Shown here one piece after another: positions 1 to 64,000 of a stretch of DNA of 64,000 nt. The stretch's first letter is position 1. Each line of letters begins with the position of its first letter. Made by a program: the position numbers and the translations under genes. The notes under the pieces were generated by a model. That model worked only from the letters and a program-made list of their open reading frames with translations. It searched no databases and was not told where the DNA came from. The stretch is from Sphingobacterium spiritivorum (GTDB lineage: Bacteria > Bacteroidota > Bacteroidia > Sphingobacteriales > Sphingobacteriaceae), in NCBI RefSeq assembly GCF_016725325.1, contig NZ_CP068083.1, positions 186,001 to 250,000 of the forward strand. Direction: 5' to 3'.

Positions 1-1306
1 AAGGAGAAAGACTTAATACTGGACGGGTATACAGCTGGCGGATATCAATAATACCTCCGTTGATGTCCCCTCCTATATAATTAGGATTGTATGTTTCCAT
101 AGCTTGTGTATCCATGATATTTCTGGCTAAAATCCGGTCTTTGAATCCGGGAGCAAAGCGTTCGATCTGATTCTCCATTTGTCGGCTCATATCCTGTGTC
201 GAACCATTTGGCACATGGCAGTAAGCCCATACCGCCTGCTTACCTTCCGGCACCCGACCTGTATCAAAGCGGCTTTGCTGAGCAAGCAGTACAAAGGGAG
301 TTTCGACATGTTGCCCTTTGGATGTTTTCCATTCTCCTTCTGCGATTTCTTCGAATGTATTCCCCAGATGTACGGTACCCGCAGATCTGGCATCTGCAGA
401 CCGAAAAGGAACAGGACCATCCAGAGCCCAGTCCATTTTGAATACTCCCATTCCATACCGGTATTTTTTCAATTGATTGCTGTATGATTTTTTCAGTCTG
501 TTTCCGGCTATCTTGTCCAGTTGACGGGGAGTAACATCGAACAGAGCCACTTTATGAGGAGGTAAATCATCCAGATCTTCTATCCACACACCTGTCTGGA
601 TTTCACCACCCAGCGCAACAAAACAGGCAGCCAGTGCATCCGCTATAGCTTGTGATCCTCCCCGTGGTATAGGCCAGCCTTTGCGGTGTCCGACAGCTAA
701 CAACATTAACCCAACAGCAGAAGATGCCAAATTATTTAAAGGCTGGATGGCATGAGCTGCCATTCCGGCCCACAAGGCTCTGGTCTTGGGATTCTGAAAT
801 CTACTGACCAGAAGGTCTGCCGGTTGTAATGCATAACGTCCGAACTTGGCCATCAGCAAGGGATTCTTGGGAAAACGCAAGGGTCCCATACTATCACTGG
901 CCAGTGCTTCCCAATGATCGGCAAAAGGCCCGATCAGAGAACGGTAACGTTCAGCATCATGACCCAGCGCTTCTGCTGTATCGGTCAGTGACCGGGATAA
1001 AAAGGCTGCACTGCCATCATCAAAAGGATGTGCTGCAGCTAAAGGAGCATGAATGAATTCCAGACCGAAATCTGCCAAAGGTAAAGTCGCAAAAAACGGA
1101 GAACCCAAAGCCATAGGATGAATGGCAGAACATACATCATGCGCATATCCAGGCAATGTTAGCTCCAGTGTACGCATTCCACCCCCTACTGTATCTTTAC
1201 CTTCTATCAATAATACTGATAATCCTTGCTGCTGAAGCGTAATGGCAGCTGCGAGACCATTAGGTCCAGCCCCTACTATTACAGCATCATACTGGGTTTT
1301 CTTCAT
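1..1306 (-). CDS. FAD-dependent oxidoreductase, phytoene-dehydrogenase/PYROXD2-like (3' end outside window)
   Basis: The frame is open from an ATG at 1306 to the left edge (435 codons, no stop), so the C-terminus is missing. The N-terminus reads MKKTQYDAVIVGAGPNGL, a classic dinucleotide-binding GxGxxG Rossmann segment, followed by an acidic residue after the second strand (LLIEGKDTVGGG). The later segments resemble the phytoene desaturase/PYROXD2 branch of flavin amine-oxidase-fold proteins. Members of this branch carry out FAD-dependent dehydrogenation, but the substrate cannot be read here. No signal peptide is visible, so it is probably cytoplasmic. It starts 8 bases after the stop of the CstB-like gene and is the last visible member of the SusCD/DoxX/rhodanese operon. 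Its link to sulfur chemistry is only by position. Confidence 0.8.
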   Translation of the reverse strand, partial: MKKTQYDAVIVGAGPNGLAAAITLQQQGLSVLLIEGKDTVGGGMRTLELTLPGYAHDVCSAIHPMALGSPFFATLPLADFGLEFIHAPLAAAHPFDDGSAAFLSRSLTDTAEALGHDAERYRSLIGPFADHWEALASDSMGPLRFPKNPLLMAKFGRYALQPADLLVSRFQNPKTRALWAGMAAHAIQPLNNLASSAVGLMLLAVGHRKGWPIPRGGSQAIADALAACFVALGGEIQTGVWIEDLDDLPPHKVALFDVTPRQLDKIAGNRLKKSYSNQLKKYRYGMGVFKMDWALDGPVPFRSADARSAGTVHLGNTFEEIAEGEWKTSKGQHVETPFVLLAQQSRFDTGRVPEGKQAVWAYCHVPNGSTQDMSRQMENQIERFAPGFKDRILARNIMDTQAMETYNPNYIGGDINGGIIDIRQLYTRPVLSLSP

Positions 1307-1314
1307 TTCAACAG

Positions 1315-2754
1315 TTATTGAGGTTTTGTATTCTTAATAGCCGGTCCAAAATCGTAGACAACTGTATTTTGCCAGGCTTTCCGCAACAAACTTGAACCTA
1401 TAGCAGACCGGTATCCGGAAGCACAATGAACTACAATAGGTTTATCCGTTTGAATTTCAGCGATACGCTTCCGCAAATCAGGCAAAGGGATATTGATCGC
1501 ATGCTTAAAAATACGGTTTTTACGGACTTCATTTTCGTTTCGGACATCAATAATGTAATAATTTTCCGGATGTGCGGTTACATCGTTTACCACGATGGAT
1601 GGAGGACCTTCCAGCTGACGGTCATACCGCAATGCCCCTGAAACCTGTCCCTCATACCCGATCTTGGCGATCTGCCGAAGTCTTTGCTGCAAACGATCTT
1701 CATTTTCAGCCAACAGATAAAACTGTTCACCAGGTAGTATAACTGTACCCAGCCAGGTTTCAAACTTACCTTCCCCCGGTATCAGGATAGCATTTTTAAC
1801 ATAAGATGAGGCCGTATATTTCTGAGGCCTTGTATCCAGAATCAACGTATCCTCCGGAAGTGCAGCATTAGCAGACAGTATTTTTATAGCTGACAAACGT
1901 TCCTCCAGATTCGAAGCCCCCTTCAGATTAAGATGCACATCAAATGTAAAGTATGCAGGGACAAACCCAAGATCTGCCAATATCCAGGAGACAAATTCTT
2001 CTTCGCTACGAATTTTAAAAGCCGGATTGTGGAGGCGTTCATGACCGATTGTACCGGATGTAGCATCACTGATGCCCGATGCGCACAACGATCCGGCTCC
2101 ATGTGCCGGATACAGATCAAGCTGATCATCCAAAGGAATCAGTTTGTTTTGAACCGTATGATACATATCCCGTGCAAGTTGCTCCCGGGCACTGTGCGGA
2201 TCTCCGTCTGTATCCCGCAAATCCGGCCGCCCCACATTTCCGAAAAGCAACGTGTCACCAGAGAACAGCGCCCTATCTTTTTTTTGATCGACCAGAACCA
2301 AAGAGATACTCTCAGGAGAATGTCCGGGAGTATCCAGCACACACAGATATACCTGGCTGTTTAAAGCGATACGATCACCTTCCCGCAAAGGCTTATGCGC
2401 AAACTGTGCCTTACATCCGTCACCTACATATACCGGAATCCGAAGGCGACGCTGCAACTCAGCATGTCCACTCACGAAATCTGCATGCGGGTGTGTTTCT
2501 ATAACAGCAATGATATGCAGGTTATTTGCTTCTGCAAAATCCACATAAGGTTGTATATCTCTCGCAGGATCTATCAGCAAAATAGATGTATCGTCATATA
2601 CGGCATAAGAAAATTGAGCCAGTCCTTCATCCGTAAACTGATGCACATGGTAGTTCTTATTTGCTTTACGTATTCCCGCAGCTATACTTCTTGCCGGGAA
2701 GCAGAACAGCCCAACTCCAAGAATGCCTGCTTTTACAAAACGTCTTCTATGCAT
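1315..2754 (-). CDS. Exported CstB-like persulfide dioxygenase with pseudo-rhodanese and rhodanese domains
   Basis: The protein has 479 residues from the chosen ATG. That ATG overlaps the stop of the upstream rhodanese gene (TGATG), and it is preferred over an upstream in-frame start at 2823 because it places a twin-arginine-like signal (HRRRFVKAG, then a hydrophobic stretch ending near residue 26) at the N-terminus. A metallo-beta-lactamase domain follows with THPHADF (His88, His90, Asp92), His145 (PGHS), Asp167 (FSGDTLLFGNVGRPDL) and His218 (YPAHGAGS). This is the signature set of ETHE1/persulfide dioxygenases. A middle rhodanese fold (about 305-375) lacks the active-site Cys. The C-terminal rhodanese has HCASGYRS (Cys444). 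The same three-domain order is known in Staphylococcus CstB, which oxidises persulfides and passes on thiosulfate/sulfite. Export to the periplasm is inferred and is unusual, since the known enzymes are cytosolic. Confidence 0.85.
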   Translation of the reverse strand: MHRRRFVKAGILGVGLFCFPARSIAAGIRKANKNYHVHQFTDEGLAQFSYAVYDDTSILLIDPARDIQPYVDFAEANNLHIIAVIETHPHADFVSGHAELQRRLRIPVYVGDGCKAQFAHKPLREGDRIALNSQVYLCVLDTPGHSPESISLVLVDQKKDRALFSGDTLLFGNVGRPDLRDTDGDPHSAREQLARDMYHTVQNKLIPLDDQLDLYPAHGAGSLCASGISDATSGTIGHERLHNPAFKIRSEEEFVSWILADLGFVPAYFTFDVHLNLKGASNLEERLSAIKILSANAALPEDTLILDTRPQKYTASSYVKNAILIPGEGKFETWLGTVILPGEQFYLLAENEDRLQQRLRQIAKIGYEGQVSGALRYDRQLEGPPSIVVNDVTAHPENYYIIDVRNENEVRKNRIFKHAINIPLPDLRKRIAEIQTDKPIVVHCASGYRSAIGSSLLRKAWQNTVVYDFGPAIKNTKPQ

Positions 2755-3188
2755 CAGTGATCTCCTTTCCCTTTCGTACTTTCCGGTGTATCCTTCTTCA
2801 GATGATATCCCTTTTCTTCCCATTCCTTTATTCCTCCGCTGAGATTGATGACTTCCTTAAATCCCAGACTGATCAACCGGTCCGCAGCCTGACGGCTTCT
2901 GTTTCCGCTTCTGCAGTACAGGTATACAGGCCGGTCTTTCTCCAGCTTTTGTATCCCTTGTTCAAAAGCAGTGCTATCTTTCCAGTTTAACAAAATTGAT
3001 CCCGCAATAGCGCCTTCTTTATATTCAGCAGGAGTGCGTACATCAATAAGCTGAATTGCACTGTCGGCAAGTAATGCCGCTTTAAAATGTTCCGCATCCC
3101 GGTTTCCATTTTGCTGTGCATGTACTGAATATGGGATAAGCAGCCAGAGAAAGAATAACCCGGCAGCATATATCCGTCTAATTATCAT
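2754..3188 (-). CDS. Exported single-domain rhodanese
   Basis: From the ATG at 3188 the product has 144 residues. It begins MIIRRIYAAG with a hydrophobic core and a cleavage-like VHA-QQ, i.e. a Sec signal peptide. In-frame ATGs at 3197 and 3209 are alternatives and would only lengthen the n-region. The mature part is one rhodanese domain with the persulfide-forming loop CRSGNRS (Cys92) and the usual DVRTPAEY and GGIKEWE landmarks. Such domains carry sulfane sulfur on the active Cys. The start lies inside the end of the upstream DoxX gene (11-base overlap) and the stop overlaps the start of the CstB-like gene, so translation is probably coupled. It is a plausible periplasmic sulfur donor to the neighbouring dioxygenase, which is inference from order and co-export. 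Confidence 0.85.
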   Translation of the reverse strand: MIIRRIYAAGLFFLWLLIPYSVHAQQNGNRDAEHFKAALLADSAIQLIDVRTPAEYKEGAIAGSILLNWKDSTAFEQGIQKLEKDRPVYLYCRSGNRSRQAADRLISLGFKEVINLSGGIKEWEEKGYHLKKDTPESTKGKGDH

Positions 3189-4656
3189 GTTGTCCATAGC
3201 TGTAAACATTATTATGCGTATACCATCCTTTTCCTATGGGATGCTGTTCCTTTTGTCTGGTCAAAACCACACGTAGAGAATCTTTATCATTAATCTTACC
3301 GGCTAATCTGATACCTCCGTCCGGTAATCTGTCATACTGCCAGCGTAGAATATGCAGACTGTCCCTCCATGCGGTCTGATATTTTGCTTTCAAATCCATA
3401 CGTATATCACTGCGTTCCCGCACCAGTTCTTTTGCGAACTTTTGGTTTTTGTCTACCAGATACAAGTAATTGGCCGTGCTGTCTATTTCATAATAGAGAT
3501 ACCGCTTACCTCCTGCCCTGCCGGTAAATTCATAATCCTTAAAGAGATCTGTAGCTTTAGGAGTACCGTTATCCAGATTAATAGGATATGCCTTATTGAC
3601 CGTATAGACCAAAGTAGAATACCGCTCGAAAACAGCATCATGCCAGCGTACAGAATCCAACGGATCATAAGGCAGTATTTTTCCATTAAGATCAAAACTT
3701 GAAATGTGATAATATCCTGCAGCATCTGCCAGTCCCGGCACTATCGGTTCCTTTAGTTTGCCCTCATTGTAATGCATTTCATAACGCTTATATCCGTAGT
3801 AAAAAAGAAACAACAGAATAAACAGATACTTACTTCCTGTATAAAATAACCTGCGTCCGGCAGTATCCCATTGAGGCGTATAATAATGGGGCTGAAAATC
3901 CTGCCTTTTGATAAACACCTGCCATATGCCCGGAATATATTGCAACAACACAAACAGCGAAAGAACAACAAAATACCCGCTGTACAGATGCACAGCTCCG
4001 TCATAAGCCAGATTTGCGTGTGCTATATTATACAGCACACCGGCATTAATAATGGCACCCAATGCAGTCGTTCTTCTGAAAAACATTAATACTCCGGCTC
4101 CAATCTCCAGAAAGCCCAGAAATATCTGATACCACAGCGAAAGTCCTACTGCCTGCCAGTATAATTTGAATGGAGCATAATCGCCAAATGCAGTATGCAG
4201 ATTGGCTTCCGAAGGAAAGGGCATCTGCATCGGATATAATTTCAGATATCCAAAAGCTATAATTCCGATTGCAATACGGTAACGGGCCAGCACGCGCAGC
4301 CAGTAGTATCCTTTCGAAATAGGAAAAGGTGCAGACTTACGGGTTAACCAGGCCCAAAGGTAAGCCCCCGCAATTGCAATCAAAGCCGTAAGTCCCCATG
4401 AAGTAAAAGAGAGGAGTCCCCATTTGCCGCTCTCTCCAGATATCTCGATCAGCCCCGGACGAAATCCGGCTACAGATGACAGAACCTCATAGAAAGATTT
4501 GCTTTTGAACAAGTGGGCATACCATTCATATTTTACAGGAATAATAAAGAGCAGAATAAATATAAAGAAGAATCGGAAGATAATATTTCTACCCGAATCC
4601 CATCGGTCTATGGACGTTTTCACATATCCCTGTTCGATAATAGCGCTTTGTGTCAT
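3178..4656 (-). CDS. DoxX-like multi-pass membrane protein with C-terminal soluble domain (paralogue 2)
   Basis: This 492-residue protein has about seven hydrophobic segments in its first 300 residues, the first near 25-42. The core includes YRIAIGIIAFGYLKLYPMQ, LHTAFGDYAPFKLYW and GFLEIGAGVLMFFRRTTALGA, which look like the four-helix DoxX/DoxD fold. About 190 polar residues follow (from GLADAAGYYHISSFDLNG), probably extracytoplasmic. The 443-residue neighbour shares both halves (YGDF-type loop, FRRTTA/FRKTTA, GLADAAGYYxxSxFxLNG), so the two are tandem paralogues. DoxD in archaea is part of thiosulfate:quinone oxidoreductase, but the DoxX superfamily is broad, so membrane redox of a sulfur compound is a hypothesis that rests on the rhodanese and persulfide dioxygenase genes next door. 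Confidence 0.75.
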   Translation of the reverse strand: MTQSAIIEQGYVKTSIDRWDSGRNIIFRFFFIFILLFIIPVKYEWYAHLFKSKSFYEVLSSVAGFRPGLIEISGESGKWGLLSFTSWGLTALIAIAGAYLWAWLTRKSAPFPISKGYYWLRVLARYRIAIGIIAFGYLKLYPMQMPFPSEANLHTAFGDYAPFKLYWQAVGLSLWYQIFLGFLEIGAGVLMFFRRTTALGAIINAGVLYNIAHANLAYDGAVHLYSGYFVVLSLFVLLQYIPGIWQVFIKRQDFQPHYYTPQWDTAGRRLFYTGSKYLFILLFLFYYGYKRYEMHYNEGKLKEPIVPGLADAAGYYHISSFDLNGKILPYDPLDSVRWHDAVFERYSTLVYTVNKAYPINLDNGTPKATDLFKDYEFTGRAGGKRYLYYEIDSTANYLYLVDKNQKFAKELVRERSDIRMDLKAKYQTAWRDSLHILRWQYDRLPDGGIRLAGKINDKDSLRVVLTRQKEQHPIGKGWYTHNNVYSYGQHDN

Positions 4657-4661
4657 AGCTG

Positions 4662-5993
4662 TTAATAGATTTTTATAGGATGACGACGACCCTTATAGAG
4701 TAAATATTCTTTTGGAGTGCGTTGCAAGGTAATTCGGAGAGAATCCTGAGAAGCAGACACACCGGACAGAATGAGCTGATCCTTTCCGTGTCGCTCCACC
4801 TGAAAGACATACCGATCATCTTTCACAATCTTATTCTGTAATTCAATACGACGCCCCCCATCTCTGATTTCGTATCGGTAAAAATGACGTCCACCGTTAC
4901 CCAGGTGTTCGAAATTGCGTAAACTATCAGGCTGATAAACAATTTTGGGACGCAGACTATCTATGACTGCCGGATTATTGTTGCGGACACTCAGCGTATT
5001 CCAGTTTTCAAACACCACATTTCTCCATCGCTTATCATTATCTAAAGAATAGACTATTGTATCTCCGTTCAGAACAAAATGACTGACATTATAATAGCCT
5101 GCAGCATCTGCCAGTCCTGTCTCTTCGGGATAAGGATAGCGCTCATAAGACCATATCCGGTATATACCTCCTGTCAATACCAGAGCAAACACAAGCACAG
5201 CTATTTTCAACCCGCTCCTATACTTCTGAACCCGGGCACTGTATACGGGTTCAAAAGTATCTGCAACTGTATATTTTTCCTGAAAAAGCAAGGTGTAAAG
5301 TCTGGGAAGATCGTACCATAAAATAGCAAAGGACAACAACAGTAAAAAAGAGCTATAGACTTGCTCCCCTATTCCGTATGCGTAATTTGCCAATACAATA
5401 TTAAGCAACAGACAAAGCGCTATTGCAGCACCTATAGCGGTCGTTTTTCTGAACAATAACAAAACTGCCGCAACAATTTCCACCAGACCCAGTGCAGGTA
5501 CATATCCCGCAGAGCTGACAGATGTACTCAGAAAATATATTTTCCAGGGTAAAAAGTCACCATAATCTGTATGCAGATCACTCAGAGTGGGCAGTGGCAG
5601 CAAAACCGGAAACAACTTAACAATACCCGTAGCCAATAAAGCTATGGCCAACCGATACCGTAACAAGACCCTTAATATATAATACAAGCGATCTGAAGCT
5701 ACTTCCCGTTTATACAGAATCTGCACGAATACCGCACCAGCCAACGCAACCGCAAGCGCAATTATCCAGTTAAGATAGCCCTCCAGTTGAAGTCCGACAT
5801 GCTGATCTTCCGAGAAGAACGAAGTATGATATGTAGCGAGTTGATAAAAACTCTCAATGCTCAGTAACTTACGGCTTATGTCCGCAAAGAGTACCGGATT
5901 GAAGGGAATACTCAACAGGCCAAAAAATATAAAGGCTGCAAACAGAGCAAAGACCTGGCCTTTGCTCCATGAATCATGTTGTGATTTACTCAT
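4662..5993 (-). CDS. DoxX-like multi-pass membrane protein with C-terminal soluble domain (paralogue 1)
   Basis: The 443-residue protein starts at ATG 5993, 11 bases after the SusD stop, and ends 5 bases before its paralogue. After a hydrophobic N-terminal helix (about 15-38) comes a DoxX-like helical bundle containing YRLAIALLATGIVKLFPVLL, LHTDYGDFLPWKIYF and GLVEIVAAVLLLFRKTTAIGA, then further helices to about residue 285. The last 150 residues form a soluble domain beginning GLADAAGYYNVSHFVLNG, which is repeated in the next gene. Tandem duplication with moderate divergence suggests the pair works as a heteromeric membrane complex. No metal- or quinone-binding residue can be assigned from the sequence alone. 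The role in the sulfur operon is inferred from neighbours. Confidence 0.75.
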   Translation of the reverse strand: MSKSQHDSWSKGQVFALFAAFIFFGLLSIPFNPVLFADISRKLLSIESFYQLATYHTSFFSEDQHVGLQLEGYLNWIIALAVALAGAVFVQILYKREVASDRLYYILRVLLRYRLAIALLATGIVKLFPVLLPLPTLSDLHTDYGDFLPWKIYFLSTSVSSAGYVPALGLVEIVAAVLLLFRKTTAIGAAIALCLLLNIVLANYAYGIGEQVYSSFLLLLSFAILWYDLPRLYTLLFQEKYTVADTFEPVYSARVQKYRSGLKIAVLVFALVLTGGIYRIWSYERYPYPEETGLADAAGYYNVSHFVLNGDTIVYSLDNDKRWRNVVFENWNTLSVRNNNPAVIDSLRPKIVYQPDSLRNFEHLGNGGRHFYRYEIRDGGRRIELQNKIVKDDRYVFQVERHGKDQLILSGVSASQDSLRITLQRTPKEYLLYKGRRHPIKIY

Positions 5994-6004
5994 CCTGACA
6001 ACGA

Positions 6005-7369
6005 CTATTCATATCCGGGATTCTGTACAAGATCTGCATCGACTTCCACATCATTGTATGGGATAGGAAATATCCACTTCCGCTGATCCGTAACACCTAA
6101 TACCGTCGATGCACGACCTGTCCGAACCAGGTCAAACCAACGCTGAGGTTCGAGTACAAACTCTGCTCTCCGCTCCTGTTCAATATCAGTCAGCAGCGTT
6201 TCCTTGTTTGAAAGTACTTTGACACTGACATTCGCACGCCGGCGTACAGCATTCAGATCTGAAAGTGCGCCTTCCAGATTAGGAGTTGTACTTTTTGCAC
6301 GTGCTTCTGCCCGTATCAGATATTGTTCCGCTAACCGAAGTATATAAGTCGGATTATCTCCCGAGGAGCGCCAGTATAGCTTCTGAATAAAATAATTGCG
6401 TATGGTAGCCGTAGAATTGTCTGTAATCAATGCTTTACGGTCTCCTCCTACATTTGCCTGCTGTAAAAACTGATACACCTCAGGTCCTGGACCATACTGG
6501 TTGCGGTAACTGAGACTCGACCAGGAGCCGAAATGTGCACTTTGATCAGCCGCTGAAAAAGCCAGTTCAAAGACCGATTCCTTTGTATTAAGTCCGCTCA
6601 GAATAGTCTGCCAGGGCACCAGTTCATAATTCGTATTATCAATTACTTTTGTTGCATATTCAATTGCCTTATCCCAATTTTCCTGATACAGATACACCTT
6701 TGCTTTCAGCGCATAGACGGTATTCTTAGTGACGCGATTCCGGTCTACAGTGGCAGGCAAAAGAGTTTCTGCCTGATCCAGATCTTTCAATACCTGTGCA
6801 TATACCGTTTTTTGATCACTTTGTTTCACACCGCTGAAATCAGACGGAGATTTGGTCGCCTGCAATACGACCGGGATATTACCCCATGCTTTTGCCAGAT
6901 CAAAGAAGGCTAACGCACGCAGGAAATATGCCTCTCCTGTAAATTTATTTCTTGCATCTGCAGTAATAGATTCACCACTCAGGGCAGCTACTTTCTCAAT
7001 CACATTATTGGCACCATTCACGACCTTATATATATCGTACCATACATTATTAATCAAGGTATTATCTGGACGGTATTCGTGTACCGGAAAAGCATTGTAA
7101 TAATTGAGTGTTCCTACCCAGATATGATCACCACCGGAGAGATAGGCCATAGCTGCATAACCGTCACCACCATAATACAGGCGCGATTGCAAGGCACTGT
7201 AAACTCCCAAAACAGCCGTTTCTGCCGTATTTTGATCGACCACAATAGCATTGCCGGAAATAGATTGTGTGGGATCAACATTCAGAAAATAATCAGAGCA
7301 GCTACTAAATCCGGATAACAATGTCGTTCCCAGAAGCAGGTATATTATATATTGATATTGTGTTTTCAT
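6005..7369 (-). CDS. SusD/RagB-family outer-membrane lipoprotein
   Basis: The start at 7369 (MKTQYQYIIYLLLG) is chosen over an in-frame ATG at 7390 because it opens directly on a lipoprotein signal with the lipobox GFSSC. The product is 454 residues, in the family's usual 450-550 range. SusD hallmarks are FLNVDPTQS just after the lipid anchor, AYFLRALAFFDLAKAWGNIPVV in the TPR-like region, YLIRAEARAKS, and the C-terminal ERRAEFVLEPQRWFDLVRTGRA followed by IPYNDVEVDADLVQNPGY. SusD proteins sit on the cell surface as the lid of a SusC transporter and bind the nutrient. It follows SusC by 41 bases and precedes the DoxX pair, so the ligand imported here is more likely a small sulfur-containing nutrient than a typical polysaccharide; no glycoside hydrolase is present in the operon. 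Confidence 0.95.
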   Translation of the reverse strand: MKTQYQYIIYLLLGTTLLSGFSSCSDYFLNVDPTQSISGNAIVVDQNTAETAVLGVYSALQSRLYYGGDGYAAMAYLSGGDHIWVGTLNYYNAFPVHEYRPDNTLINNVWYDIYKVVNGANNVIEKVAALSGESITADARNKFTGEAYFLRALAFFDLAKAWGNIPVVLQATKSPSDFSGVKQSDQKTVYAQVLKDLDQAETLLPATVDRNRVTKNTVYALKAKVYLYQENWDKAIEYATKVIDNTNYELVPWQTILSGLNTKESVFELAFSAADQSAHFGSWSSLSYRNQYGPGPEVYQFLQQANVGGDRKALITDNSTATIRNYFIQKLYWRSSGDNPTYILRLAEQYLIRAEARAKSTTPNLEGALSDLNAVRRRANVSVKVLSNKETLLTDIEQERRAEFVLEPQRWFDLVRTGRASTVLGVTDQRKWIFPIPYNDVEVDADLVQNPGYE

Positions 7370-7410
7370 TTTAAAAATATTTATGATCAAATCGTAGAAA
7401 AATCCGTTGA

Positions 7411-10400
7411 TTATAAAGTAAGATTGACGCCAAACTGATATACACGGGCATGTGGAGGCATAGAGAAATCCAGTCCTTGTACAGTCGCTCCAGCCTGACT
7501 TTGTGCTACATTTACCTCCGGATCAGGTCCGCTGTAACCTGTAAACGTCAGGAGATTCGTAGCATTGAAATATAATCCCAGCTTTTTGATAACAGTTTGC
7601 TTTCCAAGCAGAGCAGTCGGAAAAGTATAGCCTATATTGATATATTTCAACCGGATAAAGGAAGCATCTTCCAGAAAGCGGCTGCTTTCATAATTATGAT
7701 TGTAACTTCCGTCTGGATTTTGCAACGTTGTAATACGCGGAATATCCGTCACATCACCCGGTTCCTGCCAACTGCGAAGCATGCTTGACAACATGGACCA
7801 GGAAGTCCCTCTGCTCCCTGCGTGTTCCTGAAAATAACGGTTCATGTTAAACACCTTATTTCCCTGAGAAAAGTAGAAGTTAAATGCAAATGAAAAATTC
7901 TTATAGCTCAGCTGATTGGTCAGGCTTCCGTAAAAGGCTGGCCAGGCGTCCCCTACGATCTGACGGTCATCTACCGTAATTTTTCCGTCACCGGTACGGG
8001 AGTCATCGTATACCGCATTTCCAGTCTGTGTATCTACATACAATTGTTTATACAGCCAGAATGAATACAATGGATATCCCTCTTCTATCCGTACCCAGTC
8101 TCTGTTATATTGGGTAAAAGATTTGGATAATTTCTCAACCTTATTTTTGTTGTGTGAGATATTGAATGTAGTATTCCATTGAAAATGATCATTGGTAATA
8201 TTCAGGGTCTTCAGTTCAATTTCAAATCCCTTATTACTGATTTCTCCGAAATTCTGGTAAGAAGAGCTGAACCCTGTCTTTGCCGGAGTCGGCACTTCCA
8301 GCAGCAGATCTTTGGTATATTTATTATAAAGATCCACATTCAGACTTACACGTCTGTCAAACAAAGAAGTTTCCAGTCCTACATTCCACTGCCGGGTAGT
8401 TTCCCATTTCAGATTTTCATTACCAAGCTGTGTAGGCGCTACTCCTGGTTTATCCAGATAGTTGTTACCGCCAGTCCAGAGCAGCTGAGAGGAGAAGTCC
8501 GGAATACCCTGATTACCGGTCCATCCGATACTACCTTTCAACTGTAACGTATTGACAAATGAAAGATTCTGACGTAAAAAATCCTCTTTCGCTATATTCC
8601 ATGCTGCACCCACAGAAGGAAATGTCGCCCAGCGATTATTAGCTCCGAATCTGGAAGATGCATCTGTACGTACATTCGCATCTAAGCTATACCGATCTTT
8701 GAATGTATAGTTGACACCTCCAAAATAGGAGATCAGCCCGTTATATAATCTTCCTGTGGCAGAAGCCGTAGTCACCGCTGCTGAAGATATAGTTGTAAAC
8801 TGCGTACTTGGATAATTGGTTCCTGTCAGCGAGGCACGGCTTATAAACCCACGTTGTAATGTATTTCCCAGGAAAACAGAAAGAAAGTGTTCTTTATCGG
8901 ATAACGGAATATAATTCAGCAACTGTTCTGCTACCCATGTTGTTTCAGTCGAAAGCACATCGCGTCCGCTTCCGTTAGTAGCCAGCCCCTGATTAAGATT
9001 CGCATTGTAATAGATGACTTCATTGTAAGAATTATCATCCAGACTGAAAGACGATTTAAAACTCAGGTTTTTAAGAATATTCCATTTTGCAAATACATTA
9101 CCGATCAGGTGTTTGCCATACGCATGACTATTGCTATTTTCCAGCAATACGTACGGATTATTGAATCGTTCTCCTCTGTTGTAAGTTCCGTCAGCATTAA
9201 ATAATGGTGTCAAAGTGGGTGTATGCAAACCGGTGTTAGTAATACCTCCGGTATCCCCTGTCGGTACAGTCTCACGTTCAGTACTGCTGTAGGCTATACT
9301 TGTTCCTATAGAAAGAGCCGAACTGATCTGATGATCCAGGTTGGTACGGAAGGAAAGACGGTTAAAATCCTGCAACTTGAGGATAGATGGCTGTTTAGTA
9401 AATTCTCCGCTCAGAAAGAAAGAAGTCTTCTCTCCTCCACCAGCTACAGATAGGTTGTGCGTAGTCTGTACCGGATCACGAAAAATAAGACTCAACCTGT
9501 CAAAAGTACCCTGATCCTCCGGATTACCGGCTCCGCCTTCACTCAGCGGGCGGTAAGGGCGTGTTTCATAACTCTTCCCATCATTGATCCACTGCTGATT
9601 CAGAATGGAAGCATGCTCCGGTCCTGTTACCAGGCTCCACACCTTAGGCGTAGTGGCCTTGCCGATTACAGAGTTAAGATTGATACGGGTAGCTGCATTG
9701 CGTTTTCCTCTTTTTGTAGTGACAATAATAACTCCGTTTGCACCACGGGAGCCATACATAGCCGTAGCATTCGCATCTTTGAATACTTCAATAGATTCGA
9801 TATCTGCAGGATTGATATCGGCCAGAGGATTGATATTCTGCCCTCCTGCATTTACATTCTGCAGGGATCTGCTATTGATAAATACACCGTCAATAACGTA
9901 CAGCGGATCATTATTTGCATTGATAGAAGTTGCTCCGCGCAGCCTCACTAATGCCGAACCGCCCTCCACACCGGAAGCAGAAGCAATCTGCAAACCCGGA
10001 GCAAGCCCCTGTATCTTTTCACTTAGACTAACGCCTCCCTGAAATTCCAGAGCCTTGCCTTTAACCTCGGTGATTGCACCTGTTTCGGAAGAACGACGCT
10101 TTTGCGCATACCCGACAACAACGACCTCATCCAGTTGATCCTGATTTTGAGATAAGACAATAACTGCGGGTGAAGACCGAATCACTACTGTACGCTTAGT
10201 ATATCCGACTACACTGACAATCACAGTTGCAGGAAGTTTCTGACCTGTGACCAGTTTAAAATTTCCAAGTTCATCCGTCTGTACCTGATGCGTTACAGCC
10301 TCAAGCTGTACTGTAGCTCCCGGTATAGGATTGCGTGTCAGCGAATCAATCACCTTGCCGGCGATCGAAGCATTGATCAATGGAGTAGATTGACCATATG

Positions 10401-10476
10401 CAGTGACATGGATTCCACAAAGGAAAACCATGCAAAGAAGTGTACTAAAAACACGGTTTCTAGTATTATTTTTCAT
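7411..10476 (-). CDS. SusC/RagA-family TonB-dependent outer-membrane transporter, no STN domain
   Basis: The protein is 1021 residues with a Sec signal (ending HVTAYGQ), a carboxypeptidase-regulatory-like domain (about 38-110, GKVIDSLTRNPIPGATV), the SusC linker LDEVVVVGYAQKRRSSETGA, a TonB plug (about 125-245, with NNDPLYVIDGVFI and AMYGSRGANGVIIVTTKRG) and a long beta-barrel ending in RVYQFGVNLTL with the terminal hydrophobic residue expected for OMP assembly. Unlike the other three SusC proteins in this window it has no N-terminal STN domain, and no ECF sigma/FecR pair sits upstream. Control therefore cannot use the trans-envelope relay and may depend on the leader, which contains a Met/Cys leader peptide and a convergent RNA candidate. 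It heads the operon that runs to the left edge. Confidence 0.95.
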   Translation of the reverse strand: MKNNTRNRVFSTLLCMVFLCGIHVTAYGQSTPLINASIAGKVIDSLTRNPIPGATVQLEAVTHQVQTDELGNFKLVTGQKLPATVIVSVVGYTKRTVVIRSSPAVIVLSQNQDQLDEVVVVGYAQKRRSSETGAITEVKGKALEFQGGVSLSEKIQGLAPGLQIASASGVEGGSALVRLRGATSINANNDPLYVIDGVFINSRSLQNVNAGGQNINPLADINPADIESIEVFKDANATAMYGSRGANGVIIVTTKRGKRNAATRINLNSVIGKATTPKVWSLVTGPEHASILNQQWINDGKSYETRPYRPLSEGGAGNPEDQGTFDRLSLIFRDPVQTTHNLSVAGGGEKTSFFLSGEFTKQPSILKLQDFNRLSFRTNLDHQISSALSIGTSIAYSSTERETVPTGDTGGITNTGLHTPTLTPLFNADGTYNRGERFNNPYVLLENSNSHAYGKHLIGNVFAKWNILKNLSFKSSFSLDDNSYNEVIYYNANLNQGLATNGSGRDVLSTETTWVAEQLLNYIPLSDKEHFLSVFLGNTLQRGFISRASLTGTNYPSTQFTTISSAAVTTASATGRLYNGLISYFGGVNYTFKDRYSLDANVRTDASSRFGANNRWATFPSVGAAWNIAKEDFLRQNLSFVNTLQLKGSIGWTGNQGIPDFSSQLLWTGGNNYLDKPGVAPTQLGNENLKWETTRQWNVGLETSLFDRRVSLNVDLYNKYTKDLLLEVPTPAKTGFSSSYQNFGEISNKGFEIELKTLNITNDHFQWNTTFNISHNKNKVEKLSKSFTQYNRDWVRIEEGYPLYSFWLYKQLYVDTQTGNAVYDDSRTGDGKITVDDRQIVGDAWPAFYGSLTNQLSYKNFSFAFNFYFSQGNKVFNMNRYFQEHAGSRGTSWSMLSSMLRSWQEPGDVTDIPRITTLQNPDGSYNHNYESSRFLEDASFIRLKYINIGYTFPTALLGKQTVIKKLGLYFNATNLLTFTGYSGPDPEVNVAQSQAGATVQGLDFSMPPHARVYQFGVNLTL

Positions 10477-10487
10477 ATTTTTGATTG

Positions 10488-10587
10488 GTTTTAATATAAA
10501 ATTTCAATAACAAGCCACAACGCCAATTGAACACTTGTTGTTGATAGGAGACCATCAGGGAGGTAGTCAATACTTCCCTGTTTTTTT
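10488..10587 (+). ncRNA. Candidate cis-antisense sRNA opposite the susC leader (system A)
   Basis: On the plus strand a 10-11 bp stem (10505-10514 with 10534-10543, one U-G) is followed by a 10-bp stem (10556-10565 with 10571-10580, loop of 5, one G-U) and seven Ts at 10581-10587, a strong intrinsic terminator. Both G-U pairs would become A-C mismatches on the minus strand, so the RNA belongs to the plus strand, opposite the 5' leader of susC. A perfect -7 element TATTTTTG lies at 10476-10483; no good -33 box was found. The start is estimated from that -7 box. DonS-type antisense RNAs of Bacteroides use the same arrangement. Confidence 0.6.
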
Positions 10588-10646
10588 GAATATAGCTATC
10601 CAATGATGCCTCTGAAGACACCTTAGATCATGCCAGTAAACGATGG

Positions 10647-10673
10647 AAAAAATTAGTGCATTAACACATGCAC
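10647..10673 (-). terminator. Attenuator-like hairpin overlapping the leader-peptide Cys codons
   Basis: On the minus strand GTGCAT and ATGCAC pair perfectly (6 bp, 6-base loop) and are followed after two bases by a T6 run at 10652-10647. The stem contains the last Met and Cys codons and the stop of the leader peptide, so a ribosome there would block it. An upstream second copy of ATGTGCA could compete for the same 3' arm. The stem is short, so termination efficiency is uncertain. Confidence 0.4.
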
Positions 10674-10744
10674 ATCGGGCTGCACATTCGCAATACAGGG
10701 TTAAGGAATAACGTAGAGAATGAGGTAAAGGTTTGTGTTTTCAT
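10661..10744 (-). CDS. Met/Cys-rich leader peptide upstream of the sulfur SusCD operon
   Basis: An ATG at 10744 opens a 27-codon frame (MKTQTFTSFSTLF...) that ends M-C-S-P-M-C-M-C before a TAA at 10661. Six of the last eight residues are Met or Cys, and the frame has no other Cys. It lies 184 bases upstream of the susC ATG on the same strand. A -7-like box (TACCTTTA, 10754-10761) would place transcription initiation within a few bases of the ATG, giving a nearly leaderless message. The final Cys codons fall inside a small hairpin (10656-10661 with 10668-10673) followed by six Ts on the minus strand. This arrangement is that of an attenuator peptide reporting on cysteine/methionine charging. 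The peptide itself probably has no other function. Homology was not tested. Confidence 0.55.
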   Translation of the reverse strand: MKTQTFTSFSTLFLNPVLRMCSPMCMC

Positions 10745-10753
10745 GTTCTTAGA

Positions 10754-10761
10754 TAAAGGTA
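10754..10761 (-). promoter_or_regulatory. Probable -7 promoter element for the leader peptide/susC operon
   Basis: On the minus strand this reads TACCTTTA, one mismatch from the Bacteroidota -7 consensus TAnnTTTG, ten bases upstream of the leader-peptide ATG. I see no clear TTTG at the -33 position, so the assignment rests on one element and its position. Confidence 0.35.
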
Positions 10762-11078
10762 AATTTTAATTCATTTTGCTGTGTCTTGAAATGTTACTGA
10801 ACACTGCAGGCTTGAACTACAGGAGGTCAGAAACACTGTTCAATATTTAAATAGTCATAATACAAGTACAAACATACAATAAAATCTACTAAATCAATAG
10901 ACTTTATTAATTATTTTTAATTAACCCTGTTTTCAGCGGTCTTTTGAGGACTTTTAGGGATTTGAAATTTTCTTGGAATAAGCTATATCCGACCTATATT
11001 CCTTTCAGATAAAAATCCGCTGTTAAAGAGCTTTTCACAGAAATAGCTGACTTTCCATTCCTAATTATTTCAAAATTA

Positions 11079-11112
11079 ATGTTGCAACATACTCCTTAAT
11101 ATCATACTTTTA
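11079..11112 (+). promoter_or_regulatory. Palindrome and promoter upstream of the TonB receptor gene
   Basis: The perfect 12-bp palindrome ATGTTGCAACAT (11079-11090) contains GTTG at 11081-11084. This lies 20 bases ahead of TACTTTTA (11105-11112), a near match to the Bacteroidota -7 box. The receptor ATG follows at 11155. A regulator bound to the palindrome would cover the -33 element. It does not resemble a classical Fur box. Confidence 0.4.
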
Positions 11113-11154
11113 CAGCTTTATTTAAATTAAGTCCAAATAAGAACATATTTAAAA

Positions 11155-13503
11155 ATGTCCCTTCCCCTATCCAAACTACAAGTCAGATTTTTCAGATACA
11201 GTCTGCTTTGCTTGGTGATCTTTCAACTAAATCACACTTTTGCTCAAGCACAATCCATACAACTTCTTGTCCGGGATGAAAGTAATCGTCCGCTTCCGCA
11301 TGCCACAGTATACCTCAACAAAAAAGCCACAGGATCTACTGCCCGGGACGGCTCATTTAACATTCCTGTACAATCTTCCAATACACTTCAGCTGACCATC
11401 TCTTCGCTCGGATATCAAACTTATACAGGTATTTTACGCACAGATACACTTTCGAATCCTTTTATTGTCGTATTGAAAGACAGCAGATCACTCGATGAGG
11501 TAGTTGTCACTGCAGGTAGAAAAGCAGAAAGCATAGATGAAATACCATCTTCTGTATCTATTCTGACCCGTAAGGAAATAGAGACACAGATCAATATCAC
11601 GTCCAATTTAGCTTCTATACTTGGCAATACGATACCGGGATTGGGAACATCCAACAACAAATCAACTAATTCGGGACAGACTCTGCGGGGACGCGCAGTA
11701 TTGGTGCTGATTGACGGGATCCCTCAGTCTACTCCATTGATGAATGGCAGTCGCGATCTCCGAACCATAGATCCCAGTGTAATCGAGCGTATTGAAGTAA
11801 TCAAGGGGGCAACCTCTATATATGGTAACGGATCCGGTGGAGGTATCATTAATTACATCACCAAGAAGAACACTGATAATGTACCTTTCTCCGGACAGAC
11901 ATTCGCAGGAACGTCCTTCAATCCGGTACATCCGGGTCAGACGATGGGCTATCGCTTTGCACAAATGTTTTCAGGCAGGAGCAACAAATTCAGTTATACG
12001 GTAAGCGGATCTGCAGATTATACAGGCCTGCAACGGGATGGAAAAGGCCTTCCTATCGGACAGCAGGATGGTATGTCTAATTCTTATCAGTACAATGCTT
12101 TTATCAAACTGGGATACGACCTGGACAGTAATACTTCCATAAGTGCGTTCTACAATCTGTACAACAGTACACAACATACACGCTATATCAATCAGGCTGG
12201 TGTATACGGAGAATCTCCTGCCATCGGTGTGCGTGGAGAAGAACCCGGTGAAAATGCCGGCACTCCATACAACCACAATATTATGGTAAACCTGACAAAG
12301 CGTAATATTTTCGGGCACACACAACTGGATCTCAGCGGATATTACAATTCATTCAGCTCCATGAACAGATATGTACCTTCGGGAACAGCATGGTACGGAC
12401 CAGGACAGACAAAGATCAACTCCGAGAAAAAAGGAGTCCGAATTAATCTCAACACTCCTTTCCGTATCGGAAATATCCCGACAGAAGTAACATATGGACT
12501 GGATTTACTGAATGATGTCACAAATCAAAACCTGACAGATGGCAGAATTTATATTCCGGATATGAATATGGTTAACTTTGCACCATACGCGCAATTGAAA
12601 ATGGATGTACTGGAAAACCTGATTTTTAAAGGTGGGGTACGCTACGAAAATGCAACTGTCAAGATAAAAGATTTCAGTACTATTGCAACCGGGCCTGATG
12701 GTCAGGGAAGCATAGCTGTATCAGGAGGAAAGATTCCCTACAAAGCGACTATGTTTAATGCCGGCCTGCGCTATACGAAATATGACATTTTTAATCCTTT
12801 TGTGAGTTTCTCTCAGGGTTTTGCTATCAATGAACTCGGGCGTATACTCCGTCGTGCAAAAGCAAATACATTAGATCAGCTGGAGACAGACCCTATTATT
12901 ACCAATAACTATGAGGTAGGATTTTCAAGTCAGTATAACTGGCTTCATTTATCAGCGGCCTACTACATCAGTACATCCAAACTTGGAGTCAATCTGGTAG
13001 ATGTGGGTGGTTTTCTGATGGCACAACGTGAACCTGAAAATGTAAAAGGATATGAACTTGCTGCAGAAGCAAGGCTTTCACCGCAATGGACACTGGGAGC
13101 AAACTATGCTTTTGTAGAAGGGAAAGCCAAATTTGACGACGGACGCAAAGTATATCTCAACGGATCTCGTATAGCTCCTCCCAAAGCCACAGCTTATGTA
13201 TATTACAGACCGGCTTCACAATGGAATCTCCAACTATTTTGGGTACACACTGGTTCAAGAGACCGCTTTCCTCTCAATGACAAAGGAAAATATAACAACA
13301 GTGAAGGCCCGATCAAACCTGTAGACTTATTCAATCTGTCCGCAGCATACACGATCAATACCAAATGGAGTTTGGGTATGGGTGTAGAAAATCTTTTCAA
13401 CACGACTTATTACCCGACAGTCAGCCAATATCGCGCCATAGACGCCGAATATGCCAGAGGGAATGGTATGCAGGCAAATATTAATGTCCATTACAAATTT
13501 TAA
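11155..13503 (+). CDS. TonB-dependent receptor, siderophore/ferric type with carboxypeptidase-like N-domain
   Basis: The 782-residue protein has a signal peptide (hydrophobic stretch to about residue 33, ending AQAQ), a carboxypeptidase-regulatory-like domain (about 35-108, LPHATVYLNKKATGS), the linker LDEVVVTAGRKAESIDEIPSSVSIL, and a TonB plug to about 235 (RGRAVLVLIDGIPQ, ERIEVIKGATSIYGNGSGGGIINYITKK). A 22-strand-type barrel follows, ending MQANINVHYKF with a terminal Phe. Size and plug sequence fit ferric-siderophore receptors of the FecA/FhuE class rather than SusC. The stop is only two bases before the ATG of the PepSY protein, a common partner of siderophore receptors, which supports an iron role. 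The substrate cannot be named from sequence. Confidence 0.9.
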   Translation: MSLPLSKLQVRFFRYSLLCLVIFQLNHTFAQAQSIQLLVRDESNRPLPHATVYLNKKATGSTARDGSFNIPVQSSNTLQLTISSLGYQTYTGILRTDTLSNPFIVVLKDSRSLDEVVVTAGRKAESIDEIPSSVSILTRKEIETQINITSNLASILGNTIPGLGTSNNKSTNSGQTLRGRAVLVLIDGIPQSTPLMNGSRDLRTIDPSVIERIEVIKGATSIYGNGSGGGIINYITKKNTDNVPFSGQTFAGTSFNPVHPGQTMGYRFAQMFSGRSNKFSYTVSGSADYTGLQRDGKGLPIGQQDGMSNSYQYNAFIKLGYDLDSNTSISAFYNLYNSTQHTRYINQAGVYGESPAIGVRGEEPGENAGTPYNHNIMVNLTKRNIFGHTQLDLSGYYNSFSSMNRYVPSGTAWYGPGQTKINSEKKGVRINLNTPFRIGNIPTEVTYGLDLLNDVTNQNLTDGRIYIPDMNMVNFAPYAQLKMDVLENLIFKGGVRYENATVKIKDFSTIATGPDGQGSIAVSGGKIPYKATMFNAGLRYTKYDIFNPFVSFSQGFAINELGRILRRAKANTLDQLETDPIITNNYEVGFSSQYNWLHLSAAYYISTSKLGVNLVDVGGFLMAQREPENVKGYELAAEARLSPQWTLGANYAFVEGKAKFDDGRKVYLNGSRIAPPKATAYVYYRPASQWNLQLFWVHTGSRDRFPLNDKGKYNNSEGPIKPVDLFNLSAAYTINTKWSLGMGVENLFNTTYYPTVSQYRAIDAEYARGNGMQANINVHYKF

Positions 13504-13505
13504 TT

Positions 13506-14687
13506 ATGTTGCGTTCAGCAGTTCTGTGGATACATAAATGGATGGGAATTCTTAGTGGCATAGTGGTACTGTCTTTGGGTATTACCGGATGCCTCTATGT
13601 CTTTCAGGAAGAATTGAAACTGCTTTTCTATCCACAGAAATATTTCTTAGAAAAGAAACATAATGATGCACCTATGCCACTGAGCACGCTTATTGCCCAT
13701 GCTCAGGCGGCATTACCGCCGTCACACCGTATCACGCGTGCAGATCTCTATCCTGATCCGTCCCGTACCTGGGTATTCAGAGCATCCAAAACAAATGAAA
13801 ATGCATTTGGGCACTGGAATTATTACAGTTACTATGACCGTGTATTTGTGAATCCCTATACCGGAGCAGTCACAGCAGTAGAAGATTCGAAGAATGAATT
13901 CTTTCAGCTGGTTCTCCAAATGCACATGAATCTCTTACTGGGAAAAAAATATGGACATCCGATAGTTGGCTATTCTACCGCAGTATTTGTACTGTTGCTG
14001 ATCAGCGGACTCATCCTGTGGTGGCCGAAAAGATGGAAAGGAAAAACATTAAAACGCAGCATATGGATAGATCGGAAGGCCAAATGGAAAAGACTGAACT
14101 ATGATCTCCATAATGTACTTGGGTTTTACAGTCTTTTTATCGGACTCATAATAGGTATAACAGGATTGGTATTTGCATTTCCGGCGTTTGAGAAATCCTA
14201 TGTAAACTTTTTCAATCATCTGGGGAAGAATGAAATTAAACAGAATAAGCCAACTTATCCCCTTGTGTCCGGACCACAAGCCTCAGCAATGGATAAAGCA
14301 CTCCACTTTGCAATCAAAACATATCCAACCGCGGATATAATGTCTTTGCGTCTTCGTAATGAGGCAGACAAACCTGTGGACATACAGATCCGATTACAAA
14401 AAGATAAAACAAGCAGGTTCAAATGGTATTATTTTGATGCTGTGACAGCACAGATCGTCAATATAAAGAGTGATGACAATCTCTCGGGAGGAGAGAAACT
14501 GCGCTCCATGAATTATGATCTTCATGTGGGAAGCATAGGTGGTTTACCAACTAAAATTCTGGCCTTCTTTATTTCTCTGTTCTGCGCCACTTTACCTGTT
14601 ACAGGATATATTCTTTGGTGGCAGAAATCTTCCAAATCCAACAAAAAATCCAAACGCAAAACAACGAGACACAGACTACCTGCCTGA
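13506..14687 (+). CDS. PepSY-associated transmembrane protein (iron-uptake reductase type)
   Basis: The 393-residue protein has the four-helix layout of the PepSY_TM family. Helix 1 is about residues 8-30 (WIHKWMGILSGIVVLSLGITGC), helices 2 and 3 are about 150-175 and 205-230 (HNVLGFYSLFIGLIIGITG), and helix 4 is about 350-372 (ILAFFISLFCATLPVTGYILWW). Large periplasmic PepSY-like segments lie between helices 1-2 and 3-4. Conserved His residues near helix ends (HKWMG, QMHMNLLLGKKYGHPIVG, DLHNVLG, DLHVGSIGGLPTK) could bind heme or metal. Family members next to ferric-siderophore receptors are thought to reduce or release iron in the periplasm. It is the second gene of a two-gene operon and has a basic C-terminal tail (SNKKSKRKTTRHR). 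Confidence 0.9.
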   Translation: MLRSAVLWIHKWMGILSGIVVLSLGITGCLYVFQEELKLLFYPQKYFLEKKHNDAPMPLSTLIAHAQAALPPSHRITRADLYPDPSRTWVFRASKTNENAFGHWNYYSYYDRVFVNPYTGAVTAVEDSKNEFFQLVLQMHMNLLLGKKYGHPIVGYSTAVFVLLLISGLILWWPKRWKGKTLKRSIWIDRKAKWKRLNYDLHNVLGFYSLFIGLIIGITGLVFAFPAFEKSYVNFFNHLGKNEIKQNKPTYPLVSGPQASAMDKALHFAIKTYPTADIMSLRLRNEADKPVDIQIRLQKDKTSRFKWYYFDAVTAQIVNIKSDDNLSGGEKLRSMNYDLHVGSIGGLPTKILAFFISLFCATLPVTGYILWWQKSSKSNKKSKRKTTRHRLPA

Positions 14688-14689
14688 CA

Positions 14690-14827
14690 GTTAGCTAAGG
14701 TACGCGTGCGGTTGAGCCGGCTCAATGTTTCCCGTGATACACCCAGGTACTAAGCAAATAATGTTTTGGAGACCCGTTGGAATAATTTAGGATATTCAGA
14801 CAGTAAGAGATCATACTTTTCAGCAGC
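14690..14827 (-). pseudogene. Crp/Fnr-family regulator remnant (C-terminal end only)
   Basis: The minus strand reads AAEKYDLLLSEYPKLFQRV, then KTLFA, an in-frame stop (TAG), then YLGVSRETLSRLNRTRTLAN. This matches the C-terminal end of the intact Crp/Fnr protein encoded at 15460-15993 (RYERILKRSPRLFQEI, YIANYLRMSPETLSRLQKS) and the helix-turn-helix pattern of the family. Another stop lies a few codons upstream, and no cyclic-nucleotide-binding portion follows. The fragment abuts the end of the PepSY gene. It is a decayed regulator on the opposite strand; the parent gene was probably a divergent or downstream regulator of the iron operon, which is inference. Confidence 0.7.
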
Positions 14828-14830
14828 AAA

Positions 14831-15183
14831 TGTTTACTGTGGTTAAGAGAACTGTAAACAGAATAACGGATTTAAAAAAAGTCTCGTATCGTTATTCTTT
14901 CTACAAAATTCCGAATAGCTTTTCAAATCAACATGTGACCTATATCACAACTTTTAATTGCTCATTCCCCAAATTATTGACCATAAATTGAAAAAATCCA
15001 AAAATTTAGAGACAAACACACCAAAAAAAACTATAAACTACACAATAAACACAAAAAATATATTAAAAACAGAATAAAAAATCATCAAAAAATAAAAAAC
15101 AAAGGATTTTAAATTTAAAAACACATCAATTTTTATTAAAATCAATAAAAAATTCAAAATATCATTATTTTTTTGATGTAAAA
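14831..15183. other. AT-rich intergenic stretch
   Basis: No supportable gene is visible. The stretch from about 14990 is almost entirely A/T with poly-A runs on the plus strand, and no stable hairpin or open frame stands out. Confidence 0.5.
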
Positions 15184-15214
15184 TTTGCAATTTAAAATAT
15201 AATTACTACCTTTA
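15184..15214 (+). promoter_or_regulatory. Bacteroidota-type promoter for a short RNA
   Basis: TTTG at 15184-15187 is followed by exactly 19 bases and then TACCTTTA at 15207-15214, an almost perfect match to TTTG-N19-TAnnTTTG. No coding frame starts nearby; the predicted transcript runs straight into a terminator about 70 bases downstream. Confidence 0.65.
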
Positions 15215-15219
15215 CAGCT

Positions 15220-15290
15220 CCTCATATTACAATTTATAATTGGTTATTAAAAGGTTTTCATTCTCCCCCGTTTGAAAACCTTTTTATTTT
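15220..15290 (+). ncRNA. Candidate ~70-nt small RNA ending in a 12-bp terminator hairpin
   Basis: Downstream of a consensus promoter, a perfect 12-bp stem (15249-15260 with 15273-15284) encloses a C-rich loop containing CTCCCCC and is followed by TATTTT. The short transcript has no open frame. The loop could base-pair with G-rich targets. The next gene (Crp/Fnr) begins 170 bases after the terminator, so an alternative reading is an attenuated leader of that gene. No Rfam family was recognised. Confidence 0.55.
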
Positions 15291-15459
15291 CGAAATAAAA
15301 TAGCATATCCAGTTTAAAAAACACTAAAACACTAAAAAAAGAAATAGAATATATCCAACACACATTCATTTAAAACAAAAACTAAATCAAAATCTCATTT
15401 TTTAATCTAATTGGATACTTTTACGTTATAAATACTTACTATTTCCAGCACTTTGACAC

Positions 15460-15993
15460 ATGAAAGTAGATAACATAGCAAATAAACTAAAGAATGCTAA
15501 TCTGTTTGATAAGACTGTTATTCTCCGGCGTCATGAATTTCTCTGCTTAAAAGACGCTATTGACCAGCATATATACTGGATAGACAGTGGCGGTCTGCGT
15601 ATTTTTATGATGGATGGCGAAGAAGAGCGAAATATCAGATTTGGATATTCCGATAATTTAATTGTTTCATTAGATTCATTTTTATCGGGAAATCCGACCG
15701 ATTTCTATATTCAGGCCATCCGAAAAACCACAGTCAGAATAGCAAACAAATCATCTTTACAACAGTTTATACAATCTGCCCCGGATAACTTCATCCTGTG
15801 GAATCAGATATTGGAAGATTTGATATTACAACAGGTAGAACGGGAAAAGGATATTCTGATCAGTTCTCCGCGGGAGCGATACGAGCGTATATTAAAAAGA
15901 AGTCCCCGTTTATTTCAGGAGATTCCGAACAAGTACATTGCCAACTACCTGCGCATGAGTCCGGAAACATTATCCAGACTTCAGAAATCTTGA
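15460..15993 (+). CDS. Crp/Fnr-family transcriptional regulator
   Basis: The 177-residue protein has a divergent cyclic-nucleotide-binding-like beta-roll (about 15-105, with YWIDSGGLRIFMMDGEEERNI and SLDSFLSG) followed by a long helix and a C-terminal winged-helix part. The recognition region reads YIANYLRMSPETLSRLQKS, typical of the many Bacteroidota Crp/Fnr regulators. The FNR cysteine cluster is absent, so it is not an Fe-S oxygen sensor. The effector is unknown. It is 48 bases upstream of the DinB-like gene and may be co-transcribed. A related fragment lies at 14690-14827 on the other strand. At 177 residues it is slightly shorter than the usual 190-230. Confidence 0.85.
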   Translation: MKVDNIANKLKNANLFDKTVILRRHEFLCLKDAIDQHIYWIDSGGLRIFMMDGEEERNIRFGYSDNLIVSLDSFLSGNPTDFYIQAIRKTTVRIANKSSLQQFIQSAPDNFILWNQILEDLILQQVEREKDILISSPRERYERILKRSPRLFQEIPNKYIANYLRMSPETLSRLQKS

Positions 15994-16041
15994 TTTCAGT
16001 CAAGATTTTTTTAATCCGAAAAGAGGAGCTTTGAACAAGAT

Positions 16042-16587
16042 ATGAAAATAGAATCCTCCACATTGATTAATGATCTGATTGAGTTGACCACTCAACATAT
16101 AGCATTGGCGCAACAGCTGCAACATAATTCTCCTGAGAAACTCAACAAACGACCCTATGAGGGATCCTGGAGTACGCTGGAATGCATTGAACATCTCAAC
16201 AGGTATGCAGACTTTTATCTTCCGGAAATTGAACTACGCATAAAATCCAGCACTGCCCCTTCCCGAAAAATTTTTCAAAGCGGCCTGCTTGGTAATTATT
16301 TCGCAAATACTATGCTGCCCAAAAGTAAACTCAATAAGATGAAGACTTTTAAAAAAATGAATCCTATCGGAAGTCAGCTTACTGCAGATGTGATCCGTAT
16401 ATTTATCCTGCAACAGCAGCGTCTCATCCAGATTCTGAACACCGCAAGACAAGCTGATCTTCAAAAAATAAAAACAAGCATCAGCATTTCCCGATGGATT
16501 AAGATCAGACTTGGAGACACCTTCAGGATACTGATCTACCACAATGAAAGACATATGCAACAGATCAAAAGAATAGGGATATTGTAA
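16042..16587 (+). CDS. DinB-family (YfiT-like) putative metal-dependent protein
   Basis: The 181 residues form an all-helical protein with the DinB layout. Helix 1 holds LIELTTQHIALAQQLQ, then KRPYEGSWSTLECIEHLNRYADFYLPEIELRI supplies the first conserved His (in the IEHLNRY motif), and the C-terminal helix IYHNERHMQQIKRIGIL supplies two more. Three His residues in these positions form the metal site in DinB/YfiT proteins, which include thiol-dependent transferases and proteins of unknown reaction. No signal peptide is visible. It ends 8 bases before the convergent hypothetical gene. The reaction cannot be specified. Confidence 0.75.
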   Translation: MKIESSTLINDLIELTTQHIALAQQLQHNSPEKLNKRPYEGSWSTLECIEHLNRYADFYLPEIELRIKSSTAPSRKIFQSGLLGNYFANTMLPKSKLNKMKTFKKMNPIGSQLTADVIRIFILQQQRLIQILNTARQADLQKIKTSISISRWIKIRLGDTFRILIYHNERHMQQIKRIGIL

Positions 16588-16595
16588 TTAACAAA

Positions 16596-17054
16596 CTATT
16601 TCCAGTTTTCTAATCTCCACCCTTCCTCCAGTCGTTCTTTTAAATAAGTATCGTTCCAAACTCCGCTTGGGGACAATTTCACATGCTCTTCATCCAAGTC
16701 TTTTACTTCAATAAAACTATTGTCTTTCCTATTTGAAATAATCCAATAATTCTTTTTAAAATAATGTCCAGCTCTTTCATAAAGAGGTAATTCAAAACAA
16801 TAAGGAAGTGAAATGTATCCAATCAAATTGATAATTTTTCGTCTGAGTGCAGCCTTTACCGGAAACCGGATATAGAAAAATCCATCTTCATAAATAGCAT
16901 TTGACAAAGGTGGTAACTTATCAAATAAGGTATAAGTAACTTTTATCATCTCCACATCATTTCGTTTATCTTCCGGCAGATTCACTAATTGAAAAAGCGC
17001 AACTCCTTTATCCGTGGTTAAGCTGTAAACATTGCCTAATTGTACCTTCTTCAT
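16596..17054 (-). CDS. Conserved hypothetical protein
   Basis: I do not recognise the family. The start at 17054 (MKKVQLGNVYSLTTDKG) is chosen over an in-frame ATG at 17117, because the extra residues would be read through the terminator stem at 17101-17126. The 152-residue product is soluble, with an N-terminal beta-rich part (VALFQLVNLPEDKRNDVEMIKVTYTLFD) and a Trp/Tyr-rich C-terminus ending WNDTYLKERLEEGWRLENWK. It resembles small Bacteroidota proteins of the immunity or housekeeping type without known function. A possible -7 box, TATCTTTA, lies about 35 bases upstream, next to the preceding terminator. The gene converges on the DinB-like gene. Confidence 0.6.
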   Translation of the reverse strand: MKKVQLGNVYSLTTDKGVALFQLVNLPEDKRNDVEMIKVTYTLFDKLPPLSNAIYEDGFFYIRFPVKAALRRKIINLIGYISLPYCFELPLYERAGHYFKKNYWIISNRKDNSFIEVKDLDEEHVKLSPSGVWNDTYLKERLEEGWRLENWK

Positions 17055-17093
17055 TTTTATTAAAATATATAAGTTGCCTATTGTAATAAAGAT

Positions 17094-17133
17094 AAAAAAA
17101 CAGAGTCTGTTCTTCAACAGACTCTGCTTTTTT
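17094..17133 (-). terminator. Intrinsic terminator of the system D operon (bidirectional)
   Basis: CAGAGTCTGTT and AACAGACTCTG form a perfect 11-bp stem with a 4-base loop at 17101-17126. On the minus strand seven Ts follow, ending the operon whose last gene stops at 17165. Six Ts also flank it on the plus strand, so it could work both ways. Confidence 0.85.
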
Positions 17134-17164
17134 AATATAATAAAGAATAATCTTTACCCTTTTC

Positions 17165-17974
17165 TTAGTAATTATATATCGCCACTACAGGAAGGTGATC
17201 TGAAGCATAACTCCCTGTAAGTGCAACTGCTGATAACAAACTATACTGCTGAACAGCAAGCTTATTAGAAGCAACAAAATCTATTGCCTTTGTCGGATTA
17301 CGTACAGGAAAAGAATTGGGACAACCATTGACACAGGACAAGGTATATTGTTTACGCAATTCGGTCAATTCTACCGAATTACTTTCAGCGTTATAATCTC
17401 CGCCAATCATAATCGGTTTATTGAGCTGCACACTCAGTTCATTGAGAAAAGTTGCCTGTGCTGTACGGTTAGGAACATTCAGATCCAGATGAGTAGACGC
17501 AAACTCCAGCGTTTTTCCATTTCCCAGATCTATTGTTGCCATTGCCACGGTTCTTTTCTCTCCGGCAGTTGGCATAGGAAGTTCTAGTCTCCTTGTGTTT
17601 GAGATCGGAAATTTACTCAATATAGCAACTCCATATTCACCTCCGTTATAATCTAATGATTTAGAAAAATAATAGTTCATATTCAATAGCTCCGCTAATT
17701 TCTTTGCCTGATCTACTTTACCTGAACGAGGCACATTGACATCCACCTCCTGCAAAGCAACGAGATCCGGATTTTTCTGTTTGATGGTGTTTGCGATATT
17801 TTCCAGATTGACAACCTCCGAGTTTTCCGGTGCTCCGTGATGGATGTTATACGTGATAACCGTCAGTTTACTTTTTTCTGTTTTCGGCTCTGGGATTTCC
17901 TTCTGATCGCTGGAACAGGCCAGTGATGCAATACTGACAAAGCAGGTAAGCATCAAAATTTTAAGTTTATTCAT
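17165..17974 (-). CDS. Endonuclease/exonuclease/phosphatase-family lipoprotein (catalytically intact)
   Basis: The 269-residue protein begins with a lipoprotein signal (SIASLAC, Cys20). The EEP fold is complete: TYNIHHG (Asn43), LQEVD (Glu76), THLD (His162), GGDYNAES (Asp193, Asn195), IDFV (Asp232) and SDHLPVVA (Asp259, His260). These residues bind divalent metal and cleave phosphodiester or phosphomonoester bonds in DNase I, sphingomyelinases and inositol phosphatases. Lipidation puts it at the outer membrane or surface. It is the last gene of the operon and starts two bases after its degenerate paralogue. The operon's imported nutrient is therefore plausibly a phosphodiester (nucleic acid, phospholipid headgroup or similar), which is inference. 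Confidence 0.9.
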   Translation of the reverse strand: MNKLKILMLTCFVSIASLACSSDQKEIPEPKTEKSKLTVITYNIHHGAPENSEVVNLENIANTIKQKNPDLVALQEVDVNVPRSGKVDQAKKLAELLNMNYYFSKSLDYNGGEYGVAILSKFPISNTRRLELPMPTAGEKRTVAMATIDLGNGKTLEFASTHLDLNVPNRTAQATFLNELSVQLNKPIMIGGDYNAESNSVELTELRKQYTLSCVNGCPNSFPVRNPTKAIDFVASNKLAVQQYSLLSAVALTGSYASDHLPVVAIYNY

Positions 17975-17976
17975 AA

Positions 17977-18846
17977 TTATTGTTCGATTTTTAGTTTAAA
18001 AGAAGCGGTCATCGGCAGGAAAGTATTTGCAGATTTCGGAAAGGCCAGATAGTTGGACAAAGCCAGTTTCCCGCCTGCACCTTTGAAAGTGATATAATCA
18101 TATATACCAGTAGGACTGGCTTTCGGTGAATTCATCGGACAGCCTGCACCCAGACAGGCAAAAGTGAATGAGCCTTTTAAGTAGCTAAGCACTTGCCCGT
18201 TCGCACTCTCCTGCTCATTAAAATTACCCACCAGGATCACAGGTTCAGTAATCTTTTCTGTCATATTCAGGAGATCTACTACCTGCAGATTTCGGTTGTT
18301 CACGACAGAAGGATCCAGCTCTGTGCCTGCAAAATAAACATCATGACCTTTCTCTACTTCTACACGGATCATCACCGCACTACGCAGTTCCGCCGTATTA
18401 CCATCTTCACGTCTCAGGATTTGTGCAACCTTTTCTTTGATCGGAAATTTGGAAAGAACTGCATTCCCGAACCCTCCGGTCTGGTAATCAAAGTTCTTTT
18501 TAAAAAACACTTCCATACCCAATGAATCTGCCATAACCTGAGGTCTGTTGACCTTCTCTACCCGTGTTGTCGCACTATCTATCTGCCTCAGAAACAACAG
18601 GTCCGGATTATACTCTTTGATATAGGTGATCATGTTCGCAAAGTCAGGAATCGTACTGAGACGCATATTGACAGACATCACTTTCAATGTTTTTGTCGGA
18701 GCATTACTTCCCGAATCTATAGGATTAGGGGTTTCTTTTTCCGGCAGAATATCCCAGTCTCCTGCACTGTAGGACTTACGACAGGAAGAAAGAGAAACTA
18801 ATATAAAAAGGCTAAGTAAGCCATATAATATCGTGTTGCTTTTCAT
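17977..18846 (-). CDS. EEP-fold lipoprotein that has lost its catalytic residues
   Basis: The 289-residue lipoprotein (lipobox SLSSC, Cys22) aligns along its length with the next gene's EEP enzyme. The catalytic Glu of LQEVD is Gln88 (LRQID), THLD is TELD (His to Glu176), GGDYN is VGNFN (Asp to Asn208), and the C-terminal SDH is ANT. Asn60 and the fold-defining strands (AVLSKFPI, YDYITF) remain. The changes are substitutions in an otherwise intact frame, so this looks like a retained non-catalytic binding protein rather than a decaying gene. Sitting between SusD and the active enzyme, it may act as a surface binding protein for the same phosphoester substrate. That role is inferred. Confidence 0.85.
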   Translation of the reverse strand: MKSNTILYGLLSLFILVSLSSCRKSYSAGDWDILPEKETPNPIDSGSNAPTKTLKVMSVNMRLSTIPDFANMITYIKEYNPDLLFLRQIDSATTRVEKVNRPQVMADSLGMEVFFKKNFDYQTGGFGNAVLSKFPIKEKVAQILRREDGNTAELRSAVMIRVEVEKGHDVYFAGTELDPSVVNNRNLQVVDLLNMTEKITEPVILVGNFNEQESANGQVLSYLKGSFTFACLGAGCPMNSPKASPTGIYDYITFKGAGGKLALSNYLAFPKSANTFLPMTASFKLKIEQ

Positions 18847-18847
18847 A

Positions 18848-20440
18848 TTAATAATTTGGATTTTGAACTATATTAGGATTAGCAATAATTTCATTTTCCG
18901 GGATCGGCCACAGTCCTTCACGGGATCTGTTATACTTGCGGGTCTGTACTTTTACCAGCTCCCCGGTTGTAGGGTTGGTCGCTCCGTACACCTCACCATT
19001 CAATACTTCTGTATCAATATCCCACCTTCGTATATCAAAATAGCGTCCCCCTTCAAATGCAAGTTCCGACTGTCTCTCTCTTCGGATAAGCTCTCTCATT
19101 CTGGCCTGCGAATTATAAAGTCCCGTATTGATCGCAGGCATAGCTGCTCTGGAGCGCACTTCATTGATGTATTTGGTAACATCAGCATGATTCCACTCGC
19201 CAGATTCAATAAGCGCTTCGGAATAATTCAATAAAATTTCAGCATAGCGAATGATCATAAAATCCAGACTGCCACTCTTAGACTGTCTGTCGCGGGCGTC
19301 CACATATTTCTTAATCCAGTATCCTGTAGCCGTAGACTTGGTCTCTCCTATCTTATCACTCGGGTTATAAAACGGATCTAACGTATACTGCCCCTGAAAA
19401 CTTTCATACGGCACAAATACCGAAGCACGCAACCTCGGATCTCTGTTGTTATTAAAATTCGGATTCTTCTGATAGACCAGCATAGAATCACGACCCAATT
19501 CCTGAATAGTCTTTCCTTGTCTGGTTTCGTAGTTATCTATCACTTTATTTGTAGGTGAAAGATAGGTCTCACCCCCTATACCAAAAGGAGCAAATGTAGT
19601 CCATGCATTGCTGCATCCGTTCTCCTTAAAGAATATACGTTCATCATTAAGTTCACCCGCATAGCTAAATAATTCACTATAGCTTGCCGATCTGTTTGTG
19701 TTATTAATCCAGAGCTTATAAACGCCCGATTCAATTACTTTTTTGGATGCTGTCTTTGCCAGTTCAAAATCCTTTTTGATCAACCCCAATCGGGAGAGCA
19801 GAGACCAGCAGACACCGCTTGTCATACGCCAGCGGTCGGCATTGACATAAGAGGAAGGCAAATTTTCGGCACAGTATTTCAATTCACTGACGACAAATTC
19901 ATAAACCTTTTGTTCTGCTGTACGGGGTTGGGTATTTTCTTCGGGAGTAAGCGAACGCTCCAGTAACGGAATATCTCCGAAAAGCAGCATCAGTTCCATA
20001 TGATAATAAGCTCTCAGCGCTCTTGCTTCCAGTTTCATTCTATCTTTCAGTGTAGCGTCCATATATACACGGTCTACATTTTCAAGAAACCGGTTTGCTC
20101 TTCTCACACAGATGTAGTCATCCTGCCAGATAGAATTGGCCACTCCCCATCTGCTGGTTGCCAGTCCACGGGTAAAACTGTCGTAATCTCCTTTAAAATC
20201 ACCCCGATGCACGGCTTCATCCGTCAGACCGGCATAGTACATAATATTACGCCCGGATGATCCTCCCGGAATACCGACATATACGGAAGCTATAGCATTG
20301 TACGCATCGGTTTCTGTATTCCACCATTGCTCATCCGTCACACCCGTAGGGCTATCAATGGTCAGAAAACTTTCGCATGAAGTCTGCATCAAAGACAGAG
20401 ACAACATACTGTAAACTAAATATTTAATATTATTTTTCAT
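18848..20440 (-). CDS. SusD/RagB-family outer-membrane lipoprotein
   Basis: The 530-residue lipoprotein (SLMQTSC, then ESFLTIDSPTGVTDEQWWNTETDAYNA) has standard SusD features: ARALRAYYHMELMLLFGDIPLLERSLTPEE in the TPR-like region, MIIRYAEILLNYSEALIESGE, and RRERQSELAFEGGRYFDIRRWD near the C-terminus, ending PIPENEIIANPNIVQNPNY. It is translated 14 bases after SusC and one base before the degenerate EEP lipoprotein. As the surface lid of the SusC pore it would deliver the ligand processed by the EEP enzyme. Confidence 0.95.
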   Translation of the reverse strand: MKNNIKYLVYSMLSLSLMQTSCESFLTIDSPTGVTDEQWWNTETDAYNAIASVYVGIPGGSSGRNIMYYAGLTDEAVHRGDFKGDYDSFTRGLATSRWGVANSIWQDDYICVRRANRFLENVDRVYMDATLKDRMKLEARALRAYYHMELMLLFGDIPLLERSLTPEENTQPRTAEQKVYEFVVSELKYCAENLPSSYVNADRWRMTSGVCWSLLSRLGLIKKDFELAKTASKKVIESGVYKLWINNTNRSASYSELFSYAGELNDERIFFKENGCSNAWTTFAPFGIGGETYLSPTNKVIDNYETRQGKTIQELGRDSMLVYQKNPNFNNNRDPRLRASVFVPYESFQGQYTLDPFYNPSDKIGETKSTATGYWIKKYVDARDRQSKSGSLDFMIIRYAEILLNYSEALIESGEWNHADVTKYINEVRSRAAMPAINTGLYNSQARMRELIRRERQSELAFEGGRYFDIRRWDIDTEVLNGEVYGATNPTTGELVKVQTRKYNRSREGLWPIPENEIIANPNIVQNPNY

Positions 20441-20454
20441 TTCAGGTTTTCAGA

Positions 20455-23400
20455 TTAAAAATTAACAGTTAGACCCAGAGAAAATGTTTTCATAATAGCA
20501 TAGGTATAAGAACCTCCCTGAGATTCGGGATCCGCCATTTTTACATCTGTAAAAATAAACGGGTTCTGCACGTTCATATAGATACGGCTCGATTTGATAC
20601 CATATTTATTCATAAAAGCAGGATTCAGTCTGTAACCTAGCTGAATGAATTTGACACGCATATACCGCGCATTGAATAACCAGAAATCACTGCGTAACAC
20701 ATTCGTAGCCGGATTGGCTAACAAACGCGGAAAGATGGCATCCTGATTATTTTCGCGCCAGGTATTGGCTGCTCTGTACGTTGTAGGAACCCCTCCGGAA
20801 GCACTCATATTAAGAGGATGCCATAAATATCCGGCAGACTTCCCTCCCAGATTGCCGGAATAATCATGATCACCGGTACCCTGTAGCAGAAATTCCAGAT
20901 CCAGATTTTTATACCGGAAATTAAAATTTGCAAAATAATTGATACGCGGTGTCGGATCACCTATAATCTGCTGATCATTCTCATCGATGATACCATCACC
21001 GTTAAGATCAATATACTTGATATCTCCAGGCCCCTGCCCGGCAACAACAGGCACTTTGGCTGTTGTCTTGTCTGCTTCAAAGTCTGAATACTGCAGAATT
21101 CCATTGGAAGCATAGCCGTAATAACTTTTGATACTGGATCCTTTTTCATTGATCTCTATACCGCTGATATAAGGTCCTCCAAGCAGATCAGTGATCTTAT
21201 TTTTATTATACGTAATACCGGGGCGGACTGAAAAGTCAAAATCCTGACTTAGCTTACCGTTATAATTCAATGAAAGTTCTAACCCCTTATTCGTTACCTC
21301 ACCGGCATTCAGCGGAGCAGAGCCTATAGCTCCTGAAGGTGCTACGGAAGGATACAGGATAACATCTGAAGTTTTCTTGTCGTAGTAATCAAAAGTCAGG
21401 CTTAGTTTATTCTGAAACAAAGCCATATCCAGACCGATATCCAGAATATTTACTTTCTCCCATGAAATATCCGGATTACCCCATACACTTTCCGTTCCGT
21501 TGCTGGTATTGATCAGATTCTGATAGCGGTACAGTCCTATATTCTCGTTCCCAAGCTGACCATAAGAAGCTCGGATTTTAAAATTGCTGATCGCCTCTAC
21601 ATTGAAGAACGATTCATTATGCACATTCCAGCCGAATGCAACAGAAGGGAAATAACCGTATTTATTTTTAGGACCGAATTTGGATGAGCCGTCTGCACGG
21701 AAAGAGGCTTCCAGCAGATAGCGATCTGCATAAGCATAGTTGACTTTAGCATAAGAAGATACCAAAGCTGAAGAATTCCAGTATCCGTTGTTGAATTTTT
21801 CCATAGAAAAACCACCCATCGCAAAAAGATTGTGTTTGCCAAAATTCTTACTGTAATCTACAGCACCACTGAGGTAATAATAGGTGTCCCGTACTTCAGA
21901 ATACGCATCACGCTGAACAGCCCAGGTCTGTACAAGTTGCTTGGTATAGTAATCAAAGAAATAATAATTATCCCTGTTTTGTTTATATACATCACTGTTG
22001 AGCCGGTAGCTGAATTGTCCCCTGATATTCAGATCATTAGTAATAGACCATTTTGGCTGAAGGTTGATCGTAGCCTGATCATACTGATAACCTATACTTC
22101 CCCCAACTTCCGAATAAGCAATCGGATTGACAATATCTGCATAGCGTCCATAAATAGTTGGCCAGCCTTCTTCCTGAGGATATTTAGGCAAGACTGTAGG
22201 CGGAAGTCTGTACAGATCATCCAGCAAACGGCTGCCCCCGTTCGAAATGGGCCGGTTAGGATACATCGTATTCCGACGGATCCCCAACACATCCAGATTA
22301 ATAAGAAATCTTTTGGACAAGGATACCGACGTATTCGCACGTATATTAAAACGGTCCATCTTATTCTGCGGGATCATCCCCTGCTGATTCATATAATTAC
22401 CTGTCACCGCAAATCTTGCTACATCATTTCCCCCACTCACGGACAGTGAATGTGACGTCAGCGGTGAGTATTCATCTATCAGCTCCTTTGTCCAGTTGGT
22501 ATTCGGATAATTGACCGGATCATCTCCGGCTTCTGTCTTGGCAATCTGATCGTCAGAATAAAATACCTGTCCGCCAGAGGCCACCTGTGCGTAGTTATAC
22601 ATGCGCATATAGGTCGGAGCATCGACAAATTCAGGCAATACTGTTGGTGTCTGCATCCCCAGGTATCCGTCATATAAAATATTGATCTGACCAGCCTTAC
22701 CCCGTTTGGTCGTTACCAGAATAACACCGTTGGCTGCTCTTGCGCCATATATAGCTGCTGCCGCAGCATCTTTCAGAATAGTTACACTTTCAATAGTTAC
22801 CGGATCGATATGATTCATATCCATAGGCACCCCATCGACCAGCACCAGCGGATCGGAGTTATTCAAAGTAGAGATACCTCTGATCTTTATACTGGCTGCA
22901 TCTCCTCCCGGAAGACCGGATCCTTGTTGTACCTGCAGTCCTGTCACACCACCTTGTAATGACTGAGAAAGATTGGTAATAGGCTTACCTTCAATACTGG
23001 ACTTGATATCCAGGCTGGCTACAGAACTTGCAATATGCTTGCGCTGCATTTCTGTCATTCCCACCACCACTACTTCTTCCAGATCTGAGACATTCTCCGA
23101 TAGAGAAATGGTCAGGTTATTTTCAGTCTTGTTGACAGGAACCTGTTTGCTATGGTATCCCACCATACTGAAGACTAAGGTCGCACCTTTAGGCACTTCC
23201 AGTTCGTAGTATCCACCTTCATCGGTATGCACACCTTGACTTCCGCCCAGTACAGCGACAGAGACGGATGACAGTGCCTGCGGAGGTTCTCCGCTGTTAA
23301 ATACGCGGCCTTTGATGCGGATCATTTCCTGCGATCGGGTTTCGGTTGCTACGGTGCGGCTTACAGCAGACGGAACCAGTGTAATCTGATTGCCACTGAT

Positions 23401-23724
23401 TGTATAATCCAGGCCGTACTTGGGTAGTTCCCGTTTCAGGAGCTCCCGCAGATCTACCTGATTCGCCTGTACAGATATCCGCTTATTTTCGATAAGGTGA
23501 TCGTTGTAGAGTAAAGCCACATTAGTCTGATCCTGAATAGATTGCAGAAAGACTTTAAAGGTAACATTACTCAGTTTTAAAGACACCCGCTGTGAATAGG
23601 CATTGGCAGCAAATGTCATAAAAAGTAAAGTAGTCAAGAGGGAGGTAACTTTCATATAATAGTAGAATTTGACATCAAAATGCCCCCACCCGGCCATTTG
23701 TTGCCAGGATTGCTTTTTTTTCAT
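20455..23724 (-). CDS. SusC/RagA-family TonB-dependent transporter with STN signalling domain
   Basis: The 1089-residue protein has a signal sequence preceded by a basic extension (MKKKQSWQQMAGWGHFDVKF, then the hydrophobic part from MKVTSLLTTLLF). An ATG 23 codons in is an alternative start. The STN domain spans about 45-118 (FLQSIQDQTNVALLYNDHLIENKRIS), followed by a carboxypeptidase-like domain, the linker DLEEVVVVGMTEMQRK, a plug (SDPLVLVDGVPMDMN, AAIYGARAANGVILVTTKRGKAG) and a barrel ending TFSLGLTVNF. STN domains pass ligand occupancy to a FecR anti-sigma factor, and FecR is encoded just upstream. The system therefore appears to be autoinduced by its substrate. Confidence 0.95.
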   Translation of the reverse strand: MKKKQSWQQMAGWGHFDVKFYYYMKVTSLLTTLLFMTFAANAYSQRVSLKLSNVTFKVFLQSIQDQTNVALLYNDHLIENKRISVQANQVDLRELLKRELPKYGLDYTISGNQITLVPSAVSRTVATETRSQEMIRIKGRVFNSGEPPQALSSVSVAVLGGSQGVHTDEGGYYELEVPKGATLVFSMVGYHSKQVPVNKTENNLTISLSENVSDLEEVVVVGMTEMQRKHIASSVASLDIKSSIEGKPITNLSQSLQGGVTGLQVQQGSGLPGGDAASIKIRGISTLNNSDPLVLVDGVPMDMNHIDPVTIESVTILKDAAAAAIYGARAANGVILVTTKRGKAGQINILYDGYLGMQTPTVLPEFVDAPTYMRMYNYAQVASGGQVFYSDDQIAKTEAGDDPVNYPNTNWTKELIDEYSPLTSHSLSVSGGNDVARFAVTGNYMNQQGMIPQNKMDRFNIRANTSVSLSKRFLINLDVLGIRRNTMYPNRPISNGGSRLLDDLYRLPPTVLPKYPQEEGWPTIYGRYADIVNPIAYSEVGGSIGYQYDQATINLQPKWSITNDLNIRGQFSYRLNSDVYKQNRDNYYFFDYYTKQLVQTWAVQRDAYSEVRDTYYYLSGAVDYSKNFGKHNLFAMGGFSMEKFNNGYWNSSALVSSYAKVNYAYADRYLLEASFRADGSSKFGPKNKYGYFPSVAFGWNVHNESFFNVEAISNFKIRASYGQLGNENIGLYRYQNLINTSNGTESVWGNPDISWEKVNILDIGLDMALFQNKLSLTFDYYDKKTSDVILYPSVAPSGAIGSAPLNAGEVTNKGLELSLNYNGKLSQDFDFSVRPGITYNKNKITDLLGGPYISGIEINEKGSSIKSYYGYASNGILQYSDFEADKTTAKVPVVAGQGPGDIKYIDLNGDGIIDENDQQIIGDPTPRINYFANFNFRYKNLDLEFLLQGTGDHDYSGNLGGKSAGYLWHPLNMSASGGVPTTYRAANTWRENNQDAIFPRLLANPATNVLRSDFWLFNARYMRVKFIQLGYRLNPAFMNKYGIKSSRIYMNVQNPFIFTDVKMADPESQGGSYTYAIMKTFSLGLTVNF

Positions 23725-23737
23725 AATTTTAGTACGA

Positions 23738-23803
23738 TTTTAACTGTTTAAGATCAATAAATGTGATAAGGGGGAGTAGCAGCTCCTCCTTATTCTTCTT
23801 ATT
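23738..23803 (+). ncRNA. Weak candidate antisense RNA/terminator opposite the susC leader (system D)
   Basis: A plus-strand hairpin (about 23766-23776 with 23783-23793, loop TAGCAG) is followed by the T-rich ATTCTTCTTATTT. Its single G-U pair would be an A-C mismatch on the minus strand, favouring a plus-strand RNA against the fecR-susC junction. A -7-like TAATTTTA lies at 23724-23731. The tail is interrupted by C and A, so the call is weak. Confidence 0.3.
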
Positions 23804-24875
23804 TAGTAGATTTAGGTTTTCTTATAGTCACCTCCTTTTCTTTTAATATTATCTGATAATCTCTGAGTTCGTAAATATTCTTCAATACAGCAACCACATC
23901 TTCCCGTAAATCCAGACGCCCGGAGTATGAAAGATCTATATTGTCCAGTACAGGATCAGCATCTATAGATACATTATACAGACGTTCTATTTTCCGGAAG
24001 AGATCCTGCAGTCTGATCTTGTTCAGTGATATTTGTTTTTTGGTCCAAAGAATATCCTGCGCCACACCTGACTTATCAATCACCACACGGCTTGGATTTT
24101 CATATGCAGCAATCCGCTGTCCCGGACTCATAGCTATTTTTTCAAAACCTTTGTTATTACTGTGAAACAAGACCTTTCCGGTGATCAGCTCCACAGTAGT
24201 CTGCTGATCTCGCTCATAACTATTGATGTTAAATGAAGTACCGACGACTTCTACCGTATGTCCTTTCATCTGCACAAAAAATGGTTTTCCTGTATGTGTC
24301 ACATCAAAATAGGCTTCCCCGTTAAGGTAAACCCGACGTTCTTTACCGCTCATATTCTTATCCATTGTGAGGTAAGACCCGGCATTCAGCCAGACTCTGG
24401 TACCATCTGTCAATGTTACTTCCTGCCGGTGTCCGTTCGGAACATAAATCGTAGTGTAAGAAGCTGCTGACTCATCAGACAAATCCAGCATACTATCCGC
24501 TGCATAGGAAACATCTCCGGACAGCAGACCGGGATCATTGGTAATGGGTGAAATAAAAATTTTAGATTTGACAATCTGAATCTGATCTGCAGACTCAAAT
24601 TGCTTCTGATTAAATTCTGCAACCTTAGAGAGGTCGAACGAGCTGTCCTCAGCCCGGGGATAGAAAATAAAAAGTGATCCGATTAATAAGACACAGGCTG
24701 CAGTGAGCATCAGGTATACCGAACGATGTCTCTTTTGCCGTCCACGACGGATTACAGATGCCATTAATTCTGCTCTTTCCGGATCTGTCAGCTGTTCGCT
24801 TTCCGGCAGATCAAATATTTTCTTTAACTGATTTCTATGCTTTTCCAAATGCTGTATTTCCCCCTTTATATACAA
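23799..24875 (-). CDS. FecR-family anti-sigma factor
   Basis: The 358-residue protein has a cytoplasmic N-terminal anti-sigma part (LKKIFDLPESEQLTDPERAELMASVIRRGRQKRHR), one transmembrane helix near residues 53-70 (SVYLMLTAACVLLIGSLFIFY), and a periplasmic FecR domain with TTIYVPNGHRQEVTLTDGTRVWLNAGSYL, RRVYLNGEAYFDVTH and VEVVGTSFNINSY. The C-terminal STN-interacting part is INKIRLQDLFRKIERLYNVSID-like. FecR holds the ECF sigma until SusC signals. Its sigma gene (26242-26799) is not adjacent, because a Fic gene lies between them, which is atypical. Confidence 0.93.
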   Translation of the reverse strand: MYIKGEIQHLEKHRNQLKKIFDLPESEQLTDPERAELMASVIRRGRQKRHRSVYLMLTAACVLLIGSLFIFYPRAEDSSFDLSKVAEFNQKQFESADQIQIVKSKIFISPITNDPGLLSGDVSYAADSMLDLSDESAASYTTIYVPNGHRQEVTLTDGTRVWLNAGSYLTMDKNMSGKERRVYLNGEAYFDVTHTGKPFFVQMKGHTVEVVGTSFNINSYERDQQTTVELITGKVLFHSNNKGFEKIAMSPGQRIAAYENPSRVVIDKSGVAQDILWTKKQISLNKIRLQDLFRKIERLYNVSIDADPVLDNIDLSYSGRLDLREDVVAVLKNIYELRDYQIILKEKEVTIRKPKSTK

Positions 24876-24974
24876 AGAGCAAAAAAGTACAGCCGCATAG
24901 ACATTTTATTTTAAATTTTTCTGAATAAATTTTTCAATCAATTCTCTTATACTTTTTAACGAGACTCCAGTGTT

Positions 24975-26003
24975 CTACACCCTTACCAATCGCATTAAGG
25001 GTTCAAAAGAATAAAGTGCAGGTCTTCTTCCAGCAGCTTCTTCTTTTTGAACCAGATAGCCGTTTTCTACTAATTTTTTTATCATCACAGCGCCTGTTGG
25101 CACTGGGATTTTCGTACTACTCACAAATCTATTGTTTCTAAAAACAGGGTTGGTAAAAATAAAATCAAGAGCAATTAAACTCCATTTGGAGGAGAGTAAA
25201 TCAGCAAACTCAGTTTTCATTTCTTCATATAGATTTCGGATACGTTCTGCTATTTCCAAATTTTTAGTAGCCTGATGCTGTACCGCGGTGAGGAAAAATT
25301 TAATCCATCCATTCCAGTCATTGTTTTTAGACACATTTCTCATAGCTTCGATGTATTCATCTTTGTGTTCTTCAAAATAGCCACTGATATAAAAATGCGG
25401 CTGAGATAAAACTCCGGATTTCCATAACAAAAGTGTGATGATCATTCTTCCAATTCTACCATTACCATCTTGGAATGGGTGTAATGCTTCAAACTCCACG
25501 TGCGCTACACCGGTTTTTATCAATGCTGGAACAGGATTATTTTCGATATAATTGATCAATTCGTTTAGACCATCATTTAATTTTTCAGGACTTATAGGGA
25601 TAAATTGAACCTTTTTAGCTACACGATCAGCCAAAAAGTTTTGCTCCTTTTTAAATTCTCCAGGAGATTTAGCGGCTCCTCTGCCTGAAGACAGCAATTG
25701 CTGATGTATTTGTTTGATGAAACTGAGCGAAAAATTATAACCCTCTTCTAAGGCTAACTGAGCATTTTTCAACGCTCTTTGATATAAAATAGTCTCTATC
25801 ACATCTGCACGTGCATATTCTGAAAGTCCACTATCAGTGTCTGCTTCATATTGCAATATTTCATCTATAGTACTTATAGTCCCTTCAATTCTGGATGATA
25901 AAACCGCCTCCTGATTTCGAAGTGGTGCCAATAGCAGCTCGCTATTATGTAGATTTTTAATCATTTGATCATAACGAGCCAAAGTTTCTGTTGCTCCGAT
26001 CAA
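24975..26003 (-). CDS. fic: Fic-domain protein (AMPylase), disrupted or non-ATG start
   Basis: The protein carries the full Fic motif [12 protein letters not shown] (His175), which binds ATP and transfers AMP to a target hydroxyl. The class II inhibitory helix motif SSRIEG is at residues 36-41, so activity is probably self-restrained. A winged-helix C-terminus follows (TSKWSL-like region to [15 protein letters not shown]). The first usable start is TTG at 26003. However, family-like residues continue in frame upstream to about 26090 ([19 protein letters not shown]), with no ATG before a stop at 26097-26099. The ATG at 26092, just after a TATATTTG promoter box, is out of frame with it. Removing one AT unit from the (AT)3 run would restore frame. 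The gene is therefore either frameshifted at its start or uses a rare start codon. It sits between a sigma gene and its FecR partner. Confidence 0.8.
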
Positions 26004-26102
26004 TTCCTGTATAAAAAACTCATATTGGATATTATCCGGTGGAAATTGATCGTAATGATATGCTACAGCATTATCTAAAGTCCATATATCATTTGTTTAT
26101 TA

Positions 26103-26110
26103 CAAATATA
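26103..26110 (-). promoter_or_regulatory. -7 promoter element for the Fic gene
   Basis: Minus-strand TATATTTG is an exact match to the Bacteroidota -7 consensus. Initiation about 7 bases downstream would place the 5' end next to the ATG at 26092, which is out of frame with the Fic domain. I see no -33 TTTG at the right spacing. Confidence 0.5.
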
Positions 26111-26241
26111 ATAAAACAATAATCAATCATATTTGACTATAATATTTTGTTATTTTCGAGAAGAAAAATAAGTATTATATAAAAAATGAGAAGCAAAATA
26201 ATTTGATTATCGAATTATAAAAAACAAAACAAACTAAAAAT

Positions 26242-26799
26242 TTATTTTAAAAAAATATAAATCAGGGCTGACATATATTCCAGTGGCCCCATATGAGATT
26301 TGAGCACACGAAATGCCCGGTAGGATAAGGTTCGACAGGACTCCACACTGACATTCATTATGCTGGCAATCTCTTCGTAGGAAAATTCCATATAGTACTT
26401 AAGATACAATACTTCTTTCTGACGCTTGGGTAGCTTATCTATTTCCTGCTTGACCTTCTGCACATTGATATCCTGATTTTCCTTCAGAATAAGATCCAGT
26501 TCATGTGAACCGATAGCCCATACATTTTCCGGCAGACTCTCCAGAGGTTCATATACATCTGCTTTCTTCCGTTTCAGAATTCTTCTTCTCAAAGCCGAGA
26601 ACAGGTAATACTTAACATCCACATCCTTTGCAATACGCGGATTATCATAGAGATCCAGAAACAAATCATGTATACAGTCAAGGACAGTCTCGCGGTCTGC
26701 ATGAAACTTGAGACCAAAAGCAAACAGATCCTCTATATATTGCTGATAGATAGATTCAAATGCCTTTGCATCACCATGTATAAAATTAGACCAGGACAT
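26242..26799 (-). CDS. ECF sigma factor (FecI-like, system D)
   Basis: The 185-residue protein has sigma region 2 (FESIYQQYIEDLFAFGLKF, VLDCIHDLFLDLYDNP, YLFSALRRRILKR) and region 4 (IDKLPKRQKEVLYLKYYMEFSYEEIASIMNVSVESCRTLSYRAFRVLKSHM) and no region 1.1 or 3, as expected for ECF factors paired with FecR in Bacteroidota. It would direct RNA polymerase to the downstream SusC/SusD/EEP genes when released by FecR. The FecR gene follows only after the intervening Fic gene, 1.4 kb away. Start ATG 26799 gives the normal family length. Confidence 0.93.
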   Translation of the reverse strand: MSWSNFIHGDAKAFESIYQQYIEDLFAFGLKFHADRETVLDCIHDLFLDLYDNPRIAKDVDVKYYLFSALRRRILKRKKADVYEPLESLPENVWAIGSHELDLILKENQDINVQKVKQEIDKLPKRQKEVLYLKYYMEFSYEEIASIMNVSVESCRTLSYRAFRVLKSHMGPLEYMSALIYIFLK

Positions 26800-27021
26800 T
26801 ACTTCGCTGTTGGGATTTTCACGGGTTGAATTAAGTCGCTAATTTGAACAAATGATGTTAAGCCTGTATATCTTTTATTTTAAATATGTGTAAAATAAGG
26901 ATAAAGCCTAATGTATTCGATCAAAATCAGCCAGGTTTATAAAATGCTGTACTAAAGATAGTACTATCTCTTATAATATCCCAAATGAATCCGTAAATAA
27001 AGTAAGAGACTAATCAAATGT

Positions 27022-27043
27022 CAGCGGATAGGTATACCCGCTG
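27022..27043 (-). terminator. Weak terminator-like hairpin after the WG-repeat-like gene
   Basis: CAGCGG and CCGCTG pair (6 bp, 10-base loop) 15 bases after the stop at 27058. On the minus strand only ACATTTGATT follows, so it is a poor intrinsic terminator. Confidence 0.3.
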
Positions 27044-27057
27044 TGTTGCGAAGACGG

Positions 27058-28551
27058 CTAAGGTCTGACATATTCTACCTTGCCGGAGCTATCTATCAGA
27101 ATCGCACCACCGAGTACCGATTGACCGGATGGCAATACATTGCTGATATCTCCCGGCAGCTGTATCCTTATTTTATTATCCACGACTTTGACATTGATGA
27201 TATTCAACTTTAACTCTTCCAGGATCGATTGATCAGCGCCAAACATCACATTGACAATATATACATTTGCTTTGGAGTATGCAGCCATCAGAATCGGCTT
27301 GCCTCCGTCGAGATCAAAGCGCCGAAGATCCTGTGCCGGACGGTATCCGGACAATACTTTACCATTTACGTCCAGCAGCATTACCCAGTCACGGTTATCG
27401 CCGCCGGATACATTAGGATCGACCGCTGAAGCCACACGAACGAATCCAGGTTTTTGATCCAGATATTCAATACGTGTCATACGCTTGATAGACGGCAATC
27501 CATTCATCAACATTTTAGGCTGACTCAAGTCAAAGATATAGTGTTCACCTTTCGTATTTTTTCCGTCTACAAATGGAAATTCGGGATTACTGCTCATATT
27601 TTCCAGCTGATATTTTTCATCAACCAGAAGTTTTCCATTATGTATGATATTCGTCAGATTCTTACCATTACGATTCACAGACACCACAAAATACAAAGAA
27701 GAGCTTTTTGGATCCTTTATGACAGACTGTACATAATTTACACCTGCTTCAAAAGGCAAAACCAAAGCTTTCGCATCGGTATCATATACACCCGCCAGTT
27801 CATTTTTCTTTACCAAATACAGATTATCCTTCATATGATTCACAGCAGTATATGCATAGGGTACCACCTGCTGTTTAGTAACATAATCGTAAAGCCCGAA
27901 TCCCTGACCGTCTGCAGAGGCTAATATTTTATCCCCTTTAATCCAGTCCGTATTAACATGCTGCGTACTGTACACAAAATTTTTATCTAAAATATTCTTA
28001 CCGTAATTGTCTGCCAGATAGTACTCATTATCCGCTACCATAAGATAAGAAGCTCCGAAAGAAGATAAAGGAATAATATTTTTAAGAACAGGTTCTACAA
28101 CGACAACTTCAGATTTGTTCATCGCACCGTAGCGTCCCCCCTTTTTGAATAAAACCAGTTCTTTATCTTCATAAGGAAATGCAGGAATGGTAAAATCTGC
28201 CTTTTTAATAGCATTCGTACTCAAATCCAGTATATCAATATCCTGATATTCATCGGATACAAATCCTCCTCCGTCATTTGCTCCTTTCACGTTATTAGCA
28301 ACATAAGCCGCTCCTTTATCTGCTATAAAAATTAAAGGTTTCTTCTCATTGAAAGACGCAATTTTATCCCCTGCAGCATTTAGTATAATCTTATCCTTAC
28401 TATCTTTTTTAGAAGTAAGCAAAAGAAAATTCTGCACTTTCTTTCCTTCATATTTCTTTTGATATTCTTTTGGAATGTCCTGTCCGAAAGCGAAAGTTGC
28501 ATAGAGCATAAAGCCTAAACTAAATAAAACTGAAATTCTTTTACTATTCAT
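27058..28551 (-). CDS. Secreted WG-repeat-like beta protein
   Basis: The 497-residue protein starts with a Sec signal (MNSKRISVLFSLGFMLYATFAFGQ). The rest is beta-rich with degenerate repeats of the type GGRYGAMNKSEVVVVEPVLKNI, GQGFGLYDYVTKQQVVPYAYTAV and ELAGVYDTDAKALVLPFEAGV, which recall WG repeats (WGxxDxxGKxVIPxxYD). No catalytic motif, lipobox or membrane helix is visible, and no C-terminal T9SS domain. WG-repeat proteins are thought to form beta-propeller-like binding surfaces. The gene stands alone, divergent from the alcohol dehydrogenase with 231 bases between them. The family call is moderate and the function unknown. Confidence 0.6.
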   Translation of the reverse strand: MNSKRISVLFSLGFMLYATFAFGQDIPKEYQKKYEGKKVQNFLLLTSKKDSKDKIILNAAGDKIASFNEKKPLIFIADKGAAYVANNVKGANDGGGFVSDEYQDIDILDLSTNAIKKADFTIPAFPYEDKELVLFKKGGRYGAMNKSEVVVVEPVLKNIIPLSSFGASYLMVADNEYYLADNYGKNILDKNFVYSTQHVNTDWIKGDKILASADGQGFGLYDYVTKQQVVPYAYTAVNHMKDNLYLVKKNELAGVYDTDAKALVLPFEAGVNYVQSVIKDPKSSSLYFVVSVNRNGKNLTNIIHNGKLLVDEKYQLENMSSNPEFPFVDGKNTKGEHYIFDLSQPKMLMNGLPSIKRMTRIEYLDQKPGFVRVASAVDPNVSGGDNRDWVMLLDVNGKVLSGYRPAQDLRRFDLDGGKPILMAAYSKANVYIVNVMFGADQSILEELKLNIINVKVVDNKIRIQLPGDISNVLPSGQSVLGGAILIDSSGKVEYVRP

Positions 28552-28782
28552 TATAGATTAATATATTTTAAACGAAAATATAAATCAGAAAACACAATAA
28601 CAAACTGTTTATCTGGCAAAAATTTAAACCGTAGCCTAATACCTACAATTGCTTGAAATACATCAGAAAACATTCCGGATCTGATGCACAATTTTATTAC
28701 AAAAAATAAACACAAACATCTCTTCCTGCATAAAACAAAAGCTGTACATTCATGTTAGCTTTAAAAAAACAAACAATATACT

Positions 28783-29829
28783 ATGATTACAACAAAAGGA
28801 TACGCAGCACAAACTCCAACTTCGGATTTGGCCGAATGGGAATTTGAGCGTCGTGAAGTAGGTCCACATGATGTACAATTTGACATTCAGTACTGTGGTG
28901 TCTGTCACTCAGATCTTCATCAGATACGCAACGATTGGTTTCCGGGCATATTCCCAATGGTTCCGGGACACGAAATTGTAGGTAAAGTCATCAAAGTAGG
29001 TGAACACGTAACCCGTTTCAAAGTAGGTGACCTAGCTGGAACAGGATGTATGGTGGATTCCTGCAGAACCTGCCCCAACTGCCAGGAAGGACTGGAGCAA
29101 TATTGCGATAATGGAAATATCCAGACGTACAACGGAATCAACAAGTATACGGACGGAGCCCCTACTTATGGAGGATATTCCAATACAATAGTTGTCAATG
29201 AAGATTTCGTATTGCATGTCCCTTCTTCTCTTTCTCTAGCTGCTACAGCACCTTTATTGTGTGCCGGCATTACCACTTATTCTCCGTTGAGACATTGGAA
29301 AGTAGGTAAAGGGCATAAACTGGCGGTATTGGGACTGGGTGGACTGGGACATATGGCCGTTAAATTTGGTGTCGCATTCGGTGCAGAAGTAACGGTACTC
29401 AGTACTTCACCCAATAAAGAGGCTGATGCACGTAAATTAGGAGCACATCATTTCGTAGTTACTACGGATCCGGAACAAGTAGCAAAAGCTAAAAATTCAT
29501 TTGATTTTATCCTGGATACCGTTAGTGCTGAGCATGATATGACTATGTATATGTCTCTTTTGAGGACAAATGGTGTACATATCATTGTAGGTGTACCTCC
29601 TGAAGCGCATAAAATACCGGCTTTCGCATTTATTGACAGACGCAAAAGTGTGGCAGGATCAGGAATCGGAGGCATTGCCGAGACTCAGGAAATGTTAGAT
29701 TTCTGTGCGGAACATCAGATTGTTTCGGAAATCGAACTTATTGATATCAAAGATATTCAGACGGCTTATGATCGGATGATCAAAGGAGATGTAAGGTATC
29801 GTTTTGTTATTGACATGGCGACATTATAA
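28783..29829 (+). CDS. Zinc-dependent NAD(P) alcohol dehydrogenase, YahK/cinnamyl-alcohol type
   Basis: The 348-residue protein of the MDR superfamily has catalytic zinc ligands Cys41 (GVCHSD), His63-Glu64 (PGHE) and a later Cys near GLLCAGITTY. Structural zinc ligands are Cys94, Cys97, Cys100 and Cys108. A Rossmann segment GLGGLGHMAVKFG lies near 183-195, followed by TVLSTS, the Ser-ending strand that in this subfamily favours NADPH. The sequence pattern matches the YahK/AdhC branch, which reduces a broad range of aldehydes in the cytoplasm. It is a single-gene unit with its own terminator. It is not evidently linked to the neighbouring SusCD systems. Confidence 0.93.
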   Translation: MITTKGYAAQTPTSDLAEWEFERREVGPHDVQFDIQYCGVCHSDLHQIRNDWFPGIFPMVPGHEIVGKVIKVGEHVTRFKVGDLAGTGCMVDSCRTCPNCQEGLEQYCDNGNIQTYNGINKYTDGAPTYGGYSNTIVVNEDFVLHVPSSLSLAATAPLLCAGITTYSPLRHWKVGKGHKLAVLGLGGLGHMAVKFGVAFGAEVTVLSTSPNKEADARKLGAHHFVVTTDPEQVAKAKNSFDFILDTVSAEHDMTMYMSLLRTNGVHIIVGVPPEAHKIPAFAFIDRRKSVAGSGIGGIAETQEMLDFCAEHQIVSEIELIDIKDIQTAYDRMIKGDVRYRFVIDMATL

Positions 29830-29845
29830 TCTCTGGTAAAATTTT

Positions 29846-29874
29846 AAACAGCTATCCGCCCGGATAGCTGTTTT
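29846..29874 (+). terminator. Intrinsic terminator of the alcohol dehydrogenase gene
   Basis: AAACAGCTATCC and GGATAGCTGTTT form a perfect 12-bp stem with a 4-base loop (29846-29873), followed by a T. The hairpin starts 16 bases after the stop codon. Confidence 0.8.
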
Positions 29875-30175
29875 ACTGCTTATCGAAAGATAAATTTCGG
29901 TTTTTGAGTAACAAAACTTACTCATATTCTTCTATTTAGCTACAGAAAACCAGCTGCTTTACTTATTTTTTATACATCATTAAACCCGGGAATATACAGA
30001 TATGCTCAAAAAGGTTTATATTTACACTATAACAAGAATTTACTGGCCTGTTATGACTTTTACCAATGCTTGTATATCAGATATCATGACGAATGACTAT
30101 ATGATAGCAATCTTATAAAAGGCTTACATCCGATAACTAACCTTACACTAAAAACACTATACTTGTTTTCGTCAG
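29875..30175. other. Intergenic region upstream of the system F sigma gene
   Basis: No gene or convincing RNA structure is visible. The region is AT-rich and presumably holds the promoter of the sigma factor gene, but no full TTTG-N19-TAnnTTTG match could be identified. Confidence 0.4.
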
Positions 30176-30769
30176 ATGACTGCAACAGATTTAAATAAAG
30201 AAATCATTCTTCAGTTTTCAGGAGGAAGTGCGCAAGCATTTGAACATATCTATAAACGATATTCGAAAATCATTTATAAGCGACTTCTTTTCCTCCTCAA
30301 AGATCCTGAAACGGCAGATGAAATTCTTCAGAGTCTGTTTATCAAAATCTGGGATATGCGCGAGACTATTGATGCAGATAAGCCTTTTTCATCCTATATT
30401 CTACGTATGGCAGATCATATGGCAATAGATGTATTCAGAAAACTGACACGGGACAAGAAGTTACAAAAGGAAATTTGGGACAATTTTATAGAGTACAGTA
30501 CTTCACCAGATGAAGATTATATCTATAAAGAAAATCTGAATATACTTGAACAAGCTATCGAACAAATGCCTCCGCAGCGAAAATTGATCTTCAGATTGTG
30601 TAAGATGGAAGGAAAATCATATAAAGAAGTGAGTGAAGAGTTAAACATTTCGTATTCAACAATCAGCAATCAACTGGTAATGGCTATGAAATTCCTTAAA
30701 AAATATGCCATAGAACACGAGAACACATTAAAATCAGCTCTTATTTTAATGATTTTCAAAGATTTTTAA
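30176..30769 (+). CDS. ECF sigma factor (FecI-like, system F)
   Basis: The 197-residue protein has region 2 (FEHIYKRYSKIIYKRLLFLLKDPETADEILQSLFIKIWDMR) and region 4 (QAIEQMPPQRKLIFRLCKMEGKSYKEVSEELNISYSTISNQLVMAMKFLKKYA), the two-domain ECF layout. It is the first gene of the plus-strand cluster and is followed by its FecR partner 89 bases later. Activation should follow ligand sensing by the STN-containing SusC encoded downstream. The ATG at 30176 gives the typical family length. Confidence 0.94.
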   Translation: MTATDLNKEIILQFSGGSAQAFEHIYKRYSKIIYKRLLFLLKDPETADEILQSLFIKIWDMRETIDADKPFSSYILRMADHMAIDVFRKLTRDKKLQKEIWDNFIEYSTSPDEDYIYKENLNILEQAIEQMPPQRKLIFRLCKMEGKSYKEVSEELNISYSTISNQLVMAMKFLKKYAIEHENTLKSALILMIFKDF

Positions 30770-30858
30770 TTTTTTTTATTTTTTTCTCCTTTTTGAATAG
30801 TGAGTTTTTTGTTTTTGAACGTATTCATATCAGAACCGCGTCCAAAAGCCGACAATTC

Positions 30859-32064
30859 ATGAAAAATACAACTGAGCTGAACCTATTACTAAAAAAATAT
30901 CTTACAAAAAAGATAGATAAAGATGAATACGACATCTTATTCCTTAAACTTTCTGAGCTCAGTGATGATGAACTAAAAAAAATTGTACAGCAAGAGCTTG
31001 GTTCGGTTGATGCTGACACAGACTTAGCCGATGAACTGATCGATCAAAGACTGCTCAGTATTTACGGAAAGATTAATTCTACTATTGCCAGCAAATCAGC
31101 CTACAGCATTTCCTCCTATTCCAATAAACCCTCATCAGGGATATTTCGTACATGGGGCTGGATTGCTGCAGCGGCCAGTATTCTTATTGTTTGCGGACTG
31201 TTCTTATTTAACAGGCCTGAAACTTTAGAGAACAATCCGGCTATTGCACACAAATCCGACGATGTACATCCGGCCATATCTGCAGCTACCCTGACTTTTG
31301 AAAATGGCAGAAAAATAAATCTCGACACTGCCATAACAGGTGTGATCTATGAAGAAAAGGGGTTCCGGATTATAAAAAGCAAAGATGGACTGATCTCCTA
31401 TGAATATGATAACAAACATGAAATAGAAACCAAAACCAATATTATTGAAACACCTAAAGCTGCCTATACCATGGTAGTTCTCCCCGACGGATCCAAAGTA
31501 CACCTGAATGCGATGTCTTCCATCCGTTATCCGGTGACATTCCAGGGCGATAAAAGGGAAGTAACCTTAGTCGGAGAAGGTTTTTTTGAAGTAGTTAAGA
31601 ATTCCGCCAAACCTTTTATTGTTCATACAGAAGGACAAGATGTGGAAGTGTTGGGAACGACATTCAACATCAACACATACGATGCAAAAAAAGGAGTTAA
31701 AACAACATTGGTAGAAGGAAAAGTAAGTATTACACTACCCAACAAGACCAGTATGATCCTGCATCCGGGTGAGCAGGCATTGGCAAAGGACATGATTACC
31801 GTCCGTCATGTCAATGTCGAAGAGATCACTGCCTGGAAAGAAGGCAAATTTGTGTTTAACAACACCTCTCTCCTGTCGGTAATTGCAGAAATAGAACGTT
31901 GGTACAATGTAGAGTTTATATTTACAGACAAGAATTTTAAAGACGAACCGTTATCCGGTTCTATTTCCAGAGATGTTATGTTATCCGATCTGCTGGATGT
32001 TATACAGATGAATACAAGTTACAAATTTAAAATCGACGAAAGGAGGATAATGGTTAAACACTAG
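30859..32064 (+). CDS. FecR-family anti-sigma factor (system F)
   Basis: The start at 30859 (MKNTTELNLLLKKYLTKK) is preferred to an ATG at 30793, because the extra 22 residues are not FecR-like. The 401-residue product has the N-terminal anti-sigma helices (LLLKKYLTKKIDKDEYDILFLKLSELSDDELKKIV), a transmembrane helix (WGWIAAAASILIVCGLFLF), the FecR core (ETPKAAYTMVVLPDGSKVHLNAMSSIRYPV, KREVTLVGEGFFEVV, VEVLGTTFNINTY) and a C-terminal part that contacts the STN domain (SLLSVIAEIERWYNVEFIF). It follows the sigma gene and precedes SusC by 180 bases. Those 180 bases contain a minus-strand RNA candidate. Confidence 0.93.
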   Translation: MKNTTELNLLLKKYLTKKIDKDEYDILFLKLSELSDDELKKIVQQELGSVDADTDLADELIDQRLLSIYGKINSTIASKSAYSISSYSNKPSSGIFRTWGWIAAAASILIVCGLFLFNRPETLENNPAIAHKSDDVHPAISAATLTFENGRKINLDTAITGVIYEEKGFRIIKSKDGLISYEYDNKHEIETKTNIIETPKAAYTMVVLPDGSKVHLNAMSSIRYPVTFQGDKREVTLVGEGFFEVVKNSAKPFIVHTEGQDVEVLGTTFNINTYDAKKGVKTTLVEGKVSITLPNKTSMILHPGEQALAKDMITVRHVNVEEITAWKEGKFVFNNTSLLSVIAEIERWYNVEFIFTDKNFKDEPLSGSISRDVMLSDLLDVIQMNTSYKFKIDERRIMVKH

Positions 32065-32075
32065 ACCTAAAGAAA

Positions 32076-32169
32076 TAAAAAACTGGAGATGTTCGCACCA
32101 TCCCCAGTCATAAGCGGTCATATATACCTAATTGGCCTAAGAAAGTAACAAACTATTTTTTAAACCAAC
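32076..32169 (-). ncRNA. Candidate cis-antisense sRNA opposite the susC leader (system F)
   Basis: A minus-strand promoter (TTTG-N19-TATATTTG, 32205-32175) is followed about 70 bases later by a 10-bp stem (32108-32099 with 32091-32082, loop of 7) and a T-rich tail (TTTTTTATTT). The single G-U pair in the stem would be an A-C mismatch on the plus strand, and only the minus strand has the T tail. The ~94-nt RNA has no open frame and is fully antisense to the region between fecR and susC. The Bacteroides DonS family has this position and orientation. Confidence 0.7.
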
Positions 32170-32174
32170 CTGTA

Positions 32175-32205
32175 CAAATATACGTAAATCAGCGAGTTGA
32201 CCAAA
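32175..32205 (-). promoter_or_regulatory. Consensus promoter of the antisense RNA
   Basis: On the minus strand TTTG (32205-32202) and TATATTTG (32182-32175) are separated by exactly 19 bases, an exact match to the Bacteroidota housekeeping promoter. It points away from susC, into the fecR-susC gap. Confidence 0.75.
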
Positions 32206-32244
32206 ACTGCTGTAGTGCGCTGTATCTGTACGCAACCAAATCTT

Positions 32245-35200
32245 ATGAAAGAAAAAGTCTATGCATTTATATCCAGGTTTTGCATAGTTGTGAAAAACCG
32301 GATACATGAATGCAGAATTTCCAAAAGCGTTATTCTAGCCATGAAACTAATCCCATTGCTATTGTTCGCCTTCATGTTTCATGTAAATGCTCATACTTTC
32401 GGGCAAAACATCAATCTAAAAGTAAGGAATGAGCAACTTATTAATGTACTGAAAGAGATCCAGCGTCAAAGTGGGTATAACTTCTTGTTTAACTCTCATT
32501 TCGTCAAGATCTCCAAACCCGTATCGGTGGCTGTCGCCAATGAGAACATCAACGATGCCCTGGCACTGATTTTTCAGAATCAACCTTTTGATTTTGTGAT
32601 TACAGACAAAATCATAACCGTAAAGGCTAAAGAATCTGTAGCAATTGCCGGATCGGCTGCAATGGTTCAGCAAAAGGTGGTCACAGGAAGAGTTGTAGAC
32701 CAGAAAGGACAGCCTCTCTCCGGAGTGACTGTAACCGAACTGGAGACCAATAATTCTACCGCAACAAATAACGATGGTGCATACAGGCTTACCTTGAGAA
32801 ATAACAATGCTACTCTTCAGTTTAATCTATTGGGATTCGGAACTGTACGCCGTAAGGCTGCAGACAATGTGCTCAATGTTTCTCTTGCACCGTCGGATAT
32901 AGGTATGGATGAAGTCGTTGTTACTGGTTTCCAGAAACTGGATAAACGCAAGTTTACAGGCTCGGTGAGTCAGGTTGACAAAAATGTGATTGATCGCTCA
33001 GGAGCAATTGACGTTTCCAGAATGCTGCAGGGGGCGGCAGCGGGTGTCAGCGTACAGAATACTTCCGGAACTTTCGGATCTACTCCAAAAATCAGGATTC
33101 GTGGTAACTCCTCCATCAGTGCCAATCAGGAACCACTCTACGTCATCAACGGAGTTCCGATCACCTCTCCTTCCAATGTCGCTGTAAGTCAACTCTATTC
33201 CGGAGATCCGGCTTCTGTATTAGGATCAGCCATCGCAGGACTGAATGCTCAGGATATAGAAGATATCGTAATCCTGAAAGACGGAGCTGCAACAGCCCTG
33301 TACGGAACAAGAGCAGCAAACGGAGTTATCTCTATCACAACCAAATCAGGTGCGTACAATCAGCGGAATGTCAACTTTTCTACCGCTTTATCGCTGGGTA
33401 TCAAACCGAATATCAAAAATTTCAACCTGATGAATTCACAGGAAGAAATGGGATTGTATAAGCAAATGTATGATATGGGATACCTGTCCAATGCCAACTG
33501 GCCTACCTATACAGGAGCTTATACGGAGACATACAAACAACTTGCACTTAGAAATATCAACCTTGATCAGGCTTATGCGGAATTGAATAAATCAACTATG
33601 GCCAATACAGATTGGTTTGATGTATTATTCCGCAACAATGTTGTTCAGGAACACTCTCTTTCATTTAACGGAGGATCAGATAAGAATACGTATTACCTGT
33701 CCGGTAGTTATGCACATGATGACGGACAGGCTATAGGCTATAATATGGACCGCTTTACGGTAGATGCACGTAATGTATTTAACATCACAAGCAAACTGAA
33801 ACTGGATGTCAATCTCAACTGGTCATACCGCGATCAGTTTACACCCGGAACATATAATAGTACAACCACATATTCGGATATCTCCAGACAATTTGAGATC
33901 AATCCGTTCCTGTATGCGATGAATACCAGCCGTACCATGTATCCATATAATGAGGATGGCTCATATAAATATTATACTGAAAATCTGGCCCCCTTCAATA
34001 TTATTGAAGAGTTAAAAGAGAACTTTACACAAGTCAAATCTCAGGATATCAAACTGAATATCAGACCATCCTATCAAATCACAAAAGCATTACGCTATGA
34101 CCTTACACTATCATTGCGAAAAACAAACAACAGCTATGACCATACGGTTACAGAAAGATCTAATGTCGCTAATGCCTACCGTGTAGATTATAATGATGTA
34201 TTACGTGGTCAGAACACATTGCTGTATCAGGATCCTGCAGATCCGAACGGATACAAAGAGACTATTTTGCCACGTGGAGGTTTTCTGTATGCACGCTCTA
34301 ACTGGGGTAAAAATCTGTATATCAGAAATCAGTTGAACTTCAATCAGAAATGGTCCAAACACGCTGTGGACGCATTGGCAGGTATGGAAATCAGCAGTGA
34401 CCGTATAGATCGCCAGTATACCAAAGGAATAGGCTATCTGTACTATGGAGGAAAAATTATATCCCCGAGTAAATTAGCAATGATCCATTCTGTAAATACA
34501 GATGACCGGGTCTACATCGAGTCTTTCGAAAACGAAAACAGGACGGGCTATTATGCCAATGTACAATATTCATTTCTGGAAAGATATAATATTGAAGCCG
34601 GAGGACGTATGGATGCCAGCAATATGTTTGGCCGTATGACCCGTTCTAAGTTTTTACCCAACTACAGTGTCGGTGTTTCATGGAATATTGATCGTGAAGA
34701 TTTCTTCAAAAAAGGAGCAATCAGCGAGACTGTGGATTATTTAAAATTACGGGGTAGTTATGCATTGCGCGGTAATGCTTACCAATCCTCTCCACTGAGA
34801 AGTGCTGCATTTATCAACAAAACAAGACTGGATGCTCAAAACAGTGATATCGGTGTAAATGTCTCTTCTCCTGAATTGTATAACCTCAACTGGGAGAAAG
34901 ATTATATCAAAAACGTAGGTTTAGAATTTGGTTTATTTGATAAACTGACCTTTGTGGGAGAATACTATGACCGTAAAAATAAAGATCTGATTGCAACAAT
35001 CAATGTGGCGCAGGAAGAAGGATTTGAGACCAAAACCGTCAACTTCGCCAGCATGACTAACCGCGGAGTGGATTTGACTATAGGGATCAAAAATATCCTG
35101 AACAAAGAACATCTGAAATGGGATGCCAACTTTATATATGGTTATGTAAAGAATAATGTAATCGGAGGAGAACTGGAATCTTCCTTATTAACACAGATCA

Positions 35201-35895
35201 CCCGCTCGAATGGCTATCCGCTTAACGGCAAGCCTTATGAAGGGTTGTATGCTTTCCGCTTTGCCGGGCTGAATGAAGACGGACGTCCTACATTCTGGAA
35301 AGGCGATCAGCGTGTAACCGGTATTATTGCCAGTGAAAAAGATCGTTCGCTGATTGAATATATGGGTACAAGACAACCGCTGGGTACAGGATCGCTTTCT
35401 AACTCCGTGCAGTACAAAGGTTTTGAGTTCCGCATATTCATTACCTATGCTTACGGTCACAAAGTATTTATGTCTCCTATTGCTGCACGTTCTTATGATG
35501 ACAGCGGATCCAAATCTGCCGATCTTAATTATCGCTGGCAGACCATTGGAGATGAAAACTACACCAATGTACCCGGACTGTTGAGTACCATACAGCGGAC
35601 ATACCTTGGTACAGTTTCCAATATTGACGAGGTGGCCTATAACAGAAGTAATTTCAGAGTTGCAGATGCCAGCGTAATCCGTCTTAATGAATTAATGGTT
35701 TCATACGAATTAGGGCGTCTGATCAACAAGAAATATCCTTTTGTAAAAAATGCACGTATCATTCTTTCAGGAAATAATCTGTATTACAAAGCCAGTGACA
35801 AGCTGAGAGGTGTAGATCCTGAATTATTATTGACAGGCGGTACATCTTTGCCTAACCCAAGATCATATTCACTAAGATTAACCGTAGGTTTTTAA
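32245..35895 (+). CDS. SusC/RagA-family TonB-dependent transporter with STN domain (system F)
   Basis: The start at 32245 (MKEKVYAFISRF) is chosen over an ATG at 32197, whose extra codons overlap the antisense promoter region. The product has 1216 residues with a long basic n-region, a hydrophobic core (LAMKLIPLLLFAFMFHVNA), and an STN domain (NLKVRNEQLINVLKEIQRQ, SGYNFLFNSHFVKISKP). It continues with a carboxypeptidase-like domain (GRVVDQKGQPLSGVTVTE), the linker MDEVVVTGFQKLDKRKFTGS, a plug (NQEPLYVINGVPI, ATALYGTRAANGVISITTKSG) and a barrel ending RSYSLRLTVGF. It would import the substrate and signal through FecR. The ligand is probably a peptide or glycopeptide, given the metallopeptidase downstream. 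Confidence 0.95.
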   Translation: MKEKVYAFISRFCIVVKNRIHECRISKSVILAMKLIPLLLFAFMFHVNAHTFGQNINLKVRNEQLINVLKEIQRQSGYNFLFNSHFVKISKPVSVAVANENINDALALIFQNQPFDFVITDKIITVKAKESVAIAGSAAMVQQKVVTGRVVDQKGQPLSGVTVTELETNNSTATNNDGAYRLTLRNNNATLQFNLLGFGTVRRKAADNVLNVSLAPSDIGMDEVVVTGFQKLDKRKFTGSVSQVDKNVIDRSGAIDVSRMLQGAAAGVSVQNTSGTFGSTPKIRIRGNSSISANQEPLYVINGVPITSPSNVAVSQLYSGDPASVLGSAIAGLNAQDIEDIVILKDGAATALYGTRAANGVISITTKSGAYNQRNVNFSTALSLGIKPNIKNFNLMNSQEEMGLYKQMYDMGYLSNANWPTYTGAYTETYKQLALRNINLDQAYAELNKSTMANTDWFDVLFRNNVVQEHSLSFNGGSDKNTYYLSGSYAHDDGQAIGYNMDRFTVDARNVFNITSKLKLDVNLNWSYRDQFTPGTYNSTTTYSDISRQFEINPFLYAMNTSRTMYPYNEDGSYKYYTENLAPFNIIEELKENFTQVKSQDIKLNIRPSYQITKALRYDLTLSLRKTNNSYDHTVTERSNVANAYRVDYNDVLRGQNTLLYQDPADPNGYKETILPRGGFLYARSNWGKNLYIRNQLNFNQKWSKHAVDALAGMEISSDRIDRQYTKGIGYLYYGGKIISPSKLAMIHSVNTDDRVYIESFENENRTGYYANVQYSFLERYNIEAGGRMDASNMFGRMTRSKFLPNYSVGVSWNIDREDFFKKGAISETVDYLKLRGSYALRGNAYQSSPLRSAAFINKTRLDAQNSDIGVNVSSPELYNLNWEKDYIKNVGLEFGLFDKLTFVGEYYDRKNKDLIATINVAQEEGFETKTVNFASMTNRGVDLTIGIKNILNKEHLKWDANFIYGYVKNNVIGGELESSLLTQITRSNGYPLNGKPYEGLYAFRFAGLNEDGRPTFWKGDQRVTGIIASEKDRSLIEYMGTRQPLGTGSLSNSVQYKGFEFRIFITYAYGHKVFMSPIAARSYDDSGSKSADLNYRWQTIGDENYTNVPGLLSTIQRTYLGTVSNIDEVAYNRSNFRVADASVIRLNELMVSYELGRLINKKYPFVKNARIILSGNNLYYKASDKLRGVDPELLLTGGTSLPNPRSYSLRLTVGF

Positions 35896-35906
35896 TTGAA
35901 CAAACT

Positions 35907-37355
35907 ATGAAAGCTTATATCATACTTTTACTAACAGTAATCTCCGCAGGATTTTCTACTTCATGTTCGAAATTCCTGGATGAGCCTTACGACAACAGGC
36001 TCGACCTGACTCAAGGGCTCGATATCCTCGAAGATGTACTGGTAAATGCATATCCCGAACGTCAGGATATGTTCACAGAAATATTAACAGACAATTACCA
36101 TCACTATGCCAATACTATGCAGGCAAACATGGGCGCACGTTATATCCCCTTATACCTCTGGAAGGATGAATATGAGGAAACGAATATTGCATCACCAGGA
36201 GCTGCATATGCACATTATTATAAAAAGATATACGATGCAAACTCGGTAATAGAAGAAGTAGCTAAAGCATCCGGAGACGAGACACAGAAGAAAGCTATAA
36301 AAGGAGAAGCTTTAATGATCCGGTCATATGCATATTTCTCGCTTGTGAATCTCTTTGGCATGCATTACAATACGACGACTTCAGCCACAGATCTGGGTGT
36401 ACCACTCGTGTTGGAAGTGCCTAAAGCTAATCGCCCTTTGTTTGATCGTGCAACAGTCAAACAGGTATACGATCAGATCGAAAATGACATGAATGAGGGA
36501 CTCGCTTTACTAAAAGAAGGTCGTGAATTTATGCCCAATACGCCGTATCGTTTCTCCATGGCCAGTATATATGCATTCTTTTCCAGAGTCAGTCTGTACA
36601 AAGGCAACTGGGATGATGTAATCAAATACAGCGACCTGGCTGTTGCAGAAAAGGGTGTAATTGTCCGTAAAATGAGCGATGACGTAAACCGTAAAAGAAC
36701 TACAAGCGAGCAGTACTGGGCACAGGAGATAATGAATCCCAGCATTCACCCCAGCTTGTTGCTGACCTCACAGAGCAGTCAGTTTTTATGTCGTCCTATC
36801 GGATATCGTCTGTGCGGATTTTATCTTGCACATGAAATCTTCTACAGCACGCCTAATTCAGATCTTCGATTTCAGTCCTTCAGTTCAGGAGGTACAGTTA
36901 TTGATAGTGTGGCTCTTGTTGTAAAATATGCCAATCAGCCTAATAACCCGAATGCAGCAGCTTCCAGATACGATTGCTTTACGATGGAAGAAGTACTATT
37001 AAACAGAGCTGAAGCTTATCTCAAGATTGCAAGTCCTAATATTACAAAAGCAATGCAGGACATAGAGGCCATCCGTAAGGAAAGAATCACGCCTTATACT
37101 GCTTTGCCTGTTCCGTCGACTACAGAGAATGCCTTAGCAACCGTATTGAAAGAAAGACGCATGGAACTAATCGGCCAGGGTTTCAGATGGTACGATATCA
37201 AACGTCTTGGATTACGTATCGAACACCGTCTGGTCAGGACATCGGCTGCACCGGATGTCGTATTGGAACGTAATGACAAAAGAACAGCTATACAGATTCC
37301 TATCAATGCCCGTGTAGGTAATCCTTCATTAGAGAATCAATTAAATCCGAGATAA
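35907..37355 (+). CDS. SusD/RagB-family outer-membrane lipoprotein (system F)
   Basis: The 482-residue lipoprotein (AGFSTSC, then SKFLDEPYDNRLDLTQGLDILEDVL) begins 11 bases after SusC. Family features are ALMIRSYAYFSLVNLFGMHYN in the TPR region, MEEVLLNRAEAYLKIASP, and LKERRMELIGQGFRWYDIKRLGLRI near the C-terminus. The C-terminal tail (IPINARVGNPSLENQLNPR) differs from the usual INPNLVQNPGY-type ending. It forms the extracellular lid of the adjacent SusC. Two bases separate its stop from the metallopeptidase start. Confidence 0.94.
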   Translation: MKAYIILLLTVISAGFSTSCSKFLDEPYDNRLDLTQGLDILEDVLVNAYPERQDMFTEILTDNYHHYANTMQANMGARYIPLYLWKDEYEETNIASPGAAYAHYYKKIYDANSVIEEVAKASGDETQKKAIKGEALMIRSYAYFSLVNLFGMHYNTTTSATDLGVPLVLEVPKANRPLFDRATVKQVYDQIENDMNEGLALLKEGREFMPNTPYRFSMASIYAFFSRVSLYKGNWDDVIKYSDLAVAEKGVIVRKMSDDVNRKRTTSEQYWAQEIMNPSIHPSLLLTSQSSQFLCRPIGYRLCGFYLAHEIFYSTPNSDLRFQSFSSGGTVIDSVALVVKYANQPNNPNAAASRYDCFTMEEVLLNRAEAYLKIASPNITKAMQDIEAIRKERITPYTALPVPSTTENALATVLKERRMELIGQGFRWYDIKRLGLRIEHRLVRTSAAPDVVLERNDKRTAIQIPINARVGNPSLENQLNPR

Positions 37356-37357
37356 TT

Positions 37358-38227
37358 ATGAAAAATACGATAACACTGCTGGTACTGTTTGCATTGCTCA
37401 CCTTTGCAGGTTGCGCTAAAGACAGTACCAAAATAGATCAGATCGACGAAACGACTGATTATTTCACAAAAAAAGAGAAAAAACCAAAATCTGCCTGGAA
37501 TGAACTGGATTATCTGGCAGATTCGATCCAAAAAGCCTATGGGGTAGAAATTATTTATGAATTTTCACCACGTACCATCACAGGAAGTACATTCTTTGTG
37601 CCGGCCAGATATGATTTGGCACTGGAATACACAAAAGTGATGCTGAACAAAATATGGCTCAAAACACTTAAAGAACGTTTTCCAAAGTTCTTTAACGGAG
37701 AGACTCCGATAGAATTTATCATTGTGGGAGGTTTTGTACACTTCAATGATATTACCTCTACAGGTACAGCTGCAGGAGCCGGACTTAACGGACAGTTTTA
37801 CAGATTAGGTATGGGTGGCGTCAACAATTTCAGCAAGACGAATAAAAGCTGGTTAAGATCACATATATCGACCTTATTTCACGAGCATGCACACCAGATA
37901 GATCACAAAGTAGGTCGCGGCTACATCTATGACCGTATCTCTCAGGGAGAATATTACGGACTTACTTACGGAAGCCGTAGTACAGCACAAGCTAATCTGG
38001 ATGGTTTCTTCACCCCATATGGCGGATATGCTCCGGAAGAAGATTTTGCAACCACTGTAGAAAATCTTACACTGAAACCTAAGAGTGAGATTCAGACTAT
38101 TGTAAGTAAAAATCCTAAGCTGGAAACCAAATATAAAATGGTATATCAGAAGTATCTGGATATGGGAATAGATCTGCATGAACTGCAACCTATATTAGAC
38201 TCACTCGTATATCAAGTTAACTATTAA
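37358..38227 (+). CDS. Putative zinc-binding metallopeptidase lipoprotein (PF15890-like)
   Basis: The 289-residue lipoprotein (TFAGC, Cys19) contains the zinc motif HEHAH (His175, Glu176, His179), followed by QIDHKVG and a downstream APEEDFATTVE segment that in this family probably supplies a further ligand. Family members accompany SusC/SusD pairs in Bacteroidota and are taken to be surface peptidases acting on proteins or glycoproteins. It lies two bases after SusD and 10 bases before a DUF4302 gene, a frequently recurring SusC-SusD-peptidase-DUF4302 order. The natural substrate is unknown. Confidence 0.85.
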   Translation: MKNTITLLVLFALLTFAGCAKDSTKIDQIDETTDYFTKKEKKPKSAWNELDYLADSIQKAYGVEIIYEFSPRTITGSTFFVPARYDLALEYTKVMLNKIWLKTLKERFPKFFNGETPIEFIIVGGFVHFNDITSTGTAAGAGLNGQFYRLGMGGVNNFSKTNKSWLRSHISTLFHEHAHQIDHKVGRGYIYDRISQGEYYGLTYGSRSTAQANLDGFFTPYGGYAPEEDFATTVENLTLKPKSEIQTIVSKNPKLETKYKMVYQKYLDMGIDLHELQPILDSLVYQVNY

Positions 38228-38237
38228 TAAGTACGTT

Positions 38238-39251
38238 ATGATTAAGAAATTATATATAATGGGTCTGGCGGTTATCGGGTTGCTTTCCTCTTGTGAGAAG
38301 GATACGATTACAAATTCCTACTTTGATGATAATCCGGAAAGAACAGCCAGACTGACACAAGAATTTAAACAGTCCATCCAGAATTCCAAAAACGGGTGGG
38401 TTATGATGGTCAAGTCAAGCCTGAGTAACAATGTCTATTCACCGGTTGTCCTCAAGTTTGATACGGTAACTAATAAAGTGAATATCACTACGGTATACGG
38501 ATATACAGATCCTGCTGATTCATACTTCAATATTTCTGCAGGTATCGGTAGTCCGCAGATTACGTTTACGACCGGATCGGTAATGACTTCATTCTTCCGA
38601 ATCGGAGCAATGGCTTCCGATATTACGGATCATGTATACAATGTCGTGAAAGTATCGGCCGATACACTGGAGATCCGGGGATACCGCAGCGGCCGTGTCT
38701 ATACCAAAGAAGGTGGTGTGATTTACAAAATGTTTAAAAGACCTGACAACTGGACCTGGGCGGATGCTGATCGTTATTTTGATCTTACAACTGCCACAGG
38801 CCGTACCGGATTGGTCAACAGAGATGGTGATCTGGTAGTCAAATATGCAGACGGCTCGCCAAGCAAAACGTTTTTATTCCGTATAGGCGTGTGGTCAGAT
38901 GCGCAGGTTGTTGCGTATCAGGCAAGGGATCCTTTTGTAACAAATATTTCAGCGAAAGGATTTTTACCAATGTATACTCCTTTAGTTGATTATTATGAGA
39001 AGATACCGGGATCAACGAATACAACTTTACTGAGATTCACCTGTATGTTTGGACAAAACGCATTTTCGTTTTATCCGTTCACATATAATACAAATACAAA
39101 CCAGAATGTTATAGCCTTCAAAGATAAAATCAAGACGCATTATCTGATTGCCAAAGAAGTCAGAAAAAACGGAAACAATGTAGACATTGATTTTGTTGCA
39201 TATGATCAGAAAGGTAATGAAGCTGTAACCGCAACATATACACTTCGGTAA
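38238..39251 (+). CDS. DUF4302-family lipoprotein
   Basis: The 337-residue lipoprotein has a lipobox GLLSSC and the DUF4302 opening DDNPERTARLTQEFKQSIQNSKNGWVMMVKSS, followed by a beta-rich body (VVLKFDTVTNKVNITTVYGYTDPADSYFNIS). No catalytic residues are apparent. DUF4302 proteins are surface-exposed components of SusCD loci and are assumed to bind the nutrient. It is the last gene of the system F cluster; a long stem and T8 tract follows 175 bases later. Confidence 0.8.
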   Translation: MIKKLYIMGLAVIGLLSSCEKDTITNSYFDDNPERTARLTQEFKQSIQNSKNGWVMMVKSSLSNNVYSPVVLKFDTVTNKVNITTVYGYTDPADSYFNISAGIGSPQITFTTGSVMTSFFRIGAMASDITDHVYNVVKVSADTLEIRGYRSGRVYTKEGGVIYKMFKRPDNWTWADADRYFDLTTATGRTGLVNRDGDLVVKYADGSPSKTFLFRIGVWSDAQVVAYQARDPFVTNISAKGFLPMYTPLVDYYEKIPGSTNTTLLRFTCMFGQNAFSFYPFTYNTNTNQNVIAFKDKIKTHYLIAKEVRKNGNNVDIDFVAYDQKGNEAVTATYTLR

Positions 39252-39283
39252 TAAAAATATTGTAACCTCAGATTATTAACCTC

Positions 39284-39433
39284 CGGGAGGGTGTCTTGAA
39301 GATATATGTCACGGTCTCTGAAAATCTGAAAAACAGAATTAAACCAGTCTAAAAGTAGTACAAGTAAGATTGCAAATTCCTTTTTTCAGACCAGACAGAT
39401 CAGTACATGTTTTTCAAACACCCTCTTTTTTTT
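39284..39433 (+). ncRNA. Long closing stem with T8 tail: structured RNA or 3'-UTR terminator
   Basis: GAGGGTGT-C-TTGAA (39287-39300) pairs with TTCAA-ACACCCTC (39413-39425): 13 bp with one bulged C, enclosing about 112 bases and followed by eight Ts. Inner segments can also pair (GGTCT with AGACC, ATATGT with ACATGT), giving one long irregular hairpin. This shape recalls 6S-type RNAs, but no promoter was found directly upstream, so a structured 3' UTR of the system F mRNA is equally possible. Confidence 0.35.
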
Positions 39434-39466
39434 AAAAACTTGTAGAAAAAAGACCGTCTCTCCAAC

Positions 39467-40279
39467 ATGAAGAAATTAGCATTAACCGGCATAATCCTGT
39501 TGTTATGTATATTCCTGAGTTGTAAACAGGATCGTCAGAAAGTAACTTTAGTATTTGACAACCCGCTCATAGATTCCTGCACAGTAGACATCTATCACTA
39601 TATCAGCGGAGAAAAACTGCACAGCACTTCTTTTACCAATTTGAGTGGCGAATGGGTACTCGACTCGTTACCTACGGATATGTATGTATTAAGTATTTCC
39701 TGGCAAAGAAGGTATATACCTCACCATATGTACAGATCGAGCCGTAATAAACAAGATCTGAATGAACAATTTATACTGACTAAAAATCTATATCTGAATC
39801 CGGAGCAGGAGACTACTTACAAAGTAAGCCTTCAACCTTCGCTCGACAGAGAAAAGATAGAACTGACACAACAGCCAACCATGCTGATCCTACCTAATAA
39901 TTGTAAAGATTGTGTCTTGTCAGAGAAGTATTGGCAGCTGTATGAAAACGATAAGCAGGCTAGAAAAAACCACGTAGATTCCTTGCAGAATAAAATGTCT
40001 GAGGCTGTAAATAATGCAGACTATACATATGCCGGAGAGCTCAACAAACAGATACAGGAAAAGAGCCAATCCCGCAGTAACAGTTCGATTATGGAGCAAA
40101 GTCTGAAGCAGATGGTACAGCAAAATAACGAAAGCCCTGTAACAACATTCTTTGTTTTCCATGAGTTATACCTTTACAGAGATTTTCCAGCATACAAGTC
40201 AAGCTTTGATAACCTTGCAGCAAATGCGAAGAATAGTAAATATTACAACATGATACGTAAACAGTATGAAAAACTGTAA
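39467..40279 (+). CDS. Hypothetical lipoprotein, DUF4369-like N-terminal region
   Basis: The 270-residue lipoprotein (LLCIFLSC signal) is not confidently assigned. Its N-terminal half (KVTLVFDNPLIDSCTVDIYHYISGEKLHSTSF, LSGEWVLDSLPTDMYVLSISW) resembles the beta-sandwich DUF4369 domain that precedes thioredoxin domains in Bacteroidota. Here the C-terminal half is helical and has no thioredoxin fold. A CKDC motif (NNCKDCVLSEKYW) sits in between. The position after system F could make it an accessory gene, but 215 bases and a probable terminator separate them. Confidence 0.55.
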   Translation: MKKLALTGIILLLCIFLSCKQDRQKVTLVFDNPLIDSCTVDIYHYISGEKLHSTSFTNLSGEWVLDSLPTDMYVLSISWQRRYIPHHMYRSSRNKQDLNEQFILTKNLYLNPEQETTYKVSLQPSLDREKIELTQQPTMLILPNNCKDCVLSEKYWQLYENDKQARKNHVDSLQNKMSEAVNNADYTYAGELNKQIQEKSQSRSNSSIMEQSLKQMVQQNNESPVTTFFVFHELYLYRDFPAYKSSFDNLAANAKNSKYYNMIRKQYEKL

Positions 40280-40283
40280 ATAT

Positions 40284-40312
40284 CAAAAAAGCCCAACCCT
40301 TTCGGGTTGAGC
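40284..40312 (-). terminator. Intrinsic terminator of the endoglycosidase operon
   Basis: On the minus strand GCTCAACCC and GGGTTGGGC (9 bp, loop GAAA, one G-U) are followed by six Ts at 40289-40284. It lies about 75 bases after the stop of the endoglycosidase gene and just past the end of the convergent lipoprotein gene. Confidence 0.8.
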
Positions 40313-40387
40313 CTAACTAACTAAACAATAAAACAATATATCCAAGAAAGCAATTAAATCTGACCGGAATAAAGAATTTATAATTCT

Positions 40388-41797
40388 TTACCAATCCTTT
40401 TTATATATCTTACCATCGAAGACAAGTTCTTCATCAAACAATGTTTTTGCAATATCACTCATTTGTCTTTGCTGTCTTTGAAAATTACTCCGATTCGGAT
40501 CCATCGCAAAGATCATATGTGCGCCATATCCTCCGTCGCGCAATCTTTTCAGATTAGCTGCAGTTGTATAATAACCTCTCGCAAATTCTTGTGAATACAG
40601 CGCCATTCCTTTTTTAGACATTCCGGGATAATTTCCGGAAAGATCGTATGATCCTCCGTAATCATGAAGGCCATAATCTACAAACTGTCCAGGCTGTACC
40701 CCGTCCACAGCATTAAAAGAACGGGTTGAACTGTATACATAAGCCAGCGTAAGTTTATTCGGCATTACCTTTTTTGTTTCATAAAAAAGTCTGGCTGCTG
40801 CATCAGAAGATGGATACACAAAACCGGGAGGTGGAGGATATATTTCTTTAGAATATTCATCATCAAAAAATACACCATCCAGATCATAAGCATCACATAC
40901 TGCTTTAAGCTCTTTTGCGAATTCACGCGCAGTATCATCAGATAAATTAGCGACACCTGCACGGTCATGATTCCCCAATATGCTGAGCACAACTTTAATA
41001 CCACGATCTTTCAGTGGTTTTAGGTATTTCATACGATTATCCAACAGGTGCTGCACATTCGGGTTGTGATATACATACACCTTACCTGTTTCCTCATTGT
41101 AGTTAATATTGGAAGAAAAAAGGATGACCATATCAATCAAGGGCTTACCACTGTCTTTTAATGTAAAACTCAAGTTATTCAATGGATTAGTATCATTTAC
41201 CTCCATACAACTGATAATTTCAATACCTGTAGATTTGGCTGCACTTGGAATCTTCGAAAGATCCTTAACGAAGACAAGGTAGTCTGATTCCTGTGCTGAC
41301 AGTAATGCATTCCCGCTATTTATAGTGGTTCTTACCGGAATAACATAGGATTCATCACTGCTTAGAGAAGCTCCGGTTTTCACCTGAACTTCTATTTGTG
41401 TGGACTTATTTTCACCCTTTGCGATTTGTAATACTCCATTATTACCCAATGTCAGTAACTCTTTTGGAAACAAGGCATGAGTTGTCCCATTTTGCTTATT
41501 ATAGTTATCCAATACAGCTTCATTATATGCAATAGATGCGGTGACAGCATCAGAAGCAGCTTTGGAAAGATTGAGTTGAAGTGTTGTCGTCCCGCTGTTT
41601 CGGAATTCGAGACTGCCTGTATTTATTTTGCCTTCTCCATTAGTAATAAATGCTAACGCATCTTTACTACTCTGGAAGCCCGCTTCATCAACTGTTGCCA
41701 CTTTGACCAGCTCCTGTTTACAGGAAGTCATCCCTCCTATCGTGATCAGAGATAAGATCACAAACAGACAGATTTTATTATAGCTGTGATTTTTCAT
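40388..41797 (-). CDS. GH18 endo-beta-N-acetylglucosaminidase (EndoF1/BT3987-like), lipoprotein
   Basis: The 469-residue lipoprotein (GGMTSC, Cys26) has an N-terminal BT_3987-type beta domain (DUF1735, about 30-180: TTTLQLNLSKAASDAVTASIAYN) and a GH18 barrel. The active-site segment is YDLDGVFFDDEYSKE, with the catalytic Asp312 and Glu314 pair as in EndoF1/EndoH (substrate-assisted cleavage of the chitobiose core of N-glycans). PPPPGFVYP after it also resembles EndoF1. It acts on the cell surface to release high-mannose or hybrid N-glycans, which the upstream SusC/SusD would import. It is the last gene of the operon. Confidence 0.9.
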   Translation of the reverse strand: MKNHSYNKICLFVILSLITIGGMTSCKQELVKVATVDEAGFQSSKDALAFITNGEGKINTGSLEFRNSGTTTLQLNLSKAASDAVTASIAYNEAVLDNYNKQNGTTHALFPKELLTLGNNGVLQIAKGENKSTQIEVQVKTGASLSSDESYVIPVRTTINSGNALLSAQESDYLVFVKDLSKIPSAAKSTGIEIISCMEVNDTNPLNNLSFTLKDSGKPLIDMVILFSSNINYNEETGKVYVYHNPNVQHLLDNRMKYLKPLKDRGIKVVLSILGNHDRAGVANLSDDTAREFAKELKAVCDAYDLDGVFFDDEYSKEIYPPPPGFVYPSSDAAARLFYETKKVMPNKLTLAYVYSSTRSFNAVDGVQPGQFVDYGLHDYGGSYDLSGNYPGMSKKGMALYSQEFARGYYTTAANLKRLRDGGYGAHMIFAMDPNRSNFQRQQRQMSDIAKTLFDEELVFDGKIYKKDW

Positions 41798-41824
41798 TAC
41801 CTTATAATTTTTAGATTAACAATT

Positions 41825-42976
41825 TTATTTTTTTGCCGGCAGGGATACGGGAGTCCATTTGATATCCTTACCTAATTTTGACGTCAGGTTATTACCATTT
41901 CCTGTATAATCCTGTACTGTATTTCCGGCTCCTTCATTACATTTCCAATAGGCTACCAAACCATTACTTTTGGGATCTACCTCATATGGACTACCGGCAA
42001 TTTCCTCTTCAGTGCGGACAACATTCCATATTCTGCATTCTGCAAATTCACCTGCAAAGAACCGGTCATCAGCATAAGACCGGCCTATATAGAATCCATC
42101 CTGTCCATTCACACCCAGCGAGATAGGTGCCAGTGATAATGTTCCTTCAGACTGGACTTTGCCATTTACGTATATTTTGATAGCTCTGCTCGTCCGGCTG
42201 TATGTAACTGCTATATGTACCCATTCATTTGAAGGCAATCCTTTATTGGAATCTCCTCCCGGAAAATTCCCTGAACTGGTAGCTACCTGAATCTGATTAG
42301 ATGGAAAACCGGCATCTCCAAGACGAATTAAAAAACGACCCTCAATACCCATTACAGAACTGATCATCCTGTCGTAATTACGGGCTCTGACCAGTGTTTC
42401 TATTGTAATCTCTGACAGATTATTGACCACTCCGGGATTAGCCCACTGGTTAATATGCAGATAGTTTTCTTCCAGATCTGCCACCACATTGATAAGTGCA
42501 GCACCTTTCAACACATAGTAAGTGGTGCGGGCACTTTGTAAAATATCGATATCTGCATTGGAAATAGTCACAGGCAATACATAGATCTGTTCGCGATCCA
42601 ACATATTTATTTTATCAAAGTAAACGGTCACATCATTAGATTTTACACTTCCGGCTGGAATCTGTGCAGATGCCTGAGGTAACCGGTAATTCTCTTTTGG
42701 CAACATGATCGCTTTATCGTAGTAGGCGGCATTATATTTCTCAACCAATGATGCATCTACATTATAGGCAATGTTAACATCTCTGGTCTCCGGTCTGGCT
42801 ATAGATGCCTGCAATTTACGCTCATCTGAAATCAACGTTGATTTGATAAGAAGATTTTCAACCTTAGGAACAGCATTAAATACATTGTTTGAGAAGATTT
42901 CTTCATTTTTACAACTGACAGCGAAAGTCAGGATTGAAAAAAGCGCTATCTGGATGTATATATATAAACTTTTCAT
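41825..42976 (-). CDS. DUF1735 plus LamG/concanavalin-like domain lipoprotein
   Basis: The 383-residue protein has a lipoprotein signal (LTFAVSC). The N-terminal half resembles the BT_3987-type DUF1735 domain (LIKSTLISDERKLQASIARPETRDVNIAYNVD). The C-terminal half is a LamG-type jelly roll (LHINQWANPGVVNNLSEITIETLVRAR, WVHIAVTYSRTSRAIKIYVNGKV, YIGRSYADDRFFAGEFAECRIWNVVRTEEEI, GLVAYWKCNEGAGNTVQDYTGNGNN). No catalytic residues are recognised. It is likely a surface glycan-binding protein. It lies 27 bases upstream of the endoglycosidase and 7 bases after the GH18-like protein. Confidence 0.85.
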   Translation of the reverse strand: MKSLYIYIQIALFSILTFAVSCKNEEIFSNNVFNAVPKVENLLIKSTLISDERKLQASIARPETRDVNIAYNVDASLVEKYNAAYYDKAIMLPKENYRLPQASAQIPAGSVKSNDVTVYFDKINMLDREQIYVLPVTISNADIDILQSARTTYYVLKGAALINVVADLEENYLHINQWANPGVVNNLSEITIETLVRARNYDRMISSVMGIEGRFLIRLGDAGFPSNQIQVATSSGNFPGGDSNKGLPSNEWVHIAVTYSRTSRAIKIYVNGKVQSEGTLSLAPISLGVNGQDGFYIGRSYADDRFFAGEFAECRIWNVVRTEEEIAGSPYEVDPKSNGLVAYWKCNEGAGNTVQDYTGNGNNLTSKLGKDIKWTPVSLPAKK

Positions 42977-42983
42977 ATTTTAA

Positions 42984-44039
42984 TCATTTAATTATAGACG
43001 GATTTAGAGTATAAATAGCCTCACGGGTGTACTGATATACTTTATAGGTATTAAAATAATCATTGTTCATATTGTATATACCCAGTCCCGAAACCGTATA
43101 TCCGCTATGTGTCGCTGCAGCCCAACCGGCAGTTACACCCAGCGCACGAGAACCATCCGAAAATATTCCGGTCTTGGTATCCGTTTTATCCAGAGAAACA
43201 GTAGAAGCTGTAACAATAAAACGATCTGTAGGTACACCTTCCACATTTGTCATAAGGATATTATATGACAACCTATCCTTACCCTTTACATCCAGATCAG
43301 GAAGTATTATATGTAAGCAGGAAGCAAGAATAGTTTTATCTGTCAGATTCTGCGGATATCCTTCAAATACAAGGACTTTACCTTTATTGGCATTATACCA
43401 CTTGCTAACAAGATCCATATAGATCTTTTCCCGTTTACTGTAAACCTCCTTATCACTGTCTGTCATATGTGCGGTACTTTTTCCTCTGTAGCCTGCTATA
43501 ATTCCGTCATATTTATACTTGTCGATTAATTGCAGAGTATACTGTAAAGTATCCGATAGATAGGTTTCAAAATCCTTTTCAGAACCGGTTAATTTACCAG
43601 CCTTTTTGAGTTCGTCCATTCGGAGATCATAAGCCAGTTTAGTACCGTCATAATCGAATCCGAAGATCACTTTTGTACCCTTTTCATTTCTAAGAGCATC
43701 CATCTGCTGCAATTCGCGATCTATCAGTTTATCGGGTGATTTCAACACCACAAAATCTACACTATCCGGTACATTTTCAATATGTTGCCCTCTGTTAATC
43801 GGTGTTTTCACATGATTATCAAACCAACCATAAATAACCTTATGCTTTGAATTCTTGTATGCTTTCAAATTAGCAAGATAAGCAGCATAGAGCTCAGGGT
43901 TTTGCGTCCTGATGTCCGGATCTTCTATTTTGACAGTCTCTGTTTCCGTCCATTTTTCACAGGAAACCAATATAAGGGTCAGTGCCCACAGACAACATGT
44001 GGCGAAGACCAGTCTTTTCAAATTAATTTTTCTTTTCAT
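42984..44039 (-). CDS. GH18-like surface glycan-binding lipoprotein without catalytic acid
   Basis: The 351-residue lipoprotein (LILVSC, Cys27) has the GH18 barrel layout (KVIYGWFDNHV, VDFVVLKSP, GTKVIFGFDYDG). At the active-site strand it reads YKYDGIIAGYRGKS, so the DxxDxDxE pattern keeps only the first Asp (Asp178) and the catalytic Glu position is Arg185. It therefore cannot hydrolyse by the GH18 mechanism and is best read as a binding protein, as for the BT3986-type proteins of Bacteroides N-glycan loci. It sits between SusD and the LamG protein. Confidence 0.85.
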   Translation of the reverse strand: MKRKINLKRLVFATCCLWALTLILVSCEKWTETETVKIEDPDIRTQNPELYAAYLANLKAYKNSKHKVIYGWFDNHVKTPINRGQHIENVPDSVDFVVLKSPDKLIDRELQQMDALRNEKGTKVIFGFDYDGTKLAYDLRMDELKKAGKLTGSEKDFETYLSDTLQYTLQLIDKYKYDGIIAGYRGKSTAHMTDSDKEVYSKREKIYMDLVSKWYNANKGKVLVFEGYPQNLTDKTILASCLHIILPDLDVKGKDRLSYNILMTNVEGVPTDRFIVTASTVSLDKTDTKTGIFSDGSRALGVTAGWAAATHSGYTVSGLGIYNMNNDYFNTYKVYQYTREAIYTLNPSIIK

Positions 44040-44051
44040 AATCCTCTTATA

Positions 44052-45635
44052 TTACTTTTTTGCCCACCATAAATCAGTTCCCATTTCATCCAATCCTTTC
44101 AGATACGAACTCACGGCATTTTGCACATTAGCAGCATTTTCGGTGTATTCGTCTTGTGGATAAGGAAGTCTGCGTGCCATACGTTGAGAGTTTACGCGTC
44201 CGCCACTGTTATTCTGTAAGACACTCATCAGTTTAGGATATCCCGTACGACGGTATTCCGTCCATGCTTCAATACCTAATGGGAAGTTTGCAATCCATTT
44301 TTGGGTAATAATACGTTCGAGATTCTGTTCCATATCAGATGCTGAATTCCATTTAATGGTAATCATACTGGTAGAACCGGTATTCGAAGATGCTCCTAAA
44401 GGATCTATATAAGATACTGGAACGCTTCTGCTGTCATCTATATATGCAGTTGCTCCCGCAGCACCCCATTGATTAAAGGACAGATTAATACCCGTTTTAT
44501 AGAACCCTTCTGCCGGAGTAGATCCTGTCATAGCTGCTGTACCCATGTTCCAGCCTCGCAGTGCTCCCTCAGCTCTTAAAAATGCTACCTCTGCAGCATT
44601 CATCCAGAGTACCTTATCTGTATTACCTACATTCATATTGGTATATCTCTTCACGTTTTCACCACTGGGAATAGAAATTCCAGAACGCAACCCTATATAT
44701 CCGTTTGTAATATTTCCGGTAAATGTGGATACGGTAAAATATTTTTCACGTCTAGGATCTTTGTATCCATTCATATAAGAAGTAATATCTGCCGAAATAC
44801 GGGAATCTCCATTGTTATATTCATACATCACTACCCTGAACGGATTTTTAGTAACAGGCTGTGCAAATGCATTATCATCATTTGAGACCATAGGACCTAT
44901 TTCATGCTGTACTGCTTCCTCAGCCTTAGTTTTTGCCAGCGTGGGGTTAGCAGACAGAATACGCATAGCCAGTCTTAACTTTAAGGAGTTTGCTAATTTG
45001 ACCCACTTAATCACATTTCCTCCAAAAACAATATCAGCCTTAGGTGTAAAATTCTCGGTACGGCGTAGTGTTAATACAGCAATCGCGGCATCCAGTTCAG
45101 CAAACATTTTCGTATAAACCTCTTCCTCGGAATCGTAAGGAGCATTCAATGCACCCTCCGCACCTATTTTTGAATATGGAATAGGGCCATATATACTGGA
45201 AACTCTTGAAATAGATAGTACCTTAATAATATCGGCTACCGCTGCAGGAATAGGATCCTGAGTCACACTTTTCACCTTTACATTCCGAATAAAAATATTT
45301 GGAATTACATCGTTGAACGGTACTCTAAGCCAGTTTTCTTCCGGATTATAGGTTGCAAAATTTTTGCCATTAAAGCCATTATTGGAGTCTGAAAGATACC
45401 CTCCGTAAGAACCGCCAAGCAGGCATTCGGTAAACTGGCAGGTATTTACATCCAATGGCACTACCCAGGCCTGCATACCTGTCAACGCTGAGGCAAGGAT
45501 ATAGCCATCGCGTTCTACTTCTTCCTGAGTCGAACCTTTCGGATCAGTATTGTACTTTTCAAAACTCTTGGTGCAGGATTGCAGAATCAGCATAGCACCA
45601 ATGAGATATATTGCGAGTGATTTATTAATTTTCAT
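44052..45635 (-). CDS. SusD-family lipoprotein (SusD-like_2 type) of the N-glycan locus
   Basis: The 527-residue lipoprotein (MLILQSC) opens with TKSFEKYNTDPKGSTQEEVERDG, the signature of the SusD-like_2 subgroup (PF12771). Further family segments are LSISRVSSIYGPIPYSKIG, KLANSLKLRLAMRILSANPTLAK, VLWMNAAEVAFLRAEGALRGW and IITQKWIANFPLGIEAWTEYRRTGYPKL. It lies 11 bases after SusC. In Bacteroides a SusD of this subgroup binds high-mannose glycans next to an endoglycosidase like the one encoded here. Confidence 0.92.
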   Translation of the reverse strand: MKINKSLAIYLIGAMLILQSCTKSFEKYNTDPKGSTQEEVERDGYILASALTGMQAWVVPLDVNTCQFTECLLGGSYGGYLSDSNNGFNGKNFATYNPEENWLRVPFNDVIPNIFIRNVKVKSVTQDPIPAAVADIIKVLSISRVSSIYGPIPYSKIGAEGALNAPYDSEEEVYTKMFAELDAAIAVLTLRRTENFTPKADIVFGGNVIKWVKLANSLKLRLAMRILSANPTLAKTKAEEAVQHEIGPMVSNDDNAFAQPVTKNPFRVVMYEYNNGDSRISADITSYMNGYKDPRREKYFTVSTFTGNITNGYIGLRSGISIPSGENVKRYTNMNVGNTDKVLWMNAAEVAFLRAEGALRGWNMGTAAMTGSTPAEGFYKTGINLSFNQWGAAGATAYIDDSRSVPVSYIDPLGASSNTGSTSMITIKWNSASDMEQNLERIITQKWIANFPLGIEAWTEYRRTGYPKLMSVLQNNSGGRVNSQRMARRLPYPQDEYTENAANVQNAVSSYLKGLDEMGTDLWWAKK

Positions 45636-45646
45636 ATCGATCTCTT

Positions 45647-48600
45647 TTAAAATTTAAGTCTGACATTAACCCCAACATTCCTTGTACTTGGCGTCATAAA
45701 ATTGTCAATACCCTGATAATAATTTCCTGTACTTGCCGTAGATTCAGGATCATATGGTGCCTTGTTATAAATCATCCAAAGATTACGTCCTACCAGTGTA
45801 AGTGATACTTCTCCAAGATTCCAAAAACGATTTTTAGGGATAGTATAACCAATACTTGCTTCCTGCAATCTCACATTTGTTGCACTATATGCATAGTATT
45901 GCGGCAATCCGCTTTTACCTCCTATGGTTGTATACCAGGTCTCTGCATCTACCAAATCGCCACCATTAAGCATGACACCACCGTTTTCTCTTGCCACAGC
46001 AGATGCTTCAGATACTCCATACTGATCTAAGGCAGCTTGTGTCGCAGAATAAACGATTCCTCCCAGACGCGCTGAAAACATAAATCCGGCTCTGAAATTT
46101 TTCCATGAGAAATCATTTCTCCAGGCCATATTGGCTTTCGGAAAAATACTACCTAATTTGATATCACCAGCTTTGTTGTTTACCGCTACTCTTCCATCCT
46201 GATCGATATAAATATCGCCATTGCTATCCCGTTGAAGATCTGACAACGAATACATATCACCAAGTGTGCCTCCTTCTTTCAAAATAAAGCGTGCCTGAGA
46301 AAGACCTCCTACATCCAGCCGGTCCTTATTAATAATAGCTCCGGTCTCCGGATGCTGGTAGTTGCGTACCAGTTCCAGAATCTTATTTCTGTTGGCACTG
46401 AAGGTATAATTGGAAGCCCAATTTACATCACCCCACTGTTTTTGATATCCCAATCCCAGCTCTATCCCTCTGTTTCTCACACTTCCGGTCTGTACATACA
46501 ATGTAGTGTACATAGAAGACACGGAGATTTTAGGGTCAAAAGTCTGGTTGTAGGTCTTCGTATCATATACACTCAGGTCAAGATTAAAACCTTTGAGAAA
46601 ACGAGTAGAAATACCCAATTCCCAGGAATCTGTCCGCTCAGGTTTCAGATCCGTCATAGGATAGTTAGTTTTATCCTTATACTGCTGGATTGTTTCATCC
46701 CAATCATATACAGGGTTGGCAATAAAGCGTGGAAAAGGTAAACCAATAGAAGCAAATGAACCGCGTAATTTCAGGTATTCGATTTCCTCCAGCATAGAAA
46801 ATATCTCGGAAAGAATTATTGAAGTTCCGACAGAAGGATAGAAAAATGAAGTTGCCTTAGACTTAGGACCGGCAAGCTGAGAAGCCCAGTCATTTCTTCC
46901 GGTCAATGTCAGATAATATGCTCCTTTGTACCCCAGTTCAGCACTCGCAAAGATAGACTGTGTCTGATCCCGCCATCCTTCATCCCGATGTTTGGTGTTT
47001 TCATAATCTAACTGCGCAATATTAAATTTGTTCGGAATACCGTTTGGCCGTATAGGACCCCGGTTCTGAATAAAATTCTGACGGGCATCAGTCAAAATAG
47101 CCCCCACATTAGCCTGCAAAGAAAAGTCATTGAATGTCTTATTGATGTTGGCCATAAAATCAGTGTACAACTGCTTGTCTTTTATTTCTTTTATACCATA
47201 CAAGCCATTTTCAGATCCTTCAGCAAGTGTTGTATTTGTAGAAGCGTATAATCTTTCAGAATATTCAGTATCCGCGTTATCGATGCGTACACGCGCTGCA
47301 AGACTCAGCCAGTCTAACACTTTATACTCCAGATTTGCATTAAGCATATATCTGTCCTTACTATTATTGCGCAGATTACGGTAATTAATCCAGTATGGAT
47401 TTTGTCCTGTAAATTCATTCAGTCCCTGTGGCCAGTATTGGGTATATATCTTACGCTGAGTATCATACCGTTCATACATTTTGATATCATTCCAATCGTC
47501 GCCGCGAGGAAAAAGATAAGCCGTCACAAGAGGATTCGAATAGGTCCCCTGATTAGTCATATTCTGATCTTGCTGCTTGATATAGCTCCCTCCTACATCC
47601 AATGTCATCTTATCATTTAAAAACTTTGAAGTATTACGGAATGTAAAATTGTAACGGTCATACTTGTTATTCGGAATTATACCTTCCGAGTTGACTGCCG
47701 CAGCAGATACATAGGTTTGATTTTTTTCATTTCCGGTAGAAAATGAAATATTCTCGGTCGCAATAACTCCTGTTTTGAAATAGTCATTATCGGGAGAATA
47801 CCCCATAAAGTTAGAGGAATTGAGCGGTTTACCCCAGCTTCTATCATTTGTATTCTGAAACAAGCCGCTTCCCGTACCAAATCTGTTCTGGAATTTAGGT
47901 AACACAAAAGCATCTAATATTTCCGTATTCTGGGACAGAGAAAGTGTAGTTTTACCTATTTTTCCCTTTTTAGTATTGATGACTATTGCTCCGTTGGCAG
48001 CACGACTTCCGTATAAAGCTGCGGCAGCGGCTCCCGTCAGTACAGACATGGATTCAATATCTTCCGGATTGATGTCCGCAATAGATTCTGATGTCCCTGA
48101 TGAGCTGAATTCTTTACCTTCTTCCCCACTGTAGTTATGAATAGGAATACCATCAATTACATATAATGTATTATTGGTCTGATCGATAGCCTTTGATCCG
48201 CGCATAACCACTTTGCTGGCACCTCCGATACCGGAAGAGCTACTGTTTATCGTTACACCTGCTACTTTTCCTGAAAGCGCATTGATAAAGTTTACATCTT
48301 TAACACGTGTCAGATCGTCTTCCTTCACCTGTTGAACATTGTAACTCAAGGCCTTTTCCGACCGCTTTATACCTAAGGCAGTCACGACCACGGCATCCAG
48401 CATATTATCTTCTGCTGCGAGGGACAATTCTATAGGCTGAGCTGTAGAGGTAATCGTATAACTTTTGGCCTGATAACCTATGAAACGTATCTCAAGTACA
48501 TCATTCACTTTGGCCTGAGCCAACGTAAAACGACCTTCTGCATCCGTAGATATCCCGATGTTAGTTCCTTTTATAGACACTGAAGCTCCCTGTAAAGGCT

Positions 48601-48997
48601 GCCCTTTATCATCCGAAATTTTTCCGGACACCCCTTGCTGAAACGAATTAGCATTTTTAAATAAAGAAGCTTCCTCCGGTTCAGATATTTGGTTAATCAG
48701 AATAGTATTATCCTTGATCTTATATTGAAGACCGGATTGATCAAGCAGAATATGCATTACTTTATGAATATCTGCCTCATCAAATTCTACATTAAGTATT
48801 TTTTTATCATTAAAGATCTGATTAGAGTATAAGATATTATATCCTGTCTGCTTATTAATAATTTTAATAAGTTCTGATGCTCGTATTTTCTGCCTTTTAA
48901 GGGTCACTACGCCTTGTCCGGCAGCCGAAATAGAGCAATAGGTGACCATTAAAGCCACGCACATAGCCCGGGCTAGTTTAAAAATATTTAACCTCAT
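45647..48997 (-). CDS. SusC/RagA-family TonB-dependent transporter with STN domain (system G)
   Basis: The 1116-residue protein has a signal (ending ISAAGQ), an STN domain at about 27-102 (KIRASELIKIINKQTGYNIL), a carboxypeptidase-like domain (GKISDDKGQPLQGASVSIKG), the linker LDAVVVTALGIKRSEKALSYNVQ, a plug (NNTLYVIDGIPIHN, AAALYGSRAANGAIVINTKKGK) and a barrel ending TRNVGVNVRLKF. The ALGIKRxEKALxY linker is characteristic of SusC proteins that pair with SusD-like_2 partners. It should import released N-glycans and signal to FecR (49084-50187). Confidence 0.95.
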   Translation of the reverse strand: MRLNIFKLARAMCVALMVTYCSISAAGQGVVTLKRQKIRASELIKIINKQTGYNILYSNQIFNDKKILNVEFDEADIHKVMHILLDQSGLQYKIKDNTILINQISEPEEASLFKNANSFQQGVSGKISDDKGQPLQGASVSIKGTNIGISTDAEGRFTLAQAKVNDVLEIRFIGYQAKSYTITSTAQPIELSLAAEDNMLDAVVVTALGIKRSEKALSYNVQQVKEDDLTRVKDVNFINALSGKVAGVTINSSSSGIGGASKVVMRGSKAIDQTNNTLYVIDGIPIHNYSGEEGKEFSSSGTSESIADINPEDIESMSVLTGAAAAALYGSRAANGAIVINTKKGKIGKTTLSLSQNTEILDAFVLPKFQNRFGTGSGLFQNTNDRSWGKPLNSSNFMGYSPDNDYFKTGVIATENISFSTGNEKNQTYVSAAAVNSEGIIPNNKYDRYNFTFRNTSKFLNDKMTLDVGGSYIKQQDQNMTNQGTYSNPLVTAYLFPRGDDWNDIKMYERYDTQRKIYTQYWPQGLNEFTGQNPYWINYRNLRNNSKDRYMLNANLEYKVLDWLSLAARVRIDNADTEYSERLYASTNTTLAEGSENGLYGIKEIKDKQLYTDFMANINKTFNDFSLQANVGAILTDARQNFIQNRGPIRPNGIPNKFNIAQLDYENTKHRDEGWRDQTQSIFASAELGYKGAYYLTLTGRNDWASQLAGPKSKATSFFYPSVGTSIILSEIFSMLEEIEYLKLRGSFASIGLPFPRFIANPVYDWDETIQQYKDKTNYPMTDLKPERTDSWELGISTRFLKGFNLDLSVYDTKTYNQTFDPKISVSSMYTTLYVQTGSVRNRGIELGLGYQKQWGDVNWASNYTFSANRNKILELVRNYQHPETGAIINKDRLDVGGLSQARFILKEGGTLGDMYSLSDLQRDSNGDIYIDQDGRVAVNNKAGDIKLGSIFPKANMAWRNDFSWKNFRAGFMFSARLGGIVYSATQAALDQYGVSEASAVARENGGVMLNGGDLVDAETWYTTIGGKSGLPQYYAYSATNVRLQEASIGYTIPKNRFWNLGEVSLTLVGRNLWMIYNKAPYDPESTASTGNYYQGIDNFMTPSTRNVGVNVRLKF

Positions 48998-49083
48998 GAT
49001 TTTTAAGAAGTAATTTAAATTGGTTATTTAAAGAGTATAATTGTGTGAAATCTGGTAATTAGTCGTCTATCAGCCCATAAGCG

Positions 49084-50187
49084 TTAATTTTGGTTTACAA
49101 TAATTGTTCGGTTTATAATTTTGAATTTCAATGTACTTGTACTCTGCAGTAGTTCAAGCACTTTTTCTACTTCAGCGTATCTGGATATTTTACCGCTGAA
49201 TGTGATGTACCTGCTCCCCTCCTTAGCATATTGTACATCTACATTGTACCATCTGGACACTCTGTTCAGAATAGATTGTAACGATTCATCCTGGAATACG
49301 AATTCATTATTTTTCCAGTCAACAAAGTCTTCTACATCAACCTGACTGATAAAGATATCCTTGCCTTTGACATGTGCCTGTTGACCTGGTGTAAGTATTT
49401 TTTGATTATTGATCTGAATTCTACCTTCCAGTAAGGTTGTGATATTATTAGACAGATCATAGGTATTGACATTAAAGACTGTCCCCAGAACTTTGATTTC
49501 CTGTCCGTTACTCTGAACAATAAAAGGACGCTTTTTATCTTTTGCGACAGCAAAATAGCCTTCCCCTTTAAGCTCTACTTTCCGGAGATCGCCATCAGAC
49601 ATATCTGTCGGAAACCGAAGCGAGGACGCCGCATTGAGTGTCACTTCTGAACCATCTGAAAGCTCAATCAGGAATTGCCCCCCTCTAGGTGTCTCAATTA
49701 CATTATATTCGCCTCCTGTTACACCTCTCTGTACTACATATTTTAATTGACCGTCGGCAGTTTTCTGAATAGTTATGCCTGAAGCCAATGTTGAATGTTC
49801 AGTTGTGAGCTCGATTTTGCGTCCGTCAGCAAGTGTCAATGTAGCCTGATCCGATCCGGGTACAACCTTATCCGCTATTTTCACCGGTGTTTCCTGTTGT
49901 CCGGTTCGTGTCTGCCATACAAAAAGTGTGGCCATACTCATGATAAGAACTGCCGCCGCATATGGCAGGTAACGCTTCAGACTTCTGTATATAGATTTAT
50001 TGCCAGTAGAAGAAGAGATTTTAGCATCCAGTTGTTCCCATAGAAATTGCTTTTGTTCTGCAGACAGCACAACTTTATCCGTTTCGGGAAGTGTCTCTAT
50101 CCATAACTCTAACAGCATTCTCTCCTGTTCAGAGCATGTATTATTGGCATACTTCTCTATTAGTATATCTATAGTATTATCATTCAT
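49084..50187 (-). CDS. FecR-family anti-sigma factor (system G)
   Basis: The start at 50187 (MNDNTIDILIEKYANNTCSEQE) fits the family better than an ATG at 50217. The 367-residue product has N-terminal anti-sigma helices, one transmembrane helix (LPYAAAVLIMSMATLFVW), and the FecR core (ETPRGGQFLIELSDGSEVTLNAASSLRFP, RKVELKGEGYFAVAKD, IKVLGTVFNVNTYDL). The C-terminal STN-contact part is FQDESLQSILNRVSRWYNVDVQYA. It keeps the sigma factor encoded 61 bases upstream inactive until SusC is occupied. Confidence 0.94.
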   Translation of the reverse strand: MNDNTIDILIEKYANNTCSEQERMLLELWIETLPETDKVVLSAEQKQFLWEQLDAKISSSTGNKSIYRSLKRYLPYAAAVLIMSMATLFVWQTRTGQQETPVKIADKVVPGSDQATLTLADGRKIELTTEHSTLASGITIQKTADGQLKYVVQRGVTGGEYNVIETPRGGQFLIELSDGSEVTLNAASSLRFPTDMSDGDLRKVELKGEGYFAVAKDKKRPFIVQSNGQEIKVLGTVFNVNTYDLSNNITTLLEGRIQINNQKILTPGQQAHVKGKDIFISQVDVEDFVDWKNNEFVFQDESLQSILNRVSRWYNVDVQYAKEGSRYITFSGKISRYAEVEKVLELLQSTSTLKFKIINRTIIVNQN

Positions 50188-50248
50188 AATTGGCGAACTA
50201 ACACAATGATGTTGCACAAGTCTGCCTTAGGGAGTAGAAAAAATAAAA

Positions 50249-50851
50249 TTATTTTTCGGATAGCAGATAACTGATAATTACGATCACTTCAGCCTGTCTC
50301 GGACTGATCTTCGAACGAAAGATTTTCAGGACATTATTGATCTGCTTCTTAACCGTTTTTTCCGACAACTGAAGTTCTTCGGCAATTTCTTTGTGTGAAA
50401 GAAAATCCTGTCTGCTCATCCGAAAGATCTGTTGCATCTTAGGAGGCAGCTTAGCCGTTTCTCTTTCGATAAAATCCCGAACTTGTTTTTCCTGAATAAC
50501 ATCCAGAACAGGATCATAAAAGGGATTGAGATAGGTTGCTAAATTTTCGATGTATTTGTCCCTGGTTTTTTGTTTCCGAAGGCTATATAGCATCTGCTTG
50601 CGCACAGACATATACAACCAGGCTAGAGGTGTATCCAGACGCAGTTCATGTCTGCGCATCCACAAGGAAGCAAATACTTCCTGTACAAAATCATTAGCCT
50701 CCTCTTCATCCGTATGAAGACGTCTGGCATACTGTATGAGTTCCTGAATATGCCGCAGGTACAAGGCTGTAAAACCGGCATAATCATCCTGACCAATTAA
50801 AATCATTAATTGTTGATCTGAAAGCAGGTTATAATCAGTTTCCTTTGGCAT
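50249..50851 (-). CDS. ECF sigma factor (FecI-like, system G)
   Basis: The start at 50851 (MPKETDYNLLSDQQLMILIGQDD) is supported by a promoter just upstream (50886-50916) and by family length (200 residues). A longer in-frame start at 51016 would lie beyond that promoter and would be read through the hairpin at 50968-50985. Region 2 reads YAGFTALYLRHIQELIQYARRLHTDEEEANDFVQEVFASLWMRR and region 4 ETAKLPPKMQQIFRMSRQDFLSHKEIAEELQLSEKTVKKQINNVLKIFRS. It should drive the N-glycan SusC/SusD operon. Confidence 0.93.
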   Translation of the reverse strand: MPKETDYNLLSDQQLMILIGQDDYAGFTALYLRHIQELIQYARRLHTDEEEANDFVQEVFASLWMRRHELRLDTPLAWLYMSVRKQMLYSLRKQKTRDKYIENLATYLNPFYDPVLDVIQEKQVRDFIERETAKLPPKMQQIFRMSRQDFLSHKEIAEELQLSEKTVKKQINNVLKIFRSKISPRQAEVIVIISYLLSEK

Positions 50852-50885
50852 AACAATAAACACAATACAATTTGTGCATGAAATC

Positions 50886-50916
50886 CAAAGATATAAATAT
50901 TTTATAATTTGAAAAA
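50886..50916 (-). promoter_or_regulatory. Promoter of the system G sigma gene
   Basis: Minus-strand TATCTTTG (50893-50886) is an exact -7 consensus. With 19-base spacing the -33 position holds TTTT. Initiation near 50879 gives a leader of about 28 bases. Confidence 0.6.
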
Positions 50917-51036
50917 AGAAGCATGGGGAAGGAAAAAATCTTTTACCATTTAAATAAAGAAGGGAAAAGGAGGGGGACACCTCCTCTTCATTTACCTTCT
51001 CTATGTTCCGGTCCACCTGTTCACCTTTACATACGT

Positions 51037-51122
51037 GGTCAGAACACTCAACTATAAACCACCATAAAACTCGTTATAAAATAATAATGCCACCACAACC
51101 TGTGGTTATAATTTAAAAAAAT
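51037..51122 (-). repeat. Intergenic repeat copy 1 of 3
   Basis: On the minus strand this block starts with a T-run, then AAATTATAACC, a GGTTGTGGTGG core, and ends with GTTCTGACC. It directly follows the stop of the small membrane protein gene. The core is self-complementary (ACCACA-GGT-TGTGGT). A GGAGG/CCTCC hairpin with a T-rich 3' side follows at 50985-50968. It matches the copies at 51895 and 52159. No open frame runs through it. Confidence 0.7.
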
Positions 51123-51129
51123 TAATCAG

Positions 51130-51666
51130 TCAGGCTTTTTCCAGCTTTACCTTCCCGGCTACCAGAGGTTTACGGTTCACAAATTCCTGGTGAAACAAGA
51201 TAATGCCTTTGAGATGATGGAAGAGTATCAGTGTTTTTTTATCCCGTGTAAAAAGCTTGATGTATCCCAATACTGGATTATAAGTTGCATCAATAATATC
51301 ATCCCAATGTGCTATCTGCATCTTACCCAGATTACTGTAACACATAATATATACATGATTATACTGCACCTTATGGAAATAATACAGAGAAAGGCTATGA
51401 ACACCACATACACCAAAGATCAAAAGCAGAATGACTGCAAAGGTCATCTCGGTCATATCCATACGGCCATAATCATATACTGCCCCTCCTACAATTCCGG
51501 CACACATCATCAGACAAAAATACCCCAGATATACATGTACAGGATGTACACGCATCACAAAACTACCATCTTCCATACTTTCCATTGCAGAAGATGACTT
51601 ATTAATAAATCGATACAGGAAATAACAAATAATTCCTGTTATACTCATGGTAAGAATACTTTGCAT
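51130..51666 (-). CDS. Hypothetical small membrane protein
   Basis: I do not recognise the family. The 178 residues contain hydrophobic helices at about 1-20 (MQSILTMSITGIICYFLYRFI), 45-65 (VYLGYFCLMMCAGIVGGAVY) and 73-95 (MTFAVILLLIFGVCGVHSLSLYYF). A C-terminal soluble part (VYIMCYSNLGKMQIAHWDDIIDATYNPVLGYIKLFTRD) resembles bacterial PH-like domains. It is encoded between repeat copies 1 and 2 and appears to be transcribed alone. A role cannot be inferred. Confidence 0.6.
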   Translation of the reverse strand: MQSILTMSITGIICYFLYRFINKSSSAMESMEDGSFVMRVHPVHVYLGYFCLMMCAGIVGGAVYDYGRMDMTEMTFAVILLLIFGVCGVHSLSLYYFHKVQYNHVYIMCYSNLGKMQIAHWDDIIDATYNPVLGYIKLFTRDKKTLILFHHLKGIILFHQEFVNRKPLVAGKVKLEKA

Positions 51667-51754
51667 ATCGATTACATAATGGTCTCAGATAGTAGGAATT
51701 AATAATTGCTTACAGATTTAAAAAATAAAAATACCATATTTTCAATCTGTTGTT

Positions 51755-51793
51755 TAAAAAGAGGGGAAAAAGAGGAGGCTATTCTCCCCTTTC
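51755..51793 (-). terminator. Terminator-like hairpin downstream of repeat copy 2
   Basis: On the minus strand AAAGGGGA pairs with TCCCCTCT (about 8 bp, with one G-U), enclosing a 17-base loop, and is followed by TTTTT. It would end transcripts that pass through repeat copy 2. Confidence 0.4.
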
Positions 51794-51894
51794 TTATCCC
51801 TCCATTTTTTAAAGTCCTGAATTGCGTATCCACCCAAAGAATGCACATGATTGAAATCAATATCATCAAAATGACTATTGACATACTATAACAT

Positions 51895-51976
51895 ATCAGA
51901 ACATTTTATAAACACTACAAAATTCGACATTAATAATGATGTCCACCACAACCTCAGGTTATAATTTAAAAAAGAT
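51895..51976 (-). repeat. Intergenic repeat copy 2 of 3
   Basis: The minus strand reads TATCTTTTTTAAATTATAACC, then TGAGGTTGTGGTGG, and ends TTTATAAAATGTTCTGA. It shares most positions with copies 1 and 3. A terminator-like hairpin lies about 100 bases downstream (51793-51755). TATCTTTT with an upstream TTTT at 19-base spacing could be a promoter for this unit. Confidence 0.7.
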
Positions 51977-52025
51977 AAGTACGGAAAGCTGAAAAGAAAA
52001 GTCAGCCATAATGAAGCATTTTATA

Positions 52026-52059
52026 AGCAGAAGGAGGAGTTATCTCTACTCCTTCTGCT
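52026..52059. other. Strong 11-bp hairpin between repeat copies 2 and 3
   Basis: AGCAGAAGGAG (52026-52036) and CTCCTTCTGCT (52049-52059) pair perfectly with a 12-base loop. No T-run follows on either strand. Similar GGAGG/CCTCC-containing hairpins lie downstream of repeat copies 1 and 2. Confidence 0.6.
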
Positions 52060-52158
52060 ATTTCCTAAATCGATTCTGTGCGGTTTATGCACCGAGGAAG
52101 CACAGACGTAGGACAAAAACCAACGCACCGAGATTATGACTATTCTTAATGTGACGAT

Positions 52159-52242
52159 GGTCAGAACATTTTATAAACATAGCAAACATCGCTATTAAAA
52201 TTGACCTCCGCCACAACCACAGGTTGTATTTTCAAAAAGATG
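52159..52242 (-). repeat. Intergenic repeat copy 3 of 3
   Basis: The minus strand reads ATCTTTTTGAAAATACAACC, then TGTGGTTGTGGCGG, and ends TTTATAAAATGTTCTGACC. The core ACAACC-TGT-GGTTGT is a perfect palindrome. It lies 80 bases downstream of the type-B T9SS protein gene. One frame would encode T-C-G-C-G-G-G, but it has no start codon and is not kept in the other copies. Confidence 0.7.
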
Positions 52243-52321
52243 AATATAAATTTCATATCGAAAAATCCGATGCGATATAAGGAATAAAATTAAGGTTCTG
52301 AACAGGCCGTATTAAGAGGAA

Positions 52322-53266
52322 TTAATACCTTATCACAGTGATATAGCCTTTATTGACATGTACTTTCCCGCTCGGCAATTCTACCTCCAGGATATAGAAA
52401 TAGGTACCCTGATTGAGCCCTACAGCACTCCAGTCATTCTGATACTGATGAGAACGGTAAACTTCATTACCCATTCTGTTGAAAACAGTCAGTTTATTTC
52501 TTGCATTAGTATCCAATCCTTTGATAACAAAGAAATCATTCTTTCCATCACCATTAGGAGTAATAATATTAGGAATATTCAGGAATACAATATTAACCGT
52601 TGAGCTGGCCTGATTATCTTCAATCGCTGTATCCCTCTCGCGGGAGGTGACTTTACTCATAGTAATAGCATTTCCTTCAGAAATAGCTTCTACATTTATC
52701 CAGAGAGAAGCAGACCCTCCGGCTTCCATCTCACTTATTTTCCATATCAGCTGTCTGTTGTTTGCCTGATAAAACAATTCTCCCGGATAGGTACCGGTTG
52801 GACCTACATATTCAATTTCACGTGGTATATTAAATGTGATGGTCAATTCATGTGCAGCTTTATTTCCATTATTCAGCACCATAAGCTGATAATTATAATT
52901 ACGTCCTACCATTACGGTATTTGCATCAGGAAGATTACGTATTTCGAGATTTACCTCCACATCTTCTCCAAACGGATCAACAATGATTTCAACCGGATCA
53001 GAAAGATCCGAATTACAGCCTTCACCCAGAGCAATAACCGTATAAATTCCCGCTTCTGTCACAATAATTCGCTGATCATGGAATCCATTAAGAGGTTCAT
53101 TGTTCTTAAACCAGATATAAGAAAGCGCATGCTCGGCATCGGCCCGTAAAGTAACTTTTTTCCCTTTGACAATATGCAAAGTCTGTCCCTGTTGCGCCGT
53201 TGCTTCTGAAAAGAGAAGCAACAGGGCAACTAGAAAAGATAAAATATATCCGGACAGACGTAGCAT
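52322..53266 (-). CDS. T9SS type-B (gliding-motility C-terminal domain) surface protein
   Basis: The 314-residue protein has a signal peptide (LLFSEATAQQ), an Ig-like segment (LHIVKGKKVTLRADAEHALSYIWFKN), a DUF11-type domain (VNLEIRNLPDANTVMVGRNYNYQLMVLNNG), and a C-terminal gliding-motility-associated domain. That last domain has NIITPNGDGKNDFFVIKGLD, KLTVFNRMGNEVYRSHQYQNDW and GTYFYILEVELPSGKVHVNKGYITVIRY, the type-B sorting signal for the type IX secretion system. It is the last gene of the surface operon and may anchor or accompany the two large proteins encoded upstream. Confidence 0.88.
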   Translation of the reverse strand: MLRLSGYILSFLVALLLLFSEATAQQGQTLHIVKGKKVTLRADAEHALSYIWFKNNEPLNGFHDQRIIVTEAGIYTVIALGEGCNSDLSDPVEIIVDPFGEDVEVNLEIRNLPDANTVMVGRNYNYQLMVLNNGNKAAHELTITFNIPREIEYVGPTGTYPGELFYQANNRQLIWKISEMEAGGSASLWINVEAISEGNAITMSKVTSRERDTAIEDNQASSTVNIVFLNIPNIITPNGDGKNDFFVIKGLDTNARNKLTVFNRMGNEVYRSHQYQNDWSAVGLNQGTYFYILEVELPSGKVHVNKGYITVIRY

Positions 53267-53286
53267 CTTGTATTAATTTATATCGG

Positions 53287-54363
53287 TTAGTCTGTGACTG
53301 CCTCGATAGTAATATGTGGTTTACCTGGTGTAGGTGTTACTGTAATAATCAGATCGCTTGCTCCGTTTACCGCAAAATCCCTGTAGATTACATAAGGTCT
53401 GTTACGGTTAGCCGGATCATCAGCAGACAGCCCGTTACTTCTGTCTTTAATGGCATACTCCGCCTCTACGAGAATTTTGTACTTTCCGAAAGCTGATATC
53501 TGCGGGAAAATAGAATTAGCAGTGCCGGTCAATGCAGTTACCCCCGTTAAAGTACTTGGGTCGAATTTAGCATCATCAATACTTGCACCAGCCAAAGGAG
53601 CATTGGCAGCATCTACTTTAACTGCATACCAACGGTAGTTAATGGTAAAATCAGTTACAGCCGGAGTAAGTCCGCTGGTCACAAAAGAAGGTGTAGCCGT
53701 CACCTGCACTTTGGCTTGTGTATTAGAGCCAGAAGTTTCAGATTCACAAAAGGCAAAATCTGTAGCTCCGCCAGCTAATACCCCGGCAGAAGCAATATTC
53801 AATTGAGGCAATACATATACTACAAAGACCTCTTCCTGCGGTGTACAAAGCGCACCTACAGGAGCATTATCAGGGTTTACAACACCTTGCACTTTAAAGT
53901 AGTGATACCCCTCTGTCAAACCGGTCAACGGTAATTTGTTGTTATCCGTACTTCCGTCTTGTGCCACAGAATAACCTCCGGCAACTAAACTTGGATTAAA
54001 TGCAGCACCTGAAGCTGCCGCTGTGCCTGAAGTACCCATATAATACCAGGTATAATTCGTAAATCTTAATGCTGTACGAGGTGTAGGCAATACACTCACA
54101 TCTTCATTCAGCGCAGCTACCAGTGTCAGAGACGGACCATTGGTTGCCGGATTATAAAACAAAACAGAGTTGACAGTTTCGTAAGCCGAAGTACCATTGG
54201 TCAGTACCGGAGTAATAGCAGTAACACGACCTGCATCTGTAACAGAAGTGGAAGGTCCTACATTTAAAGGCGGGTTACTGATACTTTGCCCCCATACAGC
54301 TGTTCCTGAACATAAAAGCAAAGCGATCACGCCGGCTCTTATTTTTTGAATTTTTCTTTTCAT
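53287..54363 (-). CDS. Secreted repeat-poor companion protein of the surface operon
   Basis: The 358-residue protein has a Sec signal (ending GTAVWGQ) and an otherwise beta-rich, Ala/Thr/Gly-rich sequence with Ig-like strands (YTWYYMGTSG, FTINYRWYAVKVD). Two Cys lie in the middle (GALCTPQEE, FAFCESE). I recognise no named domain. Its C-terminus TPGKPHITIEAVTD closely matches that of the next upstream protein (QGKPHLTIQNIVN), so the two share a terminal motif. It is encoded between the 1290-residue repeat protein and the type-B T9SS protein. Confidence 0.75.
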   Translation of the reverse strand: MKRKIQKIRAGVIALLLCSGTAVWGQSISNPPLNVGPSTSVTDAGRVTAITPVLTNGTSAYETVNSVLFYNPATNGPSLTLVAALNEDVSVLPTPRTALRFTNYTWYYMGTSGTAAASGAAFNPSLVAGGYSVAQDGSTDNNKLPLTGLTEGYHYFKVQGVVNPDNAPVGALCTPQEEVFVVYVLPQLNIASAGVLAGGATDFAFCESETSGSNTQAKVQVTATPSFVTSGLTPAVTDFTINYRWYAVKVDAANAPLAGASIDDAKFDPSTLTGVTALTGTANSIFPQISAFGKYKILVEAEYAIKDRSNGLSADDPANRNRPYVIYRDFAVNGASDLIITVTPTPGKPHITIEAVTD

Positions 54364-54411
54364 ATTGATTACTTAATTGATGTTAATATTTTGTTGATTT
54401 TCCATAGTTAT

Positions 54412-57400
54412 TTAATTGACAATATTTTGAATAGTTAAATGCGGCTTACCCTGAGCGGGATATATATTGATACTAAAAGACTGTAATGATCCTTCGCAAC
54501 CATTTACCGAATTGTAAATGGACACCTTACCTGTATAGACACCATATGAAGCATTTGCCGGAACATTGACCGTGATAGCACTTCCAGTAAGATTTGTCCA
54601 GCTGGTTACATTTTGGAAAGAAACAGGTGTACCCGGATCCCAGGTGATTTTATATTGATTACCGCCATTGGCGACCACATAAGGCAGGGATGCATGTATA
54701 TCTCCTTCACAAATTCTCGGAGAAGGAGACAATGTTATAGATGGTAAAGGATTGATTGTCAAAGTCACAGCAGTACGGGAAGAACTCGCACAACCTGTTG
54801 TTTCATTAAAAGCTTCGACATAATAAGTAGTCGTAACAGTAGGATTAGAAATAATATAATTAGGTCCCGTATTCAACACCGTACCTCCGCCAGCTGAAGA
54901 ATACCAGCGATAGGTAATTCCGGCCACCGGAGAACTTACAGACAGCAGCACTGACGTGCCTGAACAGGTCGCTGTATTCGGCACTGTTGGTGCTACAGGT
55001 AAAGGATTGACGGTCAGCGTAACAGCTGTACGTGAAGTACTCACACAGCTGGCATTTGATGCTTCTACATAATACGTCACCGTAACTGTAGGATTAGTAA
55101 TAGTATAATCCGTCCCCGTAAAGAAAGAAGATCCACCTGTAGAAGTTGTATACCAGCGATAGGTCGCTCCTGCTATCGGAGACGAGACAGATAACGTCGC
55201 TGCAGTTCCGAGACAAGTAGCTTTTCCCGGCACTGTAGGAGCTGTTGGCAGCGGATTTACAGTCAAAGTCACCGCTGTGCGTGCACTCACACAACCGGTA
55301 GTCGAATTATATCCCTCTACATAATAAGTGGTTGTCGTTGTAGGATTTGCAACGGTATAGCTATTTGCGGTTGTCAACGCTGTTCCTCCGGAAGCAACCG
55401 TATACCAGCGATAATCAATGCCCGCAACAGGAGAACTGACTGTAAGTGTGGCTGAAGTACCGGCACAAGTCGTCACATTAGGAATAGTCGGAGCTGCAGG
55501 TAAAGGATTCACCGTCAAAGTCACTGCTGTACGTGCACTCACGCAGCCGGTAGTCGAATTATATCCCTCTACATAATAAGTGGTTGTCGTTGTTGGATTC
55601 GCAACGGTATAGTTATTTGCTGTTGTCAACGCTGTTCCTCCGGAAGCAACCGTATACCAGCGATAGCTAATTCCCGCCTCTGGCGAATTAACTGTAAGTG
55701 TGGCTGAAGTACCGGCACAGGTCGTCACATTAGGAATAGTCGGAGCTGCAGGTAATGCATTTACGGTCAAAGTCACCGCTGTGCGTGCACTCACGCAGCC
55801 GGTAGTCGAATTATATCCCTCTACATAATAAGTAGTTGTAGTTGTAGGATTTGCAACGGTATAGCTATTTGCGGTTGTCAAAGCCGTCCCTCCGGAAGCA
55901 ACCGTATACCAACGATAACTCATACCCGCTTCTGGCGAACTAACTGTAAGTGTGGCTGAAGTACCGGCACAGGTGGTTGCATTGGCTATTGTCGGAGCTG
56001 CAGGTAAAGCATTTACGGTCAAAGTCACCGCTGTGCGTGCACTCACGCAGCCGGTAGTCGAATTATATCCCTCTACATAATAAGTGGTTGTAGCTGTTGG
56101 ATTCGCAACGGTATAGCTATTTGCTGTTGTCAAAGCCGTCCCTCCGGAAGCAACCGTATACCAGCGATAGCCAATGCCCGCAACTGGAGAATTGACCGTA
56201 AGTGTGGCTGAAGTACCGGCACAGGTCGTCACATTGGGAATGGTAGGAGCTGCTGGCAACGGATTCACCGTCAAGGTCACTGCTGTGCGTGCACTCACAC
56301 AGCCGGTAGTCGTATTATATCCCTCTACATAATAAGTGGTTGTCGTTGTAGGATTCGTAACGGTATAGCTATTTGCTGTTGTCAAAGCTGTCCCTCCGGA
56401 AGCAACCGTATACCAGCGATAGTCAATGCCCGCAACTGGAGAACTGACCGTAAGTGTGGCTGAAGTACCGGCACAGGTCGTCACATTGGGAATCGTAGGA
56501 GCTGCCGGTAGCGGATTCACCGTCAAAGTCACTGCCGTACGTGAACTCACACAGCCGGTAGTCGAATTATAGCCCTCTACATAATAAGTGGTTGTCGTTG
56601 TAGGATTCGCAACGGTATAGCTATTTGCTGTTGTCAAAGCCGTCCCTCCGGAAGCAACCGTATACCAGCGATAGCCAATGCCCGCAACTGGAGAACCAAC
56701 TGTAAGTGTGGCTGAAGTACCGGCACAAGTCGTCACATTGGGAATCGTAGGAGCTGCCGGCAGTGGATTCACAGTCAAAGTCACTGCCGTACGTGCACTC
56801 ACACAGCCTGTAGTCGAATTATATCCTTCTACATAATAAGTAGTCGTAGCCGCTGGATTAGCAACGGTATAGCTATTTGCTGTTGTCAATGCTGTTCCTC
56901 CGGAAGCAACCGTATACCAGCGATAGCCAATGCCCGCAACTGGAGAACTGACCGTAAGTGTGGCTGAAGTACCGGCACAGGTTATTACATTGGGAATGAT
57001 AGGAACTGTAGGTTTAGGATGGACTAAGACCGCAATTTTTACTTCTTGAGATTGCGCATAACACCCTGTACTCCAGGAAGAAGTTACAAAATAAAATGTC
57101 GTATCAACTCCCGGAGTATAGGTAACCGTAGGCGAAAAAACATCTGAATTGGATGTACTTGTTCTTACTGGTGTACCTCCAATACTATCCTTGTACCACT
57201 TGAGGACTGCCCCCGAACTAGCCGAGCTGGCAGAAATGTTTACAGTTTCTCCATCACAAGCATTTATTACACTTGGATAAGCAACCGGTGTTGTAGGCTT
57301 TGCCGGGGTACGTGCAACTTCATGCAATTTAAAATTATTAAGCAATCCAACACCAGTTGCATATACGACCTCTACACGATCAAATGTAGAAGTAGGTTTA

Positions 57401-58284
57401 AAAGATACTGTCTGTCGTTTGCCATTTCGGAGCAAGGATAATAAATCAAGGCTAAGGAGACTTCCTACATTTCCTGTGGAAACTAAAGTAGTCCCATTAT
57501 ACACATTTAAAGTAACATTATTAAATAATCCAAGTGCCAGCAGAGGTGCAGGTGGAACAGAAAAGGTAATACTTACTTCATCATTGACATTTGATTTATT
57601 GGTAAAATAAACCATCTGTATAAGTTCACTTCCAACTCCCAATAAGCCTCCAGCGAAATTAGAGGCAGTTGTTAATGATTCGTCTATAGCATATTCAGGA
57701 TTTGAAATACTTCCTAACAATGCTACTCCTGTAACGCGGGTAGATGTTCCGGCAATAGTGCTGCAATTTGTATTCGGAGGTTCATAGAAGGCATAAAATA
57801 TATTGGCACTTGTAGTCGCTAACAGACCTCCGCTAATTGTTATGCGCACCGCATTAAAAGCTTCGGAAGAAGTTACTGCAATAAAACTATTTCCATTCTT
57901 ATCTGTGAAATTTGCTGTTGTAGTAACAGCAGTTGTTCCTGCTACTGATGTAGTAGCATTTTTATACGCTTGATAGGATATATTTCCTCCAAGAAGTCCC
58001 GTTCCGGAAGACAAACGAATGAAGACAGTTGATCCGGCAGGAACTGTAGTGGAAGGAAAAATCAGTTGTTGCCAACTTGCTCCACCAATCAAGCCTGGAA
58101 CAGTGATAAGTGTCGAATTTGTATAGTCAGTATCTATAGAGTTTGTTGCTGCAGAAATTGAACTATTTGATCCTGCCGAATTCAATTGAGCAGTGGCATA
58201 TACCCGTTGTGCATACGCTGTCCCCGCCATTCCATAGAATAGCAATGCAAGGATACAGATCAGATAACACCATTTCAACTTCAT
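54412..58284 (-). CDS. Large secreted Ig-like tandem-repeat protein (adhesin-like)
   Basis: The 1290-residue protein begins with a signal peptide (MAGTAYAQ) and an N-terminal beta region of about 330 residues. A Cys-containing Ig-like unit follows, then seven near-identical 84-residue units (each with TCAGTSATLTV, YRWYTVASGGTALTTAN, TTYYVEGYN and GCVSARTAVTLTV), two diverged units, and a C-terminal beta domain ending QGKPHLTIQNIVN. Each unit has two Cys that could form a disulfide. No type-A or type-B T9SS domain is visible at its end. Such proteins typically form fibrous surface structures. It heads the operon with its -7 box near 58415. Confidence 0.85.
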   Translation of the reverse strand: MKLKWCYLICILALLFYGMAGTAYAQRVYATAQLNSAGSNSSISAATNSIDTDYTNSTLITVPGLIGGASWQQLIFPSTTVPAGSTVFIRLSSGTGLLGGNISYQAYKNATTSVAGTTAVTTTANFTDKNGNSFIAVTSSEAFNAVRITISGGLLATTSANIFYAFYEPPNTNCSTIAGTSTRVTGVALLGSISNPEYAIDESLTTASNFAGGLLGVGSELIQMVYFTNKSNVNDEVSITFSVPPAPLLALGLFNNVTLNVYNGTTLVSTGNVGSLLSLDLLSLLRNGKRQTVSFKPTSTFDRVEVVYATGVGLLNNFKLHEVARTPAKPTTPVAYPSVINACDGETVNISASSASSGAVLKWYKDSIGGTPVRTSTSNSDVFSPTVTYTPGVDTTFYFVTSSWSTGCYAQSQEVKIAVLVHPKPTVPIIPNVITCAGTSATLTVSSPVAGIGYRWYTVASGGTALTTANSYTVANPAATTTYYVEGYNSTTGCVSARTAVTLTVNPLPAAPTIPNVTTCAGTSATLTVGSPVAGIGYRWYTVASGGTALTTANSYTVANPTTTTTYYVEGYNSTTGCVSSRTAVTLTVNPLPAAPTIPNVTTCAGTSATLTVSSPVAGIDYRWYTVASGGTALTTANSYTVTNPTTTTTYYVEGYNTTTGCVSARTAVTLTVNPLPAAPTIPNVTTCAGTSATLTVNSPVAGIGYRWYTVASGGTALTTANSYTVANPTATTTYYVEGYNSTTGCVSARTAVTLTVNALPAAPTIANATTCAGTSATLTVSSPEAGMSYRWYTVASGGTALTTANSYTVANPTTTTTYYVEGYNSTTGCVSARTAVTLTVNALPAAPTIPNVTTCAGTSATLTVNSPEAGISYRWYTVASGGTALTTANNYTVANPTTTTTYYVEGYNSTTGCVSARTAVTLTVNPLPAAPTIPNVTTCAGTSATLTVSSPVAGIDYRWYTVASGGTALTTANSYTVANPTTTTTYYVEGYNSTTGCVSARTAVTLTVNPLPTAPTVPGKATCLGTAATLSVSSPIAGATYRWYTTSTGGSSFFTGTDYTITNPTVTVTYYVEASNASCVSTSRTAVTLTVNPLPVAPTVPNTATCSGTSVLLSVSSPVAGITYRWYSSAGGGTVLNTGPNYIISNPTVTTTYYVEAFNETTGCASSSRTAVTLTINPLPSITLSPSPRICEGDIHASLPYVVANGGNQYKITWDPGTPVSFQNVTSWTNLTGSAITVNVPANASYGVYTGKVSIYNSVNGCEGSLQSFSINIYPAQGKPHLTIQNIVN
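55262..57025 (-). repeat. Seven tandem 252-bp coding repeats
   Basis: Seven in-frame copies of 84 codons are nearly identical in DNA as well as protein. Variable positions are few (Val/Glu and Gly/Asp/Ser around the SPxAGIxYRWY strand). Two further copies toward 54760 are diverged. The near-identity points to recent amplification or gene conversion, and copy number is likely to vary between strains. Confidence 0.9.
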
Positions 58285-58414
58285 AGGTAATGACGATGTG
58301 TTTTACTAAAGCGTAAACGTATTTAGGTTAGGATGTATAATGTTTTTCATAGAAGTAGGCCGGAATACAAGAAAAAGACACCTAACCCTAAAGCCTTATA
58401 CTTACATTCCACTA

Positions 58415-58422
58415 CAAATGTA
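58415..58422 (-). promoter_or_regulatory. -7 promoter element of the surface operon
   Basis: Minus-strand TACATTTG is an exact -7 consensus, 131 bases upstream of the adhesin-like ATG. The -33 region at 19-base spacing does not match TTTG. Confidence 0.45.
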
Positions 58423-58965
58423 AAATATAAACTTTGATTTAAATAAACAAAGAATATATATTTTAACAACTAATTAAGCAATTGGATTTTAATTATGTTA
58501 AAAATATTATAATATCCAATTAGGTTATTAAATAGTGTATTTTTAACACGATAAGATTAAGAACATGAAATTTAAAGATGAAACTTCATTTCCTAATCGG
58601 ATAATAACAATAATTTAATATGTAACAAAGCAGCCCAAGGAAATAGACCCACAGAATGAAAACTAAAAAATAAGCGTAAAATTTGACCGTGATTTACACT
58701 TACATTATAACAACCGAAAAGAGTATCGAAAAGCAAATGGTAAAATCAGCCTTTATCTGAAGAGGAAAATTTTGAAATGCAGCTTTAGTCAGCATTCCCG
58801 GAAAAGATTAAAACGGCAATAGAGCAGCTCCGGCTAAAGGTTGGAGGTTGGAAGACAAGTAAATTATCAACTTGCTCTGACGACTTCTTTAATCATCAAA
58901 AGCAATAAATAGGTAAGGATACTGAACTAAATCCAGCATGATATTTTATGAATAATCTGTTCTGC
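58423..58965. other. Intergenic region without a supportable gene
   Basis: The region is AT-rich. An 8-bp inverted repeat (AATTGGAT with ATCCAATT, 58482-58518) is visible. Around 58690-58820 a plus-strand frame with basic residues is open for about 45 codons, but it has no clear homology or start. Confidence 0.4.
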
Positions 58966-59358
58966 CTAGCTTAAAGGCTTCGCATTAGTATTTCGATAAT
59001 AGGTGATTTTAGAAAGAAACATTGTTGCCATTTTCTCTCCTCGCAGAACAGCTTCTTCCGCTTTCTCTCCTTCAAAAAACTCCCGGACAGTATGACTCCA
59101 GAGATTAAGCCAGGCATCAAAATGAGCCGCATCAACAGGCAATGTCGCATGCGGAGGAAACGGGCTTCCGAAATAGGTGTGCTCATCCAGTAAAAGCGTC
59201 TGCCAGAAACCATACATTTTTTCCAGATGCGCCTCCCAGCGACCATCCAAAATTTTATTAAAGACAGGCCCTATTAGCATATCCTCTTGCACCCTGCTAT
59301 AAAATGTATTTACCAACAATTTAATATCTTCCATCGTTGTAATATCCTGCTTTGCCAT
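58966..59358 (-). CDS. Group III truncated hemoglobin
   Basis: The 130-residue protein has the short 2-on-2 globin layout. Helix B carries FYSRVQEDMLIGPVFN (Tyr20), helix E HLEKMYGFWQTLLL, the proximal His79 lies in DAAHFDAWLNLW (with Trp87 in the same helix region), and VREFFEGEKAEEAVLRGEKMATMFLSKI follows. The VFN and FWQTLLL segments with no glycine-rich motif fit TrHb3. These heme proteins bind O2 and NO. Its promoter faces the cupin/Rrf2 genes and shares a 14-bp inverted repeat with them, suggesting NO- or redox-dependent control and a protective role. Confidence 0.88.
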   Translation of the reverse strand: MAKQDITTMEDIKLLVNTFYSRVQEDMLIGPVFNKILDGRWEAHLEKMYGFWQTLLLDEHTYFGSPFPPHATLPVDAAHFDAWLNLWSHTVREFFEGEKAEEAVLRGEKMATMFLSKITYYRNTNAKPLS

Positions 59359-59409
59359 AGTCTTATTCTTAATTTAACAATATAAAATGTAAAATCTCTT
59401 TTGACAGAA

Positions 59410-59464
59410 CAAAGGTAAAAATAATAAAAGACTTTTTTATCTTTTATTATTTTATGTACCTTTA
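59410..59464. promoter_or_regulatory. Divergent promoter region with a perfect 14-bp inverted repeat (Rrf2 operator candidate)
   Basis: AAAATAATAAAAGA (59418-59431) and TCTTTTATTATTTT (59440-59453) are perfect inverted arms with an 8-base spacer. On the minus strand TACCTTTG (59417-59410) is an exact -7 box for the hemoglobin gene. On the plus strand TACCTTTA (59457-59464) with TTTT at 59434-59437 (spacing 19) would serve the cupin/Rrf2 genes. The repeat covers the -33 areas of both promoters, so a bound repressor would silence both. Confidence 0.6.
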
Positions 59465-59487
59465 AGAACTTTTAAAAATAACAGATC

Positions 59488-59871
59488 ATGACTATTCACA
59501 ACGATAAATCAACCGAATATCATAATGCTATCCGATCCATTTTTGAGAACCTGCAATACAGTTCAAAAAAACCGGACATCAAGGTGATTCTGGAAACTTC
59601 AGCTATTAAGGAAATACGTATCAGCATGCGGGCCGGCCAAGTTATGAAAACGCACAAAAGTCCGTTTCCTATAGTTATTCATGTGTTACAGGGGGCAATC
59701 AAACTTGGTATACTTTCTGAAACCTATGAAATGAAAAGTGGAGATATGATCGGACTGGAAGGTCATATACCACATGATCTCACAGCAACTGAAGATACAG
59801 TCATCAGACTCTCCATCAGTCATTCAGATACAGCAAAACGTATTGAGAAAGTCATAAATACAAGTGAATAA
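59488..59871 (+). CDS. Small cupin-domain protein
   Basis: The 127-residue protein is a single cupin: VKIRISMRAGQVMKTHKSPFPIVIHVLQGAIKLG (His in MKTHKSPFP), then MKSGDMIGLEGHIPHDLTATEDTVIRLSISHS. The His residues (MKTHKS, GHIPHDL) are compatible with one metal site. It lacks a catalytic annotation; small cupins next to Rrf2 genes often accompany NO or redox responses. It is the first gene of a two-gene unit and 24 bases upstream of the Rrf2 regulator. Confidence 0.8.
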   Translation: MTIHNDKSTEYHNAIRSIFENLQYSSKKPDIKVILETSAIKEIRISMRAGQVMKTHKSPFPIVIHVLQGAIKLGILSETYEMKSGDMIGLEGHIPHDLTATEDTVIRLSISHSDTAKRIEKVINTSE

Positions 59872-59895
59872 TATAAACGCAAGGATTTTATAAAA

Positions 59896-60333
59896 ATGGG
59901 ATTTTTTTCAAAGACCTGTGAGTACGCACTTCGGGCAGTTATGTATATTGCACAGTCCAGTCAGCAAGGAGAAAAGGCCGGCATTCGTGAAATTGCAGAG
60001 GCTATCAAATCGCCTGAAGCTTTTTTGGGAAAGATACTTCAGCAACTTAGTAAAGAAGGGCTGATCCGATCATCAAAAGGTCCGAACGGCGGTTTTTATA
60101 TGGAACCGGAAGATACAAAACGACCACTGGCAGATATTGTAAGGAGTATTGACGGCGTACAGTTGTTTGAAGGATGCGCCATGGGACTCGACTATTGCTC
60201 TAAAGAAAATCCATGCCCTTTACATCACCATTTCAAAAAGATCAGAAAAAAGCTGTCTGTCATGTTACAAGAAACAAGCATAGGACAGTTTAACACAGAT
60301 CTGATTAAAGGTAATTTTACATTGTCAAAATAA
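59896..60333 (+). CDS. Rrf2-family regulator with three Cys (NsrR-like)
   Basis: The 145-residue protein opens with the Rrf2 winged helix (MGFFSKTCEYALRAVMYIAQ, GIREIAEAIKSPEAFLGKILQQLSKEGLIRSSKGPNGGFYM). It carries three Cys in the cluster loop: Cys94, Cys101 and Cys107 (GCAMGLDYCSKENPCPLHHHF). That C-x6-C-x5-C spacing fits Fe-S binding regulators such as NsrR and RsrR. It probably senses NO or redox state and represses the divergent truncated hemoglobin and its own cupin operon through the 14-bp inverted repeat. The target site assignment is inferred. Confidence 0.88.
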   Translation: MGFFSKTCEYALRAVMYIAQSSQQGEKAGIREIAEAIKSPEAFLGKILQQLSKEGLIRSSKGPNGGFYMEPEDTKRPLADIVRSIDGVQLFEGCAMGLDYCSKENPCPLHHHFKKIRKKLSVMLQETSIGQFNTDLIKGNFTLSK

Positions 60334-60394
60334 GATACCTTTTGTTAACCAAAACATAATATGGAAGAAGACACAACTTCATTAACTTTAATAC

Positions 60395-61744
60395 ATGAAA
60401 AGTCTGTCTCCTCTTCGTCTTACTTTCATACTTTTTACATTTGCGGCCAGTCTGTTTACAGCCTGTAAAAAAGAAGATGCTCCTGCCCCTGCCGGAACAA
60501 ATAAAGCCATCAATCAATGGATCATGTCGCAGATGAAACAATACTACTACTGGAGCAATCAAATTCCCTCCGGCAAGACGGATGAAACCTCACCTGATAT
60601 ATACTTCAAATCACTGTTGGTTCCCCAGGATCATTTTTCCTCAATCTTACAAACCAAAAACACGGATACTTACGGAAATACGCTGGCGAATACTTTTGGT
60701 TTTGATTTCATCCAGATTTCTCAAAACGGAACTATTCACCATATAGTCAGTCAGGTAGTGCCTTACTCTCAGGCGCAGCAATCCGGACTGTCCCGTGGAG
60801 ATACGATCACAACATGGAATGATCAACTTCTTACACCTGCTAATGTTTCAGACCTTACACAGGAAGCTCTTGGCAGAAATACGCTCCGGTTAACACTGCA
60901 CTCGGGGAAAACTCTACAACTGGCTTCTGCTTACATTGCTCAGCCAGTAGTATACACACAGCGTATCATACAACAGCAGAACAACATTTATGGGTATCTG
61001 TACCTTAGTCACTTCGACTTCAGCGGAGCTTACGATGTTATACGGGCTGTGGATGACTTCCGACAGAAAAAAATAACGGATTTAATACTGGATATGCGTT
61101 ACAATGCAGGAGGACAGGTATCTTTTGCTGCGTTTTGTTCCTTGCTATTGGCAAAGGTACAGGCCAATGATATTTTCCTTATGTATCAGGGCAATGCTTC
61201 CTTAGGTGTACAGCGTATGAGTTTTGCACAGTCACTCAGCAGACAACCGGACGGATACAGCTTTACTGCAGAGGACCTGCATTCAAAAAGTCTTCAGCTC
61301 AGCAAAATCTACATCTTAAGCACTTCCTATACAGCTTCAGCAGCAGAATTACTAATCAACAACTTAAGTCCATACATAGAAATTATACATATCGGAGAGA
61401 CGACCATGGGCAAAGATATGGCCTCTGTCACGTTGACTTCACCAGACAATATCAATGGCTCTGCAGAAAGCTGGCATATTCTTCCTTTGGTCTACAAATT
61501 GTATAACAAAAACAACAAAGGTGATTACAACGCAGGACTGATACCGCAATTTAACCTGTCTGAGCACAGTTCTTTACCCTTGTATCCTTTCGGATCCGAA
61601 CAGGATCCATACGTAGCTTTTGTCCTCAGCAGAACCTCCTCCTCCCGGAATACATCTTTGCAAAAGGCCGCCATCAGTTTAGAAGGCCAGGTACTTTACC
61701 ACTCAGATCCTAAACAACACAAACCTCTTATTCTTTCTGAATAA
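60395..61744 (+). CDS. S41-family (C-terminal processing) peptidase lipoprotein
   Basis: The 449-residue lipoprotein (FTACKK, Cys24) has an N-terminal helical cap (NQWIMSQMKQYYYWSNQIPSG), a PDZ domain (about 100-175, VVPYSQAQQSGLSRGDTITTWND) and the S41 catalytic domain: DLILDMRYNAGG, then STSYTASAAELLINNL (Ser315) and GETTMGKDMAS (Lys340), the Ser/Lys dyad. The YYYWSNQIP and DMRYNAGG motifs are typical of Bacteroidota surface S41 peptidases. Its substrate is unknown. A weak hairpin follows its stop. Confidence 0.9.
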   Translation: MKSLSPLRLTFILFTFAASLFTACKKEDAPAPAGTNKAINQWIMSQMKQYYYWSNQIPSGKTDETSPDIYFKSLLVPQDHFSSILQTKNTDTYGNTLANTFGFDFIQISQNGTIHHIVSQVVPYSQAQQSGLSRGDTITTWNDQLLTPANVSDLTQEALGRNTLRLTLHSGKTLQLASAYIAQPVVYTQRIIQQQNNIYGYLYLSHFDFSGAYDVIRAVDDFRQKKITDLILDMRYNAGGQVSFAAFCSLLLAKVQANDIFLMYQGNASLGVQRMSFAQSLSRQPDGYSFTAEDLHSKSLQLSKIYILSTSYTASAAELLINNLSPYIEIIHIGETTMGKDMASVTLTSPDNINGSAESWHILPLVYKLYNKNNKGDYNAGLIPQFNLSEHSSLPLYPFGSEQDPYVAFVLSRTSSSRNTSLQKAAISLEGQVLYHSDPKQHKPLILSE

Positions 61745-61764
61745 TATGCTGCTCACAGCATATT
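61743..61764 (+). terminator. Weak terminator-like hairpin after the S41 gene
   Basis: AATATGCTG and CAGCATATT form a perfect 9-bp stem with a 4-base loop that includes the final base of the stop codon. Only CTCCTTTCC follows, so it is a poor terminator. Confidence 0.35.
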
Positions 61765-61841
61765 CTCCTTTCCAAAATAAAACAGGGCCATCTCCTTAAG
61801 AAAATGACCCATCATCAACCTTTACCCAAAAAATTTTAATA

Positions 61842-62156
61842 TTATTTAGCCAGGGAATTAATCGTATTGACCAGCTGACGGATATCTACCACAGCATGTG
61901 GAGTTCTTTGCAAACGACGAACAGGTCTTGCCAGATAAGCAGTACGGATACGGTATGACTCCTGTTCATACTTTTTGATAATTACTTCCAGTAAATTCAA
62001 TGTATCCCGGTACTGCTGATGTAAGGCAACAAGTGATTCACGGCTTTTTTTGATATCATAAGCTGTAGACACTTCATGCTCTGATCGCAGTAAATGTTCG
62101 AGATCCACCAATACCTGTTTCATCTGCTGGTGTTTGAGCGAATTAATTCCCTTCAT
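61842..62156 (-). CDS. Hypothetical helical protein
   Basis: The 104-residue protein is predicted almost all helical (SLKHQQMKQVLVDLEHLLRSEHEVSTAYDIKKSRESLVALHQQYRDTLNLLEVIIKKYEQESYRIRTAYL) with heptad-like Leu spacing, suggesting a short coiled coil. There is no signal peptide. It follows the lipoprotein gene by 12 bases. The function is unknown. Confidence 0.55.
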   Translation of the reverse strand: MKGINSLKHQQMKQVLVDLEHLLRSEHEVSTAYDIKKSRESLVALHQQYRDTLNLLEVIIKKYEQESYRIRTAYLARPVRRLQRTPHAVVDIRQLVNTINSLAK

Positions 62157-62168
62157 ATTTTTTCCGTT

Positions 62169-62975
62169 TTATTTAATCAAAAAATTATTAAATGGATATG
62201 ACCATCCCGGAGAAGGAGTCCAGGTATCGAAATAATCTTCCTTCTTAGAAATTACTCCGTCAGGAATCGTTGATATAAAAATACCTGCAGATGTATTTGA
62301 ACTCTCCAAATACAGATATACAGGTTCTCCCTCTTTTAATAATGGTTTTTTATCTGCTTTCAATACCAGAAATCTCCCTACATAATCAGAGCTCCTGACT
62401 GGAGGACTCTTAACAGGAAGTACAGTATAATCTGCAGGCACTTTTCTGCTTACATTAAACACCGTATCTGTACTGATATCATAATATACCGACATAAACA
62501 TTCCAAAGTCAAATTCTTTTAATTCCTGAAATACCAGATGTATAGCTTCTTCATTCGGAGCCAGTTCTTTATTGTAATTGACAAATTTGACTTTGATTTT
62601 ACCCGGCTCCGGCAACACTCCTTCAATCTCGCCATTCCCCTTCATCAGTACGACCGTTTGTTCGTCAGCCGGATCCATTTTTAACAATGTAAACTTGTTT
62701 GTATTTTCTTCTAATTTTATATATTGCTTCAACACTTCTGTCTTTGATGCCAGACTTACTACGCTGACTTCTACAGAATCACTCCTGATTATTTTTTTCA
62801 AAATATTAAAAGGGATAGTTTCCTTACCTATTTTTATCTCATATCCTTCAGCTTGTTTGTGAGTAAACTGAACCGTACTTAATGCAGTGAACGAATTGAT
62901 TTCTTCACCTTTTTGACAACCTGTGATTACTAATACAGAGATCAGTAATAAAAAGCAAACTATTTTTCTATTCAT
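62169..62975 (-). CDS. Hypothetical lipoprotein
   Basis: The 268-residue lipoprotein (LVITGC) is beta-rich (YEIKIGKETIPFNILKKIIRSDSVEVSVVS, VVLMKGNGEIEGVLPEPGKIKVKFVNYN). It has a mid-section YDISTDTVFNVSRKVPADYTVLPV and a C-terminal aromatic end (WTPSPGWSYPFNNFLIK). I do not recognise the family. It is 55 bases downstream of the secreted beta-helix-like gene, across a strong terminator, so it has its own promoter. Confidence 0.6.
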   Translation of the reverse strand: MNRKIVCFLLLISVLVITGCQKGEEINSFTALSTVQFTHKQAEGYEIKIGKETIPFNILKKIIRSDSVEVSVVSLASKTEVLKQYIKLEENTNKFTLLKMDPADEQTVVLMKGNGEIEGVLPEPGKIKVKFVNYNKELAPNEEAIHLVFQELKEFDFGMFMSVYYDISTDTVFNVSRKVPADYTVLPVKSPPVRSSDYVGRFLVLKADKKPLLKEGEPVYLYLESSNTSAGIFISTIPDGVISKKEDYFDTWTPSPGWSYPFNNFLIK

Positions 62976-62984
62976 ATACAGTTA

Positions 62985-63016
62985 AATAAAGCCTGCCGAA
63001 GCAGTTTTCGACAGGC
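62985..63016 (-). terminator. Intrinsic terminator of the beta-helix-like gene
   Basis: On the minus strand GCCTGTCGAA and TTCGGCAGGC form a 10-bp stem (one G-U, 6-base loop) followed by TTTATTT. On the plus strand the same stem has an A-C mismatch, so it serves the minus-strand gene ending at 63031. Confidence 0.8.
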
Positions 63017-63030
63017 TATATAGATTATGA

Positions 63031-64000
63031 TTAATATGTTTTCGGAGAAAACTGAGTCCATCCGAATGTCCACACCTGAGAAGGATTCGTCACAGCAGGA
63101 TCGATAGCTCCTTTGTATGAAGTTCCGGTACCGTAAGCTGGTGAAGTAGCTGTAGGACGTAAAACAAAAGGATTAAATCCGCCTGATACAGGGTAGAAAA
63201 TATTAGTTCCACCTGCTAATGCCAGATAAGACGTTGCATCAGAAGAAACTGTTGTCGAGTTGCCTGATCCCGGAGCAGTGCCATTGAATGCAGCTGCATA
63301 TCCGTGTACGACGTTGTTACTGAAATTACCTCCTGAAATGCTCTCGAAACTAGCTCCTGTAGCATAACCGGCGATGATTGAATTTTCGATATCCAGTGAA
63401 GAAGCTCTTCTCCAACGGTTACCATACTTAAGTTTAGTAGTAGCAACAGCTGCGTCTTTAATACCCAGGAATGTAAAGTTTCTCAATTTAGGATTAGTCA
63501 ATGGCAATCTTGTAGCATCACCTGCTCCATTGTTATCAGACTCTAAACCATTAGAATCAGAATTTCCACTTGAAGTACTGTTAGTAGAGTTAGGATCTTT
63601 CAGAGACAATGCATACTCAATAGTTCCGGTATATCCGAAATCAAAATCATAATCATCATCGTCATTTGAAGAAGCTACTAAATATTTCGCATTAACAGTA
63701 CCTCCGAAAAACTCAAAACCGTCATCTTTACCCCAAGATACCTGAATGTTTTCCAAAGTAGTTCCGTTACCGACACCACCTAAAGTCAGACCGTTGATCT
63801 CATTGTTTTCAGTCAGGTTATAACCTGCAAACTCAATACGCACATATTTCAAGGTACCGGAATTGTCAGCAGGATTACTTCCTCCGTAAGTTACATCTAC
63901 ACCTATAGGCGCAGGTACACCTTCGATACGTGTAGTAGCCGGTTGGTTAGTTGTCGCATTACCCAACATAATCACACCACCAAAATCGCCCGGATTGCGG
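63031..64000 (-). CDS. Secreted beta-helix-like protein (5' part outside window)
   Basis: The frame runs to the right edge without a start (the sequence at the edge reads RNPGDFGGVIMLGNATTNQPATT, as in the middle of a longer protein), so only about 320 C-terminal residues are visible. The body has the right-handed parallel-helix pattern (TLKYVRIEFAGYNL, NGLTLGGVGNGTTLENIQVSWGKDDGFEFFGGTVNAKYLV). It contains an acidic loop (SSNDDDDYDFDFGY) and an N/S/G-rich insertion (LKDPNSTNSTSSGNSDSNG). The C-terminus ends WTFGWTQFSPKTY and has no T9SS domain. Close relatives in Bacteroidota are secreted, with signal peptides, and often next to TonB-dependent receptors. Confidence 0.7.
   Translation of the reverse strand, partial: RNPGDFGGVIMLGNATTNQPATTRIEGVPAPIGVDVTYGGSNPADNSGTLKYVRIEFAGYNLTENNEINGLTLGGVGNGTTLENIQVSWGKDDGFEFFGGTVNAKYLVASSNDDDDYDFDFGYTGTIEYALSLKDPNSTNSTSSGNSDSNGLESDNNGAGDATRLPLTNPKLRNFTFLGIKDAAVATTKLKYGNRWRRASSLDIENSIIAGYATGASFESISGGNFSNNVVHGYAAAFNGTAPGSGNSTTVSSDATSYLALAGGTNIFYPVSGGFNPFVLRPTATSPAYGTGTSYKGAIDPAVTNPSQVWTFGWTQFSPKTY

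Follow-up and report, generated by a model that had tools for sequence, protein, structure and literature searches.

This locus raises the question of how a SusCD operon with an apparent sulfur role is controlled. SusCD systems are usually regarded as carbon-source uptake systems under sigma/anti-sigma or one-component control. The operon lies on the reverse strand of a 64,000-nucleotide stretch of the Sphingobacterium spiritivorum genome, referred to here as the window, and is preceded by a short reading frame that ends in methionine and cysteine codons.

The operon, its promoter and the leader reading frame

The susC homologue (7411..10476, -) encodes a TonB-dependent receptor with matches to the CarbopepD_reg_2 and Plug domains; the initial annotation had claimed that it lacks an STN domain, and the domain search agrees. 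The susD homologue (6005..7369, -) was likewise identified by a domain match. Two related multi-pass membrane proteins (3178..5993, -) are DoxX/MauE-like by inspection and recur in homologous operons; the pair has no match in Pfam or NCBIfam. Domain matches also identify a rhodanese (2754-3209, -) and a metallo-beta-lactamase/rhodanese fusion (1315-2823, -), and an FAD-dependent oxidoreductase is encoded beyond the window on the same strand. A 77% identical membrane protein occurs in 'Sphingobacteriaceae bacterium DW12', with further relatives in Sphingobacterium and Pedobacter. A divergent TonB receptor, a PepSY_TM protein (siderophore-type) and a Crp-like protein adjoin the operon (11155-15993, +).

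Two main kinds of homologous operon were seen: in one, SusCD is combined with a pair or triple of DoxX-like proteins, and in the other with between one and three arylsulfatases (Sulfatase domain, E < 1e-59). In several of them, a gene for a YeiH-type putative sulfate exporter comes next. These operons appear to serve a sulfur function because rhodaneses, arylsulfatases and YeiH-type exporters, read as gene content, point the same way.

Upstream of susC lies the ATG reading frame MKTQTFTSFSTLFLNPVLRMCSPMCMC (10661..10744, -), which runs from 10744 to 10661. It has 27 codons, a TAA stop 184 nt 5' of the susC ATG at 10476, and the C-terminal tail RMCSPMCMC; its position, length and Cys/Met tail are conserved in relatives. 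The initial annotation had correctly described a 27-codon Met/Cys-ending frame about 180 bases 5' of susC; the interval that it gave, 10647-10744, comprises the frame and the T6 run behind it.

The promoter appears to lie further upstream than originally supposed. A module conserved in homologues (10869..10901, -) consists of an operator-like inverted repeat, TCTATTGATTTAGTAGA, followed by a Bacteroidota -7 box, TATGTTTG (10876-10869); in the window it reads TCTATTGATTTAGTAGATTTTATTGTATGTTTG (10901-10869). The same arrangement, a TCTAY-N6-RTAGA inverted repeat and then a box resembling TANNTTTG or TATATTTG, precedes most of the homologous leaders, both in Sphingobacterium and in Pedobacter. 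Transcription is expected to start near 10862, about 120 nt 5' of the leader, the conserved -7 box lying about 130 nt 5' of the leader ATG. The 'near-consensus -7 box' named previously, TACCTTTA, stands 9 nt 5' of the ATG and recurs in the nearest relative (L014) alone; it is not the conserved promoter, whose box lies about 130 nt further upstream behind the inverted repeat. The inverted repeat is likely to be a regulator site. The genome contains one perfect copy of the promoter module; a regulon search with the inverted repeat in the same genome gave, besides its own site, one near match and two weak ones. The near match (L095) lies between peroxiredoxin and acyl-CoA dehydrogenase genes.

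The mechanism first proposed for this leader was attenuation at a hairpin and T6 run overlapping the last Cys codons. A terminator-like hairpin, GTGCATGTGTTAATGCAC then TAATTTTTT (10656..10673, -), is present and was detected by a terminator scan, but it is not conserved and its fold is ordinary. The nearest relative, L014, in which SusC is 99% identical, has TGATACAATAACTC instead; the hairpin is also lost in relatives with 95% identical SusC, L015 and L016 being further loci without it. Locally, the sequence does not fold better than its shuffles (z -0.74). This hairpin is probably incidental, and it is extremely unlikely that, together with the T6 run, it is the terminator of an attenuator as first proposed, since it is missing in the closest relatives.

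Conservation of the leader in relatives

The SusC protein of the window was searched in 94 congeneric genomes, and the upstream regions were then inspected. Relatives with 95-99% identical SusC have the leader MKTQTFTTLLPLLDLHVLRMHCSMCMC and similar ones. Related tails are kept where SusC is only 42-47% identical (RMRMCTC, RMRMCY, GRMCSCM, MRMCSCG, RMCS, SRMCC and others), and in most of these relatives the leader ORF starts about 190-260 nt 5' of susC. In other genera with the same kind of operon, the tails are RCCCC in Pedobacter and HCCCTC(SM) in Niabella. Within the genus, almost every SusC homologue is thus accompanied by a Met/Cys-tailed leader ORF, as are those of Pedobacter and Niabella.

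Short ATG ORFs with Met-Cys or Cys-Cys among their last eight residues were found in 19 of 33 representative homologous leader regions, compared with a mean of 2.2 and a maximum of 7 in 200 rounds of dinucleotide shuffling. Regions with at least two such pairs number 8, compared with 0.07 in the shuffles, and the reverse strand gives 3. A gene-free search was also performed in the 94 congeneric genomes, using only the 14-mer CGAATGCGAATGTG and, as a control, the reversed pattern; this gave 33 matches and 2 matches, respectively. Among 30 loci fetched from this search, 25 proved to be leaders with a length of about 32 codons, ending in RMRMC(x) before SusC/TonB receptors, the distance to the SusC or TonB receptor being 52-149 nt where readable. 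Judged by these comparisons, the leader ORF is beyond chance.

In total, 47 distinct leaders were compared. Length is 26-34 codons in 45 of them, and all three stop codons are used (TAA 30, TGA 9, TAG 8). Among the last ten residues the cysteine content is 19.6%, compared with 1.5% elsewhere, and cysteine is mostly located at codons -1 to -4 relative to the stop; part of the set was fetched by tail pattern, which biases these tail frequencies upwards and affects lengths and stops less. Outside the tail, the peptide body shows no conservation among the leaders compared. The initial annotation had as its main idea that a leader with Cys/Met codons controls a sulfur operon in Bacteroidota, and had named conservation of the ORF tail in homologues as a test of it; the 19 of 33 regions, the genome-wide tail search and the 47 leaders all show the tail to be kept, and this supports the idea. 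A cysteine-responsive leader peptide is, as far as comparative evidence goes, well supported in kind.

The tail also carries a feature that codon sensing does not account for. In 71 of 73 cases (e.g. in L099-L128), the Arg preceding Met is encoded by CGA. The figure is partly biased by the search pattern; Arg codons other than CGA are common elsewhere in the leaders. The CGA preference is a nucleotide-level constraint, which a pure codon-sensing model leaves unexplained. One interpretation is that the conserved CGAATGCGAATGTG functions as untranslated RNA or as DNA, perhaps as a protein or antisense target, and that the reading frame is a by-product. The near-invariant CGA codon agrees with this, as does retention of the tail in a few relatives where Cys has been lost (RMRMHA, RMRMRR, HRMRT); furthermore, the CGAATGCGAATGTG core can pair in many loci with GGCGUUGGCAC, the conserved loop of a hairpin nearer to susC that is described below. 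Such base pairing between leader tail and loop may occur but is weak (mean z -0.64 vs shuffles); leaders also exist without the loop element. In addition, ORF length, ATG and stop are conserved with all three stop codons in use, and the Cys runs of Pedobacter and Niabella are encoded by different nucleotide solutions. An untranslated element is therefore considered very unlikely.

An arrest peptide has a marginally better chance but is also improbable. Here the signal would be a free sulfur metabolite and not a shortage of Cys-tRNA, and the RMRMC end would arrest the ribosome close to the stop, much as TnaC does with Trp as its signal. The motif is short and lies directly before the stop, and conservation extends past Cys itself, as might be expected of such a peptide. 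Against this, in other lineages the motif is freely exchanged for CCCC or MCSPMCMC, the peptide body is without conservation, and the conserved Arg codon suggests selection on nucleotides and not on residues. A leader read through its cysteine codons remains the preferred interpretation.

Not all family members have a leader of this length; in some, no leader is visible or GGAGG is followed by no more than a three-codon Met-Cys ORF. Minimal leaders in other genera (L056, L058, L060, L061, L064 and L066) consist of a Shine-Dalgarno-like GGAGG and AUG-(AUG)-UGY-stop directly before the hairpin; the peptides of minimal leaders 5' of susC are MMC, MIC, MYC, MCC and MCNQR. The GGAGG is striking, as Shine-Dalgarno sequences are rarely used in Bacteroidota.

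The region behind the leader stop and a proposed mode of action

Behind the leader stop lies a tract rich in pyrimidines and poor in G, TGCACTAATTTTTTCC (10645..10660, -), which includes the T6 run mentioned above and is proposed, on set-level composition, to be a Rho-loading region. As a set, the 20 nt behind leader stops are pyrimidine-rich, with a C/G of 2.88 and 0.18 YC per nt (p < 2e-4 vs neighbouring sequence). This suggests Rho-dependent, tnaC-like attenuation. The compositional signal is weaker in the window than in its relatives, and the window tract is T-rich, not C-rich; this is where the Rho reading is weakest for the window locus. Between leader and susC, sense-strand U-tract terminators are almost absent (T-tract in 4 of 51 loci).

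What comparison finds to be conserved is the ORF, its length, tail and place, the operon type and the post-stop tract. Together with these, we infer a course of translation, stalling, Rho action and response in which the leader peptide probably reports the supply of cysteine, and perhaps methionine, to the susCD sulfur-scavenging operon. The mRNA would start at the promoter near 10869, and a ribosome would translate the leader of about 30 codons. When Cys-tRNA is plentiful, the ribosome would reach the stop and leave, exposing the pyrimidine-rich tract; Rho (in some relatives, a competing hairpin) would act on the exposed tract and few transcripts would extend into susC. When Cys-tRNA is short, the ribosome would stall at UGY codons, between one and a few codons short of the stop; the stalled ribosome would shield the tract, and transcription would go on into susCD. 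An antisense RNA opposite the susC leader, considered in the next section, would form a second and separate layer. A Rho tract shielded by the ribosome is favoured because the Cys codons end the ORF, the tract is pyrimidine-rich, a sense terminator is mostly missing and there is a precedent in mycobacterial leaders.

Attenuation of the trp type was weighed as an alternative. Here the post-stop sequence would pair with the 5' arm of a GGGAAG-type hairpin further downstream and act as an antiterminator; a ribosome at the stop would block this pairing, and the hairpin would terminate transcription towards susC. Strong pairing of this type is seen in a subgroup of loci (L022, -14.7 kcal/mol, z -4.4; L105, L111 and L007, z about -3 to -4), and a short sense-strand U-tract is present in L018, L022 and L023. 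The window and its close relatives do not have such pairing (z +0.1 to +0.8), however, and the hairpin is without a sense-strand U-tract in nearly all loci, being followed by one in only the 4 of 51 noted above. As a general explanation the trp type is therefore rather unlikely; a trp-like switch is possible in the subgroup formed by L022, L105, L111 and L007, but not in the group of the window. The trp, his and ilv attenuators, like the present leader, place regulatory codons in a short leader peptide; they differ in that here there is no conserved sense-strand intrinsic terminator and the regulatory codons are at the extreme end of the leader.

To our knowledge, few descriptions exist from Bacteroidota of leader peptides that sense amino acids. 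In the literature searched, in which coverage of subscription journals was mostly lacking, no description of cysteine leaders in this phylum was found. The closest known leaders are those of Actinobacteria. Cysteine-run leaders precede actinobacterial cys operons (Canestrari et al. 2020, as cited in PMC9094748 and PMC13236596). In mycobacterial cys operons, Cys-run leaders are accompanied by pyrimidine tracts and no hairpins, and tna-like Rho termination has been proposed (PMC1262725). The leaders described here share with them a short ORF before a sulfur operon, Cys codons near the stop, a pyrimidine tract behind the ORF and the absence of a conserved sense-strand terminator hairpin. They belong to another phylum; no sequence relation is expected, and the two are likened by features alone. 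The mycobacterial runs are mainly Cys, whereas Sphingobacterium tails are Met-Cys or Arg-Met-Cys; the mycobacterial target is cysteine biosynthesis, whereas here it is an outer-membrane SusCD uptake system. Translation of the mycobacterial type is leaderless, whereas the leader of the window would, by prediction, have a 5' UTR of about 120 nt; an antisense RNA may also overlap.

The likeness to E. coli tnaC lies in a ribosome held at the leader end, which would mask a Rho-loading tract after the stop. TnaC arrests as a nascent chain when it senses free Trp; in the present case the stall is proposed to result from a lack of Cys-tRNA, and the involvement of Rho is predicted. Within Bacteroidota, leader-peptide attenuation has been inferred before amino-acid biosynthesis operons of Flavobacterium psychrophilum (PMC9723704); unlike the present case, the main text of that paper mentions neither a cysteine leader nor a SusC target. 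The kind of leader, with its cysteine codons and actinobacterial precedent, is thus known; the phylum and the kind of target are new, and so is a possible antisense RNA beside it. If the proposed mechanism is true, a subset of SusCD systems, those with sulfatase or sulfur-transferase genes, would be run by sulfur need and not by carbon need. The RMRMC leader and its 14-mer also provide a sequence handle for finding such SusCD systems and predicting their members.

Hairpins before susC and a predicted antisense RNA

Nearly all loci contain two further elements between leader and susC: the GGGAAG-type hairpin and a loop hairpin. The first is often GGGAAG...CTTCCC, and its window copy is at 10556-10580. 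On the susC strand at least six A are found within the 10 nt before the hairpin core in 32 of 51 loci, and a T-tract of at least six T after the core is limited to the 4 of 51 already mentioned. On the susC strand the A-tract lies 5' of the hairpin; the U-tract is therefore part of an opposite-strand transcript, and for this reason the hairpin was rejected as a susC-strand terminator. In the window, the terminator scan identifies CAGGGAGGTAGTCAATACTTCCCTG TTTTTTTG, with a T7 run (10556..10588, +), as the intrinsic terminator of a proposed antisense RNA.

The second element (10509..10539) has the stem AACAAGT/GCTTGTT and a near-invariant loop with AATTGGCGTTG (- strand). Its stem is variable, with 5-9 bp, and in most loci it lies 46-51 nt 5' of the susC start. 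The stem covaries: 13 cells show compensatory changes on both sides, compared with 3.7 after shuffling, and slid controls are lower. A covariance model finds a single match in its own genome (E 1.6e-5) and, with a cut-off of E <= 0.5, matches in 30 of 121 family genomes, the weakest matches being probably chance; in the rest of the class nothing convincing was found (2 of 247, including the own genome). Copies of the loop element are found across Sphingobacteriaceae 5' of SusCD operons that include DoxX-like proteins or sulfatases. In three Pedobacter loci (L006, L008 and L009), the loop is inverted within intact stem arms, reading GCAACGCCAATC and not GATTGGCGTTGC. Two other interpretations of the loop were rejected. 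Firstly, it could encode a second leader peptide (NWRWHL in one frame); many loci have no start codon, in some the frame enters susC, and in the three Pedobacter loci it is inverted. Secondly, a repeat element was dropped as an interpretation because each genome has a single copy.

A -7 box for the opposite strand, TATTTTTG (10476..10483, +), overlaps the susC start codon, and a box resembling CATANNTTTG is present in many homologues; the A-rich context of the start codon could partly account for it. The U-tract of the opposite strand, the covarying UUGGCG-loop hairpin and this -7 box are the reasons for reading the element as a DonS-like antisense RNA; the predicted transcript, of about 100 nt (about 10489-10588, +), lies opposite the susC leader and looks like a member of that type. 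DonS RNAs are cis-antisense RNAs of Bacteroides PULs, 78-128 nt in length (Cao et al. 2016, as cited in PMC7366714). By description, DonS and the predicted RNA are both small and divergent to a susC homologue, and the one predicted here would have its own terminator; unlike DonS, it would have a covarying UUGGCG-loop hairpin, precedes sulfur operons and is found in Sphingobacteriaceae. Rfam gave nothing at the gathering threshold, only chance-level matches at E<5 and no DonS-like match.

The loop UUGGCG may resemble the loop of plasmid antisense systems. The loop hairpin is proposed to be a kissing hairpin common to the susC mRNA and the antisense RNA; covarying stems together with an inverted loop are tolerated by such a sense/antisense pair. 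The loop could alternatively be a transcription-factor site, which stem covariation and loop inversion suit less well. Five leaders before TonB receptors are without the loop element; therefore leader and antisense element are separate modules. As a tentative model, less likely than not, the two could form a Bacteroidota-specific, two-layer RNA switch for sulfur scavenging, in which the loop of the antisense RNA would kiss its mRNA twin, and the ribosome on the Cys leader would decide on escape from both Rho and the antisense RNA. The conserved hairpin of antisense type would also offer an RNA partner that can be tested by experiment.

Two loci (L076 and L077) have the loop hairpin between FecR-like and STN-type SusC genes with no Cys leader, the matches being weak (E 0.14 and 0.17). 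In L007, two tandem SusCD/DoxX-like operons contain three copies of the loop hairpin, one of which would fall at the extreme 5' end of the predicted transcript.
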